DNA of 64,000 nucleotides from Clostridia bacterium (GTDB taxonomy: Bacteria; Bacillota; Clostridia; Christensenellales; Borkfalkiaceae). Shown here piece by piece: positions 1-64,000 of the stretch. Where the stretch lies: positions 62,001 through 126,000 of the forward strand of contig JAFWXO010000009.1 of the NCBI GenBank assembly GCA_017545865.1, read 5' to 3'. The notes beneath the pieces are model-generated. The model searched no databases, was not told the DNA's origin, and saw nothing but the letters and a program-made list of their open reading frames with translations. A program made the position numbers and the translations under genes. Every line of letters starts with the position of its first letter. Positions within the stretch are counted from its first letter, which is position 1.

Positions 1-388
1 GCCACTCTGAAAGAGCGTTCGTTACCGATGCGCCAACGCCGTGAAGACCACCCGAATAATCGTAGTTATCATTATTGAACTTACCGCCCGCGTGAAGTTG
101 AGTAAAGATAACTTCAACACCCGATACGCCAGCGTCCGGGTGAATATCAACGGGCATGCCTCTGCCGTTATCTTCAACGGAAGCGCTACCGTCGGGGTGC
201 AATAAAACGCTAACGGTGGTTGCAAAGCCGTTTGCCGCTTCGTCAACCGCGTTGTCAATAATTTCCCATAAAATATGGTGAAGACCTTTAGAACCCGTTG
301 AGCCGATATACATACCGGGGCGAACTCTAACCGCCTCAAGTTCTTTTAAAATCTTAATATCTTCAGAACTGTAACTTTTCTTAGCCAA
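1..388 (-). CDS. Type II topoisomerase subunit B (GyrB/ParE), N-terminal part, cut by the window edge
   Basis: This is the GHKL ATPase start of the ATP-hydrolysing subunit of DNA gyrase or topoisomerase IV, which powers strand passage. Visible motifs are [10 protein letters not shown], the ATP/Mg site region [10 protein letters not shown], the glycine-rich [11 protein letters not shown] and the ATP-lid segment [11 protein letters not shown]. About 129 residues are present and the rest lies before base 1. I chose a TTG start at 388 because GGAGG sits seven bases upstream and there is no better ATG. The spacing of motifs fits either GyrB or ParE. The sequence after the DNGRGMP motif ([17 protein letters not shown]) leans toward a clostridial ParE-type protein, but the fragment is too short to decide. 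Confidence 0.9.
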
Positions 389-420
389 AACGATGCCTCC
401 AAAAAATCAAATACACGTTT

Positions 421-449
421 ATTCTACCACATATTGTACAATTTGACAA
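421..449 (-). promoter_or_regulatory. Sigma-A promoter of the GyrB/ParE gene
   Basis: On the minus strand TTGTCA (449-444) and TAGAAT (426-421) are separated by 17 bases, about 30 bases upstream of the TTG start. Confidence 0.7.
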
Positions 450-480
450 GTCGTTTATACAAAATAATGTATTATTTGTA

Positions 481-511
481 TAAAAAAAGCAACCGATTTT
501 TTCGGTTGCTC
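481..511 (-). terminator. Rho-independent terminator of the epimerase-like gene
   Basis: A nine-pair stem AGCAACCGA/TCGGTTGCT with a six-base loop is followed by a T run on the minus strand, just after the stop codon at 518. Confidence 0.85.
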
Positions 512-517
512 TCAAGT

Positions 518-1384
518 TTATTCGTGGAAAGTTATGCTGTGATAGAAAGTTTTGCTTGAATATCCGCCAAGCGTTGAAATTGATTTTTTATCTTCAATTT
601 TTCTACCGCTACCGTGAACGTCAGGAAGCCCTGTCCACGGCTCGATTGCGATAAAGTTTTCATCCCCTTCAGTCCATAAAACAAGGTGGGGGAAATCGCT
701 ATAATAAACGGTGAGTTCTTCTTTATCGCCACGGCAAAGAGTTGCGCGTTTCGATATTATGTTTTCAACGATAATCGACTCTCCGTCGTTTTCGGGCGTG
801 AAGAATTCCCCGAGCGATAAACCTTTTTCGCCGATTTTAATATCGGTAAATTTTTCGTTGATAAAGTTTTCGGTTAAGAGTGAGTTTTTAACTTCCGTTT
901 CTTCCCCGTCAAACTTAATAAAGTATTCGTTAACCTTACCGTCAAGCGCGTAACCTTCGTGGCAACCAACGTTATAATAAAGCGTTTTATCGCCGTGGTT
1001 TTCAATGATATAGTAAACTTGAAGGGTTGTGCAAGCCACCTTGAACATTACCCTAAACTTAAAGTCAAACGGATAGGTTTTTTTGGTTTCCAAAGAACTT
1101 TCAAGCAAGAAAGTTGCGGTTGATTTTTCTTCGCTAACCACCTTATACTCCGATTTTCTTGCAAAACCGTGAGCTTTCATTTCATACTTTTCGCCACCGA
1201 TATCGTAGTACCCGTCATAAACGCAACCGTTTATCGGAAACAAGATAGGCGCGTGGCCTTGCCATACGGGCGAGCCTTGCCAAATCTTTTCTTTACCTAA
1301 GAACTTAACGCTTAAAATTTCAGCGCCTAAGGTTGATATATCAACGGATAAGTAGTCGTTTGAAATAGTTATAACTTTGCTCAT
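518..1384 (-). CDS. Aldose 1-epimerase-like protein (LacX/galactose mutarotase family)
   Basis: A 288-residue protein of the galactose-mutarotase-like beta-sandwich superfamily. Members interconvert alpha and beta anomers of free sugars or hexose 6-phosphates. Family features seen are the N-terminal segment on which the substrate sits (GSPVWQGHAPILFPINGCV), a histidine in VGCHEGYAL and the C-terminal EPWTGLPDVHGSG, which matches the LacX-like subfamily. Length is normal for the family (about 290). Start ATG is preceded by AAAGGAG. It is monocistronic with its own promoter and terminator. The sugar specificity cannot be read from the sequence. Confidence 0.85.
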   Translation of the reverse strand: MSKVITISNDYLSVDISTLGAEILSVKFLGKEKIWQGSPVWQGHAPILFPINGCVYDGYYDIGGEKYEMKAHGFARKSEYKVVSEEKSTATFLLESSLETKKTYPFDFKFRVMFKVACTTLQVYYIIENHGDKTLYYNVGCHEGYALDGKVNEYFIKFDGEETEVKNSLLTENFINEKFTDIKIGEKGLSLGEFFTPENDGESIIVENIISKRATLCRGDKEELTVYYSDFPHLVLWTEGDENFIAIEPWTGLPDVHGSGRKIEDKKSISTLGGYSSKTFYHSITFHE

Positions 1385-1407
1385 AAATTTTCTCCTTTAA
1401 CGACTAT

Positions 1408-1436
1408 ATTTTAAAGTTTTAACGGCTTTTTGTCAA
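1408..1436 (-). promoter_or_regulatory. Sigma-A promoter of the epimerase-like gene
   Basis: On the minus strand TTGACA and TAAAAT are 17 bases apart, close to consensus, ending about 24 bases upstream of the ATG at 1384. Confidence 0.75.
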
Positions 1437-1474
1437 TACTCGTTAAAATATTATTTTAAAGTTTTTAAAAAAAC

Positions 1475-1504
1475 TTGTCTTTTATGGTTAGTTTGTGTTA
1501 AAAT
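1475..1504 (+). promoter_or_regulatory. Sigma-A promoter of leuS
   Basis: TTGTCT (1475-1480), 18-base spacer, TAAAAT (1499-1504). The leader to the start codon is only about 30 bases, so there is no room for a T-box. Confidence 0.65.
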
Positions 1505-1537
1505 ATAAAAAGCACACGAAAAATCAAGGAGATTTTT

Positions 1538-3976
1538 ATGGATATTAAGGCTATTGAAAAAAAGTGGCAGGCTAAATGGGAAAAAGATAAACTTAACGTT
1601 TTTGATAAAAAGAACGTTGACAAAAAGTTTTACGTTTTAGAAATGTTCTCTTACCCTTCAGCAGCGAAACTCCACGTTGGTCACTGGTATAACTACGGTC
1701 CGACTGATAGTTACGCAAGATACAAGAAGATGAAGGGTTTTGAAATCTTTCAACCTATGGGATTCGACGCGTTCGGTCTTCCCGCCGAAAACTACGCTAT
1801 AAAGACGGGCGTTCATCCGCAAGATAGCACTGAAAAGAACATTGAACTTATGGAAAACACTTTAAGGGAAATGGGCGCTATGTTCGACTGGTCGAACGAG
1901 ATTAAAACTTGCATGCCCGATTACTACAAGTGGACTCAATGGCTCTTTTTACAACTTTACAAGAAAGGCTTGGCGTATAGAAAGGAAGCGCCCGTTAACT
2001 GGTGTCCGAGTTGCCAAACCGTTCTTGCAAACGAACAAGTTGTTCAAGGGCTTTGCGAAAGATGCCACTCAACCGTAGTTCAAAAAGACCTTACTCAATG
2101 GTTCTTTAAAATCACCGATTACGCTGAAGAACTTTTAACCGGTCTTGAAGGCTTAGACTGGCCCGAAAAAACCAAGGCTATGCAAAAGAACTGGATAGGA
2201 AAGTCAGTCGGCGGTGAAATCACGTTCAAACTTGAAGACGGCTCTGAAGAGTTTAAAGTATTCACTACTCGCGCGGACACGGCGTTTGGCGTTTCTTACG
2301 TTGTTTTAGCGCCCGAACACCCCCTCGTTAAAAAGATTACTACCGCTGAACAATTAGAAGCCGTTCAAAAGTACGTTGACGATACCGCTAAGACTAAAGA
2401 AATTGAAAGGCTTTCTCTCGATAGAGAGAAAACTGGCGCGTTCACCGGCGCTTACGCTATCAACCCTGTAAACGGCAAGAAAGTTCCTATTTGGATTTCA
2501 GATTACGTTCTCTACTCTTACGGCACGGGTTGCGTTATGGGTGTTCCCGCGCACGATGAAAGAGATTTCGCTTTCGCGGGCAAATACGGTCTTCCGATAA
2601 CCAGAGTTATCAAAGGTGGTGCTGGCGTTGACGATACCCTTCCCTTTGTTGGCGACGGTGTTTTAGTTAACAGCGTTAACTACGACGGGCTTACCTGTGA
2701 AGAAGGCAGAAAGGCGATACTCAAAGACCTTGCAAATAAAAACCAAGGCGGTTTCAAAATAAATTATAGACTTCGTGACTGGCTCGTTTCCCGTCAAAGA
2801 TACTGGGGCGCGCCTATTCCCGTTATCCACTGTGATAAATGCGGTATAGTTCCCGTTCCCGAAGAAGATTTACCCGTTAAACTTCCTTATGACGTTGAAT
2901 TTAAGCCTGACGGAAAATCTCCGCTTGCAAAATGCGAAAGCTTTATGAACGTTAAATGCCCCGTTTGCGGTGGCAAAGCGCATAGAGATCCAGACACGCT
3001 TGACACCTTCGTATGTTCAAGCTGGTATTTCTTAAGATATCCTGACGCGCACAACTCTAAAGAGCCTTGGGATATTGAACATATCAATAAAATGCTCCCC
3101 GTTGACAAGTACGTTGGCGGCGCGGAACACGCTTGTATGCACCTTCTCTACTCGAGATTTATCACTAAAGCGCTCCGCGATATGGGATATTTAAACTTTG
3201 ACGAACCGTTCAAATCACTCGTTCACCAAGGCGTTATTTTAGGGCCTGACGGCAACCGTATGAGTAAATCACGCGGAAACGTTATCTCGCCCGACGATTA
3301 CGTTCAAGAATACGGCTCTGATATATTTAGAATGTATCTTATGTTCGGTTTCTCTTACACCGAAGGCGGTCCTTGGAACGACGGTGGTATTAAATCAATC
3401 GCTAAGTTCTTAGATAGAGTTGAAAAAATCGTTACTACCGTTAACGATTACAAAAACAACAAAGTTACCACTTTTGCTCGTGATGAAAAGGAACTTAACT
3501 ACGTTCGCCACTACACTATTAAATCAGTTGATAGAGATATGGAACTCTTCTCTTTCAACACTGCGCTTGCAAGGCTTATGGAATACGTTTCCGCAATTTA
3601 TAAGTACGACGCGTTAGACTTTGATAAGAAGAACGTTACTTTCTTAAAAGACTGTATTAAAGATTTACTCTTACTTATCGCTCCTTTCGCTCCGCACTTT
3701 AGTGAAGAACTTTGGTCTATCCTTGGCAACAAGAAATCAATCTTCTTAAGCGAGTATCCTGTGTTTGATGAAAAAGCGCTTGTTAAAGACGAGATTGAAT
3801 ATGCAGTTCAAATCAACAGCAAAGTAAAAGCAAAGATAACCGTTTCAAGCGATGCGGACAATCAAGCGATTGAAAAAACCGCCCTTGAAAACGAAACTAT
3901 CGTAAAGGCGCTTGACGGAAAACCCGTTAAGAAAGTTATCGTTATAAAAGGCAGACTCGTTAACATTATCGCATAA
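1538..3976 (+). CDS. leuS: Leucyl-tRNA synthetase
   Basis: Cytoplasmic class Ia aminoacyl-tRNA synthetase that charges tRNA-Leu with leucine using ATP. The HIGH motif appears as HVGHW (residues 46-50), the bacterial LeuRS signature [14 protein letters not shown] follows, the CP1 editing domain includes [19 protein letters not shown], a zinc-binding cluster is seen around residue 162 (CPSCQ...CERCH), and the KMSKS loop reads MSKS at 575-578. Total length of 812 residues is normal for bacterial LeuRS. ATG is preceded by AAGGAG. It is monocistronic, with a strong terminator downstream. Confidence 0.98.
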
Positions 3977-3980
3977 TTTA

Positions 3981-4008
3981 AAAGGTAGGCAACCGCCTAC
4001 CTTTTTTT
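3981..4008 (+). terminator. Rho-independent terminator of leuS
   Basis: Stem AGGTAGGC/GCCTACCT with loop AACC, then seven T residues. Confidence 0.9.
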
Positions 4009-4024
4009 AGTGAGATTTTAAAAT

Positions 4025-4053
4025 TAAAAAAAGCATAGGAAAACCTATGCTTT
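4025..4053 (-). terminator. Rho-independent terminator for the membrane-protein gene at 4187-5149
   Basis: Stem AAGCATAGG/CCTATGCTT (4031-4039 with 4044-4052). On the minus strand it is followed by a run of T residues. It lies about 130 bases after the stop codon, so the transcript would carry a long 3' untranslated region that includes the hairpin at 4079-4113. Confidence 0.75.
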
Positions 4054-4078
4054 AATTATTAAATAATATTACAGGACT

Positions 4079-4113
4079 CCCGAAAATGTTTTGTGAAACA
4101 AAAGATTTTTGGG
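4079..4113. repeat. Long near-perfect inverted repeat in a 3' untranslated region
   Basis: The 16-base arms starting CCCGAAAATG and ending TTTTTGGG pair with one G-T wobble and one G-G mismatch around a three-base loop. There is no T run next to it on either strand, so it is not a standard terminator. It may stabilise the 3' end of the minus-strand transcript. Confidence 0.6.
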
Positions 4114-4186
4114 AAATAGGCGCAACCGCTTTTTAGTCTTTGCGTTTACCTTTAGGTTAACGCATGACAATATAAGCGTGTTGCGA

Positions 4187-5149
4187 CTATGCGTCGATAT
4201 CAACCTGATTAAGAAGTTGTTCCCCTTTAGTTCTAAGTTCTTTAGGAATAACTATGTTATCAAAGGTAACGTAATATTTCTTGATATTAACGGTATAATA
4301 ATCAACGAAGCGAACAGCCATATAAGATACGGTAAACAAGGGGAAGGTTATAAACAAGGATATACCGAACGTTGCAAGAGATGCGCACACGGTTACAACG
4401 ATTGACAATAATCTCATCGTAAAGTAAGAAATAAATCTTTCAGCCATAGTTCTAAAATCAAGCCCTTTAAACGCTTGTTTGAACGCAAGCCTTGCAGAAA
4501 TACCTTCGCAAACCATTTTTGCAGGAATCATACCAACGAGCATAAGCCTAAACGCATCTGCAATAAGAATAACTGCAAGAAGAATAGGCATAGCTAAAAT
4601 GCCAAGCGGACCAATTAAAAGAACGAATAAACCGAAAACGATCGCTATTACTAATATATTATAGAAGAAAAGCGAAACAACGCAGTAACTTGCATAGCCT
4701 AACGCATGTTTAAAATGTTCTGCAAGGGTTGAGAAGAACTTGGCGTGGCGCAAGCTTGACATATGTTCGTTAACGTTAACGGCAACAACGTAATCACAAA
4801 TGCCAACTACAAACTTAGCGATTTGGATAACGATAACAATACCGACAACAACGAAAGTTAATTCGGTTGAACGAACAACCACCCACACTTGTTGAAGATG
4901 GGAAGCAAAGTCTGCCGCAAAGTTAACGTTTGCCGCATCGTTAACGGCAATAACGTTTTTAAGAGAAGTTCTTAAAAAGGTTATAAGCGACTTGTACGCT
5001 TCACTTTGAGTAACGTCATCAACAACGATTTTTGCTATTAAAAAACAAGCGATTGTTAAAATCAACGAAACGAGCGTTCTTGATAAAAGCGTTTTATAGC
5101 AAAGCGGTTTATTAGCCATTGCAATTTTAATTCCGTTTGAAACTTTCAT
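4187..5149 (-). CDS. Multi-pass membrane protein of unknown function
   Basis: A 320-residue hydrophobic protein that I do not recognise. About five to six membrane segments are visible: one near residues 25-48, one near 95-120, a long hydrophobic stretch near 155-210 (two or three helices, with a GPLGILAMP break) and one near 245-285. No catalytic motif is apparent. The charged C-terminal tail (PKELRTKGEQLLNQVDIDA) is probably cytoplasmic. It is monocistronic with a consensus promoter upstream and a terminator downstream. Its general shape resembles uncharacterised DUF-type integral membrane proteins of Clostridia. Confidence 0.75.
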   Translation of the reverse strand: MKVSNGIKIAMANKPLCYKTLLSRTLVSLILTIACFLIAKIVVDDVTQSEAYKSLITFLRTSLKNVIAVNDAANVNFAADFASHLQQVWVVVRSTELTFVVVGIVIVIQIAKFVVGICDYVVAVNVNEHMSSLRHAKFFSTLAEHFKHALGYASYCVVSLFFYNILVIAIVFGLFVLLIGPLGILAMPILLAVILIADAFRLMLVGMIPAKMVCEGISARLAFKQAFKGLDFRTMAERFISYFTMRLLSIVVTVCASLATFGISLFITFPLFTVSYMAVRFVDYYTVNIKKYYVTFDNIVIPKELRTKGEQLLNQVDIDA

Positions 5150-5205
5150 ACTCTACCTACAATTTATTTTGCATTAAATTTGAAACGTCAAACAATTTCA
5201 AGGTA

Positions 5206-5234
5206 ATTATACACTATAATTAAAATTTTGTAAA
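5206..5234 (-). promoter_or_regulatory. Sigma-A promoter of the membrane-protein gene
   Basis: On the minus strand TTTACA and TATAAT are 17 bases apart, about 57 bases upstream of the ATG at 5149. Confidence 0.7.
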
Positions 5235-5249
5235 GTGTTTGTAACGCTA

Positions 5250-5279
5250 TCAAAAAACGGCGCGAAATTACGCGCCGAA
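5250..5279 (-). terminator. Rho-independent terminator closing the phage-module operon
   Basis: GC-rich stem CGGCGCG/CGCGCCG (5258-5264 with 5271-5277) followed by a T run on the minus strand, four bases after the last stop codon of the module. Confidence 0.9.
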
Positions 5280-5283
5280 AAAC

Positions 5284-6189
5284 TTATGGTAAAGTTTTTA
5301 TATAATTTCCGATAACGTAAGAATCTTCGCCTAAAAGTTCCAAAATTTCCTCATCGGCAAGGAAGGCTTCAAGCCTGCTTTCTTTTGGAAGTTTAGAATA
5401 ATAATCAACCGCTTGCTTGATCATTTGGCTCTTAATCTTGGAAATTTCAAGTTTACTCGGCTCGCCAACTTCTTGTTTAAGTTCTGCCCCTTGGCGAGTT
5501 ACAAGGTTGTTATACTTTAAAACTTCTTCAAGCTTAGATTCTTGTTCCTTTTTAATCTTTTCAATATTTTCGTTTATTTCTATCGCCTTTTCTAAATCAA
5601 GGTTTGAAACCGCTTTTTGATATTTATCCGTTAACTCGTCAATCATCTGAGCGTTCTTTTCAATAGCGCTTGCAGTTTCGTTATCAATATTTAAAACGTC
5701 TTTAACCTTTTCAAGCCCTAAGTTTTTGATTTGCTCGGCAATTATTGAAGAACGAGAAATTCCCCTTTTAACAGCGTTGTTTGATAGTTTCTCTTCAAGC
5801 GCCGAATACAACCCGTCAAGCTCTTGCTTTTTAACTTGGCTATTTTCTTTAATATCCTTAGCCTTTTGCTCGGTTTGTTTTAAATCGTTTTCGTAACTAT
5901 CTGTTAAAGCGTTCTTTTTGAGCGCGTATTTTTCATCAACGGCTGAAGTTGCTTTTTTGTTAATTTCTTCTTCAGTGAGCGGGGTGTACTCCATTTTTTG
6001 AAGTTTAACGTCCGCCCCAGCGCCTTCAAGTTCCGCTTTGAGTTTTAATAGTTCAGTTTTAAACGCTTCTCTATCTTTATTAGCGGTGTTATCATCGCTT
6101 TCCTTTTCTTCATAACCCGTTAAAGTAACAACGCCTTTATCCTTTTGTTTTTTTAAGTATTGAATCAATTTTTCACTTATATTTACCAT
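5284..6189 (-). CDS. Phage-module coiled-coil protein (possible internal virion or tail-tip protein)
   Basis: A 301-residue, lysine- and glutamate-rich protein with long predicted coiled coils through most of its length (roughly residues 70-240) and a more ordered C-terminal tail. I recognise no named family. The phrase RGISRSSI near residue 140 resembles segments found in coiled-coil virion proteins of other phages, but this is weak. It is the last gene of the structural operon and starts one base after the preceding stop codon. Position after the nozzle and fibre-like genes suggests an injected internal protein or a tail-tip part. That is inference. Confidence 0.6.
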   Translation of the reverse strand: MVNISEKLIQYLKKQKDKGVVTLTGYEEKESDDNTANKDREAFKTELLKLKAELEGAGADVKLQKMEYTPLTEEEINKKATSAVDEKYALKKNALTDSYENDLKQTEQKAKDIKENSQVKKQELDGLYSALEEKLSNNAVKRGISRSSIIAEQIKNLGLEKVKDVLNIDNETASAIEKNAQMIDELTDKYQKAVSNLDLEKAIEINENIEKIKKEQESKLEEVLKYNNLVTRQGAELKQEVGEPSKLEISKIKSQMIKQAVDYYSKLPKESRLEAFLADEEILELLGEDSYVIGNYIKTLP

Positions 6190-6190
6190 T

Positions 6191-7294
6191 TTACTCCCCT
6201 ATTGTAAGATTTTCTCTCACACGTTTAATCGTTTTTCCGTCGGCAAGCGTAACGAACTCGTCAAAAAAGCCTAAACTTTCAGCCTTTAAAACTCTATCGT
6301 AAATCGTTTGCATATATTGTTTTCCGTTTTGACTAAACGTTACGTTATAACCGCCGTTAATTTTTGAAATGTGATAATTTTCGCCTTTTTGCAAAACGTA
6401 AGTTGCGGAAAAATCCACGAACTTCGTTGGTTTAAACCCATCGAAGATAACGTAAGCGTTTGGCGAGTCTGCATCGGCGTAAACCTCGCTACCACGCCTA
6501 TACGTAGAGTGGTAAGAAAAAGGCTCGTTCTTTATATATTCGCCCATAAAAACTTCGCCCGTCTTTACGAAAATAACCTTTATCGCCCCGTCAGATATAT
6601 ATCCGCAAACGGAAGAAACGCCCTTTGCGATAGGCGTTGTAGTAAGCGAAACGCTACTATCTAAATCATAATAGGTAATTCTTAAACCGTTATCTTCTTC
6701 TATCGTTGCGATATACAGTTCGTTTAAAATACACCCTAAAACGCAAACGTCAGTTGCCCTTGAGCGCGTAATTTCCTCAATAACCCCGTCGCTATACGAA
6801 TACAAGGTGTAATAACCGCTATCGAGATACGCAACGTAACTAACACCGCTTACTGAAGTAACGGATAGTTTACGCTTTGCGCTAATATAATCAACCATGC
6901 CAACTGCGGTTGCGGTTAAACCGCTCGTTGAAACGGGCATACCACACCTTAACGTTAAAAATATTTCGTTCTCCCCATGATATCCGTCTAACGAAAGTTC
7001 AATATTTAAGGCGTTTCCACCCGTAGAACCAGTTTTAATCTCCACACCGTTATGGGAAAGTTCGTAAAAAGAGTTGGAACTCGTTGCAGGAATTGAAATT
7101 TTCAAACTAACAACCCCGTCCGCTAACGCGTTAAATTTAAAAACCCTTTGGTAAGTTGCTTTTATCTCAGGCGTTGATAGGTTAAACGTTAAAGTTTTAA
7201 CTGTGTTTTTTGCAAGCGAGTTTATAAAGTCATCAAGCCGTTTTTCAAGTTCAGTCACTTTTATATACGCGCGCTTTCCATAATCTAAATCCAT
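6191..7294 (-). CDS. Phage tail fibre- or adhesin-like protein
   Basis: A 367-residue protein with a short helical N-terminus (KVTELEKRLDDFINSLAKN) followed by beta-rich sequence. The second half has repeated strand patterns such as YTLYSYSDG, LYIATIEEDNG and YVIFDGFKP, suggestive of a propeller or fibre. No family is recognised. The upstream stop and this ATG overlap as TGATG, and AAGGAG sits eight bases before the ATG. A GTG at 7297 is the alternative start. The place right after the nozzle-like protein suggests an accessory tail or receptor-contact role, by inference. Confidence 0.55.
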   Translation of the reverse strand: MDLDYGKRAYIKVTELEKRLDDFINSLAKNTVKTLTFNLSTPEIKATYQRVFKFNALADGVVSLKISIPATSSNSFYELSHNGVEIKTGSTGGNALNIELSLDGYHGENEIFLTLRCGMPVSTSGLTATAVGMVDYISAKRKLSVTSVSGVSYVAYLDSGYYTLYSYSDGVIEEITRSRATDVCVLGCILNELYIATIEEDNGLRITYYDLDSSVSLTTTPIAKGVSSVCGYISDGAIKVIFVKTGEVFMGEYIKNEPFSYHSTYRRGSEVYADADSPNAYVIFDGFKPTKFVDFSATYVLQKGENYHISKINGGYNVTFSQNGKQYMQTIYDRVLKAESLGFFDEFVTLADGKTIKRVRENLTIGE

Positions 7295-8700
7295 CACTTA
7301 CTCTCCTTAACGGCATCAATCCAAACGGTTAAATTTGAAATATTTGCCCCGAATTCACTTGAAGAAATAATTATTTTAAACTTTTCCCCACGGATGCACG
7401 GATAAAACTCGTTTAAACCACTCTTTAATTTATAAGTTCGTGATTTTGACAGAGTTTTAACGGTTAGTTTTGCCGTCTTTAGAGAATTTATCGCTATCTT
7501 TTTAAAGTTCTTTACCCTTTGCGAAAAGGAAAAATCAAGATAAGCGCTTTCCCACACGCTTAAAACTTTTCCGTCAACCGTTTTCCCGCCGTTACTAAAA
7601 TATAAAGTTTTAACGCCGTTATTTAAAACGCACAGCGTTTTGTTGACGCTACCGCCGAAAAAAGTTAAGTCGGAAACGTTTAAACCTTTTGCGATATACG
7701 ACGATTTCTTTTTTAAATCGTAAACTAAAATTACCTTTTCAATTTGCCCGTCGATATTCATATTTAGGCTTAAATATAGTTTAGCCCCGTCGTAACAGCC
7801 CTTGCAGTCTTCATTTGAAACGTCGTTTAATAGCTCATCGTATTCGCTCAAAATTTTAACTGCGTTTAAACCGTTAAAGGTGTATATCCCTAAAGAAGTT
7901 ACCATAACGATAAAATCACCGCATAAAGTAACGCTATCGCCGTATATTTTGCCGTGCATACCGTAAAGATTATCAACGGAGAAGTTTTGTTGATCGCCGT
8001 CTGCAATAACTCTTAATATGCCGTACTCTCTAAAAACGTAAACGTAGCCTAAAAAACTAACGGCTTTTAAAAGCCTGCCCTCGTCACCCGTAAAATTTAT
8101 AAAACCGCCTTCGGTTAGCGATACCGACCAGTTCGTTGGATCAAAATCATCTGAAAACCAAAGCGAACGCCCTTCAACCCCACCGGTAGCGAAAATTCTT
8201 TCACTGTGAATACAAAGCGACGTTATAGGCGGAGCGCCGTCAACGATAGAAAGGGTTTTCCCGTCGTAAATATAAAGCGAGCCGTTTTTCTCACTCAGCA
8301 ACAAAACGTCGTTATCGAGATAGTTATACGGAATAACGCTTGGAGCGCTTGAAAACGTTACGTTTGATATTTTTTTATAACTAAGCCCCTTAACGCTCAC
8401 TTCGTAAAGCATATTATCACTCGCGTAATATATAACGCTTTCAACGTAAGCGTTCCTTGTTGGCTCGTAACGAATATAGGTGTAAATTTTTAAAAACGTA
8501 AGATCTGAAACGTTTTCTTCATCGTAGTTTTTAAATATAGAAACGCCTATACCCGTTTGTAAATTTCCGCTTGAAAAATCAAAGTTAAACGAACGCTCCG
8601 CGCGAGATAAATCAAGTGATTTTTCAGCCGTCGTTCCGCGCGTTCCACCTTGAAAAGAATTGACGGTAATCTTTTTAGTTATAACGCTTGGCTTAATCAT
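7294..8700 (-). CDS. Tail nozzle/stabilisation-like protein (P22 gp10-type, beta-propeller)
   Basis: A 468-residue protein, almost the size of P22 gp10 (472). It carries repeated beta-propeller-like blades: LYIYDGKTLSIVDGAPP, HSERIFATGGVEGRSLWFSD, FLGYVYVFREYGILRV and DFIVMVTSLGIYTFNGL. In P22-like and T7-like phages such proteins form the tail nozzle that closes the portal channel after packaging. Gene order (adaptor before it, coat before that) agrees. The ATG is one base past the upstream TGA (TGATATG) with no clear ribosome site, so translation is probably coupled. The assignment rests on size, fold pattern and position. Confidence 0.65.
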   Translation of the reverse strand: MIKPSVITKKITVNSFQGGTRGTTAEKSLDLSRAERSFNFDFSSGNLQTGIGVSIFKNYDEENVSDLTFLKIYTYIRYEPTRNAYVESVIYYASDNMLYEVSVKGLSYKKISNVTFSSAPSVIPYNYLDNDVLLLSEKNGSLYIYDGKTLSIVDGAPPITSLCIHSERIFATGGVEGRSLWFSDDFDPTNWSVSLTEGGFINFTGDEGRLLKAVSFLGYVYVFREYGILRVIADGDQQNFSVDNLYGMHGKIYGDSVTLCGDFIVMVTSLGIYTFNGLNAVKILSEYDELLNDVSNEDCKGCYDGAKLYLSLNMNIDGQIEKVILVYDLKKKSSYIAKGLNVSDLTFFGGSVNKTLCVLNNGVKTLYFSNGGKTVDGKVLSVWESAYLDFSFSQRVKNFKKIAINSLKTAKLTVKTLSKSRTYKLKSGLNEFYPCIRGEKFKIIISSSEFGANISNLTVWIDAVKESK

Positions 8701-8701
8701 A

Positions 8702-9241
8702 TCAATACCACTCCCTTGCTTGAATCTTTGGTTTTTTAGCTCTATACGAAAGATTTTTTAGCGCCTTTAAAAACAAGTCGAAATAAGTTGAACTTTCTTC
8801 ATATCTACCCTTAAACAATAGATATTCCGCCAAAACGCCATAAATAAGGTTATCAACCGAAACCACTCCTTCAAAAGGATAATTTTCATTTACGTTATTT
8901 GCCGTTGCAAAGTAGTAATACGTTACTTCAATATCCCCTTCGCACCTTATCTCAGTTGGCAAAATTTTAATGCTTGAACTGTTGTTTTCCGCCTTATAGC
9001 CTTTTATTTTGTAAGGATTATAAGTAAATCTCTCGTAGGAAACAACACCGTTTATCGGCTGGAAATTTTCAGTGAACGAACACGGGAAATAGGTGCTAAC
9101 GGAAGTTACCGCTTGATTGTAGGCGGTGAGTAAAAGTTCTTTTTCGCTTTCAAATTCTTCATCATTTTCCAAAGCGCCTTTATAAAGTTCGTCGTCTTGT
9201 AAAATTAAAATTGCTTTTTTTAAAACGTCTAATACCGTCAT
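8702..9241 (-). CDS. Head-to-tail adaptor/connector-like protein (P22 gp4-like)
   Basis: A 179-residue mostly helical protein (P22 gp4 is 166). The N-terminal segment VLDVLKKAILILQDDEL and the later GVLAEYLLFKGRYEESSTYFDLFLKALKNL have the helical-bundle look of head-completion adaptors, which dock on the portal ring and bind the nozzle. A middle beta part (ISYERFTYNPYKIKGY-like) separates them. ATG preceded by AAAGGAG. It follows the coat gene after a strong hairpin (9261-9284). The function comes mainly from position. Confidence 0.6.
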   Translation of the reverse strand: MTVLDVLKKAILILQDDELYKGALENDEEFESEKELLLTAYNQAVTSVSTYFPCSFTENFQPINGVVSYERFTYNPYKIKGYKAENNSSSIKILPTEIRCEGDIEVTYYYFATANNVNENYPFEGVVSVDNLIYGVLAEYLLFKGRYEESSTYFDLFLKALKNLSYRAKKPKIQAREWY

Positions 9242-9260
9242 ACTTTCTCCTTTTAATAAT

Positions 9261-9284
9261 ATCCGCCCGAAATAACGGGCGGAT
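9261..9284 (-). terminator. Hairpin between coat and adaptor genes (possible attenuator)
   Basis: Nine-pair stem ATCCGCCCG/CGGGCGGAT with a six-base loop. On the minus strand only an interrupted T-rich tail follows, so partial termination or 3'-end protection of the coat message seems more likely than a full stop. Confidence 0.6.
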
Positions 9285-9304
9285 ACCTTTAATTTTTGAT
9301 ATAA

Positions 9305-10480
9305 TTACGCTTCGTTAATGCCGAAAATTGCCGTTTGAGCCCAAGGTCTTGAACATAAAAGTTCAGCGTATTTAACTAAGGTCGCTCTATAAACGGGCTT
9401 GTTTTCAAGTTGTTTTAAAATTCTACCGTCTTCACCTTCAATCCACTCCCAATCGCAAAGTTGGTGAATAGCGAAATCATCGGTATTTAAAAGGTACATA
9501 GTGCCAGGAGGACAGAATCTATCCGAAACAACTGGAATACCGTTGAAAGACATAGTTTTGTAACCACCTGCTAAGTCCATAGTTTCAACGTTTCTCTTAT
9601 AGGTTGACAAGTGATTCATAAGCGCTCTCTTTACGCCCGATGAACATAAGATAAAGTTAATCTTGCCACCGCAAGCGTCTTCAACCTTATCGATTTGCGC
9701 TTGAATCATATTTTCAGTAATATTGCCCGCTTCGTTTAAAACTTGTGGGAATAAGTGCTCGTAAGTGCTTTTAGAAAGACCGTAAACCGTATCGATATTT
9801 CTATTAAAGATTGCGCCAAGACCGGTAAGTTCGTTACCCTTAGCGTTAGCGTAAACAACCTTAACGCCTTCAATAATTTGAGTGGTATCAAAAGTTGAGT
9901 TAACGTAAACGGCGTTGTTGTTTCTATCAACCTTAACGATTCTAAACACTTTACCGCTTAATAAAAGTTCATCGTCAAAAGATGTAAACTGAATAACCAT
10001 ACCTTCGATGAAGTTGTAAATATTATCAACGGTGAACATATTCCCGCTTGCATGGTTTACGCTACCAAGATAGCCCGTGCCGTCGCCAAAAAGCATACGG
10101 CTAAAATTAACGTTTGCAGATTTCATCAAAGAGTTTAATTCTTGATTTAATAAATTTGTAAACGCACCCGATTTATTTTCGCTCGCTCTAATTGCTTTAT
10201 CGGTAATTTCAATAGTGCCGTAAAGGTTTTTTAAAGTGATAACGAATTCTTTAAATAAACTATTATATGCGGTGGGAAGTTCGCCGTCTTCCGTGCCTGC
10301 GCCAACGCCACCACTAATACCAAAATTTACAAGTTGTTTAATTTCTTTACCCCAAACGTTGTCTGAAGTCTTTTTAATTTTTGCCAAGAACGGGTTAACG
10401 CCAAAATCAAGATATTCGGAAACAACGTCCAAATACGCGGTTTTAAGCGCAACGTCGGCAGTTTTCATAGTAACCGTCAT
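9305..10480 (-). CDS. Major capsid protein
   Basis: A roughly 391-residue HK97-fold type coat protein. Typical features are the N-terminal arm (LDVVSEYLDFGVNPFLAKIKK), the LYGTIEITDKAIRASENKSGAFTNLL segment (quoted in parts), the long spine helix NLLNQELNSLMKSANVNF, and near the C-terminus the P-domain-like NGIPVVSDRFCPPGTMYLLN. It assembles the procapsid together with the scaffold encoded just upstream. Start choice: the ATG at 10480 lies 11 bases after AAGGAG. A TTG at 10486, overlapping the scaffold stop as TTGA, is the other option. The gene ends at a strong hairpin. Confidence 0.85.
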   Translation of the reverse strand: MTVTMKTADVALKTAYLDVVSEYLDFGVNPFLAKIKKTSDNVWGKEIKQLVNFGISGGVGAGTEDGELPTAYNSLFKEFVITLKNLYGTIEITDKAIRASENKSGAFTNLLNQELNSLMKSANVNFSRMLFGDGTGYLGSVNHASGNMFTVDNIYNFIEGMVIQFTSFDDELLLSGKVFRIVKVDRNNNAVYVNSTFDTTQIIEGVKVVYANAKGNELTGLGAIFNRNIDTVYGLSKSTYEHLFPQVLNEAGNITENMIQAQIDKVEDACGGKINFILCSSGVKRALMNHLSTYKRNVETMDLAGGYKTMSFNGIPVVSDRFCPPGTMYLLNTDDFAIHQLCDWEWIEGEDGRILKQLENKPVYRATLVKYAELLCSRPWAQTAIFGINEA

Positions 10481-10482
10481 AA

Positions 10483-11139
10483 TCAATGTATCTCCTTAGA
10501 ATTTTCAAAAATTTTTAATGCAAGGTTGTTTGCTTCTTGCATCGTTTTAGGTTTTGACGGCGGTGCGTAAATACCATCGCCGTTTCCTAAGTACTGCCCG
10601 ACTTTTGGTTTTGAAACGCTAACGTCACCGAGATATTCGCGAATTATCCCGTCTTTCAACGCTTTTGAATTTTTTGCAGTTTCCAAAATATACTCGTTAG
10701 AAAGATAATATTCCTTTTGAGAATTTAACTTGTCTTTGAGATATTTGACGTAGGCTCGTTCCAAAAAGCCTTCGGCTTCATCGCCACTACTCACGGCTGT
10801 ATCGTAGAGCGACGGTAAAATTTCTTTTGCTTCGGGGTATTTCTCCACGAAAGCAAGTTTCCCCTTTGATTGACTTAAACTATCCGAATCCTTGTTTGGT
10901 TGTTCGGTCTTTTTAAGGCTCTCGTTCTCCCTAACCAAATCTTTGAGTTTCTGACTGCGTCTGGTAAATTCAGATTCCAAAGAATTGTAAGCGTTAAGCA
11001 AATCTTGAACGCTTGAAAACTTGCCGAGCGCCAAACTGTCCTTATCGCCAAAACTCCCTTCCGCCACTGCGGTGTGCGACGTATCAGCCCCGTTAGTAAT
11101 CTTTTCTTCTTGCTTAATTTCTCCCGCTTTGTTTTCCAT
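10483..11139 (-). CDS. Capsid scaffolding protein
   Basis: A 218-residue, highly charged protein with an acidic, disordered N-terminus (GEIKQEEKITNGADTSH), a central coiled coil (SSVQDLLNAYNSLESEFTRR, SQKLKDLVRENESLKK) and a basic helical C-terminus (NNLALKIFENSKEIH). This layout, size and the place between portal and coat are typical of scaffolding proteins that template procapsid assembly and then leave. It overlaps the coat gene start by a few bases and sits eight bases after the portal stop, so the three are translationally close. Confidence 0.75.
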   Translation of the reverse strand: MENKAGEIKQEEKITNGADTSHTAVAEGSFGDKDSLALGKFSSVQDLLNAYNSLESEFTRRSQKLKDLVRENESLKKTEQPNKDSDSLSQSKGKLAFVEKYPEAKEILPSLYDTAVSSGDEAEGFLERAYVKYLKDKLNSQKEYYLSNEYILETAKNSKALKDGIIREYLGDVSVSKPKVGQYLGNGDGIYAPPSKPKTMQEANNLALKIFENSKEIH

Positions 11140-11147
11140 ATTTCTCC

Positions 11148-13007
11148 TTATACGCCACCTTTGCTGATAGCGTTTTTATGTAAATTTAAATGATTTTTTA
11201 TCGCCGTTTTATACTCGCTTTCGCCAAGTTTTTCATTTTCAAGCGACAATAGTTTTCTCAAATGTTCTTCAACGTGAACTGAGTGATCGTCAAACTCGTC
11301 TATCGGTAAATCGCCCTTTTCAAGTTCAATGTTTTCCTTTTCGGCTTTTGCGGTGTGCAAGCTCGACACGTCTTTAACGTTTGCAAGCGAGCCGTAGCCT
11401 AAAATTTCTAAAATCTTAACTTTAGTTCTTGAAGAAAGCGCGCCCGTTTCATCGCCGAGAAGCCCGCTCGTTAACATTTCAAGCACCGCAGTTTTCTTTT
11501 GAGCAGGCGTTTGAGTGAGTTCGTTTTCGGTATCGAAAACAACGTCGTCAGAAGAGAGGTCGCTTGCGGAAAAATAAAAAAGTTTTACCTTTTTGTTTTC
11601 CCCAACCGAGCGCATTATTCTTTCACTCACGGCAAACTGCTTAAATAACCTTAAAATTTGCTTGCCGATTTCTTTTACGGCGTTTCTTACAGACTCGGCG
11701 GTAACCGACAATCTCGTTTCGTCTTGCTCGATTAAAAGTTCAAGCGCAACACCGCTCATCGTTGATTTTGAAATTGACGAACTTCTTGAAATTTCGCTCG
11801 TTCCAGAAAGTGTTACAAACTCGTTTACGAGCCTATCTTCTTCGTAAGTAAAATCGAGCGGAACTGAGCCGGAATTCATCATTTGCGGTGGGCGTGAACC
11901 TTGGCGGTAAACTATAACCTTGCCGGGCGACAAGCCTTCGTCAACCAGTTCTTCAGTATCAACAGACCCGTCTTCAACGTTAATAACGCCCATTGAAACC
12001 CTGTTTAAAAACTCGTATTTTCTATTCTTAACTGCGTTATACGCCCTTTGAAGCGGAATTAACCTTTCAACTAAACTAACGCCGAAAAACGAGCCGACTT
12101 GCGCCGTTGAAACTTGGCGGATAAAGGGAAAATCTCTCTTTCCGCTCACCCCGTTTTCGTAAGGAAGTTCGCCGATTTCTAACAACTTATCGCCTGCAAC
12201 GGCAATATATCTACCGAGCGGAAATTCTAAGGTTGGGCGCTCGTATCTCTCTATCAAAACAACGTGATTTTTAAGTGTTGAAGAAGTCTTTTTCGCCTTA
12301 TAGCCCCCGTTTTTAGTAACTTTATCGCTACCTAAGGTAAAAGCATCTATCTCTTCGCCTTGAACTGTAACACCGTATCTTTCATAAATCTCCTCGGCGG
12401 AAACAGCCCTTGCGTGAATTAAACTTTTAACTGAAGATAAGTCGCCGTAAAAGATAGAATCGGGGAATATTTCAAACGGGCTTACAACGGAAACGACAAC
12501 GTCGCCCTCGTAAACCTTTTCCCCGTCTTTTTCGCCTAAAACCTTGCCCGCTTTTTCGTTCCACATAACTTTATAAAAAACCGTGCCTAAAACTTCAGAC
12601 CACTCCGTTGCCGACTGAACGATTTTTGATAAACCTATCCTTTCAGACGTTGCTTTTAACACGTCCGACGCAACTGCCGCCGTTTTCAAATCTCCGTCTT
12701 CCCCGCTTGACGCTCTTACGCTCATAATAGGTCTTACCCTTGAAAGTTTTGCAAGGCGTGTATCAATGATAGGCGAAATGTGGTTAAAAACGCTTCTCGA
12801 TTGCCAAGCGTAATACTTTTCTTCGGTTGCAACTTCCCCACTTGGCAAAACTTCGCAGTATTGATTGCCTGCAACGTAATTCATATTGAGTTTCCATTGC
12901 ATTTCAAAACTATTTCGCTCTTCACGGCGTTTTAAATAATCTTCGGTAACCGATTTTACTAAATCTTCTTTAAATTTTTCATTATCAATAGCAGTTTTAG
13001 TTTTCAC
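11148..13007 (-). CDS. Phage portal protein (P22-like size class)
   Basis: A 619-residue portal protein, forming the dodecameric ring at one capsid vertex through which DNA is pumped. Seen are the N-terminal RREERNSFEMQWKLNMNYV, the stem/wing segment VFNHISPIIDTRLAKLSRVR (split here), KVMWNEKAG, RYIAVAGDKLLEIGELPY and the clip-region motif RLIPLQRAYNAVKNRKYEFL. Length and the 'RPIM' style N-terminus resemble podovirus portals of the P22 class rather than the shorter HK97 class. The start is GTG at 13007 with AAGGAG upstream. It overlaps the preceding 64-residue gene. Confidence 0.85.
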   Translation of the reverse strand: MKTKTAIDNEKFKEDLVKSVTEDYLKRREERNSFEMQWKLNMNYVAGNQYCEVLPSGEVATEEKYYAWQSRSVFNHISPIIDTRLAKLSRVRPIMSVRASSGEDGDLKTAAVASDVLKATSERIGLSKIVQSATEWSEVLGTVFYKVMWNEKAGKVLGEKDGEKVYEGDVVVSVVSPFEIFPDSIFYGDLSSVKSLIHARAVSAEEIYERYGVTVQGEEIDAFTLGSDKVTKNGGYKAKKTSSTLKNHVVLIERYERPTLEFPLGRYIAVAGDKLLEIGELPYENGVSGKRDFPFIRQVSTAQVGSFFGVSLVERLIPLQRAYNAVKNRKYEFLNRVSMGVINVEDGSVDTEELVDEGLSPGKVIVYRQGSRPPQMMNSGSVPLDFTYEEDRLVNEFVTLSGTSEISRSSSISKSTMSGVALELLIEQDETRLSVTAESVRNAVKEIGKQILRLFKQFAVSERIMRSVGENKKVKLFYFSASDLSSDDVVFDTENELTQTPAQKKTAVLEMLTSGLLGDETGALSSRTKVKILEILGYGSLANVKDVSSLHTAKAEKENIELEKGDLPIDEFDDHSVHVEEHLRKLLSLENEKLGESEYKTAIKNHLNLHKNAISKGGV

Positions 13008-13191
13008 TTTTATTCTCCTTTTTTCTCACTTTCGTTGTGAGTAGGTTTTTAATTTTTACGGCGCAATCTTTGCAAAGTTTAAGCCCGTAATAATCACTTT
13101 CTTCTTCCGTTTTTTTAATAACGAAATTTGCAACGTTGCCACAACCGTTAACGTCACACATAATTTGAACGTCGATTTCTTTAATTATCAT
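12997..13191 (-). CDS. Small zinc-ribbon-like protein of the phage module
   Basis: A 64-residue protein with two cysteine pairs, CDVNGC near residue 12 and CKDC near residue 40, as in a small zinc ribbon, and a lysine-rich tail. The function is unknown. It has its own AAGGAG ribosome site and overlaps both neighbours, so it is a real part of the operon. Its place between terminase and portal could suggest a packaging accessory role, by inference only. Confidence 0.65.
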   Translation of the reverse strand: MIIKEIDVQIMCDVNGCGNVANFVIKKTEEESDYYGLKLCKDCAVKIKNLLTTKVRKKENKSEN

Positions 13192-13468
13192 AATTCTCCT
13201 TTATAAGCATTTTAATTAGCCTTTGTTTTTCCGCTTCGAGTTGTTCATCCGAAAGCGCTTTTATATCTTCACTCTCACCGTCAAGTTCGATTAAGAGTTT
13301 AACGGCGGTAACGTCAGGCGGAACGTTCTTTTTAACCACCTTTTTCTTAACGAGTTTAACACCGCCTTCCCCGTCGCCAAGGTATTCTTCGGTAACTTCT
13401 TCCACGTCATACCCGAGCGCCCTTAGCTTTAACGCTTTTTTTAGTTTATTTTGCTTTTTACTATCCAT
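13181..13468 (-). CDS. Small hypothetical protein next to the terminase
   Basis: A 95-residue protein with a basic N-terminus (KKQNKLKKALKLRALGYDV), a middle stretch rich in lysine and valine (VKLVKKKVVKKNVPPDVTA) and a helical acidic C-terminus. I have no family name for it. It lies directly after the large terminase, overlapping it by eight bases. A small-terminase or terminase-accessory role would fit its position and charge, but no helix-turn-helix is clear. Confidence 0.6.
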   Translation of the reverse strand: MDSKKQNKLKKALKLRALGYDVEEVTEEYLGDGEGGVKLVKKKVVKKNVPPDVTAVKLLIELDGESEDIKALSDEQLEAEKQRLIKMLIKENYDN

Positions 13469-14882
13469 ACTTTTTTCTTGATAACCGCCTTATTAGTTGT
13501 TCTTTCTTTTTTAAAACGTCAGTTTTTTTAGGGGCTATTTGAGTAAGTTTTGGTTTAGTCATAACGTAATATCTAAGCTCGTCCAAGGCGTGATCGTCCT
13601 TTTTAACGGGCAAATCGCCGTCACCCCAACGGTAACTTTTAAGTTCACGAATAAGGTTAACGCAATTTTTAAATATAAAAAGCCTATCGTTTTTAAAATA
13701 AGATTTAACCCTGTTTATCCCCGTGAACAAATCTTTATCAACGTTTGAGTTTACGTTAATTCCGTTGTCGTAAAAGAGTTCCGATACGCTCTTAATTCCC
13801 GCAAGCGTTTTTTGATTAGCGGCAGAGTCTATTAAAGATTTTAGTTTTCCGTCAGAGCCCTTTCGCCAACCGATTCTGTCGGCTATATCTTTTATTTTTT
13901 TAGCATGCTCTTCAACGGATAAACCGCTTTCATAGTGTTCGGCTAAAACGTAAATATTCCCGTCGTAATCAACGGCGTAAAAATGGCACGACAGCGGATT
14001 TTTAAGCCCGGGGTCAATTGACAAACAGTCTTGCCACTCAAACGGAACGGTAAACGGCTCTATAACGTGGCGGTTAATATCAAATTCGGTGTAAACGGGC
14101 CCCGTGTCGCTTTGAAACAAACCGTATCGCCGAGAGTTAAGTTCGCTTTCGCTCATACTATCGGTTAAAAGTTTTATCTCGCTTTTGCTAAGATAGGGAT
14201 TATCCGCCCACTCAATAAACTCATACCACACTTCGCTTTGGTTAAACTTGTTAAGATAAATTTCTTCGTAGATAAAGGTTAACCCTTTAAGCGGAGTCAT
14301 CGTGCCGAAAATATCCCCCTTTTTATCGAGAACACGCATACGGCACTCGTCGTAAACGTCTTTAGGCGGTTCTTCATCAAACCACACGAAATCAAGTGAC
14401 GTTCCTTGAAATTTTTCTCTGCCTTGATCACAACTTTTAAAACCTATAACGCTAATTCCGCCGAAAACGTTTCTAACCTTAATTTGATCGATAACACCTG
14501 AACTTGGGTTGTCTTTCTTGCCAGACAGCATTGAAATTTCTTCAATCCAGTCGGGGTTTAGGTATTTTAAAATCTTTTCTTGAGCAACGTCACGCTGGAC
14601 TTGTTGCGAAAGTGAAACAACCCAGCCAAACACCCTATCTCTATTTTTTCTATACGGATGAATACCGCGCGCAAAATACACCGTTTCCACCGCGCCACAC
14701 TCCGTTTTCCCGCTTCGATTACCGCCAAACACCCAACGATTTCGCTTTTTGCACTTGTGAAAGGCAACTTGTTTTTTGTGAATTTTACCGCCCGAATTAT
14801 AGCGAAAGATTAAGTTATTATCATATCTTCTCTTTTGCTCGCGTTCAATTTTTATAATATCGCTTATGATTTTTTCTTCCAT
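13461..14882 (-). CDS. terL: Phage terminase large subunit
   Basis: The DNA-packaging motor with ATPase and nuclease halves. The Walker A site is GGNRSGKT (about residues 53-60), Walker B is LDFVWFDEEP, and the coupling motif TMTPLKG follows. The nuclease half keeps its three acidic clusters: SIDPG, LIDSAANQ and DDHALDELRYY. Nothing looks inactivated. About 473 residues, normal for the family. I start at the ATG at 14882, since homologues begin close to this point. A TTG at 14900 would add six residues. It precedes the small ORFs and portal. Confidence 0.93.
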   Translation of the reverse strand: MEEKIISDIIKIEREQKRRYDNNLIFRYNSGGKIHKKQVAFHKCKKRNRWVFGGNRSGKTECGAVETVYFARGIHPYRKNRDRVFGWVVSLSQQVQRDVAQEKILKYLNPDWIEEISMLSGKKDNPSSGVIDQIKVRNVFGGISVIGFKSCDQGREKFQGTSLDFVWFDEEPPKDVYDECRMRVLDKKGDIFGTMTPLKGLTFIYEEIYLNKFNQSEVWYEFIEWADNPYLSKSEIKLLTDSMSESELNSRRYGLFQSDTGPVYTEFDINRHVIEPFTVPFEWQDCLSIDPGLKNPLSCHFYAVDYDGNIYVLAEHYESGLSVEEHAKKIKDIADRIGWRKGSDGKLKSLIDSAANQKTLAGIKSVSELFYDNGINVNSNVDKDLFTGINRVKSYFKNDRLFIFKNCVNLIRELKSYRWGDGDLPVKKDDHALDELRYYVMTKPKLTQIAPKKTDVLKKKEQLIRRLSRKKYG

Positions 14883-14940
14883 TTGACTATTTCCCACCAA
14901 ATACTACAAGTTTTTACCTTTTTCTACTTATCCGTAACGC

Positions 14941-14946
14941 TATAAT
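14941..14946 (+). promoter_or_regulatory. Consensus -10 box directly upstream of an ATG (leaderless start predicted)
   Basis: TATAAT is followed by six bases and then the ATG at 14953, so transcription should begin at or next to the start codon. The -35 region is weak (T-rich). No Shine-Dalgarno sequence is present. Confidence 0.55.
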
Positions 14947-14952
14947 TTCCTT

Positions 14953-15663
14953 ATGATTAAAAAAACTTTTATTTTAATAACGGCAATTATTTTAACGCCT
15001 GTTTTAACTCTTTCAAAATTTCAAGTTAACGCCCAAAGTGAAAACTACTTAAAGGTAAAGAGCAGCCTAACCTACATTTATAGCGACCAAAATTTTACCG
15101 AGCCTATCTTTGCAGTTCCCAAAGGCTTTTTCGTTAAAGTTGAACAAAAACTAAATTCCGCGATAAAAATAAGTTACGGGCTTGGCGAATATCCAACGAT
15201 TTACGGGTTTATGAAGGAAAGCGAACTGTCAAGCGTGAGCGCAATTCCCGAAAATCCCTTTGCCGTTATCAAAGTTTCCACCGATAAAAGCGACGTTTTG
15301 TTTAACGACATAAGCCTTAACCACCCCTATTTCAACGTCCCTAAAAACGAGATTTTATATTACTACGGCGAGATTGAGAAAGGCGAAAGCGTTTTGTGCT
15401 ACGTTTACTACAATAAAAAACTCGGCTATATAGATAAAAGTTCGCTAAACCCCTTTTCCTTGCCAAGCGAAGAAAATAACGAACCAACCTTTGGCGGAGA
15501 AACGCTTGAAGAAGAGTTTTCGCCAACCAGCCAAAACCCGCTTGGCGAAAAACTGCAAATTTTAATCATCGTTGGAATTTCAATAGTAACCATTTCAGTA
15601 GTTTACTTTTTATTCAAGCCTACCAAAAATAAAACTGACGAAGAAGACGGGGAATTTAACTAA
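14953..15663 (+). CDS. Exported SH3-like protein with C-terminal membrane anchor
   Basis: A 236-residue protein opposite to the phage genes around it. It has a signal peptide (residues 1-27, IILTPVLTLSKFQVNAQ), two SH3b-like repeats (about 33-95 and 96-160, with SLTYIYSDQNFTEPIF and NEILYYYGEIEKGESV), an acidic linker and a C-terminal membrane helix (KLQILIIVGISIVTISVVYF) followed by a charged cytoplasmic tail. Bacterial SH3 domains often bind peptidoglycan. Its layout is a small version of the 836-residue protein at 16444. The translation end overlaps the regulator-like gene on the other strand by eight bases. Confidence 0.75.
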   Translation: MIKKTFILITAIILTPVLTLSKFQVNAQSENYLKVKSSLTYIYSDQNFTEPIFAVPKGFFVKVEQKLNSAIKISYGLGEYPTIYGFMKESELSSVSAIPENPFAVIKVSTDKSDVLFNDISLNHPYFNVPKNEILYYYGEIEKGESVLCYVYYNKKLGYIDKSSLNPFSLPSEENNEPTFGGETLEEEFSPTSQNPLGEKLQILIIVGISIVTISVVYFLFKPTKNKTDEEDGEFN

Positions 15664-16126
15664 AATTTTCCCTAACGTGCTTTTTGCCTTCTTCGAGCAA
15701 CGTTCTTTGATAAATGCCAGAGATAAACGCAATTTTTAAATACTTGTTTTTAAACCACTCGCTATCGTAACCACTTTGAACTAACGCGTTTGAAAATCTT
15801 TCAAGCGCTTTTATTTGTTTTCTAAAATAATTCCTTGATTTAAGGTCAAAATTCTCATCTTTTGGCATAATTCCGAAATATTTGTACGAAATTAAAATTC
15901 TATCGTATTCAGGAATACTCGCAAGCGTTTCTTCAATGGTGATTTTAAGTTCCAAAAGGTCCTTTCGTATCTCGCCAAGCCTTAAAAGTTGTTCTGCAAA
16001 AGAAACGGTATCAACCCTTAAATAAAAGGAATTTCTCGCTCTTTTTCGTATCAAATTTTCGATTTGAGTAACGTAACCGCTAAGTAACGGATACGCAGTT
16101 AGTATAGTTTTGCCGTATTGTTGCAT
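15656..16126 (-). CDS. First gene of the phage module, late-regulator-like or small-terminase-like protein
   Basis: A 156-residue helical, basic protein. The middle segment (IEETLASIPEYDRILISYKYFGI) resembles the start of sigma-region-4-like phage regulators of the ArpU/RinA type, after which comes a lysine/arginine-rich helix (LKSRNYFRKQIKALERF). This similarity is weak. Alternatives are a small terminase or a DNA-binding accessory. ATG preceded by AAAGGAG. As the first gene behind the promoter region with the LexA box, a control role is plausible. Confidence 0.5.
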   Translation of the reverse strand: MQQYGKTILTAYPLLSGYVTQIENLIRKRARNSFYLRVDTVSFAEQLLRLGEIRKDLLELKITIEETLASIPEYDRILISYKYFGIMPKDENFDLKSRNYFRKQIKALERFSNALVQSGYDSEWFKNKYLKIAFISGIYQRTLLEEGKKHVRENFS

Positions 16127-16157
16127 ATAACGTCTCCTTTCTTGCTACTTCGATTTG

Positions 16158-16186
16158 ATTTTAAAGAGTATTTTGACAAAAATCAA
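16158..16186 (-). promoter_or_regulatory. Promoter of the phage-module operon
   Basis: On the minus strand TTGATT (16186-16181), 17 bases, TAAAAT (16163-16158), about 30 bases upstream of the ATG at 16126. Confidence 0.6.
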
Positions 16187-16200
16187 CAAATTATGACATA

Positions 16201-16231
16201 TTTGTACGATTTTATTTTTTATTTTGTACGA
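16201..16231. repeat. Two direct repeats TTTGTACGA spaced 22 bases, candidate operator
   Basis: Copies at 16201-16209 and 16223-16231 are exactly two helical turns apart, just upstream of the -35 box of the phage-module promoter. This spacing suits a dimeric activator or repressor. The binding protein is unknown. Confidence 0.5.
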
Positions 16232-16286
16232 ATTACGGTTATCTTCGTTTTTCAAAAGTCAAAACACCCTTCGTTTTTTATAAATG

Positions 16287-16300
16287 CGAACATTTGTTCG
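16287..16300. promoter_or_regulatory. LexA (SOS) box of the Gram-positive type
   Basis: CGAACATTTGTTCG fits the Bacillus/Clostridium LexA consensus CGAAC-N4-GTTCG exactly. It overlaps the -35 hexamer of a possible plus-strand promoter (TTGTTC 16294-16299, 18 bases, TACAAT 16318-16323) and lies next to TATAAA on the minus strand (16282-16277), so it could control either direction. Confidence 0.75.
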
Positions 16301-16387
16301 TATTTTCATTTGTATTTTACAATTTAAATAGTGACAATTCAAGACATTATGACCGCAATTTTTTTAAAAAATTTTACCGCTTAGATA

Positions 16388-16416
16388 TTGAAAAAATTTA
16401 TATTAAATGTTATACT
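16388..16416 (+). promoter_or_regulatory. Sigma-A promoter of the 836-residue exported protein gene
   Basis: TTGAAA (16388-16393), 17 bases, TATACT (16411-16416), 28 bases before the ATG. The ribosome site is weak (AAGGTG). Confidence 0.7.
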
Positions 16417-16443
16417 TAGTAATAGTAATTACAAGGTGTACTT

Positions 16444-18954
16444 ATGAAGAAGTTTTTCATTTACTCTTTATCGATAATAGCCGTGCTCTTTTGTTCGCTC
16501 GCCGTTTGTTTCGGGAGCGGTTTTTTGCGCGTTAAAGCAGATACGGTGGAAAAGGTTAAGGTTGAAACGTTCTTGCCGTCTTCCGCGCTTGAACTTTACG
16601 ATTTAACTTCTCCCCTTTCCGTTTGCTATTCTGAAAGCGGTTACTTAGTTATTACCGAGCACGTTAAAAATGACGATGGCACTTCACTTTTTGATAGAAT
16701 TTCCGTTTACGATCCAACTTCTCAAAAATACGTTCAAATTCCCGAGCATCAAACTATTTACAACGTTACCCACGCAAGTGAGTGGAACGGGTATATATTC
16801 TACTTATCAAGTTCAAAACTTTACTCTTTAACAACGAGCGATCTTTCCGCTCCGCCGATAGATACGGGCGTAACGAGTTCAAACTTCTTCCATATCAAAG
16901 GCGAGTTTTTATTAACCAACACCAACAATACCATTGAAATTTATAAAATTGCAGTTGAAAACAGCAATTTAACTTTTACAAAAACTTCCACCCTTAACTT
17001 CACAACTAAAAACGCCTTTATATCTAATGAAAACGATATTTACTATCTTTTCGGCGGAAAACTTTACTGTTATGAAACGGCTTCTTCCACAAGTTACGCG
17101 GTTTGTGACGTTTTAGTTGACGTTAACTACATGGCTGAACTTGGCGGTTACGTTTACTTAACTTCTTCAAGCGGTGTTTATAAAGTTTCAAAAGGCAAAA
17201 ACAAAACTCTTGAACTTATCCGTTCAACGAGCGCTACTGCAAGCGGGCTTGGCGAACTTGCTTCCCCGCAAGGCATTTCCGCCTATAACGGCGAACTCTT
17301 GATTGCAGACTCAACTTTAAAATCAATTCAAGGCTTGAGCGTTACGGGCGAGTTTACAACGTTTGCAATAACAACCGAGTCAACCGCAGATTATAGGCTT
17401 ACCGCAAAAGCGGATAAAATTTCGTTATCTGAAAACTTTATTTACACTTTAGACGACGGCAATCAAAACGGAAACGGCGTAACGTATAAGCGAATTGTTA
17501 AAACGGCGTTATCTCCTGAGAGTGAAAACCGCCACCAGTCAATAAGCCTTGAAAGTTTATACGTTGGCGAAGAAGGGCTTGACGTTAAGTATTTTGCTTG
17601 TTCAGATAATTTAGTTGCGATATATTTAGGCAAAACCATTTCTTTATATAATATTGAAAGCGGAGATTTAAAACTTGTTTACCAAATTGAAAGCGAATCG
17701 GTAACGAGCCTATTTTATCTTGACGGAGAGTTTTATTATACCGACTATGCTCTTTTAAATTTTGGCTACAACGCGGTTAATATTAAAAAAATCACTATCC
17801 CCACCGAAGAAAACGGCGAAACGGAATTTAAAGTTACCAAACTTAACGGCGATAACGAGATTGAGGGCGTTGCGCTCAACGCGTGTGTTGACGTGTTTGG
17901 GAATTTCTATATAGTAATAGGAGCATCGGTTGATTCGCCCGCCGAAAAAATTATCAAATACTCTAACGGCGATATAACAACCTTAGTAGAAACGGATAAA
18001 AAGTTTATCTCTTTTAAAACTGACTTTGCAGGCAACCTTTACGGGCTTTACGACGGCGGGGTTATTTACAAATACTCCACTCAAAACGGAGTTACCACCC
18101 TTAAAACGTATTCACTCGATACAGAAATTGTAATTATAGATATTGACTTAAATTACCGCTCTAACGTTTGTTACGCGCTTTCTACCGCTTGCATTTTAAA
18201 CACGGCTGACGATACGCTTGAAATTGCAAACTTATCGGAAGTTGGCAAGGCAAACGGGCTTTCAACCATTCTTTCAAGCGTTGACGGTAAGTTTATAACC
18301 GCCGATAAAAACGCAAAACTCTTTAAAGTTTCGCTTGGCGATTACGATCAAAACGGAAACTTTAAATCGATAACCCCCGTAACAAACCCCTATCCAAACA
18401 AAGAGTTTTTAATCGTTGACGAGATTGATAATTACTACTTGATTTCCTGCCAAGAAAAATTCGTTGCTCTCGTTAGAAAAACGGACACTATTTTCTCGCA
18501 AGACAAAAAGTTTATAACGGCAATCATAAGCGAAAGCGATTACTCTTTATTTGATATTAAAGTTAATAATAAACAAGGTTCTTATATAATCTCTAACGAC
18601 ACGAGCGTTTATTCAAAACCGTTATTTGCATCGGCATATAAAATTTCAACCCTTGAAAAAGGCTCTATCGTTTACGCTATTAAAGAAGTTGAGTTTAACG
18701 GCTCATCGTTAACGCTTATATCAGATAGTGAAAACGGCGAGCCTATCGGCTACGTGATAACGGGCTATTTAAACGGCGAAACGCAAACGCTCGTTACCAC
18801 TAAAACCGAAACTTCTAACGTTGTTGGCGGTGACGGAAAGCGCCACTTCAACACCGTTTTGATGATTTTAATAATCGCCTTTACCGTAACTGCAACCGCG
18901 CTCTTTATCGAAAAGAAACTTATTTTTGATAAGGAAGACGGGAATAAAAATTAA
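16444..18954 (+). CDS. Large exported beta-propeller/SH3-like protein with C-terminal membrane anchor
   Basis: An 836-residue protein with a signal peptide (FIYSLSIIAVLFCSLAVCFG), many propeller-like repeats through residues 40-690 (for example LASPQGISAYNGELLIADST, which is NHL-like, and KFISFKTDFAGNLYGLYDGG), an SH3b-like domain near 715-785 (SVYSKPLFASAYKISTLEKG), and a C-terminal membrane helix (FNTVLMILIIAFTVTATALF) with a short charged tail. It should face the outside of the cell membrane. Function is unknown. The same end structure in the 236-residue protein at 14953 suggests a related pair. Codon use matches the host. Confidence 0.75.
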   Translation: MKKFFIYSLSIIAVLFCSLAVCFGSGFLRVKADTVEKVKVETFLPSSALELYDLTSPLSVCYSESGYLVITEHVKNDDGTSLFDRISVYDPTSQKYVQIPEHQTIYNVTHASEWNGYIFYLSSSKLYSLTTSDLSAPPIDTGVTSSNFFHIKGEFLLTNTNNTIEIYKIAVENSNLTFTKTSTLNFTTKNAFISNENDIYYLFGGKLYCYETASSTSYAVCDVLVDVNYMAELGGYVYLTSSSGVYKVSKGKNKTLELIRSTSATASGLGELASPQGISAYNGELLIADSTLKSIQGLSVTGEFTTFAITTESTADYRLTAKADKISLSENFIYTLDDGNQNGNGVTYKRIVKTALSPESENRHQSISLESLYVGEEGLDVKYFACSDNLVAIYLGKTISLYNIESGDLKLVYQIESESVTSLFYLDGEFYYTDYALLNFGYNAVNIKKITIPTEENGETEFKVTKLNGDNEIEGVALNACVDVFGNFYIVIGASVDSPAEKIIKYSNGDITTLVETDKKFISFKTDFAGNLYGLYDGGVIYKYSTQNGVTTLKTYSLDTEIVIIDIDLNYRSNVCYALSTACILNTADDTLEIANLSEVGKANGLSTILSSVDGKFITADKNAKLFKVSLGDYDQNGNFKSITPVTNPYPNKEFLIVDEIDNYYLISCQEKFVALVRKTDTIFSQDKKFITAIISESDYSLFDIKVNNKQGSYIISNDTSVYSKPLFASAYKISTLEKGSIVYAIKEVEFNGSSLTLISDSENGEPIGYVITGYLNGETQTLVTTKTETSNVVGGDGKRHFNTVLMILIIAFTVTATALFIEKKLIFDKEDGNKN

Positions 18955-18965
18955 CTTTTAACGTT

Positions 18966-18999
18966 AAAACACCTGCTATTTTTGGGCAGGTGTTTAAAA
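18966..18999 (+). terminator. Terminator-like hairpin after the 836-residue protein gene
   Basis: Ten-pair stem AAACACCTGC/GCAGGTGTTT (18967-18976 with 18986-18995). The T tract is short. Confidence 0.7.
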
Positions 19000-19044
19000 A
19001 TGAAATACTTGTGAAAATTTTATTAAGATTTTGTAATATTCTTG

Positions 19045-19073
19045 TTGACTTTAACATAAGTTAGGTGTATAAT
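19045..19073 (+). promoter_or_regulatory. Near-consensus sigma-A promoter of the small membrane-protein gene
   Basis: TTGACT, 17 bases, TATAAT. With the AGGAGGTAACT ribosome site at 19105 this is one of the strongest expression signals in the window. Confidence 0.85.
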
Positions 19074-19118
19074 TGCATTAGTTTATTATTAAACAAAAAT
19101 ACATAGGAGGTAACTTTC

Positions 19119-19475
19119 ATGAAGGCATTTTCCATCGTTGGTTTCGTTTGCTCGGTTGTTGGTTTAGTTCTTAGCTTTGTAGGTCTTTCTGCAACTATTA
19201 ACCCCATCTTCAACTTCTTAGCTCTCGTTCTTGCTATCGTTGGCCTTGTTTTCTCTGCTGTATCTGGCAAGAAACTCAAAGCTGCTGGTCAAGCAAGTGG
19301 TTTAGCTAAAGCAGGCTTAGTCGTTGGTATCATCGGCGTATGCTTCGCTGCTATTTTCGCGCTTTCTTGCGGTATGTGCAAAGTTTGCACTTGCGTAGAA
19401 GCTAAGAAATTAGGCGCTAAGGGCTGGTCTGACGTTGCTGACCTCATCAAGTCTGGCGCTGCTTCTATTAAGTAA
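19119..19475 (+). CDS. Small multi-pass membrane protein (DUF4190-like)
   Basis: 118 residues with three hydrophobic segments (about 5-30, 33-52 and 70-92) separated by the polar VSGKKLKAAGQASGLAKAG linker, which is typical of DUF4190-like proteins. A cysteine cluster (SCGMCKVCTC) follows the third helix. The function is unknown. Promoter and ribosome site are close to ideal, so it is probably abundant. It resembles the 87-residue protein at 20409 on the other side of lgt. Confidence 0.8.
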   Translation: MKAFSIVGFVCSVVGLVLSFVGLSATINPIFNFLALVLAIVGLVFSAVSGKKLKAAGQASGLAKAGLVVGIIGVCFAAIFALSCGMCKVCTCVEAKKLGAKGWSDVADLIKSGAASIK

Positions 19476-19498
19476 GCAAAACAAAATCCTTTAAAGAT

Positions 19499-19529
19499 AA
19501 AAGCGGTTTAGTTTTAAACCGCTTTTATA
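19499..19529 (+). terminator. Rho-independent terminator
   Basis: Stem AAAGCGGTTTA/TAAACCGCTTT followed by T residues, 25 bases after the stop codon of the 118-residue gene. Confidence 0.85.
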
Positions 19530-19561
19530 CTTTAAAAAATTTCACTTAGGAATTATTATTT

Positions 19562-20416
19562 ATGAATTATTTGCAAAATTTATGTTTCACCTTTTTGGGT
19601 AGAGATATTCCCGTTTACGGGTTTTTGATTATGGTCGGCGGTGTTTTATCCGTATCCGTTGCTCTAATCCTTCTTAAAAAGGTAAATCTTGAATTTTTTG
19701 ATTTTATGTGTTGCGTTGCGTTTATTATTATAGGCGCGTTCGTTGGCGCAAAACTTTTATCTATTATAACCGCATTAAAAGATATTATTGAATTTATTAA
19801 ACTTAAACCCCCGTTCTTTGAAGGCTTTATGATTATTATGCAAGGCGGTTTCGTTTTCTACGGCGGTTTAATAGGCGGTATAATTGCCCTTATACTCTAC
19901 TGTAAAGTTTGTAAAGTAAGTATACGCCCTTACATTTCCGTTGCAGCGGCAGCGCTCCCCTTAGGGCACGCGTTTGGTAGAGTTGGTTGTTTCTTTGCAG
20001 GTTGTTGCTACGGTATACCATATGACGGATGGCTTTCCCACACCTACACTCATGCCGATAATCCAACCGAAGGTTTGCTTGGCGTTCCAAGATTCCCCGT
20101 TCAATTACTCGAGGCGTGCTGTTTGCTTATTTTATTTGCAATTCTTTTGTATATCTTCTTTAAAAAGCCTAATAGTTATGCTACTACTATCGGTTATATT
20201 ATCGGTTACGGTATACTTAGATTTTGCCTTGAATTCTTGCGCGGAGATAAAGAACGCGGTGGTTTCTTAGGTGTTTCCACTTCTCAATGGATATCTATCT
20301 TGCTCGTTGCGGGCTTGATTGCTATAATTATTATTTACAATCATCAAAAAAAGAAAAAAGCGCTTGAAAATTCTCAAGCGATAGAAAATAACAAAGGAGA
20401 AACAACAAGTGAATAA
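19562..20416 (+). CDS. lgt: Prolipoprotein diacylglyceryl transferase (Lgt family)
   Basis: Integral membrane enzyme that moves a diacylglyceryl group from phosphatidylglycerol to the lipobox cysteine of prolipoproteins. 284 residues with about seven membrane segments. Family features are the FYGGLIGG loop, GRVGCFFAGCCYG (the Lgt signature arginine lies here) and the C-terminal RFCLEFLRGD. The position of the conserved histidine (His103 in E. coli, HGGLIG) is tyrosine here, and the signature has extra cysteines, as in a clostridial Lgt-like subgroup. It may therefore be a paralogue rather than the canonical enzyme. The gene overlaps the next one by eight bases. Confidence 0.85.
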   Translation: MNYLQNLCFTFLGRDIPVYGFLIMVGGVLSVSVALILLKKVNLEFFDFMCCVAFIIIGAFVGAKLLSIITALKDIIEFIKLKPPFFEGFMIIMQGGFVFYGGLIGGIIALILYCKVCKVSIRPYISVAAAALPLGHAFGRVGCFFAGCCYGIPYDGWLSHTYTHADNPTEGLLGVPRFPVQLLEACCLLILFAILLYIFFKKPNSYATTIGYIIGYGILRFCLEFLRGDKERGGFLGVSTSQWISILLVAGLIAIIIIYNHQKKKKALENSQAIENNKGETTSE

Positions 20417-20672
20417 CGCAAAAGGCTTTATAATTGCAAGTTTAGTTCTCGGCATCGTTGCTTGCGTTATGTGTTGGTATGGCGTAACGAGTTTAATTTC
20501 TGTTGGCGCAGCAATCGTTGGTTTAGTTTTTGCTATTAAGTTTGGTAAAGCCTACCCCGGCGCTATGGCAACCGCGGCGCTTATTTTGAACATCGTTGCA
20601 ACTTCACTTGCAGCGCTTTCCTTCTTCACTTGCGGGCTTTGTTATATGACGGCTTGCATAGCGTTAATGTAA
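20409..20672 (+). CDS. Small membrane protein (DUF4190-like) coupled to lgt
   Basis: 87 residues, three hydrophobic segments (about 6-22, 27-45 and 53-80), glycine/alanine-rich, with a cysteine-rich end (FFTCGLCYMTACIA). The start is GTG at 20409, inside the end of lgt, with AAAGGAG eight bases upstream, so translation is coupled. It looks like a shorter relative of the 118-residue protein upstream of lgt. The function is unknown. Confidence 0.75.
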   Translation: MNNAKGFIIASLVLGIVACVMCWYGVTSLISVGAAIVGLVFAIKFGKAYPGAMATAALILNIVATSLAALSFFTCGLCYMTACIALM

Positions 20673-20685
20673 TTTATTAAAAATT

Positions 20686-20716
20686 AAAACGACTGTGAAA
20701 TTTCACAGTCGTTTTT
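20686..20716. terminator. Bidirectional terminator between the lgt operon and dnaJ
   Basis: Perfect palindrome with arms AAAACGACTGTGAAA; T runs on both strands. It ends both converging operons. Confidence 0.9.
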
Positions 20717-20724
20717 TATTTACA

Positions 20725-21843
20725 TTAACCGTCAACACCGAACAAACTGTCCATAGCGTCAACGTATTTTTTCATTTTATCGTATTGCTTAACGTCAACT
20801 TCCGCGTCAAAGGCTTCAAGCGCCTTTTTCTCGGCTTTATTAAGCTTAGTTGGAACTTCCACAACTATCGTAACGTACAAGTCGCCAACACCTTGCCTTG
20901 ACTTTATACCCTTACCGCGAACGACCATAAGTTTTCCGCTTTGAGTGCCTTCGGGGATAGTGAGTTCATAAGCATCGTCAAGCGTGGGAATATCCACCTT
21001 TCCACCAAGGCACGCCGTTTTATAAGAAATGGGAACTTCAACGTAAAGATCAAAGTTTTTGCGCTTAAAGAGTTTGTGCGGTAAAAGTTTGAACACAACG
21101 ATTAAGTCGCCCGCTTCTCCACCAACGGTTGAAGCGTTACCAAACCCACGCTTTCTCATATACGAATTGTTATCCGCGCCTGCGGGAATATCGAGCGTTA
21201 CGGTTGTTGCCGTGCGGTTATAACCCTTGCCTTGACAATACTCGCACTTCTCCGTTATCTTCTTACCCGTGCCCTTACAATCAGTACACGGTTTAACGCT
21301 GATTGAACGGAAGAAACCACCGCCAGAAACGTATTGAACTTGACCAGTGCCTTTGCAGGTTGAACAAGTTGTATAAGCCGTTCCGTTTTTCGCGCCCGTG
21401 CCTTTGCAGTGAGAACAAGGCTCGTTTCTATTATACTTTATTTCACGCTTACAGCCCTTTGCCGCATCTAAAAATGAAAGTTCAACTTCCAAGGTTACGT
21501 CAGAGCCTTTTTTATTTTGCTCCGTTCTCGCGTTTGATCCACCGCCCGTAAAGGAACTGAAAATATCGCCGAAAATATCGCCGAAACCACCAAAGCCACC
21601 GTCACCGCCAAAGTTGAAACCACCCATGCCGGGGTTTTCAAGTTCAAAGTCGTACTTTTTTCTCTTTTCGGGATCGGAAAGCGTTTCGTTCGCTTCGTTG
21701 ATTTCCTTAAATTTTTGCGCCGCCTTTTCGTCCCCAGGGTGTAAATCTGGGTGATATTGACGGGCAAGTTTTCTATATTGAGTTTTAATTTGGTCTTGCG
21801 TGGCGTTTTTATCCACACCCAAAATTTCGTAATAGTTAGCCAT
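20725..21843 (-). CDS. dnaJ: Chaperone protein DnaJ
   Basis: Hsp40 co-chaperone that stimulates DnaK ATPase and hands it unfolded clients. J domain with HPD at residues 31-33, G/F-rich linker (GGFNFGGDGGFGGFGDIFG), four CxxCxGxG zinc motifs (CSHCKGTG, CSTCKGTG, CTDCKGTG, CEYCQGKG), then the two substrate-binding beta domains. 372 residues is normal. Last gene of the hrcA operon, separated from dnaK by two YgjV-like genes. No separate promoter or CIRCE element is seen in front of it. Confidence 0.97.
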   Translation of the reverse strand: MANYYEILGVDKNATQDQIKTQYRKLARQYHPDLHPGDEKAAQKFKEINEANETLSDPEKRKKYDFELENPGMGGFNFGGDGGFGGFGDIFGDIFSSFTGGGSNARTEQNKKGSDVTLEVELSFLDAAKGCKREIKYNRNEPCSHCKGTGAKNGTAYTTCSTCKGTGQVQYVSGGGFFRSISVKPCTDCKGTGKKITEKCEYCQGKGYNRTATTVTLDIPAGADNNSYMRKRGFGNASTVGGEAGDLIVVFKLLPHKLFKRKNFDLYVEVPISYKTACLGGKVDIPTLDDAYELTIPEGTQSGKLMVVRGKGIKSRQGVGDLYVTIVVEVPTKLNKAEKKALEAFDAEVDVKQYDKMKKYVDAMDSLFGVDG

Positions 21844-21845
21844 AA

Positions 21846-22472
21846 TTATACCTGTATATTTTTACGATTTGATAATAATTTTTTAAAAGTTTCTTTATAG
21901 TCTTTTCTATCGTAGCGAATAATTGCAATAAGTGACGATATGCACACTGCAACGTCGTTAATAAGCGAAACGTAATAGAGATTGAACGCGCTGTTTAAAA
22001 CGAAAAAGAGCGCGAACACAACGCCGAGTAGCCTATACGCTTTACGGCTAATGATAAAGTAAGCCGTAACTTCAAGCATACTACCGATAAGCGGAAAAAT
22101 ATTCTTCCAAGTTTGCCAAAAGATTATGCCTATTGCTATTTGGAAGGCAATAAAGATAAATAGCCAAATTTTGCTATTTGCCCAACTGTGCTTTTCCCTT
22201 TGCATAAATACTATTGCTTGAAAAACGCAAACGCCGTTAGTAAGCGCCGTTACGAAATCGCCTTGCAACAAAAAGTAAACCACCCAACACGATACCGAAC
22301 TCATTGCGAAAATGATAGAGAAAATTCTCTTTTTCATTTGGAATTCAATAACTCTAAGTATGGTTGCCATAACGCCGAAAGCGTTAAATAAAACCAAATA
22401 CCAAATTCCTAATTTGGAAAGAGCGGATACCATACTCGTAGCAACGGTTGAGATTGAGAGTAAGTTAAGCAT
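21846..22472 (-). CDS. YgjV-family inner-membrane protein (second copy in the heat-shock operon)
   Basis: 208 residues with about eight short membrane helices. The pattern GIWYLVLFNAFGVMATILRVIEFQMKKR (shown in part), FLLQGDFVTALTNGVCVFQAIVF and LPRYD-like end (IIRYDRKDYKE) matches the Imp-YgjV family of uncharacterised membrane proteins. Function is unknown. Its ATG lies inside the end of the preceding gene (AATGCTTAA), and it ends two bases before dnaJ, so it is part of the heat-shock operon. Confidence 0.8.
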   Translation of the reverse strand: MLNLLSISTVATSMVSALSKLGIWYLVLFNAFGVMATILRVIEFQMKKRIFSIIFAMSSVSCWVVYFLLQGDFVTALTNGVCVFQAIVFMQREKHSWANSKIWLFIFIAFQIAIGIIFWQTWKNIFPLIGSMLEVTAYFIISRKAYRLLGVVFALFFVLNSAFNLYYVSLINDVAVCISSLIAIIRYDRKDYKETFKKLLSNRKNIQV

Positions 22473-23076
22473 TAGTATTTCCCTTTTTTAAAAGATTGAT
22501 ATAATAACCCCTATCGTATCTTACGATAGATATAAAGGCGGAAATACAACCGAACACGTCGTTTAAAAGCGCGATGGGATAGAACTTGAACGCGCTGTTC
22601 ATCACCCAAAACGATAAGGTTATAAAACCGAGTAACCTATACTTTCTCTTGTCGAAAACAAAATAGCAAAAAACGTTAAACACGCCTGCAAATATAGGAA
22701 ATATATCGTGCCAAACTTTAAAGAAGATAACGCCTAAAGTGATTTGAACGATTAGGAAAAAGAAAAGCCAAAATTTAGACCTTGCCCAAGCGTATTTTTC
22801 CCTATTTAAAAAGATAACGCCTTGAATAACGCACACTAAATTTACTATCGCCGAAACGAAATCGCCGTAGAAAATAAAGTAGCATAGCCAACAAGTTGAC
22901 GCAAGAAGCGCAAAGGTAAGTATCGTTGAGCGCGTTTTGAATTGAAATTCCGTTACTTTTAAAAGTATTGCAATAACGCCAAAGGCGTTAAGTATAATAT
23001 AATACCAAACGCCGATTGATTGTAAATTATGTACCATCGCCGATGAAAAATCGGCGATGGAAAGTAAGTTGTTCAT
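22465..23076 (-). CDS. YgjV-family inner-membrane protein (first copy in the heat-shock operon)
   Basis: 203 residues, clearly a paralogue of the next gene: GVWYYIILNAFGVIAILLKV against GIWYLVLFNAFGVMATILRV, and YGDFVSAIVNLVCVIQGVIF against QGDFVTALTNGVCVFQAIVF. About eight membrane helices. It starts three bases after the dnaK stop codon without a clear ribosome site, so it is probably translated by reinitiation. Function is unknown. The tandem arose by duplication. Confidence 0.8.
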   Translation of the reverse strand: MNNLLSIADFSSAMVHNLQSIGVWYYIILNAFGVIAILLKVTEFQFKTRSTILTFALLASTCWLCYFIFYGDFVSAIVNLVCVIQGVIFLNREKYAWARSKFWLFFFLIVQITLGVIFFKVWHDIFPIFAGVFNVFCYFVFDKRKYRLLGFITLSFWVMNSAFKFYPIALLNDVFGCISAFISIVRYDRGYYINLLKKGNTNA

Positions 23077-23079
23077 AGA

Positions 23080-24876
23080 TTAGGATTGATGGAATTCAGT
23101 ATCGCCATCCGCGTTAGCGTCAGCGCCACCTGGTTGACCGCCTGCTTGTTGATAAAGTTTAGCAAAGATTGCTTGCGCTTCGTTTGAAAGTTTTTCGGTT
23201 GCCGCTTTAATTCTATCGTTATCGTTAGATTCAAGTTCGGTTTTTGCTTCCTTTATAAGTTCTTCAAGTTTAGCCTTGTCTTCTTCGGGAAGTTTATCGC
23301 CGTTTTCTTTGAGGGCTTTTTCCATTTGGAAAATCATACCGTCAAGCGCGTTTCTGTTATCAACGGCTTCTTTTCTCTTCTTGTCTTCTTCTTCGTATTG
23401 TTCAGCTTCTTTTACAGCCTTGTTGATTTCGTCTTCAGAAAGATTTGTGGAAGAAGTAATAGTGATGTCGGCAGATTTTTGAGTGCCAAGGTCTTTTGCG
23501 GTTACGTGAACGATACCGTTAGCGTCAATATCGAAAGTTACTTCAATTTGAGGAATTCCACGAGGAGCGGGAGCAATACCCGTAAGGTTGAATTGACCTA
23601 AAGTCTTGTTGTCTTTAGCGAACTTTCTTTCGCCTTGAAGAACGTGAATAGTAACTTCAGGTTGGTTATCCGCAGCGGTCGAGAACACTTGAGATTTCTT
23701 TGCGGGGATAGTAGTATTTCTTTCAATAAGCGGAGTGCAAACTCCACCTAAAGTTTCAATACCTAAGGTAAGCGGAGTAACGTCTAAAAGTAAAACGTCT
23801 TTAACTTCGCCGGTTAAAACGCCACCTTGAATTGCCGCGCCGATAGCAACGCACTCGTCGGGGTTGATCCCCTTGAACGGTTCTTTGCCAGTTACTTGTT
23901 TAACTCTTTCAATGACTGCCGGAATTCTAGTAGAACCACCAACCATAATAACTTTTGCAAGGTCGCCGTAAGAAAGACCAGCGTCTTTAAGCGCTTTGGT
24001 TAAAGGCTCGATAGTCATTTCAACTAAGTCAGAAGTGAGCGCATCGAATTTTTGTCTTGTAATAGTTTCGTCTAAGTGTTTAGGTCCTGTTGCATCCGCC
24101 GTGATGAACGGAAGGTTAACGTTAGTTGAAGTCATAGAAGAAAGTTCAATTTTAGCCTTTTCTGCCGCTTCTTTTAAACGTTGCATAGCCATTTTGTCTT
24201 TAGAAAGGTCAATGCCTTCTTTCTTTCTAAACTCGTCAACAAGATAGTCCATAACCTTCTTATCAAAGTCGTCACCGCCGAGCATATTGTTACCGCTCGT
24301 TGCTAAAACTTCGAAAACGCCGTCGCCAATATCCAAAATTGAAACGTCGAAAGTACCACCGCCAAGGTCGTAAATCATAACTTTGTGAGAAGTTGTGTCT
24401 TTATCCAAGCCGTAAGCAAGCGCAGCGGCAGTAGGTTCGTTGATAACGCGAAGAACGTTTAAGCCTGCAATTTTGCCCGCGTCTTTAGTGGCTTGGCGTT
24501 GCGCGTCGTTAAAGTATGCGGGGCAAGTGATAACCGCGTCTTTAACCGTTTCACCAAGATAACTTTCCGCATCCTTTTTAAGTTTAGAAAGAATCATAGC
24601 GGAAATTTCTTGCGGAGAGTATTTCTTTCCGTCAATCTCCACTTTATAATCAGAGCCCATGTGGCGCTTGATAGAAATAACCGTTCTATCGCTGTTAGCA
24701 ACCGCTTGACGCTTTGCTACTTGACCAACGAGTCTTTCCCCGTCTTTTTGAAAACCTACAACAGACGGAGTTGTTCTAGCGCCTTCCGCATTTGCAATAA
24801 CTACCGGTTCACCGCCTTCCATAACGGCAACGCAAGAGTTAGTTGTACCTAAGTCAATACCAATAATTTTACCCAT
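23080..24876 (-). CDS. dnaK: Chaperone protein DnaK (Hsp70)
   Basis: ATP-driven Hsp70 chaperone. Nucleotide-binding domain motifs: [19 protein letters not shown] (phosphate 1), [13 protein letters not shown] (phosphate 2) and [10 protein letters not shown] (adenosine). The interdomain linker is [18 protein letters not shown]-like and the substrate domain and helical lid follow. 598 residues with a short C-terminal tail, typical for Firmicutes. AAGGAG precedes ATG. Third gene of the CIRCE-controlled operon. Confidence 0.98.
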
Positions 24877-24904
24877 AATTTTTACTCCTTATAATATATT
24901 TTGC

Positions 24905-25414
24905 TCAGTCACCGATAACCACAACTTGTGCGTATCTTATGACCTTATCGTTAAGTTTATATCCTTTTAAAAACACTTGTTTAACTGTGTTTGGGATTTC
25001 GTTTTCGCCTTTGGGGGCTTGCATAACCGCTTCGTGAAAATTCGGATCGAAAGGCTCGCCAACGGGGTTGATTTCCGTAACGCCTTCCGCTTGAAGCGTT
25101 TCACTAAACTGGCGCGCTATCATTTTTAAGCCTTCCATAGTCTTTTCATCTAAACTCATTGAAAGCGCTCTATCAAGCGTGTCGCCAACCACTAAAATTT
25201 TCTTGATAATATCAATCTTGCCGTCTTTATACGCGTTTATTCTCGTATCTTGATTTCTCTTTTTAAAATTTTCAAAATCGGCGGCAGTTCTAAGCCAACT
25301 ATCCTTAGTTGAAAGCGTTTCCGCCTTTGCCTTTTCAAGTTCAGCCTTTAAAACTTCGTTCTCGGCGGTTAAACTTTTAACCGTTGGTTTTTTTACTTGT
25401 TCGTTTTGTTCCAT
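24905..25414 (-). CDS. grpE: Nucleotide exchange factor GrpE
   Basis: 169 residues. Releases ADP from DnaK as a dimer. The long N-terminal coiled coil (about residues 12-60) leads into RTAADFENFKKRNQ, the four-helix part, and the C-terminal beta wing with GEPFDPNFHEAVMQ and VFLKGYKLNDKVIRYAQVVV. Length normal. It lies between hrcA and dnaK in the usual order. Confidence 0.96.
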   Translation of the reverse strand: MEQNEQVKKPTVKSLTAENEVLKAELEKAKAETLSTKDSWLRTAADFENFKKRNQDTRINAYKDGKIDIIKKILVVGDTLDRALSMSLDEKTMEGLKMIARQFSETLQAEGVTEINPVGEPFDPNFHEAVMQAPKGENEIPNTVKQVFLKGYKLNDKVIRYAQVVVIGD

Positions 25415-25420
25415 TTTATT

Positions 25421-26449
25421 TTATTCCTTGTCTGCTAAAATACTCTCGATTATTCTTCCCACGTTTTCAAGCACCGCCACAACCTTTTGGTAATCCATGC
25501 GCGACGGGCCTATAACACCGTAAGTTCCAATCTTCTTGCCGTGCACCGAGTAAGATGCCGTTACGAGCGAACTGTCTTTAGGTAACTTTTCATAACCTTC
25601 AGAGCCGATTTTAACGTTGATTTTAAGTTCGCGGTTATCTTCAGTCATAATATCCAAAAGTTTATCTTTGCTCGTTACAACTTCTAAAAACTCCTTAATC
25701 CTATCAACGTCTAAAAAGTCTTTATGGCGGAGAATTTTATCCTGCCCGTCTATCATAAGCTTACTGTCTTCCTTGGCGGAAAAATAAGCCTTTAAAGCGT
25801 CGATAACGTTTATAAATATCGTTTTGTAACCAGAAAAACTCTCGTCAAAATCAACTTCAAGATTGCAAATTTCTTCAAACGACTTTTCTTTGAATAACTT
25901 ATTGATAAAAGCGTTTGCCTCTTCAAGCTCAGCGTCGGTCATCTCTTTGGGGATCTCAATGTAGTTATCCTTTAAAAGTTTAAGTTCGGTAACGATTAAA
26001 ACGAGCGCCTTGTCTTCCCTAAAACGGAAAAACCTAATTTCCTTTATCTTATCTTCAACCGCGCTTTGAGATACCGCAACCGACGTGTACCCCGAAAGTT
26101 CGCTTATAACCTTTAACGCATTTTTGAAAACGTTTTCAATGTTATCGGCTTTTTGAAGGAAAATTTCCTTAATATAGTCAAGTTCCTTTTTGGAAAGGTG
26201 TTCTTTAACCATAAGGTCGCTAACGTATAATTTATACGCTTCCGCCGACGGAACTCTACCGCTTGACGTGTGCAGTTGTGTTAAATACCCAAGTTCTTCA
26301 AGCGCCGAAAGTTCGCTCCTTATCGTTGCGGAACTCACGTTTTGCATATACTTTTCAGATATAACTTTGCTCGATACCGGAACAGCGGTGTCAATATAAT
26401 CGTCAACCACTATTTGAAGTATTTTTTTCTTTCTCTCTGAAAGTTCCAT
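25421..26449 (-). CDS. hrcA: Heat-inducible transcription repressor HrcA
   Basis: Represses the heat-shock operon by binding CIRCE; its activity depends on GroEL in other Firmicutes. N-terminal winged helix (ERKKKILQIVVDDYIDTAVP ... SSATIRSELSALEELGYL) and a C-terminal GAF-like dimer domain with the conserved end KKIGTYGVIGPSRMDYQKVV. 342 residues from the ATG at 26449, which fits where homologues begin. An in-frame TTG at 26461 would add four residues and has no suitable ribosome-site spacing. Autoregulated through the CIRCE element directly upstream. Confidence 0.96.
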   Translation of the reverse strand: MELSERKKKILQIVVDDYIDTAVPVSSKVISEKYMQNVSSATIRSELSALEELGYLTQLHTSSGRVPSAEAYKLYVSDLMVKEHLSKKELDYIKEIFLQKADNIENVFKNALKVISELSGYTSVAVSQSAVEDKIKEIRFFRFREDKALVLIVTELKLLKDNYIEIPKEMTDAELEEANAFINKLFKEKSFEEICNLEVDFDESFSGYKTIFINVIDALKAYFSAKEDSKLMIDGQDKILRHKDFLDVDRIKEFLEVVTSKDKLLDIMTEDNRELKINVKIGSEGYEKLPKDSSLVTASYSVHGKKIGTYGVIGPSRMDYQKVVAVLENVGRIIESILADKE

Positions 26450-26477
26450 AACTTTTAGCAAACTCCCCTTTAAAGTG

Positions 26478-26504
26478 TTAGCACTCTTAATGCTTGACTG
26501 CTAA
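26478..26504. promoter_or_regulatory. CIRCE operator (HrcA binding site)
   Basis: TTAGCACTC (26478-26486), nine bases, GACTGCTAA (26496-26504). One mismatch to the consensus GAGTGCTAA in the second arm. It lies between the promoter -10 box and hrcA. Confidence 0.95.
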
Positions 26505-26514
26505 TTTCAAGTTT

Positions 26515-26543
26515 ATTTTACAACGAGTATAACCGTTTGTCAA
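26515..26543 (-). promoter_or_regulatory. Sigma-A promoter of the hrcA-grpE-dnaK-ygjV-ygjV-dnaJ operon
   Basis: On the minus strand TTGACA, 17 bases, TAAAAT. The expected start of transcription falls at the edge of the CIRCE element. Confidence 0.85.
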
Positions 26544-26639
26544 CCCTTTTTGACAGTTTTTTTGCAAAATTTTTTTATTATAAATAAAAGGGATATTTTT
26601 TCTAAATTTTGGCAAAAAATATTTTAGGAGGTATTATAT

Positions 26640-26801
26640 ATGGATAATAAATGTTGTCAAGTAAAATGCAACGTATGTGAGTGCGTTCACAACGATAATT
26701 GTAACCGCTGTAACTTATCCACCATTGAGATAAGCCACGAGCAAACGGGTATGAAGGTTATGGACGCTCCCCACTACTGCAAGTCTTTTTGCCAAAGATA
26801 A
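26640..26801 (+). CDS. DUF1540 small cysteine-rich protein
   Basis: A 53-residue protein. It carries the DUF1540 pattern: CQVKCNVCECVHNDNCNRC near the N-terminus, then a strand pair and the end motif CKSFCQR. The cysteines probably bind a metal. A strong AGGAGG (26626-26631) precedes the ATG by eight bases, and a stable hairpin terminator follows. Members are common in Clostridia and spore formers but their function is unknown. Confidence 0.85.
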   Translation: MDNKCCQVKCNVCECVHNDNCNRCNLSTIEISHEQTGMKVMDAPHYCKSFCQR

Positions 26802-26849
26802 ATAAAAATCTTGTTCCTATAATGGATTTTTAATTTAATACAAAAGTGT

Positions 26850-26895
26850 AGCCCACTATACTTCGCTTTAAGGCGAAATATGGTGGGCTTTTCTT
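26850..26895 (+). terminator. Terminator of the DUF1540 gene
   Basis: Long stem GCCCACTATA.CTTCGC with GGCGAA.ATATGGTGGGC around a short loop, then TTTTCTTT. Confidence 0.75.
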
Positions 26896-26925
26896 TATCC
26901 ACAAAATATAAAAATAAAAAGGTTA

Positions 26926-27134
26926 TATTTTTAGCCGTGTGGCTAAAAGTGATATTGTTTGCGCCCCAACTGCGCAAGCAGTTATATTTTGGCGAAGCCA
27001 AAGTGATATTAAATAAATCCACAACTTGCCGTAGGCAAATATCACTGCCGAAAAGCAATATCACTCGTCGTTAGACGAATATCACAAATCCGTAAGGATT
27101 TATTTAGTTGCCGAATCCCTTGTAGGGACTCGGC
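26926..27134. repeat. Hairpin array punctuated by GTGATATT / AATATCAC
   Basis: Seven short hairpins follow one another, for example TTTTAGCCgtgtGGCTAAAA, TTGCGCcccaactGCGCAA, TTGGCgaaGCCAA, TTGCCgtaGGCAA, TCGTCgttaGACGA and AAATCCgtaaGGATTT, ending in a ten-pair GCCGAATCCC-type hairpin at 27110-27134. The first ones are separated by GTGATATT (26949, 27003; variant GTTATATT at 26981), the later ones by ATATCAC (about 27038, 27057, 27078), so the separator changes orientation in the middle. No coding sequence with a ribosome site is present. This accounts for the gap 26802-27149. Confidence 0.7.
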
Positions 27135-27149
27135 TTTCCGTGGGATTTT

Positions 27150-27947
27150 TTATTTTAATAATTTTCTAAATTTAAGTGGCGAATAGCCGTAACGCTTTTT
27201 AAACTCTTTTATAAAGTGAGAAACGGTTGCATAACCGAGAGTGTCGGAAATTTCTTGAATAGAAATCTCGCCGTGTTCAAGGTATGATTTTGCCCTATCA
27301 AGCCGTAATTCGTTTCTATACTCAACGGGCGATTTTTGATAGCAAGCTTTAAACTGTTTTCTAAAATAAACTTCGCTAACCAAAGCCCTATCCGCAAGTT
27401 CTTTAACGGTTGGCAAGTATTCTAAATTCTCACTCATATAATTAACGCTATCAATAATATATTTTGGAAAGTTTTTAACTAAATTTATCTCGCTAAGCGC
27501 TGAAAATATTTGCATTAACGCAATTTTTTTATCGTTCAAGGAATTATTTTTTATCGTTTCAATAAACAAGTTTTCAAGAGCGCTCGTTTTTGAACTACCT
27601 ATAACGAAAACGCCGTCGCTTAAAAAAATCTCTTCACCGTTTTCGCTACCAAGCAAAAAGTTTATGCCGATAGTGTGTGATTTTTCACTTTCGAAATCAA
27701 ATAGTTCCACCCTATACTCGCTCCCCTTTGGAACGTAAACTAAATCTCCGCTTTTACAATGGGTTATCTTCCCGCTCTTTTCAACGTAACGCGCCGAGCA
27801 ACCAACTAATAAAAGAAACAAATTTTCTTTTTTTGGGGAGCTTATGCATTGAAAACTCTTAGTCGTTACCCAAAACTGTTTAAGTGAGTTTATAAAGGTT
27901 AAAGCGTAATTTTCATTTATAAGTTCAGAAACGGTTAAAATCTTCAT
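27150..27947 (-). CDS. AraC-family transcriptional regulator
   Basis: 265 residues. N-terminal cupin-like sensor half (GCSARYVEKSGKITHCKSGD, LVYVPKGSEYRVELF), C-terminal double helix-turn-helix: LADRALVSEVYFRKQFKACY and SIQEISDTLGYATVSHFIKEF, ending with the usual GYSPLKFRK. It is divergent from the TIM-barrel enzyme gene at 28075 and probably controls it, using the inverted repeat at 28017-28057. The effector is likely a sugar, by analogy. Confidence 0.88.
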   Translation of the reverse strand: MKILTVSELINENYALTFINSLKQFWVTTKSFQCISSPKKENLFLLLVGCSARYVEKSGKITHCKSGDLVYVPKGSEYRVELFDFESEKSHTIGINFLLGSENGEEIFLSDGVFVIGSSKTSALENLFIETIKNNSLNDKKIALMQIFSALSEINLVKNFPKYIIDSVNYMSENLEYLPTVKELADRALVSEVYFRKQFKACYQKSPVEYRNELRLDRAKSYLEHGEISIQEISDTLGYATVSHFIKEFKKRYGYSPLKFRKLLK

Positions 27948-28016
27948 ATCTATATTATATTAACAAAAAGCCCAACTGTCAAGAATTTAGTTTCGAAAAA
28001 CGATATTTTTAAATCG

Positions 28017-28057
28017 TTAAATTATATCTTAAATCAAAAAAACGAGATATAATTTAA
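28017..28057. promoter_or_regulatory. Inverted repeat overlapping the promoter of the TIM-barrel enzyme gene
   Basis: Perfect 13-base arms TTAAATTATATCT (28017-28029) and AGATATAATTTAA (28045-28057). The right arm contains the -10 box TATAAT (28048-28053). No good -35 is present, consistent with activator control. Confidence 0.65.
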
Positions 28058-28074
28058 GAAAAGGGAGGGTTACT

Positions 28075-29508
28075 ATGAAACAAACCGACTGGAAAATTAT
28101 TTATACCGAATATAAAGGTATTCAAAAAAGAGCAATTAACTTTTTATTTAAAGAATTAAGCGCGTACGTTTTAAGAGAAGCAGGCGTTTACAAACCCTAC
28201 ACTATGCCCGTTGAAAAAGAAGGGGCAAAGCTTTTCAAAAACAACGTTTTTATTAGCCTTTACAAAAATTCCAAAGTTATTCAATCTTTCGTTAAGGAAG
28301 AAGACGTGCCTAAAAAAGGCTATTTAGTTAAGGTTATGAAAACTGAAGAAGGCGGCAACACCGTAATACTCACCGCTCACGAAGAAGCGCAACTTTATTA
28401 CGCAGCAGTTTCGTTTTTTGATGATTACGTTCCTAAATATGCGCCCCAACATTATTCCTTCTTAATGCCTGATTTAACGTTTAATTATCCCTTGCTTGAA
28501 GCGTGCTATACAAACGAGCCCGATAATGAAACCCGTTCGATTTTCACTTGGGGTCACTCGACTAACGATTACCGCTTATATATTGAAAATATGGCAAGGC
28601 TTCGCCTTAACGAAGTTGTTATTTGGGACGAGCATATTCCCCTTAACATGCCCGACCTTATCGAGTACGCTCACTCTTTCGGCATAAAGGTTATTTTAGG
28701 TTATAGTTGGGGTTGGTACGAAGTTGGCAATAAAACCAAAGAGATTACCGAGCAAAATATAATCGATACTAAAAACCTTGCAATTTCAAGATATATCAAC
28801 GAATATAAAGATATCGGCGCAGACGGTATTTACTTCCAAACCTTCACCGAAAGAAACGAAGAAATGGTTGGCGGTAAACTTATTTCCGAAATCGTTACCG
28901 AAATGGTAAACGAAGTTGCTCAAAAACTTTGGGAAATCACGCCCGATCTTAGAATTATATTCGGTCTTCACGCAACGTCTGTTAAAAACCACCTTGATAA
29001 GATTGCAAAAGTTCATAAGGATATTGAAATTTTATGGGAAGACTGTGGCGAATTCCCTTACGACTACTACCCCTATATGAAGAAAAACGCCTTCAAGGAA
29101 ACTATCGAGTTTACCGAAAAACTCTTAAAACTTCGTGACGGGGCTAAGGTTGGTTTAGTTTTCAAAGGCGTTATGATGCTTGACTGGAGCAATTTTGCTC
29201 ACCAACAAGGCCCGTATCTCATCGGCGAAAATCACCCAAAAGTTGCCAAGCACGACCGCCAAGTTAGAGCAAACGCTTGGAGAGAAATTTCTTCACAATG
29301 GCTCAAAAACGGCAATTACGTTTTGGAAACGCTCAAGTTTATCAAGCAAAACAAACTCGGCAAAATCAATATGTGTTTAGCAGGCACGCTTGACGGTGGA
29401 ATTTATCTTCCTATGGCGCTTTGCTCGGAAATGTTCTATAATTGTGATGATGATTTTGGCAACGTTGTTAAAAGAGTTTCAACAAGAGATTGCATTTCTT
29501 ACGATTAA
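28075..29508 (+). CDS. Putative TIM-barrel glycoside hydrolase-like protein
   Basis: A 477-residue protein without signal peptide, so cytoplasmic. The first 140 residues look like the small alpha/beta domain that precedes the barrel in GH20 and GH67 enzymes (EEAQLYYAAVSFFDDYV). The barrel follows: NMARLRLNEVVIWDEHIP, SFGIKVILGYSWGWYEVG, DGIYFQTFTERNEE and DIEILWEDCGEFPYDYY. Acidic residues in QTFTERNEE and LWEDCGE could be catalytic. I cannot name the family. AAGGGAGGG precedes the ATG. Its partner is the divergent AraC regulator. Confidence 0.65.
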   Translation: MKQTDWKIIYTEYKGIQKRAINFLFKELSAYVLREAGVYKPYTMPVEKEGAKLFKNNVFISLYKNSKVIQSFVKEEDVPKKGYLVKVMKTEEGGNTVILTAHEEAQLYYAAVSFFDDYVPKYAPQHYSFLMPDLTFNYPLLEACYTNEPDNETRSIFTWGHSTNDYRLYIENMARLRLNEVVIWDEHIPLNMPDLIEYAHSFGIKVILGYSWGWYEVGNKTKEITEQNIIDTKNLAISRYINEYKDIGADGIYFQTFTERNEEMVGGKLISEIVTEMVNEVAQKLWEITPDLRIIFGLHATSVKNHLDKIAKVHKDIEILWEDCGEFPYDYYPYMKKNAFKETIEFTEKLLKLRDGAKVGLVFKGVMMLDWSNFAHQQGPYLIGENHPKVAKHDRQVRANAWREISSQWLKNGNYVLETLKFIKQNKLGKINMCLAGTLDGGIYLPMALCSEMFYNCDDDFGNVVKRVSTRDCISYD

Positions 29509-29515
29509 AATAAAA

Positions 29516-29546
29516 CAAAAAGCACTTCAACCGAAGTGCTTTTTTA
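29516..29546. terminator. Bidirectional terminator
   Basis: Stem AGCACTTC/GAAGTGCT with loop AACC; A run before and T run after. It serves the converging genes at 28075 and 29560. The same hairpin type recurs at 30809 and 34223. Confidence 0.88.
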
Positions 29547-29559
29547 TTTGCTATAAATT

Positions 29560-30573
29560 TTACGCTAAAGCTAAAACGCCCGTTTCGTTTAAAATTAAGA
29601 AGATCAAATACAACGCGTATAACGAAAGAAGAGCAAAGCCTTGCCATTTTTTGAACTTTCCTTGAATAATAGTGGGAATAACCGCAATAGCGCAAACCGC
29701 AATACAAACGGGGAAATCAAACACGAGATTTATTTTATCAACGGGGAGAGGCCTGCCGTTAATTACCGCGCATAAAGGTAAAATCAAAGTTGTATCGATG
29801 ATATTTGCGCCGATAATATTACCAACTGAAAGGGAGTTTTCCTTCTTTCTAATTGCCGTGATAGTGGTAACGAGTTCGGGAAGAGAAGTGCCAAGCGCAA
29901 TAACGGTAAAGCCGATGATTGCTTCGCTAATGCCAAAGCCTAACGCAAGCGTTTTGCCAGACGAAACAAGGAATTCCGCGCCGAAAACGATAGAAAGCGT
30001 GCCTAAAAGGAAGAATATAATTTTAACGGGAACGTCCTTCTTTTCAACAACGAGTTTCTTTTCTATACCTGCGCTCTTTTTGCCTTCGACAAGATTGCTT
30101 ATCATAAACGCAATAAATATTGCCCAAAGAACAAAAGCCGACCAAACGGGCAACGTGCCACTTAAAGAAAGAACGGTTAAGCCAATGATTGCGCCAAGTA
30201 AAAGCCCACCCTTTAAAGAAAAACTTTTTCTACTAATAACGCCAGCCATAGCAACGAGTGAAAGCCCCATTATAAGCGTTGTGTTTGCAGTAACCGAGCC
30301 GATAGCGTTACCGATTGCAAGTTGAGCAGAGCCGTTCATAGCTGCTCTTACGGAAACTAAAAGTTCAGGGAGAGTTGTTGCAAACGAAACGACAGTTGCG
30401 CCAACAACGAACTTAGGAATACCCGTTGCTTCAGCAAACCAAGAAGCCGAATCAACGAACCAGTCGCCACCTTTTATAATAAGAACAAGCCCAACAACGA
30501 AAAGCCCTGCGGCTATCGCCATAATTGCCCCACTACCGAGTGAGCAAAATAAAGTAAATCCGAAAAATTCCAT
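29560..30573 (-). CDS. Calcium/sodium (cation) antiporter, CaCA family (YrbG-like)
   Basis: 337 residues with about ten membrane helices and the two inverted alpha repeats of the family: VVGATVVSFATTLPELLVS with GNAIGSVTANTTLIMG, and GFTVIALGTSLPELVTT with GNIIGANIIDTTLILP. It exchanges Ca2+ or another divalent cation for Na+ or H+. ATG at 30573 has GGAGG five bases upstream. A longer reading to 30624 would run into the riboswitch terminator. The leader holds a probable manganese riboswitch, so Mn2+ efflux is a likely role. Confidence 0.9.
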   Translation of the reverse strand: MEFFGFTLFCSLGSGAIMAIAAGLFVVGLVLIIKGGDWFVDSASWFAEATGIPKFVVGATVVSFATTLPELLVSVRAAMNGSAQLAIGNAIGSVTANTTLIMGLSLVAMAGVISRKSFSLKGGLLLGAIIGLTVLSLSGTLPVWSAFVLWAIFIAFMISNLVEGKKSAGIEKKLVVEKKDVPVKIIFFLLGTLSIVFGAEFLVSSGKTLALGFGISEAIIGFTVIALGTSLPELVTTITAIRKKENSLSVGNIIGANIIDTTLILPLCAVINGRPLPVDKINLVFDFPVCIAVCAIAVIPTIIQGKFKKWQGFALLSLYALYLIFLILNETGVLALA

Positions 30574-30588
30574 GGAATCCTCCAAAAA

Positions 30589-30753
30589 TAAAAAATCCAA
30601 GCACGGCTCAACCATACTTGGCAACAGAGTAATAGACTCAACGTATGGCTGATTGCATACCTGAGTCTCGCAATTTACAGCAAGCCAGACCTAACGGCCA
30701 GGATGTTGACTTGCAACGCTTTTTTAGCGCTTGCTACTCCCTCATTTTCTTAC
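30589..30753 (-). promoter_or_regulatory. Probable yybP-ykoY (Mn2+) riboswitch with terminator expression platform
   Basis: On the minus strand the leader contains GGGAGTAGC (30741-30733), GTCAACATCCTGGCC and GCGAGACTC, the conserved loop sequences of the yybP-ykoY aptamer in the right order. A terminator stem (30597-30621, CCAAGTATGG with CCGTGCTTGG) and T run lie directly before the ribosome site. The upstream CCATAC can pair with GTATGG of this stem as an antiterminator, so Mn2+ would turn expression on. Confidence 0.7.
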
Positions 30754-30782
30754 ATAATACCACGCTAAAATATTTTTGTCAA
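30754..30782 (-). promoter_or_regulatory. Sigma-A promoter of the riboswitch-controlled antiporter
   Basis: On the minus strand TTGACA, 17 bases, TATTAT, just upstream of the aptamer. Confidence 0.85.
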
Positions 30783-30808
30783 TAAATTAAAATATCCGAA
30801 CATAAAAT

Positions 30809-30836
30809 AAAAAGCACTTCAACAGAAGTGCTTTTC
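30809..30836 (-). terminator. Terminator at the left edge of the acquired island
   Basis: Stem AAAGCACTTC/GAAGTGCTTT with T run on the minus strand. It ends transcription of 30906-32189. Sequence around it resembles the tRNA-Cys terminator at 34223-34250, including the adjacent CAAAACGAAA. Confidence 0.8.
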
Positions 30837-30905
30837 GTTTTGAGGTATGTTGATAAAAAAGATGCTAAACTGGGTGAAATGAACCGCTTCGGATCCAAAT
30901 AGTGC

Positions 30906-32189
30906 TCAAGCCTCGTTGTCGCGTCTCGCTTTTAAGAACTCCTCGACCATTCTGTCATACTCAGCTCTTCCCTCGGCAGATAGCCAATAATCAGGGCGGG
31001 CGGTAGCCGCGATCGTGGGTTCTGTTCCGTCGGTTCCATAGAAGGGTGAAAGATTATCGTTTTCGTATTTAACTCTGTCCTCTTCCTTTCTGAAATCGGG
31101 AATATCGTATGGAACGCCACTCTCCAGCATGCTTCTGTGTCCGAGAATCGCCACCGACGCCATAGTAGTGCCGAAATAAACATCAAATTCGGGTCTCCTA
31201 TTTTCTCTTATACAGTTTAGGAACTCGCGAATAGCAAAGAAATCTCCGCCTCCGTGTCCTGCTGCCTCCGCAAGCGCAGCATCCTTATCTTTGAGAATGG
31301 GTACATAACAGCTTGAGGCGTTTGATACATTTTCGGGAAGATCCCATTTGTTGTAGTTCAGAAGCACCCTGTCCGTACCGTCACGAAGATTTTCCACCTG
31401 TCCTTTTTCGGCACAGATGCGGTAAGAATTCTCGTGCGCGCCAAATGCTGCGCAACCGGTCACACGAAATACCGAATCGTCATCATTGAGGGTGGTAACG
31501 ATAGCCGCTCTCTCGGGAACGCCTCTCGAGATTCCGTTGAAATCGGTCCTTATGGGGTCGTAAACTGGCATTGCGGTCACACGCTTGGGCGCGGCGCCCG
31601 TTATATACATCAGCGGCGCAAGCGAGTGCGTGATGTAGTAAGTTCTAGGAAGATTGTATCTCCAATGCTTTGACGTAGGGCAAAGCTCTATGGAATAGTC
31701 ACTGTCTGCAGGATCAAGAGGATGATTATACTCGCCCTCGGCAAACAGCACTTTGCCAAGCGATCCACCGCGATAGATCCTTCTCATTTCCTGATTGAAT
31801 TTCATAAAGGGATAGTTTTCGGAGAGCATATAGATTGCAGAGCTTTTCTCTGCCGCTCTTACAAGCGCAACTCCTTGCGCCATAGTCGCGTTTGAGGTGC
31901 ATTCGCTGAGAACGTGTATGCCACGCTCAAGCAAACGGATAGCATAAGGCGCATGCTCATGAAAGTAGTTGCTGAGAAGCACCGCTTCAAGCCCCTCGTG
32001 CTCAATAAAGTCGTCAAACGCGGTATATACGGCAACGTCATTGCCAAGCATTTCCTTTGCCTTGCTCGCATATTTTTCGTTGAAATCGCAAACGGCAACG
32101 ATCTCGGCGTTGTTGGCAAGCACGCTCTTGTAGAAGGCGGCGCCTCTGTATCCGCCAAAGATGCCCATTTTAATCGTTTTTTTAGACAT
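30906..32189 (-). CDS. Gfo/Idh/MocA-family NAD(P)-dependent oxidoreductase
   Basis: 427 residues. Rossmann domain at the N-terminus (MGIFGGYRGAAFYKSVL, VAVCDFNEKYASKAKEML) and the family motif HVLSECTSNATMAQG, where EK/P is replaced by EC. The C-terminal alpha/beta domain includes ENYPFMKFNQEMRRIYRGGS. Enzymes of this family oxidise or reduce sugars, inositols or their derivatives, or act in NAD-dependent glycosidase chemistry. The substrate is unknown. AAAGGAG precedes the ATG. It is followed at 23 bases by the transporter gene upstream in the same operon. Confidence 0.88.
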   Translation of the reverse strand: MSKKTIKMGIFGGYRGAAFYKSVLANNAEIVAVCDFNEKYASKAKEMLGNDVAVYTAFDDFIEHEGLEAVLLSNYFHEHAPYAIRLLERGIHVLSECTSNATMAQGVALVRAAEKSSAIYMLSENYPFMKFNQEMRRIYRGGSLGKVLFAEGEYNHPLDPADSDYSIELCPTSKHWRYNLPRTYYITHSLAPLMYITGAAPKRVTAMPVYDPIRTDFNGISRGVPERAAIVTTLNDDDSVFRVTGCAAFGAHENSYRICAEKGQVENLRDGTDRVLLNYNKWDLPENVSNASSCYVPILKDKDAALAEAAGHGGGDFFAIREFLNCIRENRRPEFDVYFGTTMASVAILGHRSMLESGVPYDIPDFRKEEDRVKYENDNLSPFYGTDGTEPTIAATARPDYWLSAEGRAEYDRMVEEFLKARRDNEA

Positions 32190-32211
32190 AATATTTTCTC
32201 CTTTTCGTTAT

Positions 32212-33066
32212 TTATATCGGTATAAGCACAAGCGCAAGAATGCCTATGAAGGATAGACAGACCGCCCATATTTCTTTTTTTGCAGGTTTTTGCTTTGTTA
32301 ATGCCGCAAGTGCGGTTGAAACGATGATAACCCCTCCTGTTACAAAGGGATATTGCACTGATACAGGCAATACCGCCAGCGAGATTAGGAGCAAAAGGTT
32401 GGCAACTCGATTAAGAATCCCTCCTCCTGCGCTGAAGAGAATTGCACGAAAGCTCGGCGTTTTAACTCTCTTTCCGATTATGATCAAAGCAATAAGGCCT
32501 ATGGCTGCCGACATGACCGATACCCAAAGCGAATAACCGCCTGAACTCACCTTGGAAAACTCCGCACTTTCATATATTTTGGATAGAACACCCGACATTC
32601 CGTTCAAAATAAATATTCCGAAATAGTACAACTCTCCGCCCGTTTTTTTCTTCCATTTTATCGTGATAAGTAGCGCGGCTGTAACGAAGACCACGCATAT
32701 CGCTTTAGCAACCGTTATGCTTTCACTATAAAATGCAATACCTGCGACAAACGGAAGCATCATTCCGCCAAGCATAGTAAAAAGTGAAAAAACGGAAAGA
32801 TTGACCTTCTCCAGCGCCTTGAGCGAACATATACTGCAAAGCACAGAATTGATGGCAGTAATAAATGACCAAGTAAGTGCAAAAGGGGTAAGTGAAAAAT
32901 CAAATCTGTTGATAACGGCAAGAAACAGAACACCGACAACTGCGCCCACAAAAGCGCTGACAAAAACCGACGACGCGCCCGTCCCGTTTTCCTTTTGATA
33001 CTTATCGTCGAAGTAAAACTGAGTCCCGAACATAAGGACGGAAATTATAACGATCCCGTAATACAT
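32212..33066 (-). CDS. DMT/EamA-type transporter
   Basis: 284 residues with about ten membrane helices in two related halves, as in EamA/DMT metabolite transporters. First half: FALTWSFITAINSVLCSICS and MLGGMMLPFVAGIAFYSESI. Second half: AILFSAGGGILNRVANLLLL and SVQYPFVTGGVIIVSTALAA. The glutamate-containing YSESITVAKA loop is typical. GAGGGG precedes the ATG. It probably carries the substrate or product of the co-transcribed oxidoreductase, by context. Confidence 0.82.
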   Translation of the reverse strand: MYYGIVIISVLMFGTQFYFDDKYQKENGTGASSVFVSAFVGAVVGVLFLAVINRFDFSLTPFALTWSFITAINSVLCSICSLKALEKVNLSVFSLFTMLGGMMLPFVAGIAFYSESITVAKAICVVFVTAALLITIKWKKKTGGELYYFGIFILNGMSGVLSKIYESAEFSKVSSGGYSLWVSVMSAAIGLIALIIIGKRVKTPSFRAILFSAGGGILNRVANLLLLISLAVLPVSVQYPFVTGGVIIVSTALAALTKQKPAKKEIWAVCLSFIGILALVLIPI

Positions 33067-33205
33067 TTAACCCCTCATTTGCATTTAATTATAACAAGCA
33101 ACGCCCTTCTTGTAAATGGAATATTTCCATTTTTTTATATAAAAAAGTTGCATTCTTGCATTTGTTATGTTTATAATATGATCACAATAAACACTGGAGG
33201 ACAAC

Positions 33206-34000
33206 ATGGAACGAAACAATGTTTGTAAATTCAATCCGTATCGCTCAAGCGACCTTATATGTTTCAATTTTATAAAGGAATGCAACAATGCTCAAAATAA
33301 CAGGCGTTCCGCCGAGCATTTTTCTATTCATCTTGTGCTGAACGGAAACGGCACCTTCGTTTGCGATGGAATTGAACACAAAATAGAAAAAGGCACCTTA
33401 TTTTTCGTATGTGAGGGAAGCGAATTTTCCATTGAATCGCACAACGGTGAAACACTTGAATACTGTTATATCTGCTTTCGCGGCAGACGCGCGAATGAGC
33501 TGATTTTTCGATTTAATATCGTTGATAACAACGTCCTTCACGGATATAGCGATATGATCCCCTTCTGGGAGGAATGTCAAGCGCTTGCCGAGGAATCAAA
33601 CATCGACATTGTATGCGAGTCAGTCATTCTTTACTCTATGGCTAAGCTAAGCCCCGTAAAAAATGAAAAATGTGACGTTGTCTCGAAGGTGATAGAGTTG
33701 ACACAAAAGAATTTCACCGATCCCGATATTTCCGTATCCGCAATTGCCGATATACTTGGATACAACGAAAAGTATCTGTCCACACATTTTAAGAAGAAAA
33801 AAGGTATCACCTACACTCAATATCTGCGGGAGCAAAGGATCAAACATGCGATATTCTTGATCGAGCAGGGAGTCGAAAGTGTAAAAAACATCGCTCTGCT
33901 TTCCGGCTTTCGCGATGCGCTCTACTTTTCCAAGGTATTTGCCGCAAGCGTTGGTATGCCCCCAAAGGATTATATAAAATCGATCCAAATTGAAGAATAA
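33206..34000 (+). CDS. AraC-family transcriptional regulator of the island
   Basis: 264 residues. Cupin-like N-terminal half (HLVLNGNGTFVCDGIEHKIE, GTLFFVCEGSEFSIE) and two helix-turn-helix motifs: SVSAIADILGYNEKYLSTHF and VKNIALLSGFRDALYFSKVF, ending GMPPKDYIK. GGAGG lies five bases before the ATG. It is divergent from the transporter-oxidoreductase pair and probably regulates it. It is not closely similar to the other AraC protein at 27150. Confidence 0.9.
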   Translation: MERNNVCKFNPYRSSDLICFNFIKECNNAQNNRRSAEHFSIHLVLNGNGTFVCDGIEHKIEKGTLFFVCEGSEFSIESHNGETLEYCYICFRGRRANELIFRFNIVDNNVLHGYSDMIPFWEECQALAEESNIDIVCESVILYSMAKLSPVKNEKCDVVSKVIELTQKNFTDPDISVSAIADILGYNEKYLSTHFKKKKGITYTQYLREQRIKHAIFLIEQGVESVKNIALLSGFRDALYFSKVFAASVGMPPKDYIKSIQIEE

Positions 34001-34050
34001 AAACTACCCTGATAAAAGCCACAAATATTTTTAATCGAGAGAGTGCGCGT

Positions 34051-34090
34051 AAAGATGCTATTTTGAGATTTTTTTCAAGGCATCTTTTTA
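34051..34090 (+). terminator. Terminator of the island AraC gene
   Basis: Stem AAAGATGC/GCATCTTT with a further inner pairing (TTTTGA/TTCAAG), followed by TTTTT. The stretch 34091-34222 holds only weak hairpins (for example CTTTTCGC/GCGAAAAG at 34132-34150) and no gene. Confidence 0.7.
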
Positions 34091-34222
34091 TTTGCACTAA
34101 AATTAGATTTTCAAGCTTTATAATAAAAATGCTTTTCGCCACCGCGAAAAGCCACCTTTTCTTTTCTCTCTTCTCTGGAAAAGTCGCGTGGGAGATTTAG
34201 AGAAAAGTGAAGAGTACAAAAA

Positions 34223-34250
34223 TAAAAAAGCACTTCCATTGAAGTGCTTT
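34223..34250 (-). terminator. Terminator of tRNA-Cys
   Basis: Stem AAGCACTTC/GAAGTGCTT with T run on the minus strand, six bases after the tRNA CCA end. Confidence 0.85.
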
Positions 34251-34255
34251 CGTTT

Positions 34256-34330
34256 TGGAGGCGCCACCCGGATTTGAACCGGGGCGTAAGGGTTTTGCAG
34301 ACCCGTGCCTTACCGCTTGGCTATGGCGCC
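34256..34330 (-). tRNA. tRNA-Cys (GCA)
   Basis: Full cloverleaf: acceptor arms GGCGCCA/TGGCGCC, anticodon stem with loop CTGCAAA giving GCA, T arm CCCGGTTCAAATCCGGG, and an encoded CCA (34258-34256). Confidence 0.96.
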
Positions 34331-34461
34331 ATTTCCAATCAACTCATTTATTTTACTATGCTTTAACTTTAATGTCAAGCAAAATATTGCCTATTTTAAT
34401 TATATTCAAACAAAAAAATTTTGTTAACTTTTATTTAATCAATTTTGAATTTACCTTTTAC

Positions 34462-34490
34462 TTGCTTTTTATAAAATAAAGTATTACAAT
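34462..34490 (+). promoter_or_regulatory. Promoter with -10 box six bases before an ATG (leaderless start predicted)
   Basis: TTGCTT (34462-34467), 17 bases, TACAAT (34485-34490), then six bases to the ATG at 34497. No Shine-Dalgarno sequence is present. Confidence 0.6.
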
Positions 34491-34496
34491 ATCCCT

Positions 34497-35636
34497 ATGG
34501 AAACTTTGATTAAAAATTATATTGACAATTCGATAGAAGAACTTCACTCACTTTTAAAAGCGCTCGTTGAAATTCCAGCGCCATCTCACCACGAAGAAAA
34601 GCGCGCGGAATTTATAAAATCTTGGCTTGAAAACCAAGGAGCAAAGGGCGTTTATATTGACGATGCTTTAAACTGCGTTTACCCTATCAACTGCGAAAAT
34701 TCTAACGATATCGTAGTTTTTTGCGCGCATACGGACACCGTGTTCCCCGACACTACTCCCTTTGAACTTAAAAGTGACGGCGAGTATTTTTACGCGCCCG
34801 GCGTTTGTGACGATACGAGTTCTCTTACCATGATGCTTATGGCAACCAAGTTTATTATTGAAAATAAACTTAACCCAAAACGTGGCGTTTTAATCGTTGC
34901 TAACTCTTGCGAAGAAGGACTTGGCAACTTAAAAGGCACTAAAAAGATTATGGAAGATTATAAAGGCAGAGTTACCGAGTTTTACACGTTTGACGGAAAC
35001 TACTCTCACGTTGCGCCCCGTTGCGTTGGCTCGCATAGGTATGAAGTTAACTGCGAAGCGGAAGGTGGTCACTCTTTTGGCAATTTTGGCAAAGAAAGCG
35101 CAATCCACAACTTAGCAAAACTCATAACTGAACTTTACGCCGTTAAAGTGCCCGTTAAACAAAACGCTAAAACAACCTTTAACGTTGGCATTATCGAGGG
35201 CGGAACGAGCGTTAACACCATCGCTCAAAATGCAAAAATGCTTTACGAATACCGCTCGGACGACGTTGAGTGTTTAAAGTATATGGAAGATTTCTTCCAC
35301 CAAACTATTGATAAGTTTAACCAAGAAGGAAAGGCTAAATTTACCGTTAACACCGTTGGTATTAGACCTTGCGCCGATAACGTTGATGAAAATAAACTCA
35401 ATGCGATGACGGAAAGGGTTATCACCGTTTGCGAAAATCGCTCTAAAAAGCCTTGCACGTTAACCACGATGTCAACCGACTGCAATATTCCGTTATCACT
35501 CGGAATTCCCGCCGTTTGCGTTGGCGTTTACGACGGTAGCGGCGAACACAGGCGTGAAGAAAAACTTTTAATTTCTTCCCTTCCTATAGGCTTAAACATT
35601 TGCTTAGACTTAATGCTTGATAATTTTGGAGAGTAA
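34497..35636 (+). CDS. M20-family zinc metallopeptidase
   Basis: 379 residues, cytoplasmic. Co-catalytic metal ligands are recognisable: FCAHTDTVFP, GVCDDTSS and NSCEEGLGN, with the dimerisation lid domain between residues 190 and 300 (FNVGIIEGGTSVNTIAQNA). Enzymes of this family cleave dipeptides or tripeptides or remove acyl groups; the exact substrate is unclear. It is the first gene of a three-gene run (35638 starts one base after its stop codon). Predicted to be translated from a leaderless message. Confidence 0.88.
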   Translation: METLIKNYIDNSIEELHSLLKALVEIPAPSHHEEKRAEFIKSWLENQGAKGVYIDDALNCVYPINCENSNDIVVFCAHTDTVFPDTTPFELKSDGEYFYAPGVCDDTSSLTMMLMATKFIIENKLNPKRGVLIVANSCEEGLGNLKGTKKIMEDYKGRVTEFYTFDGNYSHVAPRCVGSHRYEVNCEAEGGHSFGNFGKESAIHNLAKLITELYAVKVPVKQNAKTTFNVGIIEGGTSVNTIAQNAKMLYEYRSDDVECLKYMEDFFHQTIDKFNQEGKAKFTVNTVGIRPCADNVDENKLNAMTERVITVCENRSKKPCTLTTMSTDCNIPLSLGIPAVCVGVYDGSGEHRREEKLLISSLPIGLNICLDLMLDNFGE

Positions 35637-35637
35637 T

Positions 35638-36588
35638 ATGAAAGTTACAGTTTTAGATAAAAACACCTTTACAACAGGCGATATTGACCTTAGTGAAATC
35701 GATAATCTTGGTGACGTTTCTTATGCAGACCTTCTCCCCCGTGAAGAAGTTATAAAGGCGTGTTACGATTCGCAAATCGTTATATGCAACAAAACGTTAT
35801 TCGACGGGGAAACTATCAACTCTCTCCCTAACCTTAAATATATAGGTTTAACTGCAACGGGTTATAATAACGTTGATTTAAAAGTTGCAAGTGAAAGGGG
35901 GATTACCGTTACTAACGTTCCTGGATATTCCACTGTTGACGTTGCTCAACACGTTTTCGCCTTCATTTTAAATTACGCCAACCGCATTTCAGAATACGAT
36001 AAAACGGTTAAAGACGGCGAGTGGATTAAGAGCAAAACCTTTTGCTATTTTTACCGCCCGTTAACTGAACTTAGCGGAAAAACACTCGGCATTTTCGGTT
36101 ACGGAGATATCGGCAAGCAAGTTGCTAAGATTGCAGACGCTTTCGGTATGAAAGTTATCGTTCACACGAGAACAACGCCTAAAAACTGCCCTTATACTTT
36201 AGTTGATAAACAAACCCTTTTTAAAGAGAGTGACTTTTTAACTTTACACTGCCCACTCAACGAGCAAACAAAAGGGCTTATCAGTAGCGAAACTTTATCG
36301 CTTATGAAAAAGTCTGCAGTTTTAATCAACACTTCTCGCGGACCTGTTATTGACGAGAACGCCCTTGCGGTTGCTTTAAATAACGGCGATATCGCGCACG
36401 CTTGTTTAGACGTTTTGCAAGTAGAACCCATGTCAAGCGACTGCCCGCTCCTAAACGCTAAAAACGTGACCATTACTCCGCACATTGCTTGGGCTCCCGT
36501 TGAATCACGCCAAAGGCTTATGGGCGTTGTTGCAAGCAACGTTCAAGCGTTTTTAAAAGGAACACCAGTAAACGTTGTTAACAAATAG
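35638..36588 (+). CDS. D-isomer-specific 2-hydroxyacid dehydrogenase
   Basis: 316 residues. NAD-binding motif GIFGYGDIGKQVAKIADAFG (about residues 150-169), catalytic arginine in INTSRGPVID, glutamate in DVLQVEPM and histidine in ITPHIAWA. The family reduces 2-keto acids or oxidises D-2-hydroxy acids (glycerate, lactate and others). Its closest look is the glycerate dehydrogenase/hydroxypyruvate reductase group. I start at the ATG at 35638, with GGAGAG upstream; the reading from 35617 overlaps the peptidase gene without a ribosome site. Confidence 0.9.
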   Translation: MKVTVLDKNTFTTGDIDLSEIDNLGDVSYADLLPREEVIKACYDSQIVICNKTLFDGETINSLPNLKYIGLTATGYNNVDLKVASERGITVTNVPGYSTVDVAQHVFAFILNYANRISEYDKTVKDGEWIKSKTFCYFYRPLTELSGKTLGIFGYGDIGKQVAKIADAFGMKVIVHTRTTPKNCPYTLVDKQTLFKESDFLTLHCPLNEQTKGLISSETLSLMKKSAVLINTSRGPVIDENALAVALNNGDIAHACLDVLQVEPMSSDCPLLNAKNVTITPHIAWAPVESRQRLMGVVASNVQAFLKGTPVNVVNK

Positions 36589-36596
36589 GAGAAAAT

Positions 36597-37220
36597 ATGT
36601 TTTTTGATATATTCGTTCAAGGGCTTGGCTGGATAGCGGTTGCCTGCACGATTATCGCCTTACAATTTAATACTCACTTTAAAATAATGCTTTTTAAAAC
36701 GCTTAGCGAACTTCTATTTGCAGTGCAACTACTCTTTTTAGGCTCAATAACGGGTATGGCGATGAACTTCGTTGGAATACTTAGAAATATAATCTTCGTG
36801 TATGCGGTTAAGAAGAACAAAAACGTAACCCCGTGGATAATCGTTTTTATGCTAATAACGCTCGCTACAGGAATAACGACGGCAGTTTTATCTTGGAACG
36901 TTGCTCTATCGGCTATGGATAAAATATTCAATAACGGCGCAATAATTATGATTTCAGCAATAATCGTTTCGGTTTTACCTATATTAGCAAAAACCCTTAC
37001 AACTATTGCTTACGCGTTAAAAGATCCGCACAAACTTAGAATGCTCAACCTTCCTTCGCTTATATTCTGGCTTATTCACGACCTATTCTATCTTACGTTT
37101 GCGGGTATGTTTAACAACGTTTTCGGCTTATGTTCACTCGCTATCGCCGAAATAAGATTTAGAAAATCTAAAACGGATAATAAAAACTCAAACGAAAAAA
37201 ACGGTTCAGAAACAAACTGA
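36597..37220 (+). CDS. YgjV-family inner-membrane protein
   Basis: 207 residues, the third YgjV paralogue in the window. GWIAVACTIIALQFNTHFKI, FLGSITGMAMNFVGILRNII and the C-terminal LIHDLFYLTFAGMFNNVFG fit the family well. About six to eight membrane helices; function unknown. AGGAG precedes the ATG. The last codons (37202-37220) form part of a terminator hairpin, so coding sequence and terminator overlap. Confidence 0.85.
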   Translation: MFFDIFVQGLGWIAVACTIIALQFNTHFKIMLFKTLSELLFAVQLLFLGSITGMAMNFVGILRNIIFVYAVKKNKNVTPWIIVFMLITLATGITTAVLSWNVALSAMDKIFNNGAIIMISAIIVSVLPILAKTLTTIAYALKDPHKLRMLNLPSLIFWLIHDLFYLTFAGMFNNVFGLCSLAIAEIRFRKSKTDNKNSNEKNGSETN

Positions 37221-37230
37221 ACCGCTTTTT
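37196..37230 (+). terminator. Terminator overlapping the end of the YgjV gene (first copy of a 29-bp direct repeat)
   Basis: Stem CGGTTCAG/CTGAACCG with loop AAACAAA, then CTTTTT. The stop codon TGA is within the stem. The 29-base core (37196-37224) is identical to 38267-38295. Confidence 0.85.
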
Positions 37231-37465
37231 AATTGCCATACTCTTTTCCGTTAATCAAATAATCTATAGAAACTTTAAAATACTCCGAAATCTTTTTAAG
37301 CATTTGAATATCAGGGCTACGTTTACCGTTCTCATAATGAGAAAGGGCTTCTCTACTTATATTTAAATCCATCGCAACTTTTAATTGACTGTAACGTTTT
37401 CTTTTCCTAATTACCTTTAAGCCAATTAAACCCTTGTTATCTTCCACAAACTCACCTAATTTCAT
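37229..37465 (-). CDS. Small XRE-family transcriptional regulator
   Basis: 78 residues. Single HTH_3 domain: YSQLKVAMDLNISREALSHY followed by ENGKRSPDIQMLKKISEYF. Probably an autorepressor controlling the divergent SHOCT protein gene through the GTAACA/TGTTAC palindromes between them. The G+C content is lower than that of the neighbours. The stop codon overlaps the T run of the repeat terminator. Confidence 0.88.
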   Translation of the reverse strand: MKLGEFVEDNKGLIGLKVIRKRKRYSQLKVAMDLNISREALSHYENGKRSPDIQMLKKISEYFKVSIDYLINGKEYGN

Positions 37466-37475
37466 AAAAATATTC

Positions 37476-37527
37476 TTGACTTAATTGTAACAAAATGTTA
37501 CTATGTAAATGTTACGATTTGTAACAT
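37476..37527. promoter_or_regulatory. Promoter with two palindromic operators between the XRE and SHOCT genes
   Basis: Plus-strand promoter TTGACT (37476-37481), 17 bases, TACTAT (37499-37504). Operator 1 GTAACAAAATGTTAC (37487-37501) fills the spacer and operator 2 ATGTTACGATTTGTAACAT (37509-37527) covers the start region. Both use the half site TGTTAC, typical for a small XRE repressor. Confidence 0.75.
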
Positions 37528-37548
37528 ATTCACTTAAGGAGAAATTTT

Positions 37549-38256
37549 ATGAAAACTTTATTAGGTTTACGAATTACACTTTACACGTTTTTAATTTTAA
37601 TTTGCATCGCGTTGCTTGCTTACGACTTTCTACCCGTTATAGATTTATTTTATATAAGTGGTAAATATATTGGAGTAGATCAAAGAATTTGTTTAGATAT
37701 ACAATCAGATTTTGATATCTACCTTATTTTTTATGGTACAAAATTTTTATCAATTCTTGTATTTTTTATATTTGTAATGATATCCTTAATATCTCCAGAT
37801 ACGTTATTTAAAAAATATAGTTCAGAATTTTATCTTAAATTAAGCGGCATTATAACTATTTTAACTTTTATTCTTGTTCACTTTTTAATATTAAGTTCAT
37901 TATCTGAACGTTCATTTTTAAATTATAATAAATATAGTGATTATAAAATAAACTTCACTCCTATTTTAATTCTAATTTTATTTTGTGTTGTATATTGTAT
38001 GTTAGAAATTTTCTTTAATAAGTTATTAAAGTTTGTTCCGATTAAGGAAAAGGAACTTTCATATTACGGAAAAGAAGAAATAGCAACCACAATGCCAAAG
38101 ATAGAGCAAACCACAATCGAACAACCTAAAAAAGTTAACGTGGACTGCAATAACGAATTGCAAAATATTGAATTTTTGCAAAAATACAAAGAACTTTTAG
38201 ATAAAGGTGTAATCACTCAAGACGAGTTTGAAGATAAAAAGAAATCTTTATTATAA
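37549..38256 (+). CDS. Membrane protein with C-terminal SHOCT domain
   Basis: 235 residues. Four membrane helices (about residues 9-30, 64-86, 100-122 and 137-157), then a cytoplasmic tail ending in a short SHOCT domain (FLQKYKELLDKGVITQDEFE). SHOCT is a small oligomerisation or binding module. Base composition is much more AT-rich than the flanking genes. It is divergent from, and probably controlled by, the XRE regulator. The pair sits between identical 29-base repeats, which suggests insertion as a unit. Confidence 0.75.
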   Translation: MKTLLGLRITLYTFLILICIALLAYDFLPVIDLFYISGKYIGVDQRICLDIQSDFDIYLIFYGTKFLSILVFFIFVMISLISPDTLFKKYSSEFYLKLSGIITILTFILVHFLILSSLSERSFLNYNKYSDYKINFTPILILILFCVVYCMLEIFFNKLLKFVPIKEKELSYYGKEEIATTMPKIEQTTIEQPKKVNVDCNNELQNIEFLQKYKELLDKGVITQDEFEDKKKSLL

Positions 38257-38266
38257 ATATCCAAAC

Positions 38267-38302
38267 AAAAAACGGTTCAGAAACAAACTGAACCGTTTTT
38301 TT
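38267..38302. terminator. Terminator, second copy of the 29-bp direct repeat
   Basis: Same stem and loop as 37196-37224, followed by TTTTTTT. Since A residues precede the stem it can also stop the minus-strand MFS gene that ends at 38313. Confidence 0.88.
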
Positions 38303-38312
38303 ATCGTTTATT

Positions 38313-39563
38313 TTAAATTATACCGTCTTTTCTCTTTAATTTATTAGACGACGAGATTACGAATTGAAGCGCAACTATCAAAATTGCCGTTGCAATTAGC
38401 ATTACTAAAAGCCCTATATCGTACGAGCCGAAAATGGTGTAGAAAACGTTCATAAGCGGATCGCCAAACGCGTAACCTATTTGGTTTAGCGAAACGAATA
38501 TCCCTAAAACTTTTGCAAACGATTTTTGACCGAAAAGATCTTTTGCGTATATCGGGAGCATAACCGTTTCAAGTGGCATAGCAACGCCGTGCAAAACAGC
38601 GTAAGCAACGCCAAGCATACCAAGTTTTGGAGTTATTACTATTAGTATTACGGTTGCAATTATCGTTGCGATAAGTTGAATTGTAATCGTTAACCTAAGC
38701 CCAAACCTATCGTAAAGGAAACCGCTTAAAAACTTAAAGAGCGCCAAGCATATTGAAGAAACGGTTGCTATAATCGTTAAAACGTTGATTGCAACTCCCC
38801 TATCTTCCATGTGCGGTCTTGAATTAGAAGAAACGGCGGTAAGCGTTAAACCTGTAACGAGTATGCAGGCGCAAGCAAGGTAGAAAAAGGCTTTCTTTTT
38901 AGCAACGCTAAACTCAATGCCCACCCAGTTTTCCTTCTTTTCTTGAGCGGTTTTTAACTCGCTTTGAGAAATTTCTTCCGTTGGCTCTCTAAATAAAAAC
39001 AAAATCAATAAAAGCGCAACGAAAGCCATAACCGCCATAACGAAAAAGGCGTTTTTATAACCAAAAGCGCTTGCAGTAATAAGCGGAGTGTAAACGTTTG
39101 CCATTATTGCGCCAGTCACTCCGTTAGCGCACAAAACAAGCCCCATTATAGTACCCTTGTTTTTCTTGCAAACTTTATTTACAACGTAACCGATAATTGC
39201 CGTGCTTGCAAAAGATAAACCTATTCCAAGAAACAGTCCGCCAAGATAAATTAGCCAAATGGTATTTGCAAACGCGTAACAAAGCGGAGATAACGTGAGC
39301 AAGATAAAACTTAAAACAATAAGTTTTTTTGCTCCGAATTTAGAAACTAAGTACCCAAAGAAAATATTAACTATTGCAGTTGCAACGTATCTTATCGTGT
39401 TTGAAAAAGAAAATACCGTTCTGTCAATTTCAAGCGCCTTCGTTATAGGCACGGTAAAAAGCGACCTTTGCGCCCACGCGCCAAGCCCACAAAATATCAT
39501 AACGAAACAAAGCGCTATCGTTAGTTTTACGTTTACTTTTTTCTTTTTTTCTAAGTTAGTCAT
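38313..39563 (-). CDS. MFS transporter
   Basis: 416 residues, twelve predicted membrane helices. The loop between helices 2 and 3 reads GYLVSKFGAKKLIVLS, an MFS motif A variant, and the repeat in the second half is GFLYDRFGLRLTITI. It resembles the oxalate/formate-type and monocarboxylate MFS branch. The downstream gene in the operon (by transcription, 39576 precedes it) encodes a sugar-isomerase-like protein, so uptake of a sugar derivative is plausible. Confidence 0.85.
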   Translation of the reverse strand: MTNLEKKKKVNVKLTIALCFVMIFCGLGAWAQRSLFTVPITKALEIDRTVFSFSNTIRYVATAIVNIFFGYLVSKFGAKKLIVLSFILLTLSPLCYAFANTIWLIYLGGLFLGIGLSFASTAIIGYVVNKVCKKNKGTIMGLVLCANGVTGAIMANVYTPLITASAFGYKNAFFVMAVMAFVALLLILFLFREPTEEISQSELKTAQEKKENWVGIEFSVAKKKAFFYLACACILVTGLTLTAVSSNSRPHMEDRGVAINVLTIIATVSSICLALFKFLSGFLYDRFGLRLTITIQLIATIIATVILIVITPKLGMLGVAYAVLHGVAMPLETVMLPIYAKDLFGQKSFAKVLGIFVSLNQIGYAFGDPLMNVFYTIFGSYDIGLLVMLIATAILIVALQFVISSSNKLKRKDGII

Positions 39564-39575
39564 ATAGTTAAAAAT

Positions 39576-40445
39576 TTAATCGGCTATCTCTATAACCTTT
39601 TTTAAATATTCAAGCCCGTCTTTAATGGCTTGGATATTTTCTTCTCTGCCTTCATATTCAAGTGAAACGTAACCGTTGTAACCCGCTTTTTTAAGGGCGT
39701 TGATGCACGTTTTAACGGGAACGTTGCCGTGCCCGATAATAGTTCCACGAAGGTAATTCCCGCCCGTTGTAGTTATCCAATATCCACCCGGTTTTAAGCC
39801 TTCGCCACTCTTAAACAAAAAGTCTTTAACGTGAACGTGAAAAGCGTATTTTGCAAGGCGGGAAACGGCGGTAACGGGATTGTCGTCAACACACATAAAG
39901 TTACCGATATCAACGAGCGCGCCGAAGTTTTCGTTGTTAACTCTTTTAATCATTTCTTCAACGATTTTTGCCGAGCCAAACTCAAAACCGTGGTTTTCCG
40001 TGCAAGTTTTAATGCCTTTAGATTTTGCGTAAGATGAAAGTTCATCTACGAATTTATAAGTTTCTTCAATCGCTTCACGATAGGTATATAACGGCTCTTT
40101 TTTAAGATCGAAAGTAATATCGTGGCGCATAACGGGAACGCCAAGTTCTTTTGCAATATCAACGCGTGTCTTCAATCTTTCAAGTTCTTTTTGGGGGTCA
40201 ACTAAAAAATCTTTACTTGAAACGGTATAAGAAACTATATCCAAGCCGATTTCTTTACAATGTTTATGGATTTCTCTTGCCATTTGGAACTCATCGCCCG
40301 TTTTACCCCACTTTTCGCTGTAAAGGTCAATAAACTCAATGCCGTCAAAGCCCATTTCCTTTGCCATATCGCAAATTCCAAGGTAACTGCATTTTGTATC
40401 CGTTAAATACTTATTAAAACTATAAGAAGATATGCTTGTTTTCAT
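39576..40445 (-). CDS. Sugar phosphate isomerase/epimerase (xylose isomerase-like TIM barrel)
   Basis: 289 residues. AP-endonuclease-2-like TIM barrel with metal ligands in CTENHGFE, GALVDIGN, HVHVKD and SLEYEGRE. This family isomerises or epimerises sugars or acts on inositol intermediates; the substrate is unknown. The ATG at 40445 is used. A TTG four codons upstream is the other option. Promoter at 40479-40508 on the minus strand. It is transcribed together with the MFS gene 12 bases downstream. Confidence 0.88.
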   Translation of the reverse strand: MKTSISSYSFNKYLTDTKCSYLGICDMAKEMGFDGIEFIDLYSEKWGKTGDEFQMAREIHKHCKEIGLDIVSYTVSSKDFLVDPQKELERLKTRVDIAKELGVPVMRHDITFDLKKEPLYTYREAIEETYKFVDELSSYAKSKGIKTCTENHGFEFGSAKIVEEMIKRVNNENFGALVDIGNFMCVDDNPVTAVSRLAKYAFHVHVKDFLFKSGEGLKPGGYWITTTGGNYLRGTIIGHGNVPVKTCINALKKAGYNGYVSLEYEGREENIQAIKDGLEYLKKVIEIAD

Positions 40446-40478
40446 ATTAGCACCCAAATTGTTAAATTATTTTTTAAA

Positions 40479-40508
40479 ATTGTAACATTTTACTTGAAAA
40501 ATTTTCAA
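40479..40508 (-). promoter_or_regulatory. Promoter of the sugar-isomerase/MFS operon
   Basis: On the minus strand TTGAAA (40508-40503), 18 bases, TACAAT (40484-40479). Its -35 box is half of the palindrome TTGAAAAATTTTCAA (40494-40508); the other half is the -35 of the tRNA promoter. Confidence 0.65.
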
Positions 40509-40522
40509 AACATTGATATACT
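40494..40522 (+). promoter_or_regulatory. Promoter of the tRNA-Thr locus
   Basis: TTGAAA (40494-40499), 17 bases, TATACT (40517-40522), 17 bases upstream of the broken tRNA copy. Confidence 0.75.
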
Positions 40523-40539
40523 GTAAAAGTAATAATTTT

Positions 40540-40646
40540 GCTGGTGTGGCTCAGTCGGTAGAGCAGCTGATTCGTAATTTGGCAAAAATGCCAACACGTT
40601 CGCTTCGCTCGGTTACATCAGGTCGCAGGTACTTGAACCTGCGAGA
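40540..40646 (+). pseudogene. Interrupted tRNA-Thr pseudogene
   Basis: Bases 40540-40578 are identical to the first 39 bases of the intact tRNA-Thr(CGU). Then about 38 foreign bases follow (hairpin TTGGCAaaaaTGCCAA and a CGTTCGCTTCGCTCGG segment), breaking the anticodon stem. A T-arm-like part resumes with TCGCAGGT but its loop is inverted (ACTTGA instead of TCAAGT), and the 3' acceptor strand is missing. It cannot fold as a tRNA. Confidence 0.8.
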
Positions 40647-40665
40647 TTAAAAACTTTATAATTGC

Positions 40666-40741
40666 GCTGGTGTGGCTCAGTCGGTAGAGCAGCTGATTCG
40701 TAATCAGCAGGTCGCAGGTTCAAGTCCAGTCACCAGCTCCA
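40666..40741 (+). tRNA. tRNA-Thr (CGT)
   Basis: Acceptor GCTGGTG/CACCAGC, anticodon stem GCTGA/TCAGC with loop TTCGTAA, encoded CCA. The T stem GCAGG/CCAGT has an unusual A-A mismatch at the third pair. No separate promoter is seen, so it should be transcribed through the broken copy. Confidence 0.92.
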
Positions 40742-40744
40742 AAT

Positions 40745-40775
40745 TAAGCGATAGGAAACTCCTATCGCTTTTTTG
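40745..40775 (+). terminator. Terminator of the tRNA-Thr locus, also usable from the minus strand
   Basis: Stem AAGCGATAGG/CCTATCGCTT followed by six T residues; it converges with desulfoferrodoxin. Confidence 0.88.
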
Positions 40776-40780
40776 TTATT

Positions 40781-41155
40781 TTATGCCTTCCAAAGGCTAT
40801 GTAAGTTACAGTATGCGTATACTTCTAAAACGGCATCGTCATCGGTTAAAGCAAATTCAACGTACGGCTTGGAGTCGGGAGATAAAGCCTTGGTTTGAAC
40901 GCTCTTTTTGCAAACGAGAGTTACCCACTCGATAAAATGTTCTTGAGTCATGGGGTGTTCAACTGCGCCAACTTTAACGATTACTCTATTACCGCTAACG
41001 GTATAAACGGGAACGTGTTTTTCCTTGGATGCGTCAGTCGTGCCGGCGATAAGTTCTTCCATTTTAGCGCCGCAGCACATAGCGGGAACTTTGCTGTCTT
41101 TAACGACAGATAATATTTTGCCACAAGTTTTACAGATTAAGAATTTAGTTTCCAT
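40781..41155 (-). CDS. dfx: Desulfoferrodoxin (superoxide reductase, 2Fe type)
   Basis: 124 residues. Reduces superoxide to peroxide without making oxygen, an oxidative-stress defence of anaerobes. The N-terminal desulforedoxin domain has C8, C11 and C27-C28 as iron ligands. The catalytic domain has the His4Cys centre: KEKHVPVY, VEHPMTQEHFIEWV and YCNLHSLWKA. It overlaps the end of the nucleotidyltransferase gene by 11 bases, so it appears to be carried at the tail of the polysaccharide operon, with AAGGAG upstream. Confidence 0.95.
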   Translation of the reverse strand: METKFLICKTCGKILSVVKDSKVPAMCCGAKMEELIAGTTDASKEKHVPVYTVSGNRVIVKVGAVEHPMTQEHFIEWVTLVCKKSVQTKALSPDSKPYVEFALTDDDAVLEVYAYCNLHSLWKA

Positions 41156-41900
41156 TTTTATTCTCCTTTTTTATTCCTTTAAAATTTATTTTAACGTCTT
41201 CGTAACTAAGAAGATCGCCTATATCGTATCTTTTCCCGGGCATTTCCATAGCGAAAACTTTGCTTATATTGCAAAGCCAAGAAACAAAACTACCGGGCGC
41301 GTCAACACCGCAACCGTTTTTAATAGCGGTATCAATAAGCAAAGCGTCTTTACTTTTATAAAAGTAAAAGGGCGGGCAACACCAGTTGCTATTAGGTTTA
41401 AGCGGTTTTTCTTGCATTTCAAGCACTAAATCGCTATCGTTAATAGTTAAAACACCGCTTTTGCTTAGTTTTTGAACGTCACTTTCGTAATATCTCATTA
41501 CAGCCGACGAGCCCTTACTTTCCGCATAGTTTATAAAATCAACGAGTGAAAAATCTAAAACGTTATCGCCTGCAATCACCAAAATGTCATCTCTAATATT
41601 GAGCGTTTTTATTGCAAAATCAATATCTTTAACCGCGCCTAAGCGAGTTTCATTACTCGTTGTTCCGTCGCTAATCACGGTGATATTTTGGCTTTTAGTT
41701 TTAGCCCAAACTTCAAAGTGAGAAAAATATTTAGCGTTTGAAATAACAACGTATTCGTCAACTTTTTTGCTCGTATCAATATCGTCAACAAGCCAGTCAA
41801 GTATAGTTTTATCCTTTATTTTGAGTAGCGGTTTTGGGAAGTTTTCAGTTAGCGGATATAATCTCGTTGCATATCCCGCGCATAAGATTAAACATTTCAT
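41145..41900 (-). CDS. Sugar-phosphate nucleotidyltransferase (LicC/RfbA-like)
   Basis: 251 residues. N-terminal CLILCAGYATRLYPLT is the nucleotide-binding signature, FPKPLLKIKDKTILDWL holds the catalytic lysine region, and VIAGDNVLDF the metal-binding aspartate. It joins a sugar 1-phosphate (or phosphocholine) to a nucleotide. With the kinase gene just upstream it likely makes an activated sugar for the polysaccharide. The start ATG at 41900 overlaps the kinase stop as ATGA, so the two are translationally coupled. Longer reading from 41927 is less likely. Confidence 0.85.
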   Translation of the reverse strand: MKCLILCAGYATRLYPLTENFPKPLLKIKDKTILDWLVDDIDTSKKVDEYVVISNAKYFSHFEVWAKTKSQNITVISDGTTSNETRLGAVKDIDFAIKTLNIRDDILVIAGDNVLDFSLVDFINYAESKGSSAVMRYYESDVQKLSKSGVLTINDSDLVLEMQEKPLKPNSNWCCPPFYFYKSKDALLIDTAIKNGCGVDAPGSFVSWLCNISKVFAMEMPGKRYDIGDLLSYEDVKINFKGIKKENKNGN

Positions 41901-43078
41901 AAAGAAATACCATCCGCGCTCTCGCAAATATGAGCGGAAAATTTACCCTTAAACTCAGGATAAACTTTTAAATACTCTTCTTCCACTTTACTTAAAATCT
42001 CACTTTCAAGCAACGGGTCAATAAGCGCCATACAACAACCTTTAAACCCTGCTCCACTAAACCTACCGCCGTAAATACCGTTAGTGTTTTTCATAATATT
42101 ATATAAGGTTATAAGTTCAGGAGAGCCAACTTCGTAATTTTCAATAGAAGAAAGCCCACTTTCAAAGCAAAGTTTACCAAACTCTATTAAATCGCCTTTT
42201 TTAAATGCTTCAACGCCCTTTTCAACTCTAATTTCTTCGGTATAATAGTGCTCTGCGCGTTTTTGCCAACTGGTTGGCAGTTTATCTTTGTGTTTAAGAT
42301 AGATTTCATAAGGAACTTGGCGGAGATTAGTTTCTTTAAACTTGCCGTTTTCAACCCCTTCATACGCCTTTAAAGCGTATGCTGCGGAAACGCACTCGTC
42401 TTTTCGCAAGTTGTAATTACTTGCCGTAAGATTTCTTTCAAGCCCCGAGAAGAAAACCGCTATCTTAAAAGGTTTCATATTCTCGTTTTTTGCAATTAAC
42501 TCGTAGGTATCGTTAAGCGTGTCAAGATATAAAAGGCAGTCCTTTTTAGCATAAACTTCGGTGCTTTGGTCAAGTTTTCCCGTTGAAACGCCAACGTATT
42601 CGTTTTCCGCTCTCACGGCAAAACAAACGAGTTCCTTTTGGGAAATTTTAAGGTTGTTAACCTTGCAAAGCGCTTGCAAAAACGAAATTGTAACGGCAGC
42701 GGAAGAAGAAAGCCCACCTATAGGTAGCGTTCCTTCAATAACCCCGCAAACGCCAACGCTTAATCTATATTTTTCACTAAGAATTAAAGTTGCGCCACGA
42801 AGATAATCCGCCCAATCGCACTCTTTTTGTTTTGGCACGGCGTTAACGTGGAACTGAGCGCGTTTTTCAAACTGCATTGAAGTTAGTTCCACTACTCCGT
42901 TTTGCTTTGGCGCATAGGCGATTGAAACACCTTTATCTATAGCGATACCCAAAACTTTGCCGTGCTGGTGATCAACGTGCGCTCCCAACGGGCAAACCCT
43001 ATACGAGCAGTACGAAACGTCACTCGGCTCTTTTTTATAAATTTGTTTAAATAATTTAACGTTGTTCATTTTAATCAC
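41897..43078 (-). CDS. Galactokinase-like GHMP sugar kinase
   Basis: 393 residues. GHMP signatures: CPLGAHVDHQHGKVLGIA (galactokinase-like motif 1, with GAHVDHQ in place of GEHTDY), GGLSSSAAVTISFLQ (ATP loop) and FSGAGFKGCCMALID (motif 3). It phosphorylates a sugar at C1. The altered first motif suggests a substrate other than plain galactose. The GTG at 43078 overlaps the stop codon of the upstream fusion gene as GTGA. ATG at 43069 is the alternative. The pair kinase plus nucleotidyltransferase is a sugar-salvage route feeding the operon. Confidence 0.85.
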   Translation of the reverse strand: MIKMNNVKLFKQIYKKEPSDVSYCSYRVCPLGAHVDHQHGKVLGIAIDKGVSIAYAPKQNGVVELTSMQFEKRAQFHVNAVPKQKECDWADYLRGATLILSEKYRLSVGVCGVIEGTLPIGGLSSSAAVTISFLQALCKVNNLKISQKELVCFAVRAENEYVGVSTGKLDQSTEVYAKKDCLLYLDTLNDTYELIAKNENMKPFKIAVFFSGLERNLTASNYNLRKDECVSAAYALKAYEGVENGKFKETNLRQVPYEIYLKHKDKLPTSWQKRAEHYYTEEIRVEKGVEAFKKGDLIEFGKLCFESGLSSIENYEVGSPELITLYNIMKNTNGIYGGRFSGAGFKGCCMALIDPLLESEILSKVEEEYLKVYPEFKGKFSAHICESADGISL

Positions 43079-46000
43079 TTTTTAATAAATTTTTTAACCA
43101 TTTTTGCTAAATATAAGAAATTCTGCTCTTTTATCAATAAGCAAACGGCAGAATAAACAACAATTCCACAAAGAATTTGCAAAGTAAACGATAAATATAT
43201 ATTGATATTTAATATTCCTACCAAATATACAAATATTGCCATTATTAGCGTTGCAAGAAGTATTTTCCAAATCAATTTAAACTGTTTTAAAATTCCAAAA
43301 TTAAACAATTTTTTCATCGGAATTGAAATTATAATAACGTCAACCCACAAGCTAATTGCAAAGCCTATTACGATTGCCAAAACTGAATTAAAACAAAATA
43401 CCGAAAGCAATAAAATAACCATCATTGTAACACGCCTAATGACTTCCAGTTTCATATATATATCGCTTCTGCCAATTGCTTTAATTGCCGTTAAATTTGG
43501 CGTTGTTAAACTCTTGGTCATATATGCAATACAGAATATATAAACGTAGTCAACGGCTGGCAACCATTTTTCAGTTAATAAAATTACTACAAGCGGTTTT
43601 GCAACGATAGCAATTCCTATCATTATCGGGAAAATGATTAAACAACTGAGCGATAACGACCTTTCAAGCATAGCGATAAGGCGCTCTTTTTTATCTTGCT
43701 CTTTTGAAAAGACTGGAAACATTACAGACTGAATTGCAGATTCAGTAGTAGTTGATATTATCATCGGGAATTGCGCTCCCCTATTATAATAACCCAAATC
43801 ATCAGTCGAATATTTCTTACCAACAACTAACGACCTAACGTCATCGTAAAGAGAACAAAGAAGGCTAGAAACGAACATTTTCCAACCAAAACCCCACAAA
43901 ACTTTCGCTCTATCTTTTGAAAATTCAAATTTAGGCAACCACCTTGACGCGCAAAGCATAGTGAAACTTGATATTACGATATATGAGAAGTTATATACTA
44001 CTAACGCCCATATTCCATAACCAAGATAAGCGAAAACGATACCTAATATTCCAGACGCAATCGTAGCGAAAAGCCTTGCATACATAGAAGCCTTAAAACG
44101 CATTTCTCGTTGCAGTTTTGCCGTTTGAATAGAATTGAACGCGCCAAACAATAACGAAAGCGAATAAAATCTAAGCGGAGCAACTATTGCCGTTGAATTG
44201 TAAAATTTCCCTATAAAAGGTGCAGTTACGAATATAATTGCTACCATCGTTATGGAGAGCAATAAGTTGATATAAAACGCTGTAGAATAATCTTTCCTTG
44301 AAAGGTCTTTCGTTTGAATTAGCGCAGTACCGAAACCACTTTGAATAAGGCTTAAAGATAAATTTATAAATACAGCCATTATTGCGAGTTGGCCAAAGTT
44401 ATCTGGAGATAAAAGCCTTGCTAAGATTATGCTTATAATAAGCCCTAACCCCTTAACAGCCAACTGTTCAAAAAATTTAAAACTTAAAGACGAAACGATT
44501 TTTTTAGTATTGCTAGATTCTTCAGTTTTAACTTTGCTTATATCAATATTTTCGCCAAGTTTTAAATCTAAAGAGTTGGTTTTAAAGTCGATAAACGCAT
44601 CGCTTGAATATAAGTCAAATTTAGAAAATTTAATCTCATCGCCTACCAAACGCCACTCAACAATCAATATAGGCTTATCGCAAGATAATTTTTGCGAAAG
44701 ATCTAACATTTTTGAAAGATTGCTTGGCTTTGCAACGTTAAGATTATTATTCTTATTAACGTCTAAGCGTTTCCAACTAGTGTTATAATAACTAACCGAC
44801 CTATCACCATTAAAGTTATCACTTATCACCTGAATAACGTTAGGCTTTCCGTTCAAAAGAATAACTCTATACGAAACTAACTTGTTAGTTTTTTGTTCAT
44901 TTTCGTAAGCGTTTAAACTTTCAGCAATAATCTTCTTGTCAACGTTGTTATATAGCCAGTCCTTATTTGCTAAAGTTTTTTCTTTGTTAAGTAAATTCTT
45001 AAAATTTTCTTTAAAAGTTTTAACGTCTAACGCTAATTTATCGTTGCAAATAATATTAGCGCCGAAATTTGATTTTAAAACGAATTCGTTAGGAAGTGAG
45101 TCAAAATCAATATCTTCAACCCTATTCCAAACCCCAAGTTGCGTAGATAAATATTCTTCGCCTATTTTTTTAGCAACGTAATCTCTTGCTTTGCACTCGT
45201 CAACTAAAACCGTGTTAATTGTATCCCTATCGTAAATTTTAAGCCATTGAAGTTTTTCGTTATAAGTTTTAGGGTTTTTAAGGTTGAGTTTTTTATTAAA
45301 CCTTGCGCGATACGATAATTTGTAATACGTTTCCGCAGATATAAACCGACTTAACTTTGATTCTCCAAAAAACGAAAACCTTTCCTTAGGATTTTTAATC
45401 GCACCAAATATTGCAAATATCAAGTTTTTATATTTAGGCGGAGTTTCATTTTTATTAGAATAAAAATCATAATTGATACTAATAATTGAAGCCGCCAACA
45501 TTATAAGAGTTGTTCCCTCTGATAAAAATTGGTCGAATTGTATATCAACAAAAATTAGTATCATCGGCATAAAGTTTACAAGCGAAAACTTAACTCGCTT
45601 TAAAGCACTGCGTATGACGCAGAACATAAACACCGAAAACATTACTAAACCTGGCAAGCCCCAAGCAATTACGATTTGCTGCAATCCGTTGTGAGTAACG
45701 TATTCCACTTCTTTATATGCAGATAATAATTTTTGACCTATGTTTTGAAGCCCTATACCAAACATCGCGTTTTTAAACGATGAAAAAATTTGTTTAGTAT
45801 AATATATCAATAATTCGATTCTATGGTTAGAAATGTCTTCAACTTGGAAACGCTTTATAAAGTTTTCCACAACCGTAGGCATAACGATAAATACGAGTAA
45901 CACTATAAGCGCAAGTGCAACAACTGCAACTCCGCATCTTATTAATTTTCTCTTTATAGATGTTTTACCCGCAACTAAGAAAATTGCTACAAGCAAACTA

Positions 46001-46767
46001 AAACATAATAAGAACGCTCTTGATTGCGTCATTACACCGAAGAAAATTAAAATTATTAAACATAGAAAATCAATTACCTTAAATTTCTTCGTTAAAATTA
46101 GTTGCATTAGCCCTGCTATACCAAAGTTACAAATAAACCCTAGCATATTAGGATTAAAAGCCAAAGCATATTCTTGCGATGCTTGTTTATTCACACCAAA
46201 ACGAAAACCTTTAAGGAATATTTCTTTAAAATTAAAAGAGTGTTGGTCTAATTGCTCAAAAAGCATTATAAGCAATATGCCAATAGTTGCAAGAACGAAA
46301 ACTCTAACGATAAACGGATAATCAATATATTTGAGTGACGTTAAAACAACGAACGCACATAAAATCAACCCAAATAAATCTCTTAAATAAAAATATAAAG
46401 ACTCATTGTTAATTACTACGTGTAACCCTTCCCAAGCAATTAAAAATCCAAAAGAAAAAATTATCGGCAATTTAAACTCAAAATCTTTGTAAAACTTTAC
46501 AAAGTAAACCGCCATACAGATAAGTATACCAAATTTATACTGAAAGCCAACGGAAAGGGGGATACAGCATACTATTAAAGCAAAAAGTTCGTTCCTATCG
46601 CAAAGCATGGCAGAAACAAAAAATACCACTAAAAACATTGACGGAGGAAATTTGATATTTGAAAAATTGTTCAAGCAAATAATACCTAGTAGCGTTAATA
46701 TCACTAGATAGAAATATCCTTTTGTCAAAAGAGAATATTTTTTTGCATTTTCCTGTGTCTTGTCCAT
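43075..46767 (-). CDS. Fusion protein: Wzy-like polymerase, TupA-like ATP-grasp domain, Wzx-like flippase
   Basis: One uninterrupted 1,230-residue reading frame. Residues 1-440: about ten to twelve membrane helices with O-antigen polymerase/ligase features (GVMTQSRAFLLC, VTHNGLQQIVIAWGLPG). Residues 455-745: soluble, aligning with the separate TupA-like protein at 47906 (shared NPKTYNEKLQWLKxYDR and DIDFDSLPNEFVLK). Residues 750-1230: a polysaccharide flippase of the WzxC/MOP type (ARLLSPDNFGQLAIMAVFIN, QTAKLQREMRFKASMYARL). The middle domain has lost the metal-binding end seen in the separate copy (GEMTFFHWSGF is replaced by SKFDLYSSDAF), so it may be inactive. It would combine export and polymerisation of the repeat unit in one protein. 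Confidence 0.85.
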   Translation of the reverse strand: MDKTQENAKKYSLLTKGYFYLVILTLLGIICLNNFSNIKFPPSMFLVVFFVSAMLCDRNELFALIVCCIPLSVGFQYKFGILICMAVYFVKFYKDFEFKLPIIFSFGFLIAWEGLHVVINNESLYFYLRDLFGLILCAFVVLTSLKYIDYPFIVRVFVLATIGILLIMLFEQLDQHSFNFKEIFLKGFRFGVNKQASQEYALAFNPNMLGFICNFGIAGLMQLILTKKFKVIDFLCLIILIFFGVMTQSRAFLLCFSLLVAIFLVAGKTSIKRKLIRCGVAVVALALIVLLVFIVMPTVVENFIKRFQVEDISNHRIELLIYYTKQIFSSFKNAMFGIGLQNIGQKLLSAYKEVEYVTHNGLQQIVIAWGLPGLVMFSVFMFCVIRSALKRVKFSLVNFMPMILIFVDIQFDQFLSEGTTLIMLAASIISINYDFYSNKNETPPKYKNLIFAIFGAIKNPKERFSFFGESKLSRFISAETYYKLSYRARFNKKLNLKNPKTYNEKLQWLKIYDRDTINTVLVDECKARDYVAKKIGEEYLSTQLGVWNRVEDIDFDSLPNEFVLKSNFGANIICNDKLALDVKTFKENFKNLLNKEKTLANKDWLYNNVDKKIIAESLNAYENEQKTNKLVSYRVILLNGKPNVIQVISDNFNGDRSVSYYNTSWKRLDVNKNNNLNVAKPSNLSKMLDLSQKLSCDKPILIVEWRLVGDEIKFSKFDLYSSDAFIDFKTNSLDLKLGENIDISKVKTEESSNTKKIVSSLSFKFFEQLAVKGLGLIISIILARLLSPDNFGQLAIMAVFINLSLSLIQSGFGTALIQTKDLSRKDYSTAFYINLLLSITMVAIIFVTAPFIGKFYNSTAIVAPLRFYSLSLLFGAFNSIQTAKLQREMRFKASMYARLFATIASGILGIVFAYLGYGIWALVVYNFSYIVISSFTMLCASRWLPKFEFSKDRAKVLWGFGWKMFVSSLLCSLYDDVRSLVVGKKYSTDDLGYYNRGAQFPMIISTTTESAIQSVMFPVFSKEQDKKERLIAMLERSLSLSCLIIFPIMIGIAIVAKPLVVILLTEKWLPAVDYVYIFCIAYMTKSLTTPNLTAIKAIGRSDIYMKLEVIRRVTMMVILLLSVFCFNSVLAIVIGFAISLWVDVIIISIPMKKLFNFGILKQFKLIWKILLATLIMAIFVYLVGILNINIYLSFTLQILCGIVVYSAVCLLIKEQNFLYLAKMVKKFIKK

Positions 46768-46790
46768 ACGACTCCTTTATAATTTACGAC

Positions 46791-47873
46791 TTACCTATTC
46801 ACAATTTTAGATATAAAATCAAAATATTGTTCGGCAATATTGTCAATACTGTTAGTTTGAAGAATCTTCTTTGCGTTCAACGAACATTTTTGAGAAAATT
46901 CTTTATCCGAAATCATTTTAATAATTGCGTTTGCAAGCGAAGTTGCATCTTTAACGGGAACTAACAGCCCGTTAACTCCATCTTCAATTAACTCCTTAGG
47001 CCCAAACGGACAATCTGTTGAAACGCAAGGAATCCCAACCGCCATTGCTTCCATTAAAGCATTTGGCATACCTTCGAAAATTGAACTTAGGACAAAACAA
47101 GAAGAATCTGAGATTTTAACAATAGCATCTTCTCTTGCACCCATAAACTTAACGTTATCTTCAACACCTAATTCACGAGAATAGTCCATAATCACTTGTT
47201 TATACGGTCCGTCACCATAAATTTCCAAAATAAAATCGGGGTAACGTTCTAAAACTATCTTGAACGCCGTTAACAACGTAACGTGGTCTTTTTCTTTAGA
47301 AAGTCTTCCCATCGTTGATATAACCATGCGCCTATTTGGACTTTCCGACACTTGATAAACGTATGGATTTCCAACCGCATTTTGAATTACAACACCTTTG
47401 TCAGCGATTTCTTTGGGGAAACAGTTTTTTGCCCTTTCTGTTTGGAAGATTATCCCGTCACTACACTTTAATATTTTATTTTTTTCTTTATTTCTTTTAG
47501 CATCAATTGTATAATTTGGGTTTGACCGCTCAGAACAAATCAATTTAAATTTTTTGTTTCGTTTTGGTAAAAATCTTGCACTCATTGCCATCATGCAAAA
47601 TACAACGTCAGGCTTATGTTTTCTTAAATAATTTCTAACTTTTATAAATCTAAAAAAAGAGTTCCTAATTTTTTGAAAACTTGAATTGCAATTTGAGGGT
47701 ATTCCGAATTTAACTAATTCTACGTTTTCATCTAACGAATAAAAAGAGTCGCTTCCAAGGGATAAAACCGTCACGTCCGCATCTTTTTTGTTAGATATAT
47801 AATTTGATAGATAAGCAACAGTTCTTTCAGCTCCACCACTGCCAAAATTCGAAACTAAAAATACTATCTTCAT
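46791..47873 (-). CDS. Glycosyltransferase family 4
   Basis: 360 residues, GT-B fold. N-terminal acceptor domain (VSNFGSGGAERTVAYLS) and C-terminal donor domain with STMGRLSKEKDHVTLL, SSIFEGMPNALMEAMAVGIP (E-x7-E motif) and STDCPFGPKELI. Cytoplasmic, adds a sugar from a nucleotide donor to the lipid-linked repeat unit. Close in sequence to the GT4 at 48854 (both have the phrase EGMPNALMEAMAVG), so the two are probably duplicates with different specificity. Confidence 0.92.
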   Translation of the reverse strand: MKIVFLVSNFGSGGAERTVAYLSNYISNKKDADVTVLSLGSDSFYSLDENVELVKFGIPSNCNSSFQKIRNSFFRFIKVRNYLRKHKPDVVFCMMAMSARFLPKRNKKFKLICSERSNPNYTIDAKRNKEKNKILKCSDGIIFQTERAKNCFPKEIADKGVVIQNAVGNPYVYQVSESPNRRMVISTMGRLSKEKDHVTLLTAFKIVLERYPDFILEIYGDGPYKQVIMDYSRELGVEDNVKFMGAREDAIVKISDSSCFVLSSIFEGMPNALMEAMAVGIPCVSTDCPFGPKELIEDGVNGLLVPVKDATSLANAIIKMISDKEFSQKCSLNAKKILQTNSIDNIAEQYFDFISKIVNR

Positions 47874-47905
47874 TTTTCTCCTAATAATTGTTTACTCTTC
47901 TTACT

Positions 47906-48835
47906 TTAAATGATGGGCAGTTTTATATAATCACCCAAAATCATATCCCACTCTTCGGGATCGAACGGAACGAAACCACTCCAATGGAAGAACGTCATTT
48001 CCCCAAAATAGATTTTTCCGTTAATATTATAAAAATCAACTCTAACTTGCGGAATTTTTGCAGATAAAATCTCCGCCAAGCGTTTCATTTCTTCAAAATT
48101 TTCAGGCTTAACGTACGGCGGTTCAGAATTTGGGTGACCGTTCGTAAACGGCAAGTGCTCAAATTTCTCGTTAAAGAAATCAAACTTCGTTTCTTCACCT
48201 ATTTTATTTCTATCTTTAGCAACGAATAAAAGTTTAACCTTGCCGTTAAAACAGAAAAATTTATAGTCTTTAAGCTCGTAACCGCTCTCGTCAACCATAA
48301 ATTTTTCAGCGATAATCTTTCTTGGAACGTCTTTATACGGCCACTCTCTACCACTTAAATAATAATCTTGATTAAGTCCTTTTTGAAGGTTTGATTTAAC
48401 CTTTTCAACGTCGAGTTTAGCCTTATCTTTACAGATGCACATCCCTAATCCAGAGTTATGATTGCATTTTAAAACGAATTCGTTAGGTAGTGAGTCAAAA
48501 TCAATATCGTTAACGTTATCCCAAACACCTAAAAGTGGTATTAAATGCTCTTCGCCTATCTTTTCCGCCACCCACTCACGAACTTTATACTTATCAACGA
48601 GCGTTGTGTAAAGTGGTTTTCTATCATAAAGTTTTAGCCATTGTAACTTTTCGTTATAAGTTTTTGGGTTTTCTAAATCTAACGACTTACCGATAGAAAA
48701 TTTATATTTCTTTTTGATAAAAGTTTCATCATCAAGTTTTTTACACCCAAATCGTGACGAATTTATTAAAAACCTATATTTACTACTAAAACAGTATTTT
48801 AATAGTTTTTTTACGTTTGACAAAAGTTTTTTCAT
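47906..48835 (-). CDS. TupA-like ATP-grasp protein of the polysaccharide operon
   Basis: 309 residues of the TupA-like ATP-grasp family, found in cell-wall and exopolysaccharide clusters. Visible are NPKTYNEKLQWLKLYDR, FVLKCNHNSGLGMCICKD (glycine-rich loop), RKIIAEKF, KDYKFFCFNGKVKLLFV and the metal-binding end GKIYFGEMTFFHWSGFVPFD. All look intact, in contrast to the copy inside the fusion protein. TupA links glutamate to a glucuronate polymer in teichuronopeptide synthesis, so an amide or ester decoration of the repeat unit is a reasonable guess. Confidence 0.88.
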   Translation of the reverse strand: MKKLLSNVKKLLKYCFSSKYRFLINSSRFGCKKLDDETFIKKKYKFSIGKSLDLENPKTYNEKLQWLKLYDRKPLYTTLVDKYKVREWVAEKIGEEHLIPLLGVWDNVNDIDFDSLPNEFVLKCNHNSGLGMCICKDKAKLDVEKVKSNLQKGLNQDYYLSGREWPYKDVPRKIIAEKFMVDESGYELKDYKFFCFNGKVKLLFVAKDRNKIGEETKFDFFNEKFEHLPFTNGHPNSEPPYVKPENFEEMKRLAEILSAKIPQVRVDFYNINGKIYFGEMTFFHWSGFVPFDPEEWDMILGDYIKLPII

Positions 48836-48853
48836 AAAACCAAATCCTAAAAA

Positions 48854-49915
48854 TTAACAATTAAACAAATAATCTTCCCACCGTTTAAAAACGCTAGTAG
48901 GATAAAACTCTTTTGCCTTTTCTTTTGCGTTAACTGAAATTTCCCCCATGCGCTTTTCATCTCTATAGAATTCAAGCATAGTAGTTGCCAAGCAATCAAT
49001 ATCCCCAGTTGGAACTAAAATACCGCCGTCACCGTCAAAAAGTTCTCTTGGCCCACCACACGGGCAATCGGTTGAAATACAAGGAAGCCCAACTGCCATT
49101 GCTTCCATTAAAGCGTTTGGCATACCCTCGTAATCGGAAGATAAAACGAACATTTTTGCCTGTGATAACACACGAGGAACGTCACTAGTTAAACCTGGCA
49201 ATTTTACCCTTTCTTCAAGATTTAAAGATTTTATTAAACCTTCAAGTTCAGCCCTTTGATTGCCTTCGCCGTATATAACCAAGTTGCCGTCAACTTTATC
49301 ACAAATTTTACTAAATGCCTTTATTAATACGTCGTGGCGTTTTTGAGGAACAAGCCTTCCAACGGTAATTATATCTTTCGCATCTTCAATCTTTTGAACG
49401 TCAAAAAACTTTTTATCAACTTGATTAAAAATAACTCTTGATTTATCTTGAATTTTTTTAGGAAACCACGCCTTAGCGTCTTCCGTTTGGAAAATCACCC
49501 CGTCCGCGCGCTTAAAAAGCCTTTTCGCTAAAAACCTAAACAAGAAATTTCCATACTCTCTATTCGGGTCGTTTCTAACGGATAAAAAGACTTTGGCTTT
49601 TAATCTCCTACTTGCAATTATAGTTCTAAAATTAGGCTCTGCCATAAAGGAAACTATAACGTCGGGATTTTCCGCTTTCATAGTCTTTCTCAATCCCTTT
49701 ACAAGGCGAAGATTTCTCTTTAAAGCGCCTTTAATATAACTATCAAACAAGGAAACTCTTTTAACCGTATCTAATAGCACGTATTCCTTTTCACTTTTAA
49801 ACGAAGTAACTAAAATCACTTCGTTACCAGCAACGGAGAACTCGTTTGCAAGGTTTGTTATAACTCTTTCAGCACCACCGTGATGAATAGAGTTTATGTA
49901 AAACATAATTTTCAT
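48854..49915 (-). CDS. Glycosyltransferase family 4
   Basis: 353 residues, GT-B fold. INSIHHGGAERVITNLANEF at the N-terminus, then ITVGRLVPQKRHDVLIKAFS, SSDYEGMPNALMEAMAVGLP and STDCPCGGPRELF in the donor domain. Paralogue of 46791-47873. Probably the third sugar transferase in the pathway order. It ends and starts within a few bases of its neighbours and shares the operon promoter at 51809. Confidence 0.92.
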   Translation of the reverse strand: MKIMFYINSIHHGGAERVITNLANEFSVAGNEVILVTSFKSEKEYVLLDTVKRVSLFDSYIKGALKRNLRLVKGLRKTMKAENPDVIVSFMAEPNFRTIIASRRLKAKVFLSVRNDPNREYGNFLFRFLAKRLFKRADGVIFQTEDAKAWFPKKIQDKSRVIFNQVDKKFFDVQKIEDAKDIITVGRLVPQKRHDVLIKAFSKICDKVDGNLVIYGEGNQRAELEGLIKSLNLEERVKLPGLTSDVPRVLSQAKMFVLSSDYEGMPNALMEAMAVGLPCISTDCPCGGPRELFDGDGGILVPTGDIDCLATTMLEFYRDEKRMGEISVNAKEKAKEFYPTSVFKRWEDYLFNC

Positions 49916-49919
49916 AATT

Positions 49920-51020
49920 TTACTTTAATATCTCAAAATAGAAATTTGTAATTTTATTTGCGGTGTATTTAATATCAAATCCACGCTTTTCAATTTCGCT
50001 AACAACGTCTAACCTTTCAGCGTTAAAATTAACTAAACTGTCAACCCACGCTTTTTTGTCGTCAACGGAAAGTCTTTTAACCAAACTAGTCAAATCAACG
50101 TCCTTGGTAACTCTATCCGACATAAAACACGTAAGCCCCGAAACTTGCGCCTCTACTATCGCAACGGGTAAACCTTCCCATAAGGACGGGAAAGCAAAAA
50201 CGTCCATCGCGTTATAAAGTTTATCAAGGTCATCTCTAGAGCCGAGTAATATTACCGAAGAAGATATCTTAAGTTCTTTAATTTTGCTTTCAATTTGCTC
50301 TCTTAACTCACCGTCACCAGCAAGAAGTAACACGGCGTTTTTTCTTACCTTTAAAACTTCACTAAACACTTCAAGTAAGAATAAGTGGTTTTTAGGCTCG
50401 CGAAAATTTCCAGCGTGGCCTATAACGAACTTATCTTCAACACCGAGTTTTGCGCGATAATCTTTTCTAATTTCTTCGTTAAAAACGTATGAAGAAACGT
50501 CGATTGCATTTGGTAAGAATATATAATTAGCCTTTTTGCAAGCCTTTTCGCCGTAAAGCCATTTCCCAGCCTCAGTTGAACAAGCCATTAAGTAATCTGC
50601 TTTTCGCCTAAGTGGGCGCTGCAATATTTTTTTAATGATTGCAGTTATGCCCTTTCCGTTTGAAGTAGAGTGACTGTGAATAATAGTTTTAACTCCAAAC
50701 TTTTTAGCAATAGAAATGTAAATCGATGCGTAACTTCTAACGTGTGAGTGAAGTATTTTATATTCTGGGTGGTCTTTAAAAAACTTGCGCCACGCTTTTT
50801 TTACCTTGAAAACGTTGAAACCTTTGAGTTTAGGCAAAACGAAAACCTTAGCGCCCATTTCTTCAACCATTTCTTTATAGCGAATTTGATTTGGCTCGTC
50901 AATGATAAAGTCAAACTGAATTTTTTCTCTATCTACGTTTTTATATAAATTTAAAACTACCGATTGTGAACCACCAACGTTAAGTCCGCCAATCATATGT
51001 AAAACTCTTAATTTTTCCAT
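49920..51020 (-). CDS. Glycosyltransferase family 4 (more distant member)
   Basis: 366 residues. Starts LHMIGGLNVGGSQSVVLNLY; donor domain has IGHAGNFREPKNHLFLLEVF, PSLWEGLPVAIVEAQVSGLT and a short C-terminal helix. The pattern resembles the EpsF-like GT4 group that acts early in exopolysaccharide assembly. It is the second gene of the operon, after the phosphoglycosyl transferase, so it likely adds the second sugar. Confidence 0.92.
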   Translation of the reverse strand: MEKLRVLHMIGGLNVGGSQSVVLNLYKNVDREKIQFDFIIDEPNQIRYKEMVEEMGAKVFVLPKLKGFNVFKVKKAWRKFFKDHPEYKILHSHVRSYASIYISIAKKFGVKTIIHSHSTSNGKGITAIIKKILQRPLRRKADYLMACSTEAGKWLYGEKACKKANYIFLPNAIDVSSYVFNEEIRKDYRAKLGVEDKFVIGHAGNFREPKNHLFLLEVFSEVLKVRKNAVLLLAGDGELREQIESKIKELKISSSVILLGSRDDLDKLYNAMDVFAFPSLWEGLPVAIVEAQVSGLTCFMSDRVTKDVDLTSLVKRLSVDDKKAWVDSLVNFNAERLDVVSEIEKRGFDIKYTANKITNFYFEILK

Positions 51021-51120
51021 AAACTAGTACGCCTTGTGATTGTTTTATTTAAAACAGCTTATATAATTTAAAATTTCAACCGTTCGTTTATATGAAGGAA
51101 CTATAACTGAAACTTTAATA

Positions 51121-51753
51121 TTAGCCATTTTCTTCTTCCACCTTTTCCGTTTTTAATTCAACTTTATCGCCTTCAACAACACCGTCCCTCTTGAGAACTT
51201 TAAAGACAGTGCCGAATAAACATTTGATATCAAACCATAAACTTATCTTTTCAGCGTATTCGCCGTCGTATTTTGCTTTCACAACGTAACCAAGCTCATC
51301 ACGCCCGTTGATCTGCGCCCAACCGCTAATGCCGGGGCGGAGAGCGTTCGCTCCGTACTTGTCCCTTTCTTCAATCAAATCAACTTCTTCAAGTATTACA
51401 GGGCGTGGACCTATAAAGGACATTTGCCCTACGAAAATATTGAATAATTGAGGCAATTCATCAAGCGAGGTTTTGCGTAAAAATTTACCAAGCTTCGTAA
51501 TGTATTTATCAGAATTTACAAGCCCGTAAGTGGGAACGCTTTTAGGCGCTTCAACACTCATCGACCTAAACTTTAAAATATTAAAGGGCTTTTTGTTTCT
51601 ACCATAACGCTTTTGCTTGAAAAACACAGGACCGCGACTATCTATCTTAATTGCTATAGCAATTATTAAGAAAAAAGGTAAAAATGCAAAAATTGCAATA
51701 AATGAAAAGAGTATATCAAAAACCCTTTTAAAAAAACTTTTGTAAATCTTCAT
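51121..51753 (-). CDS. Monotopic phosphoglycosyl transferase (initiating sugar transferase)
   Basis: 210 residues, short form with one re-entrant membrane helix (FDILFSFIAIFAFLPFFLII). Family motifs: GPVFFKQKRYGRNKKPFNI, KLGKFLRKTSLDELPQLFNI (catalytic DE), MSFIGPRPVI and ALRPGISGWAQINGRDEL. It transfers a sugar 1-phosphate to undecaprenyl phosphate to start the repeat unit. First gene of the operon. Confidence 0.94.
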   Translation of the reverse strand: MKIYKSFFKRVFDILFSFIAIFAFLPFFLIIAIAIKIDSRGPVFFKQKRYGRNKKPFNILKFRSMSVEAPKSVPTYGLVNSDKYITKLGKFLRKTSLDELPQLFNIFVGQMSFIGPRPVILEEVDLIEERDKYGANALRPGISGWAQINGRDELGYVVKAKYDGEYAEKISLWFDIKCLFGTVFKVLKRDGVVEGDKVELKTEKVEEENG

Positions 51754-51808
51754 ATAATACCTAACCTAAAACCTTATGCGCGCATTAAAATATAATAATA
51801 CTTATTAT

Positions 51809-51837
51809 AGTATATACTTATATTGAAGATTTTTCAA
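51809..51837 (-). promoter_or_regulatory. Promoter of the exopolysaccharide operon
   Basis: On the minus strand TTGAAA (51837-51832), 17 bases, TATACT (51814-51809), about 55 bases upstream of the first ATG. Confidence 0.75.
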
Positions 51838-51900
51838 GGGGTTTGGCGAAATTTTAACAAAATTGACAGACGTTTTGGCGTTTTTTATGCGAAAATGACG

Positions 51901-51930
51901 TAAAAAATAGGCAAAGCCACGCTTTGCCTA
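51901..51930 (-). terminator. Terminator after the GH1 gene
   Basis: Stem TAGGCAAAGC/GCTTTGCCTA with a three-base loop and a T run on the minus strand. Confidence 0.9.
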
Positions 51931-51934
51931 CCGT

Positions 51935-53281
51935 TTATAAACTTTTACCGTTAGTTTTTATAACCTTTTTGTACCAAAAATACGAATTTTTGGGTATACG
52001 TTGTTGCGTTTTATAGTCAATATAGACAAGTCCAAACCTTGCTCTATACCCGCAAGCCCACTCGAAATTATCGCAGAACGACCAGTAGAAATAACCACGA
52101 ACGTCAACCCCGTTATCACTTGCGCGCATAAGTTCTTTTAAATAAGGCGTCATATAGTCAATTCTTGCGTCATCTCTAACCTTGCCGTTTTTGCTTATTA
52201 CGCTTGCCATTGAAACGCCGTTTTCCGTTACAAACACGGGAAGGTTGTAACGCTCGAACAAGAACTTAACGCCCCAGTATAAACTTTCAGGCATAAATTC
52301 CCAACCGATATCGGTTACGGCGTTTCCTAAGGCGTTTGGAAACACGTTAACTTTACCTGCCTTTCCTATCTTGTAACCCGTGTAAATATTATGCCCCAAA
52401 AAGTCGGTTTTTTGAGAAATTAGTTGCATATCGCCACGTTTAATCTCGGGCAAAATATCTTTAAATTCTTGATAATATTCCTTTGGATAATCGCCAAGAT
52501 AAATGGGATCGCAATAAATAGAAACACACTCGGACGGGCTTTCAACGTTAAGCGAAAAATAATCCTTTCTCGCAACTTCTACGTCCGCTAAATCTTCAGT
52601 TACGGGGCAAGCAACCCAACTCGACGTTGAAATGCCGATTTTAGCGTTTCTAACCCTTTTCCTCAAAACTTTTACTATCGTTCCGTGAGATAACAAGAAG
52701 TTATGAATAACGTTTAAAGTATCCTTTTTATCAAGTTTAAGCCCAGGCGCGTGCCTACCGTAAACGTGCCCGTTACTTATAAACGAGAACGGCTCGTTAA
52801 ACGTGATAAAATTCTTAACTCTATCGCCAAAATACTTGGCAACAACGCTTGCGTAATTTTCAAAAAACCCTACGATAAGTTCCCTATTTAAAAACCCACC
52901 GCCTTTTTGAATAGACACGGGTAAATCCCAGTGATAAAGCGTTACGTACGGCTCTATTTTATACTTTAAACACAAGTTTATAACTTTGTTATAAAACTCA
53001 ACGCCTTTTAGATTAACGCTACCGTCTAAACTCAAAATACGGGTTGGCGAAATAGAAAACCTATATGCGTTAACTCCTAGGTTTTTCATAAGTAAAATAT
53101 CTTCTTCGTAGCGGTTATAAAAATCGCAAGCCACGTCACCAGTTTGCCCGTCTTCAATCGCGCCTTCAGTGTGGGCAAACTCGTCCCAAACGCTAAGTTC
53201 TTTTTCGTCAACGTTCCACGCCCCTTCTATTTGATAGGAAGCGGTTGCAACACCCCAAGTAAAATCTTTAATAAAGCCCAT
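51935..53281 (-). CDS. Glycoside hydrolase family 1 (beta-glucosidase/6-phospho-beta-glucosidase type)
   Basis: 448 residues, single TIM barrel. N-terminal GH1 signature FTWGVATASYQIEGAWN, acid/base glutamate in FITFNEPF, nucleophile glutamate in LPVFVTENGVSM, and the aglycone-site YFYWSFCDNFEWACGYRARF. No signal peptide, so it acts on imported beta-glucosides. The FEWACGYRARFGLVYIDY end fits beta-glucosidases rather than phospho-beta-glucosidases. It follows the SASA esterase in one operon. Confidence 0.94.
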   Translation of the reverse strand: MGFIKDFTWGVATASYQIEGAWNVDEKELSVWDEFAHTEGAIEDGQTGDVACDFYNRYEEDILLMKNLGVNAYRFSISPTRILSLDGSVNLKGVEFYNKVINLCLKYKIEPYVTLYHWDLPVSIQKGGGFLNRELIVGFFENYASVVAKYFGDRVKNFITFNEPFSFISNGHVYGRHAPGLKLDKKDTLNVIHNFLLSHGTIVKVLRKRVRNAKIGISTSSWVACPVTEDLADVEVARKDYFSLNVESPSECVSIYCDPIYLGDYPKEYYQEFKDILPEIKRGDMQLISQKTDFLGHNIYTGYKIGKAGKVNVFPNALGNAVTDIGWEFMPESLYWGVKFLFERYNLPVFVTENGVSMASVISKNGKVRDDARIDYMTPYLKELMRASDNGVDVRGYFYWSFCDNFEWACGYRARFGLVYIDYKTQQRIPKNSYFWYKKVIKTNGKSL

Positions 53282-53300
53282 ATAAACTCCTTTTAAGCAA

Positions 53301-54035
53301 TTATTCGTTTAACAATTCTAAATAAGCGTTAAAATATCTATTACCAAACTCTCTAAGCGAAAGGGAATTAAAATGAATACCGTCAGGTTTAAGCGAAAGC
53401 CCTTTTGAAGAGACAACCTTGCAATTTGGAACTTCTTTTTCAATTTCATGAAGCAATAAATTCATTTTTTTAGGATAGTCTTTGAAATCATAATCAGGAT
53501 TCATATCTTCCGCAAGCTCGCCTATAATAAACGGCAAGTTTTCGGCGTTCAATTCCTTTCTAAACGCAGTTATCATATTGATAAGGCGTTCTTTGTAAAG
53601 CCCAAAATTATTATCGTTACAATCTTGCTCGCCTTGATGCCATAAAATACCGCCAAAGTTTGAAGATTTCATAGCAAGTTTAGCCATGAAAACGGCGTGT
53701 TCAAACAAAACTTCACCCGGTTGCCACTCAAGAACGGAAGTTCCACCGTCAGCGCAAGGGATAAGCCCAACTTTTTTATTGAAATGCTTAGCGTAACTAT
53801 CGGCAAAACTTGCGGTTAAACATACACCGCTATGGAAAAGAACGTTAAAAATCGCCCTATCGGGGTTTATCGGCTCAGACATTTTTTGCCATCTACCCAT
53901 CCTTATCATATAGCATAAGGGGTTATCTATCGGATCAACGTCTTCAAAATCGCCCCTACCCGCCATATTAGATTGACCTATCATTAAAAAACTTGTTATT
54001 TCATTGAGTTCTTTGTTATTTCCATCTATAATCAT
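53301..54035 (-). CDS. SASA-type carbohydrate esterase (sialate O-acetylesterase-like, SGNH)
   Basis: 244 residues, cytoplasmic. Catalytic serine block MIGQSNMAGRGDF, glycine/asparagine block ILWHQGEQDCNDNN and the Asp/His block PDGIHFNSLSLREFGNRYF are all present. It removes acetyl groups from sugars. Next to GH1, it probably deacetylates the same oligosaccharides. The ATG at 54035 with GGAG six bases upstream is preferred over a GTG at 54047. Confidence 0.9.
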   Translation of the reverse strand: MIIDGNNKELNEITSFLMIGQSNMAGRGDFEDVDPIDNPLCYMIRMGRWQKMSEPINPDRAIFNVLFHSGVCLTASFADSYAKHFNKKVGLIPCADGGTSVLEWQPGEVLFEHAVFMAKLAMKSSNFGGILWHQGEQDCNDNNFGLYKERLINMITAFRKELNAENLPFIIGELAEDMNPDYDFKDYPKKMNLLLHEIEKEVPNCKVVSSKGLSLKPDGIHFNSLSLREFGNRYFNAYLELLNE

Positions 54036-54115
54036 ACCTTTCTCCACTAACCATTATAGTTTAACATTTATAATTTTTATAGTCAATAATTAGTCAAAAA
54101 AAACACTTTAAATAA

Positions 54116-54338
54116 GGTGAGAGTGCCGTTTTCCGCGAAACGAAAAAACACTAAAATAAAAAAGGGAAACGGGGGATTCCCCTACTAGGGGAAATGTCCG
54201 CAAGGACAAAAGGGTTGCCGTCCACGGCGAGTGGGATTCCCCTGTTAGGGGAAATATCCGCAAGGATAAAGGGGTTGCGCCACGCTAGGGGGCGAACCGT
54301 AGGTGAGAGTGCCGTTTCCCGCGAAACGAAAAAACACC
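54116..54338. repeat. Intergenic repeat region with two 60-bp tandem units and two flanking direct repeats
   Basis: Units begin GGGATTCCCCT at 54173 and at 54233, exactly 60 bases apart. Each has a TTCCCCT/AGGGGAA hairpin and a second hairpin that differs in a compensated way (TGTCC/GGACA against TATCC/GGATA). A 36-base segment starting GGTGAGAGTGCCGTTT flanks them at about 54116 and 54302. The GCCGTTTCCCGC part also resembles the 3' end of tRNA-Gly. No gene is present; this accounts for the gap 54036-54359. Confidence 0.75.
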
Positions 54339-54357
54339 GCATAAAGCGGTGTTTTTG
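54328..54357 (-). terminator. Terminator of tRNA-Gly
   Basis: Stem AAAACACCGC/GCGGTGTTTT with loop ATAAA; T run on the minus strand. Confidence 0.88.
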
Positions 54358-54359
54358 AG

Positions 54360-54435
54360 TGGAGCGGGAAACGGGACTCGAACCCGCGACAACTGCCTTG
54401 GCAAGGCAGTGCTCTACCAACTGAGCTACTCCCGC
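54360..54435 (-). tRNA. tRNA-Gly (GCC)
   Basis: Acceptor GCGGGAG/TTCCCGC, anticodon loop TTGCCAA, T arm GCGGGTTCGAGTCCCGT, encoded CCA at 54362-54360. Confidence 0.96.
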
Positions 54436-54489
54436 ATTTTCGAAAACAAACCGAACAAGCCAATTTGTTCCCGAAAAATACATAGGTTA

Positions 54490-54519
54490 TAAAAATAAAT
54501 ACCACCTTGCGATGGTATT
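54490..54519 (-). terminator. Terminator-like hairpin between tRNA-Val and tRNA-Gly
   Basis: Stem AATACCA/TGGTATT, followed by a T-rich stretch on the minus strand. Confidence 0.6.
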
Positions 54520-54525
54520 ACTTTT

Positions 54526-54601
54526 TGGTGGGAGTTATAGGGCTCGAACCTATGACCCTCTGCTTGTAAGGCAGATGCTCTCCCAGCTGAGCTAAACTCC
54601 C
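54526..54601 (-). tRNA. tRNA-Val (TAC)
   Basis: Acceptor GGGAGTT/AACTCCC, anticodon stem TCTGC/GCAGA with loop CTTACAA, T arm ATAGGTTCGAGCCCTAT, encoded CCA at 54528-54526. Confidence 0.95.
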
Positions 54602-54679
54602 AAAAAGGCACGCTAATCACAAGTGCCCTATTACTATAACATCAATTTGCTTTTTTTGCAAGTATTTTTTAAGGGTTTT

Positions 54680-55129
54680 TCAACTTTTCTTTGAAAATAA
54701 TCTTTTTATTTTTGATAAAACTCGCTTAGGTAGCCTTAAAACCTTTCTAAGCCACACCCACTTGCACCAAAACGCTTTATAAAGTTTATATCTAAAACTC
54801 TTTTTAACGTCAATATACTTTTCGCCTTTATAATACCCAGCCATAACGCCGAGAATCATACTATCTTCAACACCGTATTCAAGCACGGTTTGGTTATCTC
54901 CCCAAAAAACGTAAGACGACGGCATAACCTTATAAACCCTATGCAAAACGTAAGTTCCGCTAACGCGCTTATATAAAGCAACGTCACCACGGTTAAGCCT
55001 TGACTTAGGCGTTTCAATCACAACCTTATCTCGCAAAGAGTTTAAAAGAGGGTTCATGCTCGTTCCTTTAAAATCAGAAACTATAACCCCAACGCTTTTT
55101 AGAGTTTGTTCAAAAGAACTATCAATCAT
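54680..55129 (-). CDS. S24/S26-family peptidase (signal peptidase-like)
   Basis: 149 residues. The nucleophile serine is in FKGTSMNPLL. The second catalytic region reads RGDVALYKRVSGTYVLHRVY, where an HR pair replaces the usual lysine, as in SipW/ER-type enzymes. VFWGDNQTVLEYGV is the third family box. No N-terminal membrane anchor; a basic helix-rich C-terminus instead. I use the ATG at 55129 with AGGTG six bases upstream. It is the last gene of a three-gene unit with PqqD-like and HPr-kinase-like proteins and may remove a leader peptide or act on a lipid-linked partner. Confidence 0.82.
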   Translation of the reverse strand: MIDSSFEQTLKSVGVIVSDFKGTSMNPLLNSLRDKVVIETPKSRLNRGDVALYKRVSGTYVLHRVYKVMPSSYVFWGDNQTVLEYGVEDSMILGVMAGYYKGEKYIDVKKSFRYKLYKAFWCKWVWLRKVLRLPKRVLSKIKRLFSKKS

Positions 55130-55391
55130 CAATCGCACCTATTTCTTTAAGCGTTTTAATAATATTTTCAACGTCTAAACGGATAACTTCCTCTGGCGCG
55201 TCGTACTCGTTTAATAAGGCGCTCACAACTTCGTCAACGGTTGCGCCCTTTTCTAAAACCTTCCAAATAAACGCTCCGCTCTCGTTGAGTTTAACCATTG
55301 AATTTTTAATCTTTTCAGCATTAGCGCCAACGCCGATAACAACGTTAACACCCGAAATTTCTCTTAAAATAAAACCGTTTTTAATCTTCAT
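55122..55391 (-). CDS. PqqD-like protein (RiPP recognition element type)
   Basis: 89 residues. Typical pattern: FILREISGVNVVIGVGANAE, then MVKLNESGAFIWKVLEKGAT and a C-terminal helix pair (LDVENIIKTLKEIGAI). The winged-helix fold binds the leader peptide of modified peptides (RRE). It overlaps both neighbours by a few bases. There is no radical SAM enzyme and no short precursor gene nearby, so its partner is unknown. Confidence 0.88.
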   Translation of the reverse strand: MKIKNGFILREISGVNVVIGVGANAEKIKNSMVKLNESGAFIWKVLEKGATVDEVVSALLNEYDAPEEVIRLDVENIIKTLKEIGAIDD

Positions 55392-56091
55392 ATAACATAC
55401 CTTCTAAAGAGCATTTTGCAGCGGAAATATCCATATTGCACTTTAATAAATAGAACTTGCAAGTCTTAGAGATAACGTCTAACACGTCTAACACTTTGTT
55501 TGCGGTAATAGCGTTATCAAACCCAACTGATTGCTCAAATAACACCTTTAAAAAATCTTTAGGCGAAACTTTTGAAATAGAGTTTTCATTAGCCCTTGTT
55601 ACAACGCATATAGCTTTAAGCGGAGCGGACACGTTCTCGCCGAGATTATGCTTGCCGTTCCAAGGCGAGCCGTAAGCAATAACTTTGCCGTTTTCAACTT
55701 TCAAAATGGGCTTATCGTCGTTAATATAACAAAGTTTATCGCCTAACAATTGTTTCAAAAGCGCCGTATGGGTTGATTTTCCCGTTCCACTTGGGGCTGT
55801 GAACACGAAAGCGTTGCCGTTATATTTTACCGTTGAGCCGTGAAAAAGCATAGCGCCATAGTCAAGCAAAACGTTTGAAAGTTTGCGAAGAATTGCCGAA
55901 TTTTCAATAAAATCATCACTTTCGCCTTTTAAAAGTTTTGCTTCGGCTAAAAAATCTTCAACGGTTATTCGCGCCGAAATTTCAACGGGGTTATCTCCAA
56001 AATATTCGTAATTTTTAAGCATATTTGCCGTGTATGGAAATTTATAAGCAATATCGGTAACCATACCTGCAATTAAATATTTTTTGCTCAT
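55381..56091 (-). CDS. HPr kinase-like P-loop protein
   Basis: 236 residues. Walker A site FTAPSGTGKSTHTALLKQLL (about residues 92-111), then YINDDKPIL (metal/catalytic acid) and GSPWNGKHNLGEN, the usual pattern of short HprK-like kinases found with PqqD and peptide-modification clusters. The N-terminal HprK domain is replaced by a different 80-residue region. It may phosphorylate a peptide, as in paeninodin-type lasso peptides; that is inference. First gene of the unit. Confidence 0.85.
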   Translation of the reverse strand: MSKKYLIAGMVTDIAYKFPYTANMLKNYEYFGDNPVEISARITVEDFLAEAKLLKGESDDFIENSAILRKLSNVLLDYGAMLFHGSTVKYNGNAFVFTAPSGTGKSTHTALLKQLLGDKLCYINDDKPILKVENGKVIAYGSPWNGKHNLGENVSAPLKAICVVTRANENSISKVSPKDFLKVLFEQSVGFDNAITANKVLDVLDVISKTCKFYLLKCNMDISAAKCSLEGMLYED

Positions 56092-56144
56092 TACAACCTA
56101 AAAAAATAAAAAAATACGGATAATTATATCCGCATTTTATTATA

Positions 56145-56843
56145 TCATCCAAACACCTTATTGTCAATACCTTCCATTGCCGTAACTTCGAGTTCAAATT
56201 CTTTTTCCAAATCAAAAGTGGAAGCGCTATCAAACGCGGCAAGTTTAGATACCGATACTTCATACGCCGTTAACAGTTTAGTTTCGTTTTCATTTATTTT
56301 CTTTTGGTATTCTCTCGACTGAATTCTACCTGATATCGCTATCTTTTCGCCAACGGCTAAGTTCTTTGCAAACCTTGCGTTTCTACCCCAAGCAATGCAC
56401 GGAATATAGTCGCTTTTATTGTAAGCGCGGTTAACGGCTACTAAAATATCTGCAATTTCACGATTGAAAGGGGTTGTTCTATAAACTGGTTGTTTACAAA
56501 TATACCCGCAAAGCACGATATTGTTTGGGTTTTTGCCGTAATTTTCACTCATAAGTTCCCTAACAAAAACGGTGAGCATCAACTTTGACTTGCCGTCAAC
56601 TTGCTTATTGTAACTTCTAAACTGCCCGACCGCCGAGATAACCGAGCCGATTTTTAATTTATTTGCTTCAATAAGGCGCTCGGAAATCGTAACGGGCAAA
56701 ACGTCTGCTTCGCCAGACAATCTTTTAACCATAACTTCCATCTCGTAAAAACCTTCGCCGTAAACTTCGTGAGAAAATTTGGCTTCGGTTACTATTTCTC
56801 CTTTGATATACACTTTGTTGTTTTGTTTTTCAAGACTGTTCAT
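56145..56843 (-). CDS. Single-stranded DNA-binding protein with two OB folds
   Basis: 232 residues, longer than ordinary SSB because it has two OB folds: residues 8-95 (NNKVYIKGEIVTEAKFSHEV) and 104-205 (NNIVLCGYICKQPVYRTTPF, DYIPCIAWGRNARFAKNL, GEKIAISGRIQSREYQKK). The second is a standard bacterial SSB core. The acidic tip usual at the SSB C-terminus is missing. The start overlaps the end of the deacetylase gene by 14 bases. It may be a second SSB rather than the replication protein. Confidence 0.85.
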   Translation of the reverse strand: MNSLEKQNNKVYIKGEIVTEAKFSHEVYGEGFYEMEVMVKRLSGEADVLPVTISERLIEANKLKIGSVISAVGQFRSYNKQVDGKSKLMLTVFVRELMSENYGKNPNNIVLCGYICKQPVYRTTPFNREIADILVAVNRAYNKSDYIPCIAWGRNARFAKNLAVGEKIAISGRIQSREYQKKINENETKLLTAYEVSVSKLAAFDSASTFDLEKEFELEVTAMEGIDNKVFG

Positions 56844-57597
56844 TTTTTACTTGTACTCCAAAAGAATTTATTTTATAGTTTTCTTTATAGATTAGTTCGC
56901 TTATTTTAACGAACTCATATCCCTTTTCTTTTAAATTTGAAAGAATATACGGCAACGCTTCGTGAGTGTGAAGGGCGTTGTTGTGGCATAAGATTATAGA
57001 TCCGCTTTTCGTTTTAGATAGCACCCTATTAGTTATCTCTTTGGCAGAAATATCCTTCCAGTCGATACTGTCAACGTCCCATTGAATAGTGAAAAGATTA
57101 TAAGCGGTTGCAACTTCTAAAAGTTCGTTATCGTAATCGCCAAACGGAGCGCGGAAAAGTTCCACTTTTTGCCCAGTCAAATCTTCAATCGCTTTAACGG
57201 AAGAAGATAATTCTTCTTCTATTTGCGCTTTGTTTAACTTACTCATTTGAGGGTGAGTTTTTGAGTGCGTGCCGATTTCGTGCCCACGTTTAACTATTTC
57301 TCGAGCGACTTCAGGATATTTATTAACCCAAAACTCAACGCAAAAGAAAGTGCATTTTACTCCGTACTCATCGAGCGCGTCTAAAATCTTATAGGTATAA
57401 TCCGCGCCGTAAGCGCAGTCAAACGATATGGCAATTTTATTGTCGTTTCTCTCAACTGAGTAAATAGGCGTTTTTCTAACCGTTCCGCCCGAGTATACTG
57501 CAAACGCTCCCGTTTTTGAAACGGCAAGGCATAAAACTAAGATTAAGGCTATCGAAATTACTGAAAAATAAGCAATAGGCTTTTTAAACGCTTTCAA
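56830..57597 (-). CDS. Polysaccharide deacetylase (NodB domain)
   Basis: 255 residues. N-terminal membrane anchor or uncleaved signal (ISIALILVLCLAVSKTGAF), then the NodB domain: AISFDCAYGADYT in place of the TFDDG motif (the second aspartate is displaced, as in PdaB-type proteins), the zinc motif HSKTHPQM, RAPFGDYDNELL and CHNNALHTHEALP. It acts outside the membrane on peptidoglycan or another N-acetylated glycan. The relaxed metal motif leaves the activity uncertain. Confidence 0.88.
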   Translation of the reverse strand: MKAFKKPIAYFSVISIALILVLCLAVSKTGAFAVYSGGTVRKTPIYSVERNDNKIAISFDCAYGADYTYKILDALDEYGVKCTFFCVEFWVNKYPEVAREIVKRGHEIGTHSKTHPQMSKLNKAQIEEELSSSVKAIEDLTGQKVELFRAPFGDYDNELLEVATAYNLFTIQWDVDSIDWKDISAKEITNRVLSKTKSGSIILCHNNALHTHEALPYILSNLKEKGYEFVKISELIYKENYKINSFGVQVKNEQS

Positions 57598-57724
57598 ATC
57601 ACTTCTCCATTATATCAATCGCTTGTGATAATATATTGACTAAATTTGACAAATTTTGGAAATTTTAGTCTAAAACATTTCACAGTTATATCATATTTTA
57701 TTATGCGGTTTCTAATTTTATACA

Positions 57725-57756
57725 TAAAAAAAGAGCGGAAGTTAATCCGCTCTTTT
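57725..57756 (-). terminator. Terminator of the comEC-holA-cdaA operon
   Basis: Stem AAAAGAGCGGA/TCCGCTCTTTT with a T run on the minus strand, after the 38-residue gene. Confidence 0.9.
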
Positions 57757-57762
57757 ATCGTT

Positions 57763-57879
57763 TTATTGCATTGTTCTAAATATTAAAAATACCACTGCCG
57801 TTACGGCGATTGTGAAAAATACCGATGCGATTGCGCTCCACACTTTTGACGCGCGACTTTGATTATTGTTATCGTTCAT
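57763..57879 (-). CDS. 38-residue single-span membrane peptide downstream of cdaA
   Basis: A polar N-terminus (MNDNNNQSRASKVWSA) and one membrane helix (IASVFFTIAVTAVVFLIF). AAGGAG lies eight bases before the ATG. It begins 12 bases after the cdaA stop and is followed at once by the terminator, so it is the last gene of that operon. It is too short to assign. A regulatory partner of CdaA is a reasonable guess since CdaR is missing here. Confidence 0.7.
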   Translation of the reverse strand: MNDNNNQSRASKVWSAIASVFFTIAVTAVVFLIFRTMQ

Positions 57880-57891
57880 AGTTATTTCTCC

Positions 57892-58713
57892 TTATTTATT
57901 ACCGATTAAATCTTGCCAGTAGAAATCTTTTAAAGTTTTTCTAAGCATTTCGGAATCGGCATACCTTGTAAGTTTACCGCCTTGAGCAATAGATATAATA
58001 CCCGTTTCTTCAGAAACGATAATACTCGTTACGTTAATCATTTCGGTTATGCCTATGCCTGCTCTATGGCGAGTGCCAAGTTCTTTGGGAAGGTCAGTTT
58101 CTTGCGATAAGGGAAGGAAGCAACCCGCCGCCAAAATCGTATCGTTTTGGATAATCATAGCCCCGTCGTGAAGGGGGGTTTTGGGGAAGAAGCAACTCTC
58201 GATTACTGCGCTTGAAATATTAGCGTTAAGCCTTACGCCACTCGATACAACGTTATCCGGGATTTTAGTGTTTGATAAAACGATAATTGCGCCGATATCG
58301 TTTTTAGACATATTTTGCAAAGCCTTGATAATCTCGTTGATGCATTGAGTAACGAGTTTAGCAGAAGACTTAACAATGTTTGAAACGTCTTTCGGTTGGT
58401 GAGTTTTGTTCTTAACGTTCCACACCGCTCTTTTGATTTCCGTCGCAAATAATAGGATAATACAAAGCACGAACACTGCGTAAAAAATAATAAACTCAGT
58501 TCGGCTAAGGTCGGAAATTATCGTGATAAAACCTAAAAACAAAACGTAGAAGAAATAAACTATTGAAATCTTCGTTGCGTTATTGCGCCTTAACAAACTA
58601 AAAATAAATACGTTTAAGACGAGAAGTAAAAATAAAAGCACTCCGTCGTACACGCCGAACGACTTTATAACCGTAGAGGCTTTTTGTATAAAATTTAAAA
58701 TCAATTCTTTCAT
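57892..58713 (-). CDS. cdaA: Diadenylate cyclase CdaA
   Basis: 273 residues. Makes c-di-AMP from two ATP. Three N-terminal membrane helices (about residues 20-95) and the DisA_N cyclase domain with LHDGAMIIQNDTILAAGCFL (DGA motif) and GTRHRAGIGI (RHR motif). c-di-AMP controls potassium and osmolyte balance in Firmicutes. In most relatives cdaA is followed by cdaR and glmM; here it is followed by a 38-residue membrane peptide and preceded by holA. Confidence 0.96.
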   Translation of the reverse strand: MKELILNFIQKASTVIKSFGVYDGVLLFLLLVLNVFIFSLLRRNNATKISIVYFFYVLFLGFITIISDLSRTEFIIFYAVFVLCIILLFATEIKRAVWNVKNKTHQPKDVSNIVKSSAKLVTQCINEIIKALQNMSKNDIGAIIVLSNTKIPDNVVSSGVRLNANISSAVIESCFFPKTPLHDGAMIIQNDTILAAGCFLPLSQETDLPKELGTRHRAGIGITEMINVTSIIVSEETGIISIAQGGKLTRYADSEMLRKTLKDFYWQDLIGNK

Positions 58714-58720
58714 ATACTAC

Positions 58721-59695
58721 CTATTCGTTAACCATTGTGTTTAAAATTGAATTCCAAAGCGCCGTATCAACGCTCAACTCTCCACTCTTAAAAGCCCCGT
58801 CGTAATAGCTAAGTTTATCGCAAATTTGCTTTAAGCGTTTAGGAGTAAAGCGCTTTGCTTGCTCCCTTGCCTTTTTTATAACGAAATCTTTCGTTTCAAG
58901 CGCAGTTGCAAGTTCTTGATTAGTTGCGCCAGAAACTGCAACGTGAAGAAGCCTTCTAAAGTGATAATAAACGGATATAAACAACCTTTGCTTATCTTGG
59001 TTTTTGTTAAGAAGTTCAGATAAAATTTCAAACGACTTGCCGTAATCACGCTTGCCGATTGACTCCGTTAGTTCGTAAACTTGAAAATCTTGCGATTTGG
59101 AAACTAAAAGATCAACCGTTTCTTCAGTTATCTCAGCGTTTTTACCAACGAAAGTTATAAGTTTTTCAATCTCACCGCTAATTCTCGTCATATCCATATT
59201 AGAATACTCTAAAACGAGTTTTATAGCGCCGTTAGTTATCAAAACCCCCTCGTCAAGAGCGCGCCTTTTTAAATAACTAACGATAACTTCTTCTTCCGCC
59301 TTGTAACAATCAACGAAAGTAACCGTATCGAGTTTTTTAAGGTTTTCACACTTTTGCTCGTTAACGATAATCAAAACGGTCGTATCCGACGGATCTAAGA
59401 AAACTTTTTTTATCGCCTTGTTTTTAAGTTCAGTAGCGTTTGGATAATAATCTCTCAAAACAACGTAACGCCTTTCACTTAAAAACGGATAACTCTCCGT
59501 TGCGGTTAAAAGTTGCTCAGGGTCAGCCTTAATATCTTGCCCGTAAAGGTTGGTAAGGTTAAGGTCGGGTTCTTGGAGCGCTTTTTGCTTGATAAGCCTA
59601 ACGGCGGTATCTCTTAAGAACGCGTCTTCCCCTTCAACCAAATATATGCGTTCGAGCGTTTCACTCAAACTTTTTTTAAGGTCTTTGAATTTCAC
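58721..59695 (-). CDS. holA: DNA polymerase III subunit delta
   Basis: 324 residues. Clamp-loader subunit that opens the beta clamp. AAA+-like N-terminal part (RIYLVEGEDAFLRDTAVRLI, without a Walker site, as usual for delta), middle domain VLEYSNMDMTRISGEIEKLI and the C-terminal collar SVYYHFRRLLHVAVSGA. Lies directly downstream of comEC, the usual Firmicutes order. Confidence 0.93.
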   Translation of the reverse strand: MKFKDLKKSLSETLERIYLVEGEDAFLRDTAVRLIKQKALQEPDLNLTNLYGQDIKADPEQLLTATESYPFLSERRYVVLRDYYPNATELKNKAIKKVFLDPSDTTVLIIVNEQKCENLKKLDTVTFVDCYKAEEEVIVSYLKRRALDEGVLITNGAIKLVLEYSNMDMTRISGEIEKLITFVGKNAEITEETVDLLVSKSQDFQVYELTESIGKRDYGKSFEILSELLNKNQDKQRLFISVYYHFRRLLHVAVSGATNQELATALETKDFVIKKAREQAKRFTPKRLKQICDKLSYYDGAFKSGELSVDTALWNSILNTMVNE

Positions 59696-59704
59696 GGATA
59701 TATT

Positions 59705-61237
59705 TTAACATTTTAAGTTAAAAAAATCAATACAATATGGCAAGTTTACCGCGCAAAAGGTTAAAATAAAGGCTAATAAGATTATTATACGCAAAATATT
59801 TAAAGATTTTCCACTTAAATTTAGTTTGCCACTAAAAGTATATAACGTTAAGTAATAAAATATTGCCGATATTAAAAACCTAAAATTTCTAAGCATAAAA
59901 ATTTCAGTGCTTGCAAGAGATAAACCCCTATCGATAACCGCAAACGAAAGATTTGGAATTATTGCAAAAATTTCAAAACCCGTTACCGCAAGAAGTATCG
60001 TTGAAAACAAAATCAACGGATATAATAGCGTTATAAACGGAATTATAACCATATTGAACAAAAAGCCAAACGCCGAGCAATAGCCCACCATATCGATAAG
60101 TATCGGCATTGAAACGATCTCTGAAATTAAACACGGCGCTAAAATTTTAGCAAAGAATTTGGGAAGAAATTTACTTAGCCTTTTTTCAAGTGGGTTTGCT
60201 AAAAATATAAGCCCCGCGTAAACTGAGAAGGGAAGCAAAAATCCAAGCGTGAATAGATCGGTTGGATTTATCGCTAAAACGATAAAAGCGCTTAAAAATA
60301 AGTTGGTTGACTTATCACTCTTAACCCCTAATAAACTTGCAGACTGGCGAACGGAAATTATTATAAACGCCCTTAGCGTTGATGCGGAAAACCCGCAAAA
60401 CCCAGCGTAACAAAATAATAATAGTTCAATTATCGGAAACGATATTTTAGCCTTTACTTTAAGTAGTGAAAAAACAACCGCTAAAACGCCGTACAGTAAC
60501 CCTATATGCAAGCCCGAAACTGCAAACAAGTGAGCAACGCCAACGTTTTGATAATTTATAATCTTGCTATTAGGAATATAAACGGTTTCGCCAGTTAATA
60601 GCGCGTAAGTTAAATAAAAGGTTTTCGGCAAACTTTGTTCAAGGGATTTTAAAAGTTTAAACTTCATTTCGGGAATAAGACCGTTTAAACCTAAAACCTG
60701 AACGTTTGATATATCGGTAGCGGCGAATTTTGCCCCTGAAGAAAATGAATAATCGCCTTCATTTATCGGCTTAAAGCTAGCGATAAAGGAAATTTTCGTT
60801 CCTTGATAAATTCTCGTTTTGGTTGACAGCTTAGCGTAAATCACGGCGCTAGTATCGCTTTCAATATCTCCCTTTATAAGCACGGAATAATCATAACCGC
60901 TATCGGTTAAGTATTCAAAATAAATTTCTTTAACGCTACCTTCAAACTTTTCGCCGTTTATTGTTTTAGTTGGGAATTTAAGTTTAGCGCCCATCAAAAT
61001 CATACCAAGGAGCGTAGCGGCGATTATCAAAATGCAAAAAACAAATTTCAACTTTCGCTTTTTAACTATAAAGAAAATTGCAAACGCCAAAATAACGGTT
61101 GCAATCATTATAAATATTGCCACCGCTAAACCGCTTGATATAAAAGTTTTTAAATATCCTATTAAAATTCCTAAAATAAGCCCCGCCGTTAATATTACGG
61201 CAGGGCGGAAATTCATAAGTTTTTTCGTCATTAGCAT
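59705..61237 (-). CDS. comEC: ComEC/Rec2-type competence channel without metallo-beta-lactamase domain
   Basis: 510 residues. DUF4131-like N-terminal part with OB-type segment (EGSVKEIYFEYLTDSGYDYS), then the Competence domain with VGVAHLFAVSGLHIGLLYGV, CGFSASTLRAFIIISVRQSA and NPTDLFTLGFLLPFSVYAGL, about ten membrane helices. Other ComEC proteins (about 750 residues) carry a C-terminal nuclease-like MBL domain. Here it ends after the last helix. An MBL protein is encoded immediately upstream (61240-61953). Confidence 0.9.
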   Translation of the reverse strand: MLMTKKLMNFRPAVILTAGLILGILIGYLKTFISSGLAVAIFIMIATVILAFAIFFIVKKRKLKFVFCILIIAATLLGMILMGAKLKFPTKTINGEKFEGSVKEIYFEYLTDSGYDYSVLIKGDIESDTSAVIYAKLSTKTRIYQGTKISFIASFKPINEGDYSFSSGAKFAATDISNVQVLGLNGLIPEMKFKLLKSLEQSLPKTFYLTYALLTGETVYIPNSKIINYQNVGVAHLFAVSGLHIGLLYGVLAVVFSLLKVKAKISFPIIELLLFCYAGFCGFSASTLRAFIIISVRQSASLLGVKSDKSTNLFLSAFIVLAINPTDLFTLGFLLPFSVYAGLIFLANPLEKRLSKFLPKFFAKILAPCLISEIVSMPILIDMVGYCSAFGFLFNMVIIPFITLLYPLILFSTILLAVTGFEIFAIIPNLSFAVIDRGLSLASTEIFMLRNFRFLISAIFYYLTLYTFSGKLNLSGKSLNILRIIILLAFILTFCAVNLPYCIDFFNLKC

Positions 61238-61239
61238 GA

Positions 61240-61953
61240 TTAAAATTCGTAAGATTTTCCTTCAACCGCGATTTCCGCGTTTTTAAATTCTCGTATTTCT
61301 TCTTGCAACTGCTCACTCGTGTACTTTTCGTTTAAATGAGTTACTAAAACTCTGCCTTCAAAGTAGTTTGAAAGAGCGCACGCTTGCTTTATGCTCATGT
61401 GGGGTTTCCCTTGCATATAATCACTTTCAATAAAGGCCCCGTCACACAGCGAAAGGTTAGAATTTTTAACTAGTTCTTTTAAATTTTCGTTTTCGGTAGT
61501 ATCGCCAGTATAGGCAAAAACCGCCCTATCGCTTTTTATTTTAACACCAAAGCTTAGAACGGGGTGCGTCATTTTATAAAAAGAAAACTCAAGGTCGTTT
61601 TCGCGATAAAGTTTGCCTTCTTCAATAAAAATAAGGTTAAACTCCTTAATAGATTTTATCGTTTCAAGCAATGGGCAATTAAAGCTAGGAAGATAAACGT
61701 TCAACTTTTCTTTTCTCCCCGAAAATGCGAGAGCATACGATAAAACGCCAACGTCAGCCGTATGATCAAAATGAAGGTGTGATAAAATTAAAAATGATAA
61801 ATCTTCAACTTTTTTATACTTTTTGTAGCGAGCCAAAACACCTGAACCTAAATCAAGTAAAACGTTCGACTTATCGCTTTGCAATAAATACCCAGACGTT
61901 GCCCCACCGTCAGGAGCGAACGGACCGAATTTTCCAAGAACAGTTAGTTTCAT
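61240..61953 (-). CDS. MBL-fold hydrolase (RNase Z-like)
   Basis: 237 residues. Zinc ligands: LILSHLHFDHTADVG (HxHxDH), the MTHPVLSFG histidine, AYTGDTTENE (aspartate) and VLVTHLNEKY (last histidine). It resembles the RNase Z/phosphodiesterase-like MBL group. It ends two bases before comEC starts, so the two are co-translated. The function may be separate, or it may supply the missing MBL part of ComEC. Confidence 0.88.
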   Translation of the reverse strand: MKLTVLGKFGPFAPDGGATSGYLLQSDKSNVLLDLGSGVLARYKKYKKVEDLSFLILSHLHFDHTADVGVLSYALAFSGRKEKLNVYLPSFNCPLLETIKSIKEFNLIFIEEGKLYRENDLEFSFYKMTHPVLSFGVKIKSDRAVFAYTGDTTENENLKELVKNSNLSLCDGAFIESDYMQGKPHMSIKQACALSNYFEGRVLVTHLNEKYTSEQLQEEIREFKNAEIAVEGKSYEF

Positions 61954-61956
61954 AAA

Positions 61957-62850
61957 TCACCAGTCTAAAACCAAATCGTCGTTTTCTTCTTTAATCTTTA
62001 TAAAGATAGGCTTTTCCCATCTATTTTTATCACGCCTGTAAAAATTCGGCGAGTGAATAGAAAGATACATTTGCCCGTCGTGATCGGTAAAAATCATGCC
62101 GTGCCCACCGTCTAAATCTTCGGGGCTCATATCCCTTGTAAATAACGGCTTTTCAGGTTGAATCCAGTTGCCGTCCATCTTGCCGTTATCACTTCTTGCA
62201 ACCATAACGCAGTATTTGGAAACCGTTTGATAGTTTGACCATAGCATTAGTAAACTGCCCTTTTTAGTCCTATACAAATAGCACCCGTCAGTAACGTTTA
62301 ATAACGGGAATTCGGGGCTATCCGCCCTAAAAATTTCCTTAGGCTCGGAAATCATTTTAGTTAAATCTTTATCCATTTTAGCAACGCACATGCGCCCTAT
62401 ATGATCGGGAGCGGTAACGTGCTCGTCAACGTAAACAACCCAAGGTTGACCGTCCTCGTCAACGTATAAACTCGCGTCGATACTCGACTTTTCTTTAGGT
62501 GTGAAAGTTCCGTTAGAAACCTCGATAAACGGACCTTCAGGACTTTCCGCCCTAAGCGAAGTACAACCCCTAAAACCCGTTTCAAGCGACAAATAGGTGG
62601 TAAACATATAATACGCGCCGTTATACTTATAAACTTCAGGCGCCCATCTTATTTCGTGAGCAAACTTAGGCGGATTAACAACAACCTTTTTATCAAGCAG
62701 TTTCCACTCGCCGTCAAGCCTACCGCTCGTATTTTTAAAAACTTTCCACTCAGAACCGTACATATAGTAGGCGTTATCTTCAACTAAAACGAAAGGATCG
62801 CGAAGTCTATCAACGTTTGCAGTTATATATTTTATACTTTTATTTTCCAT
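61957..62850 (-). CDS. Glycoside hydrolase family 43
   Basis: 297 residues, five-bladed propeller without signal peptide. Catalytic base aspartate in DRLRDPFVLVEDNAYYMYGS (first part), pKa modulator aspartate in SSIDASLYVDEDGQPWVVYV and the acid glutamate probably in SPEFPLLNVTDGCYLYRTKK. ILY-like GGHGMIFTDHDGQMYLS is typical. Acts on arabinosides or xylosides after uptake. Start ATG at 62850. Confidence 0.9.
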   Translation of the reverse strand: MENKSIKYITANVDRLRDPFVLVEDNAYYMYGSEWKVFKNTSGRLDGEWKLLDKKVVVNPPKFAHEIRWAPEVYKYNGAYYMFTTYLSLETGFRGCTSLRAESPEGPFIEVSNGTFTPKEKSSIDASLYVDEDGQPWVVYVDEHVTAPDHIGRMCVAKMDKDLTKMISEPKEIFRADSPEFPLLNVTDGCYLYRTKKGSLLMLWSNYQTVSKYCVMVARSDNGKMDGNWIQPEKPLFTRDMSPEDLDGGHGMIFTDHDGQMYLSIHSPNFYRRDKNRWEKPIFIKIKEENDDLVLDW

Positions 62851-62898
62851 AAAACGCTCCTTATTTACGTTAAAACCATTTTATCATAATTTAAACTG

Positions 62899-62920
62899 TT
62901 TTACAATAACTATTGTAAAA
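62899..62920. promoter_or_regulatory. Palindromic operator between GH43 and the YwaF-like gene
   Basis: Arms TTTTACAATA and TATTGTAAAA with two central bases. The right arm contains TTGTAA, the -35 hexamer of the minus-strand GH43 promoter (TTGTAA, 17 bases, TAAAAT). Confidence 0.55.
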
Positions 62921-62971
62921 TTAAAAAGGATATGTTAATATAATTTCATAGTACCACTTAAGGAGAAAGTT

Positions 62972-63706
62972 ATGTTTGAACCTTTACATTTCGTTTGGCT
63001 TGCAATCTCAGCCGTTTTAATAACCGTTGGCGTTATTTTGGCGGTAAAAAAGAACTTATCGTTAAACGGAGCGCTCACTATTTTTTGCGTTATATGCGTG
63101 CTTTCAGAAGTTGTTAAAATCTTCTACGTTTTGATTAGAAAAGAACGTTTTTTATTCAAAGATAACGGCGAATTTTTAGGTGCTTATATCAAAGAAACAG
63201 ACCTTCCTTTCCATCTTTGCTCAATGCAAATTATCTTTTCGTTTATCGCAAGATTTACAAAGAGCGAAAAGGTTAAAAACTTTTGCATAACGTTTATGAT
63301 CCCAACGGGGCTTATAGGAGCTATTGCCGCCCTCTTTATCATAACCGTTCCAACCGTGTTTACTAACGTTAGAACTTATCAATACGTTTTGTATCACGCA
63401 GGGCTCGTTTGGATATCTATCGTTTTGATTTTCAAAAAGAAAGAAAGGCTTGATATAAAAGCGTTTTTCAAGGTTATAATCGGGCTTTTCGTGGCGGCAA
63501 TATTCGCAATTTATATTAACGGTTTAACCCAAAATACTAATTTCTTATACGTATCTGCTCCGCCGATGGAAGGCTTGCCCGTTCTCAATATGAACAACGG
63601 TTACCTTTGCTATTTCTTATCCTATATGGGCGTTGCTGTATTGCTACTTTTAATATTCTTTTTGCCGTTTATTATTTATTACAAAGTTAAAGATAAAAAA
63701 CAATAA
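62972..63706 (+). CDS. YwaF-like (TIGR02206/TMEM164-type) membrane protein
   Basis: 244 residues, about seven membrane helices. Family boxes: FEPLHFVWLAIS at the start, the LPFHLCSMQIIFSFIARF motif, HAGLVWISIVLIF and NNGYLCYFLSYMGVAVLLLL. Related proteins such as B. subtilis YwaF have unknown function; TMEM164 is an acyltransferase in mammals. AAGGAG precedes the ATG. Confidence 0.85.
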   Translation: MFEPLHFVWLAISAVLITVGVILAVKKNLSLNGALTIFCVICVLSEVVKIFYVLIRKERFLFKDNGEFLGAYIKETDLPFHLCSMQIIFSFIARFTKSEKVKNFCITFMIPTGLIGAIAALFIITVPTVFTNVRTYQYVLYHAGLVWISIVLIFKKKERLDIKAFFKVIIGLFVAAIFAIYINGLTQNTNFLYVSAPPMEGLPVLNMNNGYLCYFLSYMGVAVLLLLIFFLPFIIYYKVKDKKQ

Positions 63707-63707
63707 T

Positions 63708-63735
63708 AAAAAAACCGCTCTTTCCGAGCGGTTTT
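63708..63735. terminator. Bidirectional terminator
   Basis: Stem AAAACCGCTC/GAGCGGTTTT with loop TTTCC, for both converging genes. Confidence 0.9.
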
Positions 63736-63738
63736 AAA

Positions 63739-64000
63739 TTACTTTGTAATTTCACTAATAAGCTTATCAACCATGCAAAGCATCCTTGGTAAATGGAACG
63801 GGCCTTTGAACGTTGAGCCTTTGGTTGACGGCATCGTTGGCTTTCCGTCACGGCGCAAATATCCGTACCACTCGCCGTACTCTGCATCGTAAAAATGCTC
63901 GATAGCGTAGTCGTAAGTTTTATAGAACTTTTCAAGATATTCTTCTTTACCCGTATCTCTATAAAGCATAAGTGAAGAAATTATCGTTTCGTTGTGTGGC
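63739..64000 (-). CDS. AGE-family epimerase (N-acylglucosamine/cellobiose 2-epimerase-like), C-terminal part, cut by the window edge
   Basis: The last 86 residues of an alpha/alpha-toroid epimerase. HNETIISSLMLYRDTGKEEY and EYGEWYGYLRRDGKPT fit the C-terminal catalytic region, and GSTFKGPFHLPRMLCM contains the last conserved histidine. The enzyme epimerises sugars at C2. The 5' part lies beyond base 64,000. Confidence 0.88.
   Translation of the reverse strand, partial: PHNETIISSLMLYRDTGKEEYLEKFYKTYDYAIEHFYDAEYGEWYGYLRRDGKPTMPSTKGSTFKGPFHLPRMLCMVDKLISEITK

Follow-up and report, generated by a model that had tools for sequence, protein, structure and literature searches.

Here we describe a gene from a Clostridia bacterium in which three polysaccharide functions, a Wzy-like polymerase, a TupA-like ATP-grasp domain and a Wzx-like flippase, are joined in a single protein. 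The gene lies in the 64,000-nucleotide stretch of DNA analysed here, hereafter the window. The three-part form was found in one draft genome (33 contigs, 1.59 Mb, completeness 94.85, contamination 4.41%), and it is probably an unusual fusion, derived within its genus and held together by a pseudoenzyme linker. The overall explanation that we favour, with somewhat better than even confidence, is a two-step merger of neighbouring operon genes that yielded a polymerase-flippase chain with a dead linker. To our knowledge, it is an open question whether Wzx and Wzy work together as a single assembly.

A single ATG-started frame of 1,230 codons, preceded by AAAGGAG, fills the interval of the fused gene exactly (Table 1). 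The local G+C content is ~33%, and by our estimate a chance frame of this length at that composition is out of the question. Three Pfam domains follow one another along the protein, each above its cut-off: Wzy_C (PF04932) at aa 236-377 (44.9 bits, cut-off 31.7), ATPgrasp_TupA (PF14305) at aa 504-741 (107.5 bits, cut-off 25) and Polysacc_synt_3 at aa 781-1072 (296.2 bits, cut-off 23). The frame and the scores together confirm the sequence-only reading, which had placed three polysaccharide parts in this order in one frame and had named these three families. The Wzx part also matches Polysacc_synt (125 bits, cut-off 28.2), and three NCBIfam Wzx-type models match it below their cut-offs. Although the Wzy_C family covers both O-antigen polymerases and ligases, which are not told apart for this protein, the Wzy part is predicted to be a polymerase of lipid-linked repeat units. 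A PDB sequence search with the whole fused protein returned a single match at E 0.63, and no related locus was confirmed when viral contigs were scanned with the Wzy part and with the Wzx part.

Simple hydropathy analysis gave 13 membrane segments up to aa 432, a soluble stretch of 336 residues, and 10 segments from aa 769. Flippases of the Wzx type, members of the MOP superfamily, have 12-14 membrane helices and an N-inside topology; the same simple method found 10 segments in the Wzx part of the window and 12 in the separate Wzx of a congener described below. Lysine/arginine-rich stretches lie at aa 270-277, at aa 384-391 and from aa 433 on. Together with the topology of MOP flippases, these stretches plausibly place both inner ends, the C-terminal side of Wzy and the N-terminal side of Wzx, in the cytoplasm. 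Structure prediction, also proposed in the sequence-only reading, was informative for the middle domain, where it recovered an ATP-grasp fold, but the full-length AlphaFold2 model was unusable (mean pLDDT 44.5), so the topology rests on hydropathy and on general knowledge of these proteins.

Table 1. Features of the fused gene and its operon; positions are those of the window.
Feature	Position	Strand	Basis
Whole fused gene, Wzy-TupA-Wzx, 1,230 aa	43075..46767	-	Open frame and Pfam
Wzy part, aa 1-440, 13 membrane segments	45448..46767	-	Pfam, hydropathy, alignment
TupA-like ATP-grasp domain, aa 504-741, predicted catalytically dead	44545..45258	-	Pfam, alignment, model, Foldseek
Last two strands of the ATP-grasp model, aa 702-718; R, D, Y, E, T replaced by I702, E704, R706, K716, D718	44614..44664	-	Alignment and model
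TupA/Wzx junction, aa 739-768; stop, ribosome site and ATG of G005 absent	44464..44553	-	Sequence comparison with G005
7-A run on the coding strand at the junction	44499..44505	-	The gene has three runs of this kind
Wzx flippase part, aa 752-1230	43078..44514	-	Pfam; 66% identity to separate G005 Wzx
Bac_transf sugar transferase, probable priming enzyme	51121..51753	-	Pfam
Glycosyltransferase (Glyco_trans_1_4)	49920..51020	-	Pfam
Glycosyltransferase (Glycos_transf_1)	48854..49915	-	Pfam
Separate TupA-like ATP-grasp protein, 309 aa	47906..48835	-	Pfam, alignment
Glycosyltransferase (Glycos_transf_1)	46791..47873	-	Pfam
Galactokinase-like GHMP kinase, next downstream of the fused gene; 66% identical in G005, same place	41897..43078	-	Pfam
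Nucleotidyltransferase; 67% identical in G005, same place	41145..41927	-	Pfam

The surroundings of the gene fit a Wzx/Wzy-dependent polysaccharide operon, in that both a priming-type sugar transferase and glycosyltransferases were found upstream. On the same strand, the 5' side holds the Bac_transf gene, three glycosyltransferase genes and a separate tupA-like gene, and the 3' side a kinase and a nucleotidyltransferase gene, as assigned by Pfam. The kinase and nucleotidyltransferase pair (41145-43078) is conserved behind the flippase in the congener as well and hints at a salvaged or unusual activated sugar. The separate TupA belongs to the 24 stand-alone proteins that define the invariant columns discussed below and hence has all 17 of these residues; a PDB sequence search with it gave no match. 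It probably serves the operon as its active amide ligase. Amide formation at C6 of glucuronic acid, reported for the TupA-like ATP-grasp domain of Campylobacter jejuni Cj1438 (PMC11800379), suggests what its job would be. Cj1438 likewise has this domain fused to a second polysaccharide enzyme, but there the domain is active, the partner is a GT2 glycosyltransferase, and the passages on the protein mention no membrane parts (PMC11800379).

The origin of the fusion is illuminated by a congener, the metagenome-assembled genome Clostridiales bacterium SIG397 (SVHZ01000007.1; G005), in which the locus reads sugar transferase and glycosyltransferases, TupA, Wzy-TupA, Wzx, kinase and nucleotidyltransferase. 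At the same place in the operon, G005 encodes Wzy-TupA as a single protein of 760 residues, 50% identical to the window protein over aa 1-751, and Wzx comes next; unlike in the window, this Wzx is a gene of its own with an ATG and a ribosome site. In another member of the family, G031, wzy, tupA and wzx keep this order as separate genes, with others interspersed. G323 has wzy and tupA as two separate frames, with a 35-base overlap when the first ATG is taken, and its third gene matches nothing in Pfam at 0.01. Relatives with separate genes at this place, which the sequence-only reading had expected to speak against the fusion, thus exist in part, as two genes in G005 and three in G031; what they indicate is that the fusion is derived, not that it is false.

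Across the family, TupA was matched 27 times in 21 of 301 genomes. Twenty-four of the matches lie in stand-alone frames (289-332 aa), another two in the fusions of G005 (frame of 761) and the window (frame of 1,233), and the remaining one, in G021, is weak, partial and below the cut-off. Of 9 genomes in the genus, 2 (counting that of the window) have Wzy-TupA, and 1 has Wzx joined to it as well. In a tree of 26 TupA sequences, the two fused copies form one clade with support of 97/98, which fits a single origin of the Wzy-TupA fusion, and the three-part form looks like the product of a stepwise and recent process. A scan of genomic contigs with the Wzy part, using two peptide patterns of small reach, gave 63 pattern stretches and one confirmed locus, that of G005. 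Elsewhere, five long frames containing TupA were read by eye (G533 twice, G694, G466 and G537), with the weak matches in G599 (428 aa) and G721 (406 aa) left aside, and none carried a Wzy part. Two of the long frames appear by eye to have the TupA-like domain behind a CapA-like domain (L077 in G533 and L078 in G694). Also, three TupA-like genes lie within ~5 kb of each other at L072 (G149:C9:18224-22955).

The middle domain has probably lost its enzymatic activity and is to be filed as a relative of the TupA family, not as an active ligase. In an alignment of the 24 stand-alone proteins and the two fused copies, from which the weak G021 row was dropped, the fused copy of G005 keeps 17 of the 17 columns that are invariant in all stand-alone proteins, whereas the window copy keeps 9, having lost K to E524, E to D603, K to R634, R to I702, D to E704, Y to R706, E to K716 and T to D718. 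A wider set of 52 columns, each conserved in 20 or more of the 24 stand-alone proteins, tells the same two copies apart, with 47 kept in G005 and 30 in the window. When these columns were divided, the window copy was found to keep 9 of the 22 polar positions (20 in G005) and 21 of the other 30 (27 in G005); polar columns have been lost more than others, and the active side would therefore be decaying more than the fold. The fused domain also stands out in its rate, with an end branch of 1.45 in the window and 0.41 in G005, 3.5 times longer, as compared with 0.35 and 0.24 for the separate TupA proteins of the two genomes. The contrast in rate is tempered by the Wzy part, which is also about twofold faster than in G005, so that the acceleration of TupA is not fully set apart, and the tree program warned of an unusual letter make-up in the window copy. 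The loss of invariant residues and the long branch are our grounds for considering the domain probably dead.

A model of the middle domain, built from 4 sequences (model residue n corresponds to aa n+440), had a pLDDT of 75.3 and a pTM of 0.73. Foldseek searches with this model placed ATP-grasp enzymes on top, with 96 matches at E up to 0.001; the top PDB matches were D-Ala ligase, RimK and LysX/ArgX, and TM-scores by query length were modest, at 0.28-0.45 among the matches listed. The last five of the invariant-residue losses map to the last two strands of the model. Conserved acidic or polar residues on the corresponding strands of ATP-grasp enzymes have been described for another ATP-grasp subfamily (PMC2824669). 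The sequence-only reading had offered the central domain as either a scaffold or a modifying enzyme; with 9 of 17 invariant residues retained, we reject the latter, and the scaffold survives. That the domain might still be an active ligase with altered chemistry strikes us as very improbable: the ATP-grasp fold is predicted to persist and the conserved residues on the N-terminal side are still present, but none of R, D, Y, E and T survives on the last two strands, E having changed to K at 716, and the polar columns have been thinned far below the 20 of 22 kept in G005.

If the middle domain has decayed, the whole gene might be decaying with it while another Wzy/Wzx pair serves the operon. PF04932 and PF13440 each have three listed matches in the genome, with the fused gene presumably among them, and the Wzy part has evolved about twice as fast as in G005, with end branches of 0.61 and 0.30 in an alignment and tree of 22 rows (the window, G005 and 20 others taken from the best listed Wzy_C matches in the family), some of which are long. 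We nevertheless consider general decay improbable. The 1,230 codons have stayed open at their low G+C content, and the end branches of the Wzx part, 0.27 in the window and 0.24 for the separate copy of G005, are nearly equal in a tree of six rows, four further loci not having been recovered. Furthermore, nine columns do not vary among the 20 other Wzy proteins; the Wzy part retains eight of them (N207, S249, R250, R316, G337, G339, H359 and G370), and at the remaining one, position 334, both the window and G005 have A in place of P. The Wzx rate and the retained Wzy columns argue that both membrane parts remain under constraint.

The junction of TupA and Wzx raises two further alternatives. 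In G005, Wzy-TupA ends with TAA and the ATG of Wzx follows one base further in another frame, behind AAAGGT; in the window this stop, ribosome site and ATG are missing and the frames agree. Of the two sites that the sequence-only reading had suspected of frameshifts, the one at 45,400 (Wzy/TupA) is open in G005 too, but the one at 44,500 (TupA/Wzx) is not. An assembly or sequencing error might therefore have joined by an indel what are truly two genes as in G005, since a run of seven A residues sits exactly at the junction and the three-part form is known from one genome. When the run was set to 6 or 8 by script, the TupA frame ended at 760 or 763 aa, near the 760 of G005, and with 8 A the Wzx frame contains a TAA and, after it, an in-frame CTG near the position of the G005 ATG. 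CTG rarely serves as a start codon, and one indel restores the G005 layout only if Wzx used it. In the assembled sequence, the start region of the Wzx part has no in-frame ATG, GTG or TTG before TTG769, which borders the first Wzx membrane segment, and the same is true with 6 or 8 A. With the ribosome site of G005 gone as well, an error needs either the CTG start or a second error, and A/T runs of seven or more are common (55 in the 64-kb window), so we regard this alternative as unlikely. Slightly less likely still is that the frame is fused and Wzx is nonetheless also or mainly made as a separate product, through internal initiation at TTG769 or a rare start, slippage on the A run or proteolysis. 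TTG769 stands at the beginning of the first Wzx membrane segment and the run could slip, but no ribosome site was seen by inspection ahead of TTG769, and two further runs of seven A within the gene mean that the junction run is not special. Slippage as a designed switch is likewise unsupported, given three such runs.

It is not uncommon in the family for Wzy or Wzx to be fused to a neighbour; the examples given here are among the matches listed, with G186 (914, stops inside) and mid-length frames such as G291 left out. The closest parallels are two proteins from another genus of the family, in G018 (893 aa; L082:1968-4646) and G035 (874 aa; L010:286-2907), in which a polymerase-like part is followed by a flippase in one frame, as in the window, but with no TupA between and with a Wzx that matches best with Polysacc_synt rather than Polysacc_synt_3. 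The two are 60% identical over 878 columns, linker included, and such a frame was found in 2 of the 3 searched genomes of that genus, the third being 79% complete. Pfam made no Wzy call for their N-terminal part, which is probably Wzy-like judging from its ~31% identity to proteins encoded nearby in each genome; one of these neighbours has a Wzy_C hit below the cut-off (E 0.002) and the other none, and the weak PF04932 matches of the two genomes may be those neighbours. Two other candidates for Wzy-Wzx fusions, G961 and G866, were rejected when their long frames proved to be separate neighbouring genes.

At least six family members combine Wzy with a C-terminal enzyme in one frame, as found in six listed Wzy_C matches with frames of 881-936 aa; unlike in the window, the partner is a glycosyltransferase, GT28-like in G137, G220, G205 and G244 and GT4-like in G240 and G066 (L066, L067, L068, L069, L070, L071), and there is no Wzx. 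Wzx is joined in one frame to a C-terminal GNAT acetyltransferase in G031 (L003:1510-3429), G215 (L086) and G190 (L087), to Acyl_transf_3 in G237 (L083:2101-4584, by Pfam) and G314 (L084, by likeness), and to DUF1295 in G313 (L085). By eye, other Wzx frames run into RmlC/RmlD-like or LicD-like sequence (L097 in G728, L098 in G818 and L099 in G903). We found no description of a natural Wzx-Wzy fusion in open-access full text (cf. PMC12004945, PMC11340318), which is weak evidence of absence.

Under the two-step merger that we favour, wzy would first have joined a copy of tupA, the step recorded in the same two-part protein of G005 and in the supported clade of fused TupA domains; the window lineage would then have lost the stop and start that separated tupA from wzx, both absent from the assembled sequence. 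The product would carry polymerase and flippase on one chain, with a cytoplasmic ATP-grasp domain stripped of catalytic residues as a folded linker. As judged from the families, the operon glycosyltransferases would build a lipid-linked repeat unit, the separate TupA would probably amidate a uronic acid on it, and the Wzx part would flip the unit for polymerisation at the outer face by the Wzy part of the same molecule. The benefit may lie in a one-to-one stoichiometry and in the closeness of flippase and polymerase, and coupled flipping and polymerisation, as the sequence-only reading had supposed, is plausible. More tentatively, the protein could be a covalent flippase-polymerase machine in which units flipped by Wzx pass straight to its own Wzy, while the dead ATP-grasp domain still binds the unit or docks the active TupA, so that only correctly amidated units are flipped; we put this forward as a speculative possibility.

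The middle domain would be an enzyme retained as a fold after loss of its active site, next to a congener form that still has all invariant residues. Taken with the fusion of G018 and G035, the joining of flippase and polymerase would, if true, be a recurrent solution in this family. A natural single-chain flippase-polymerase, together with a second that is common to two other species, would make the question of Wzx-Wzy assembly directly testable through the link between the two.
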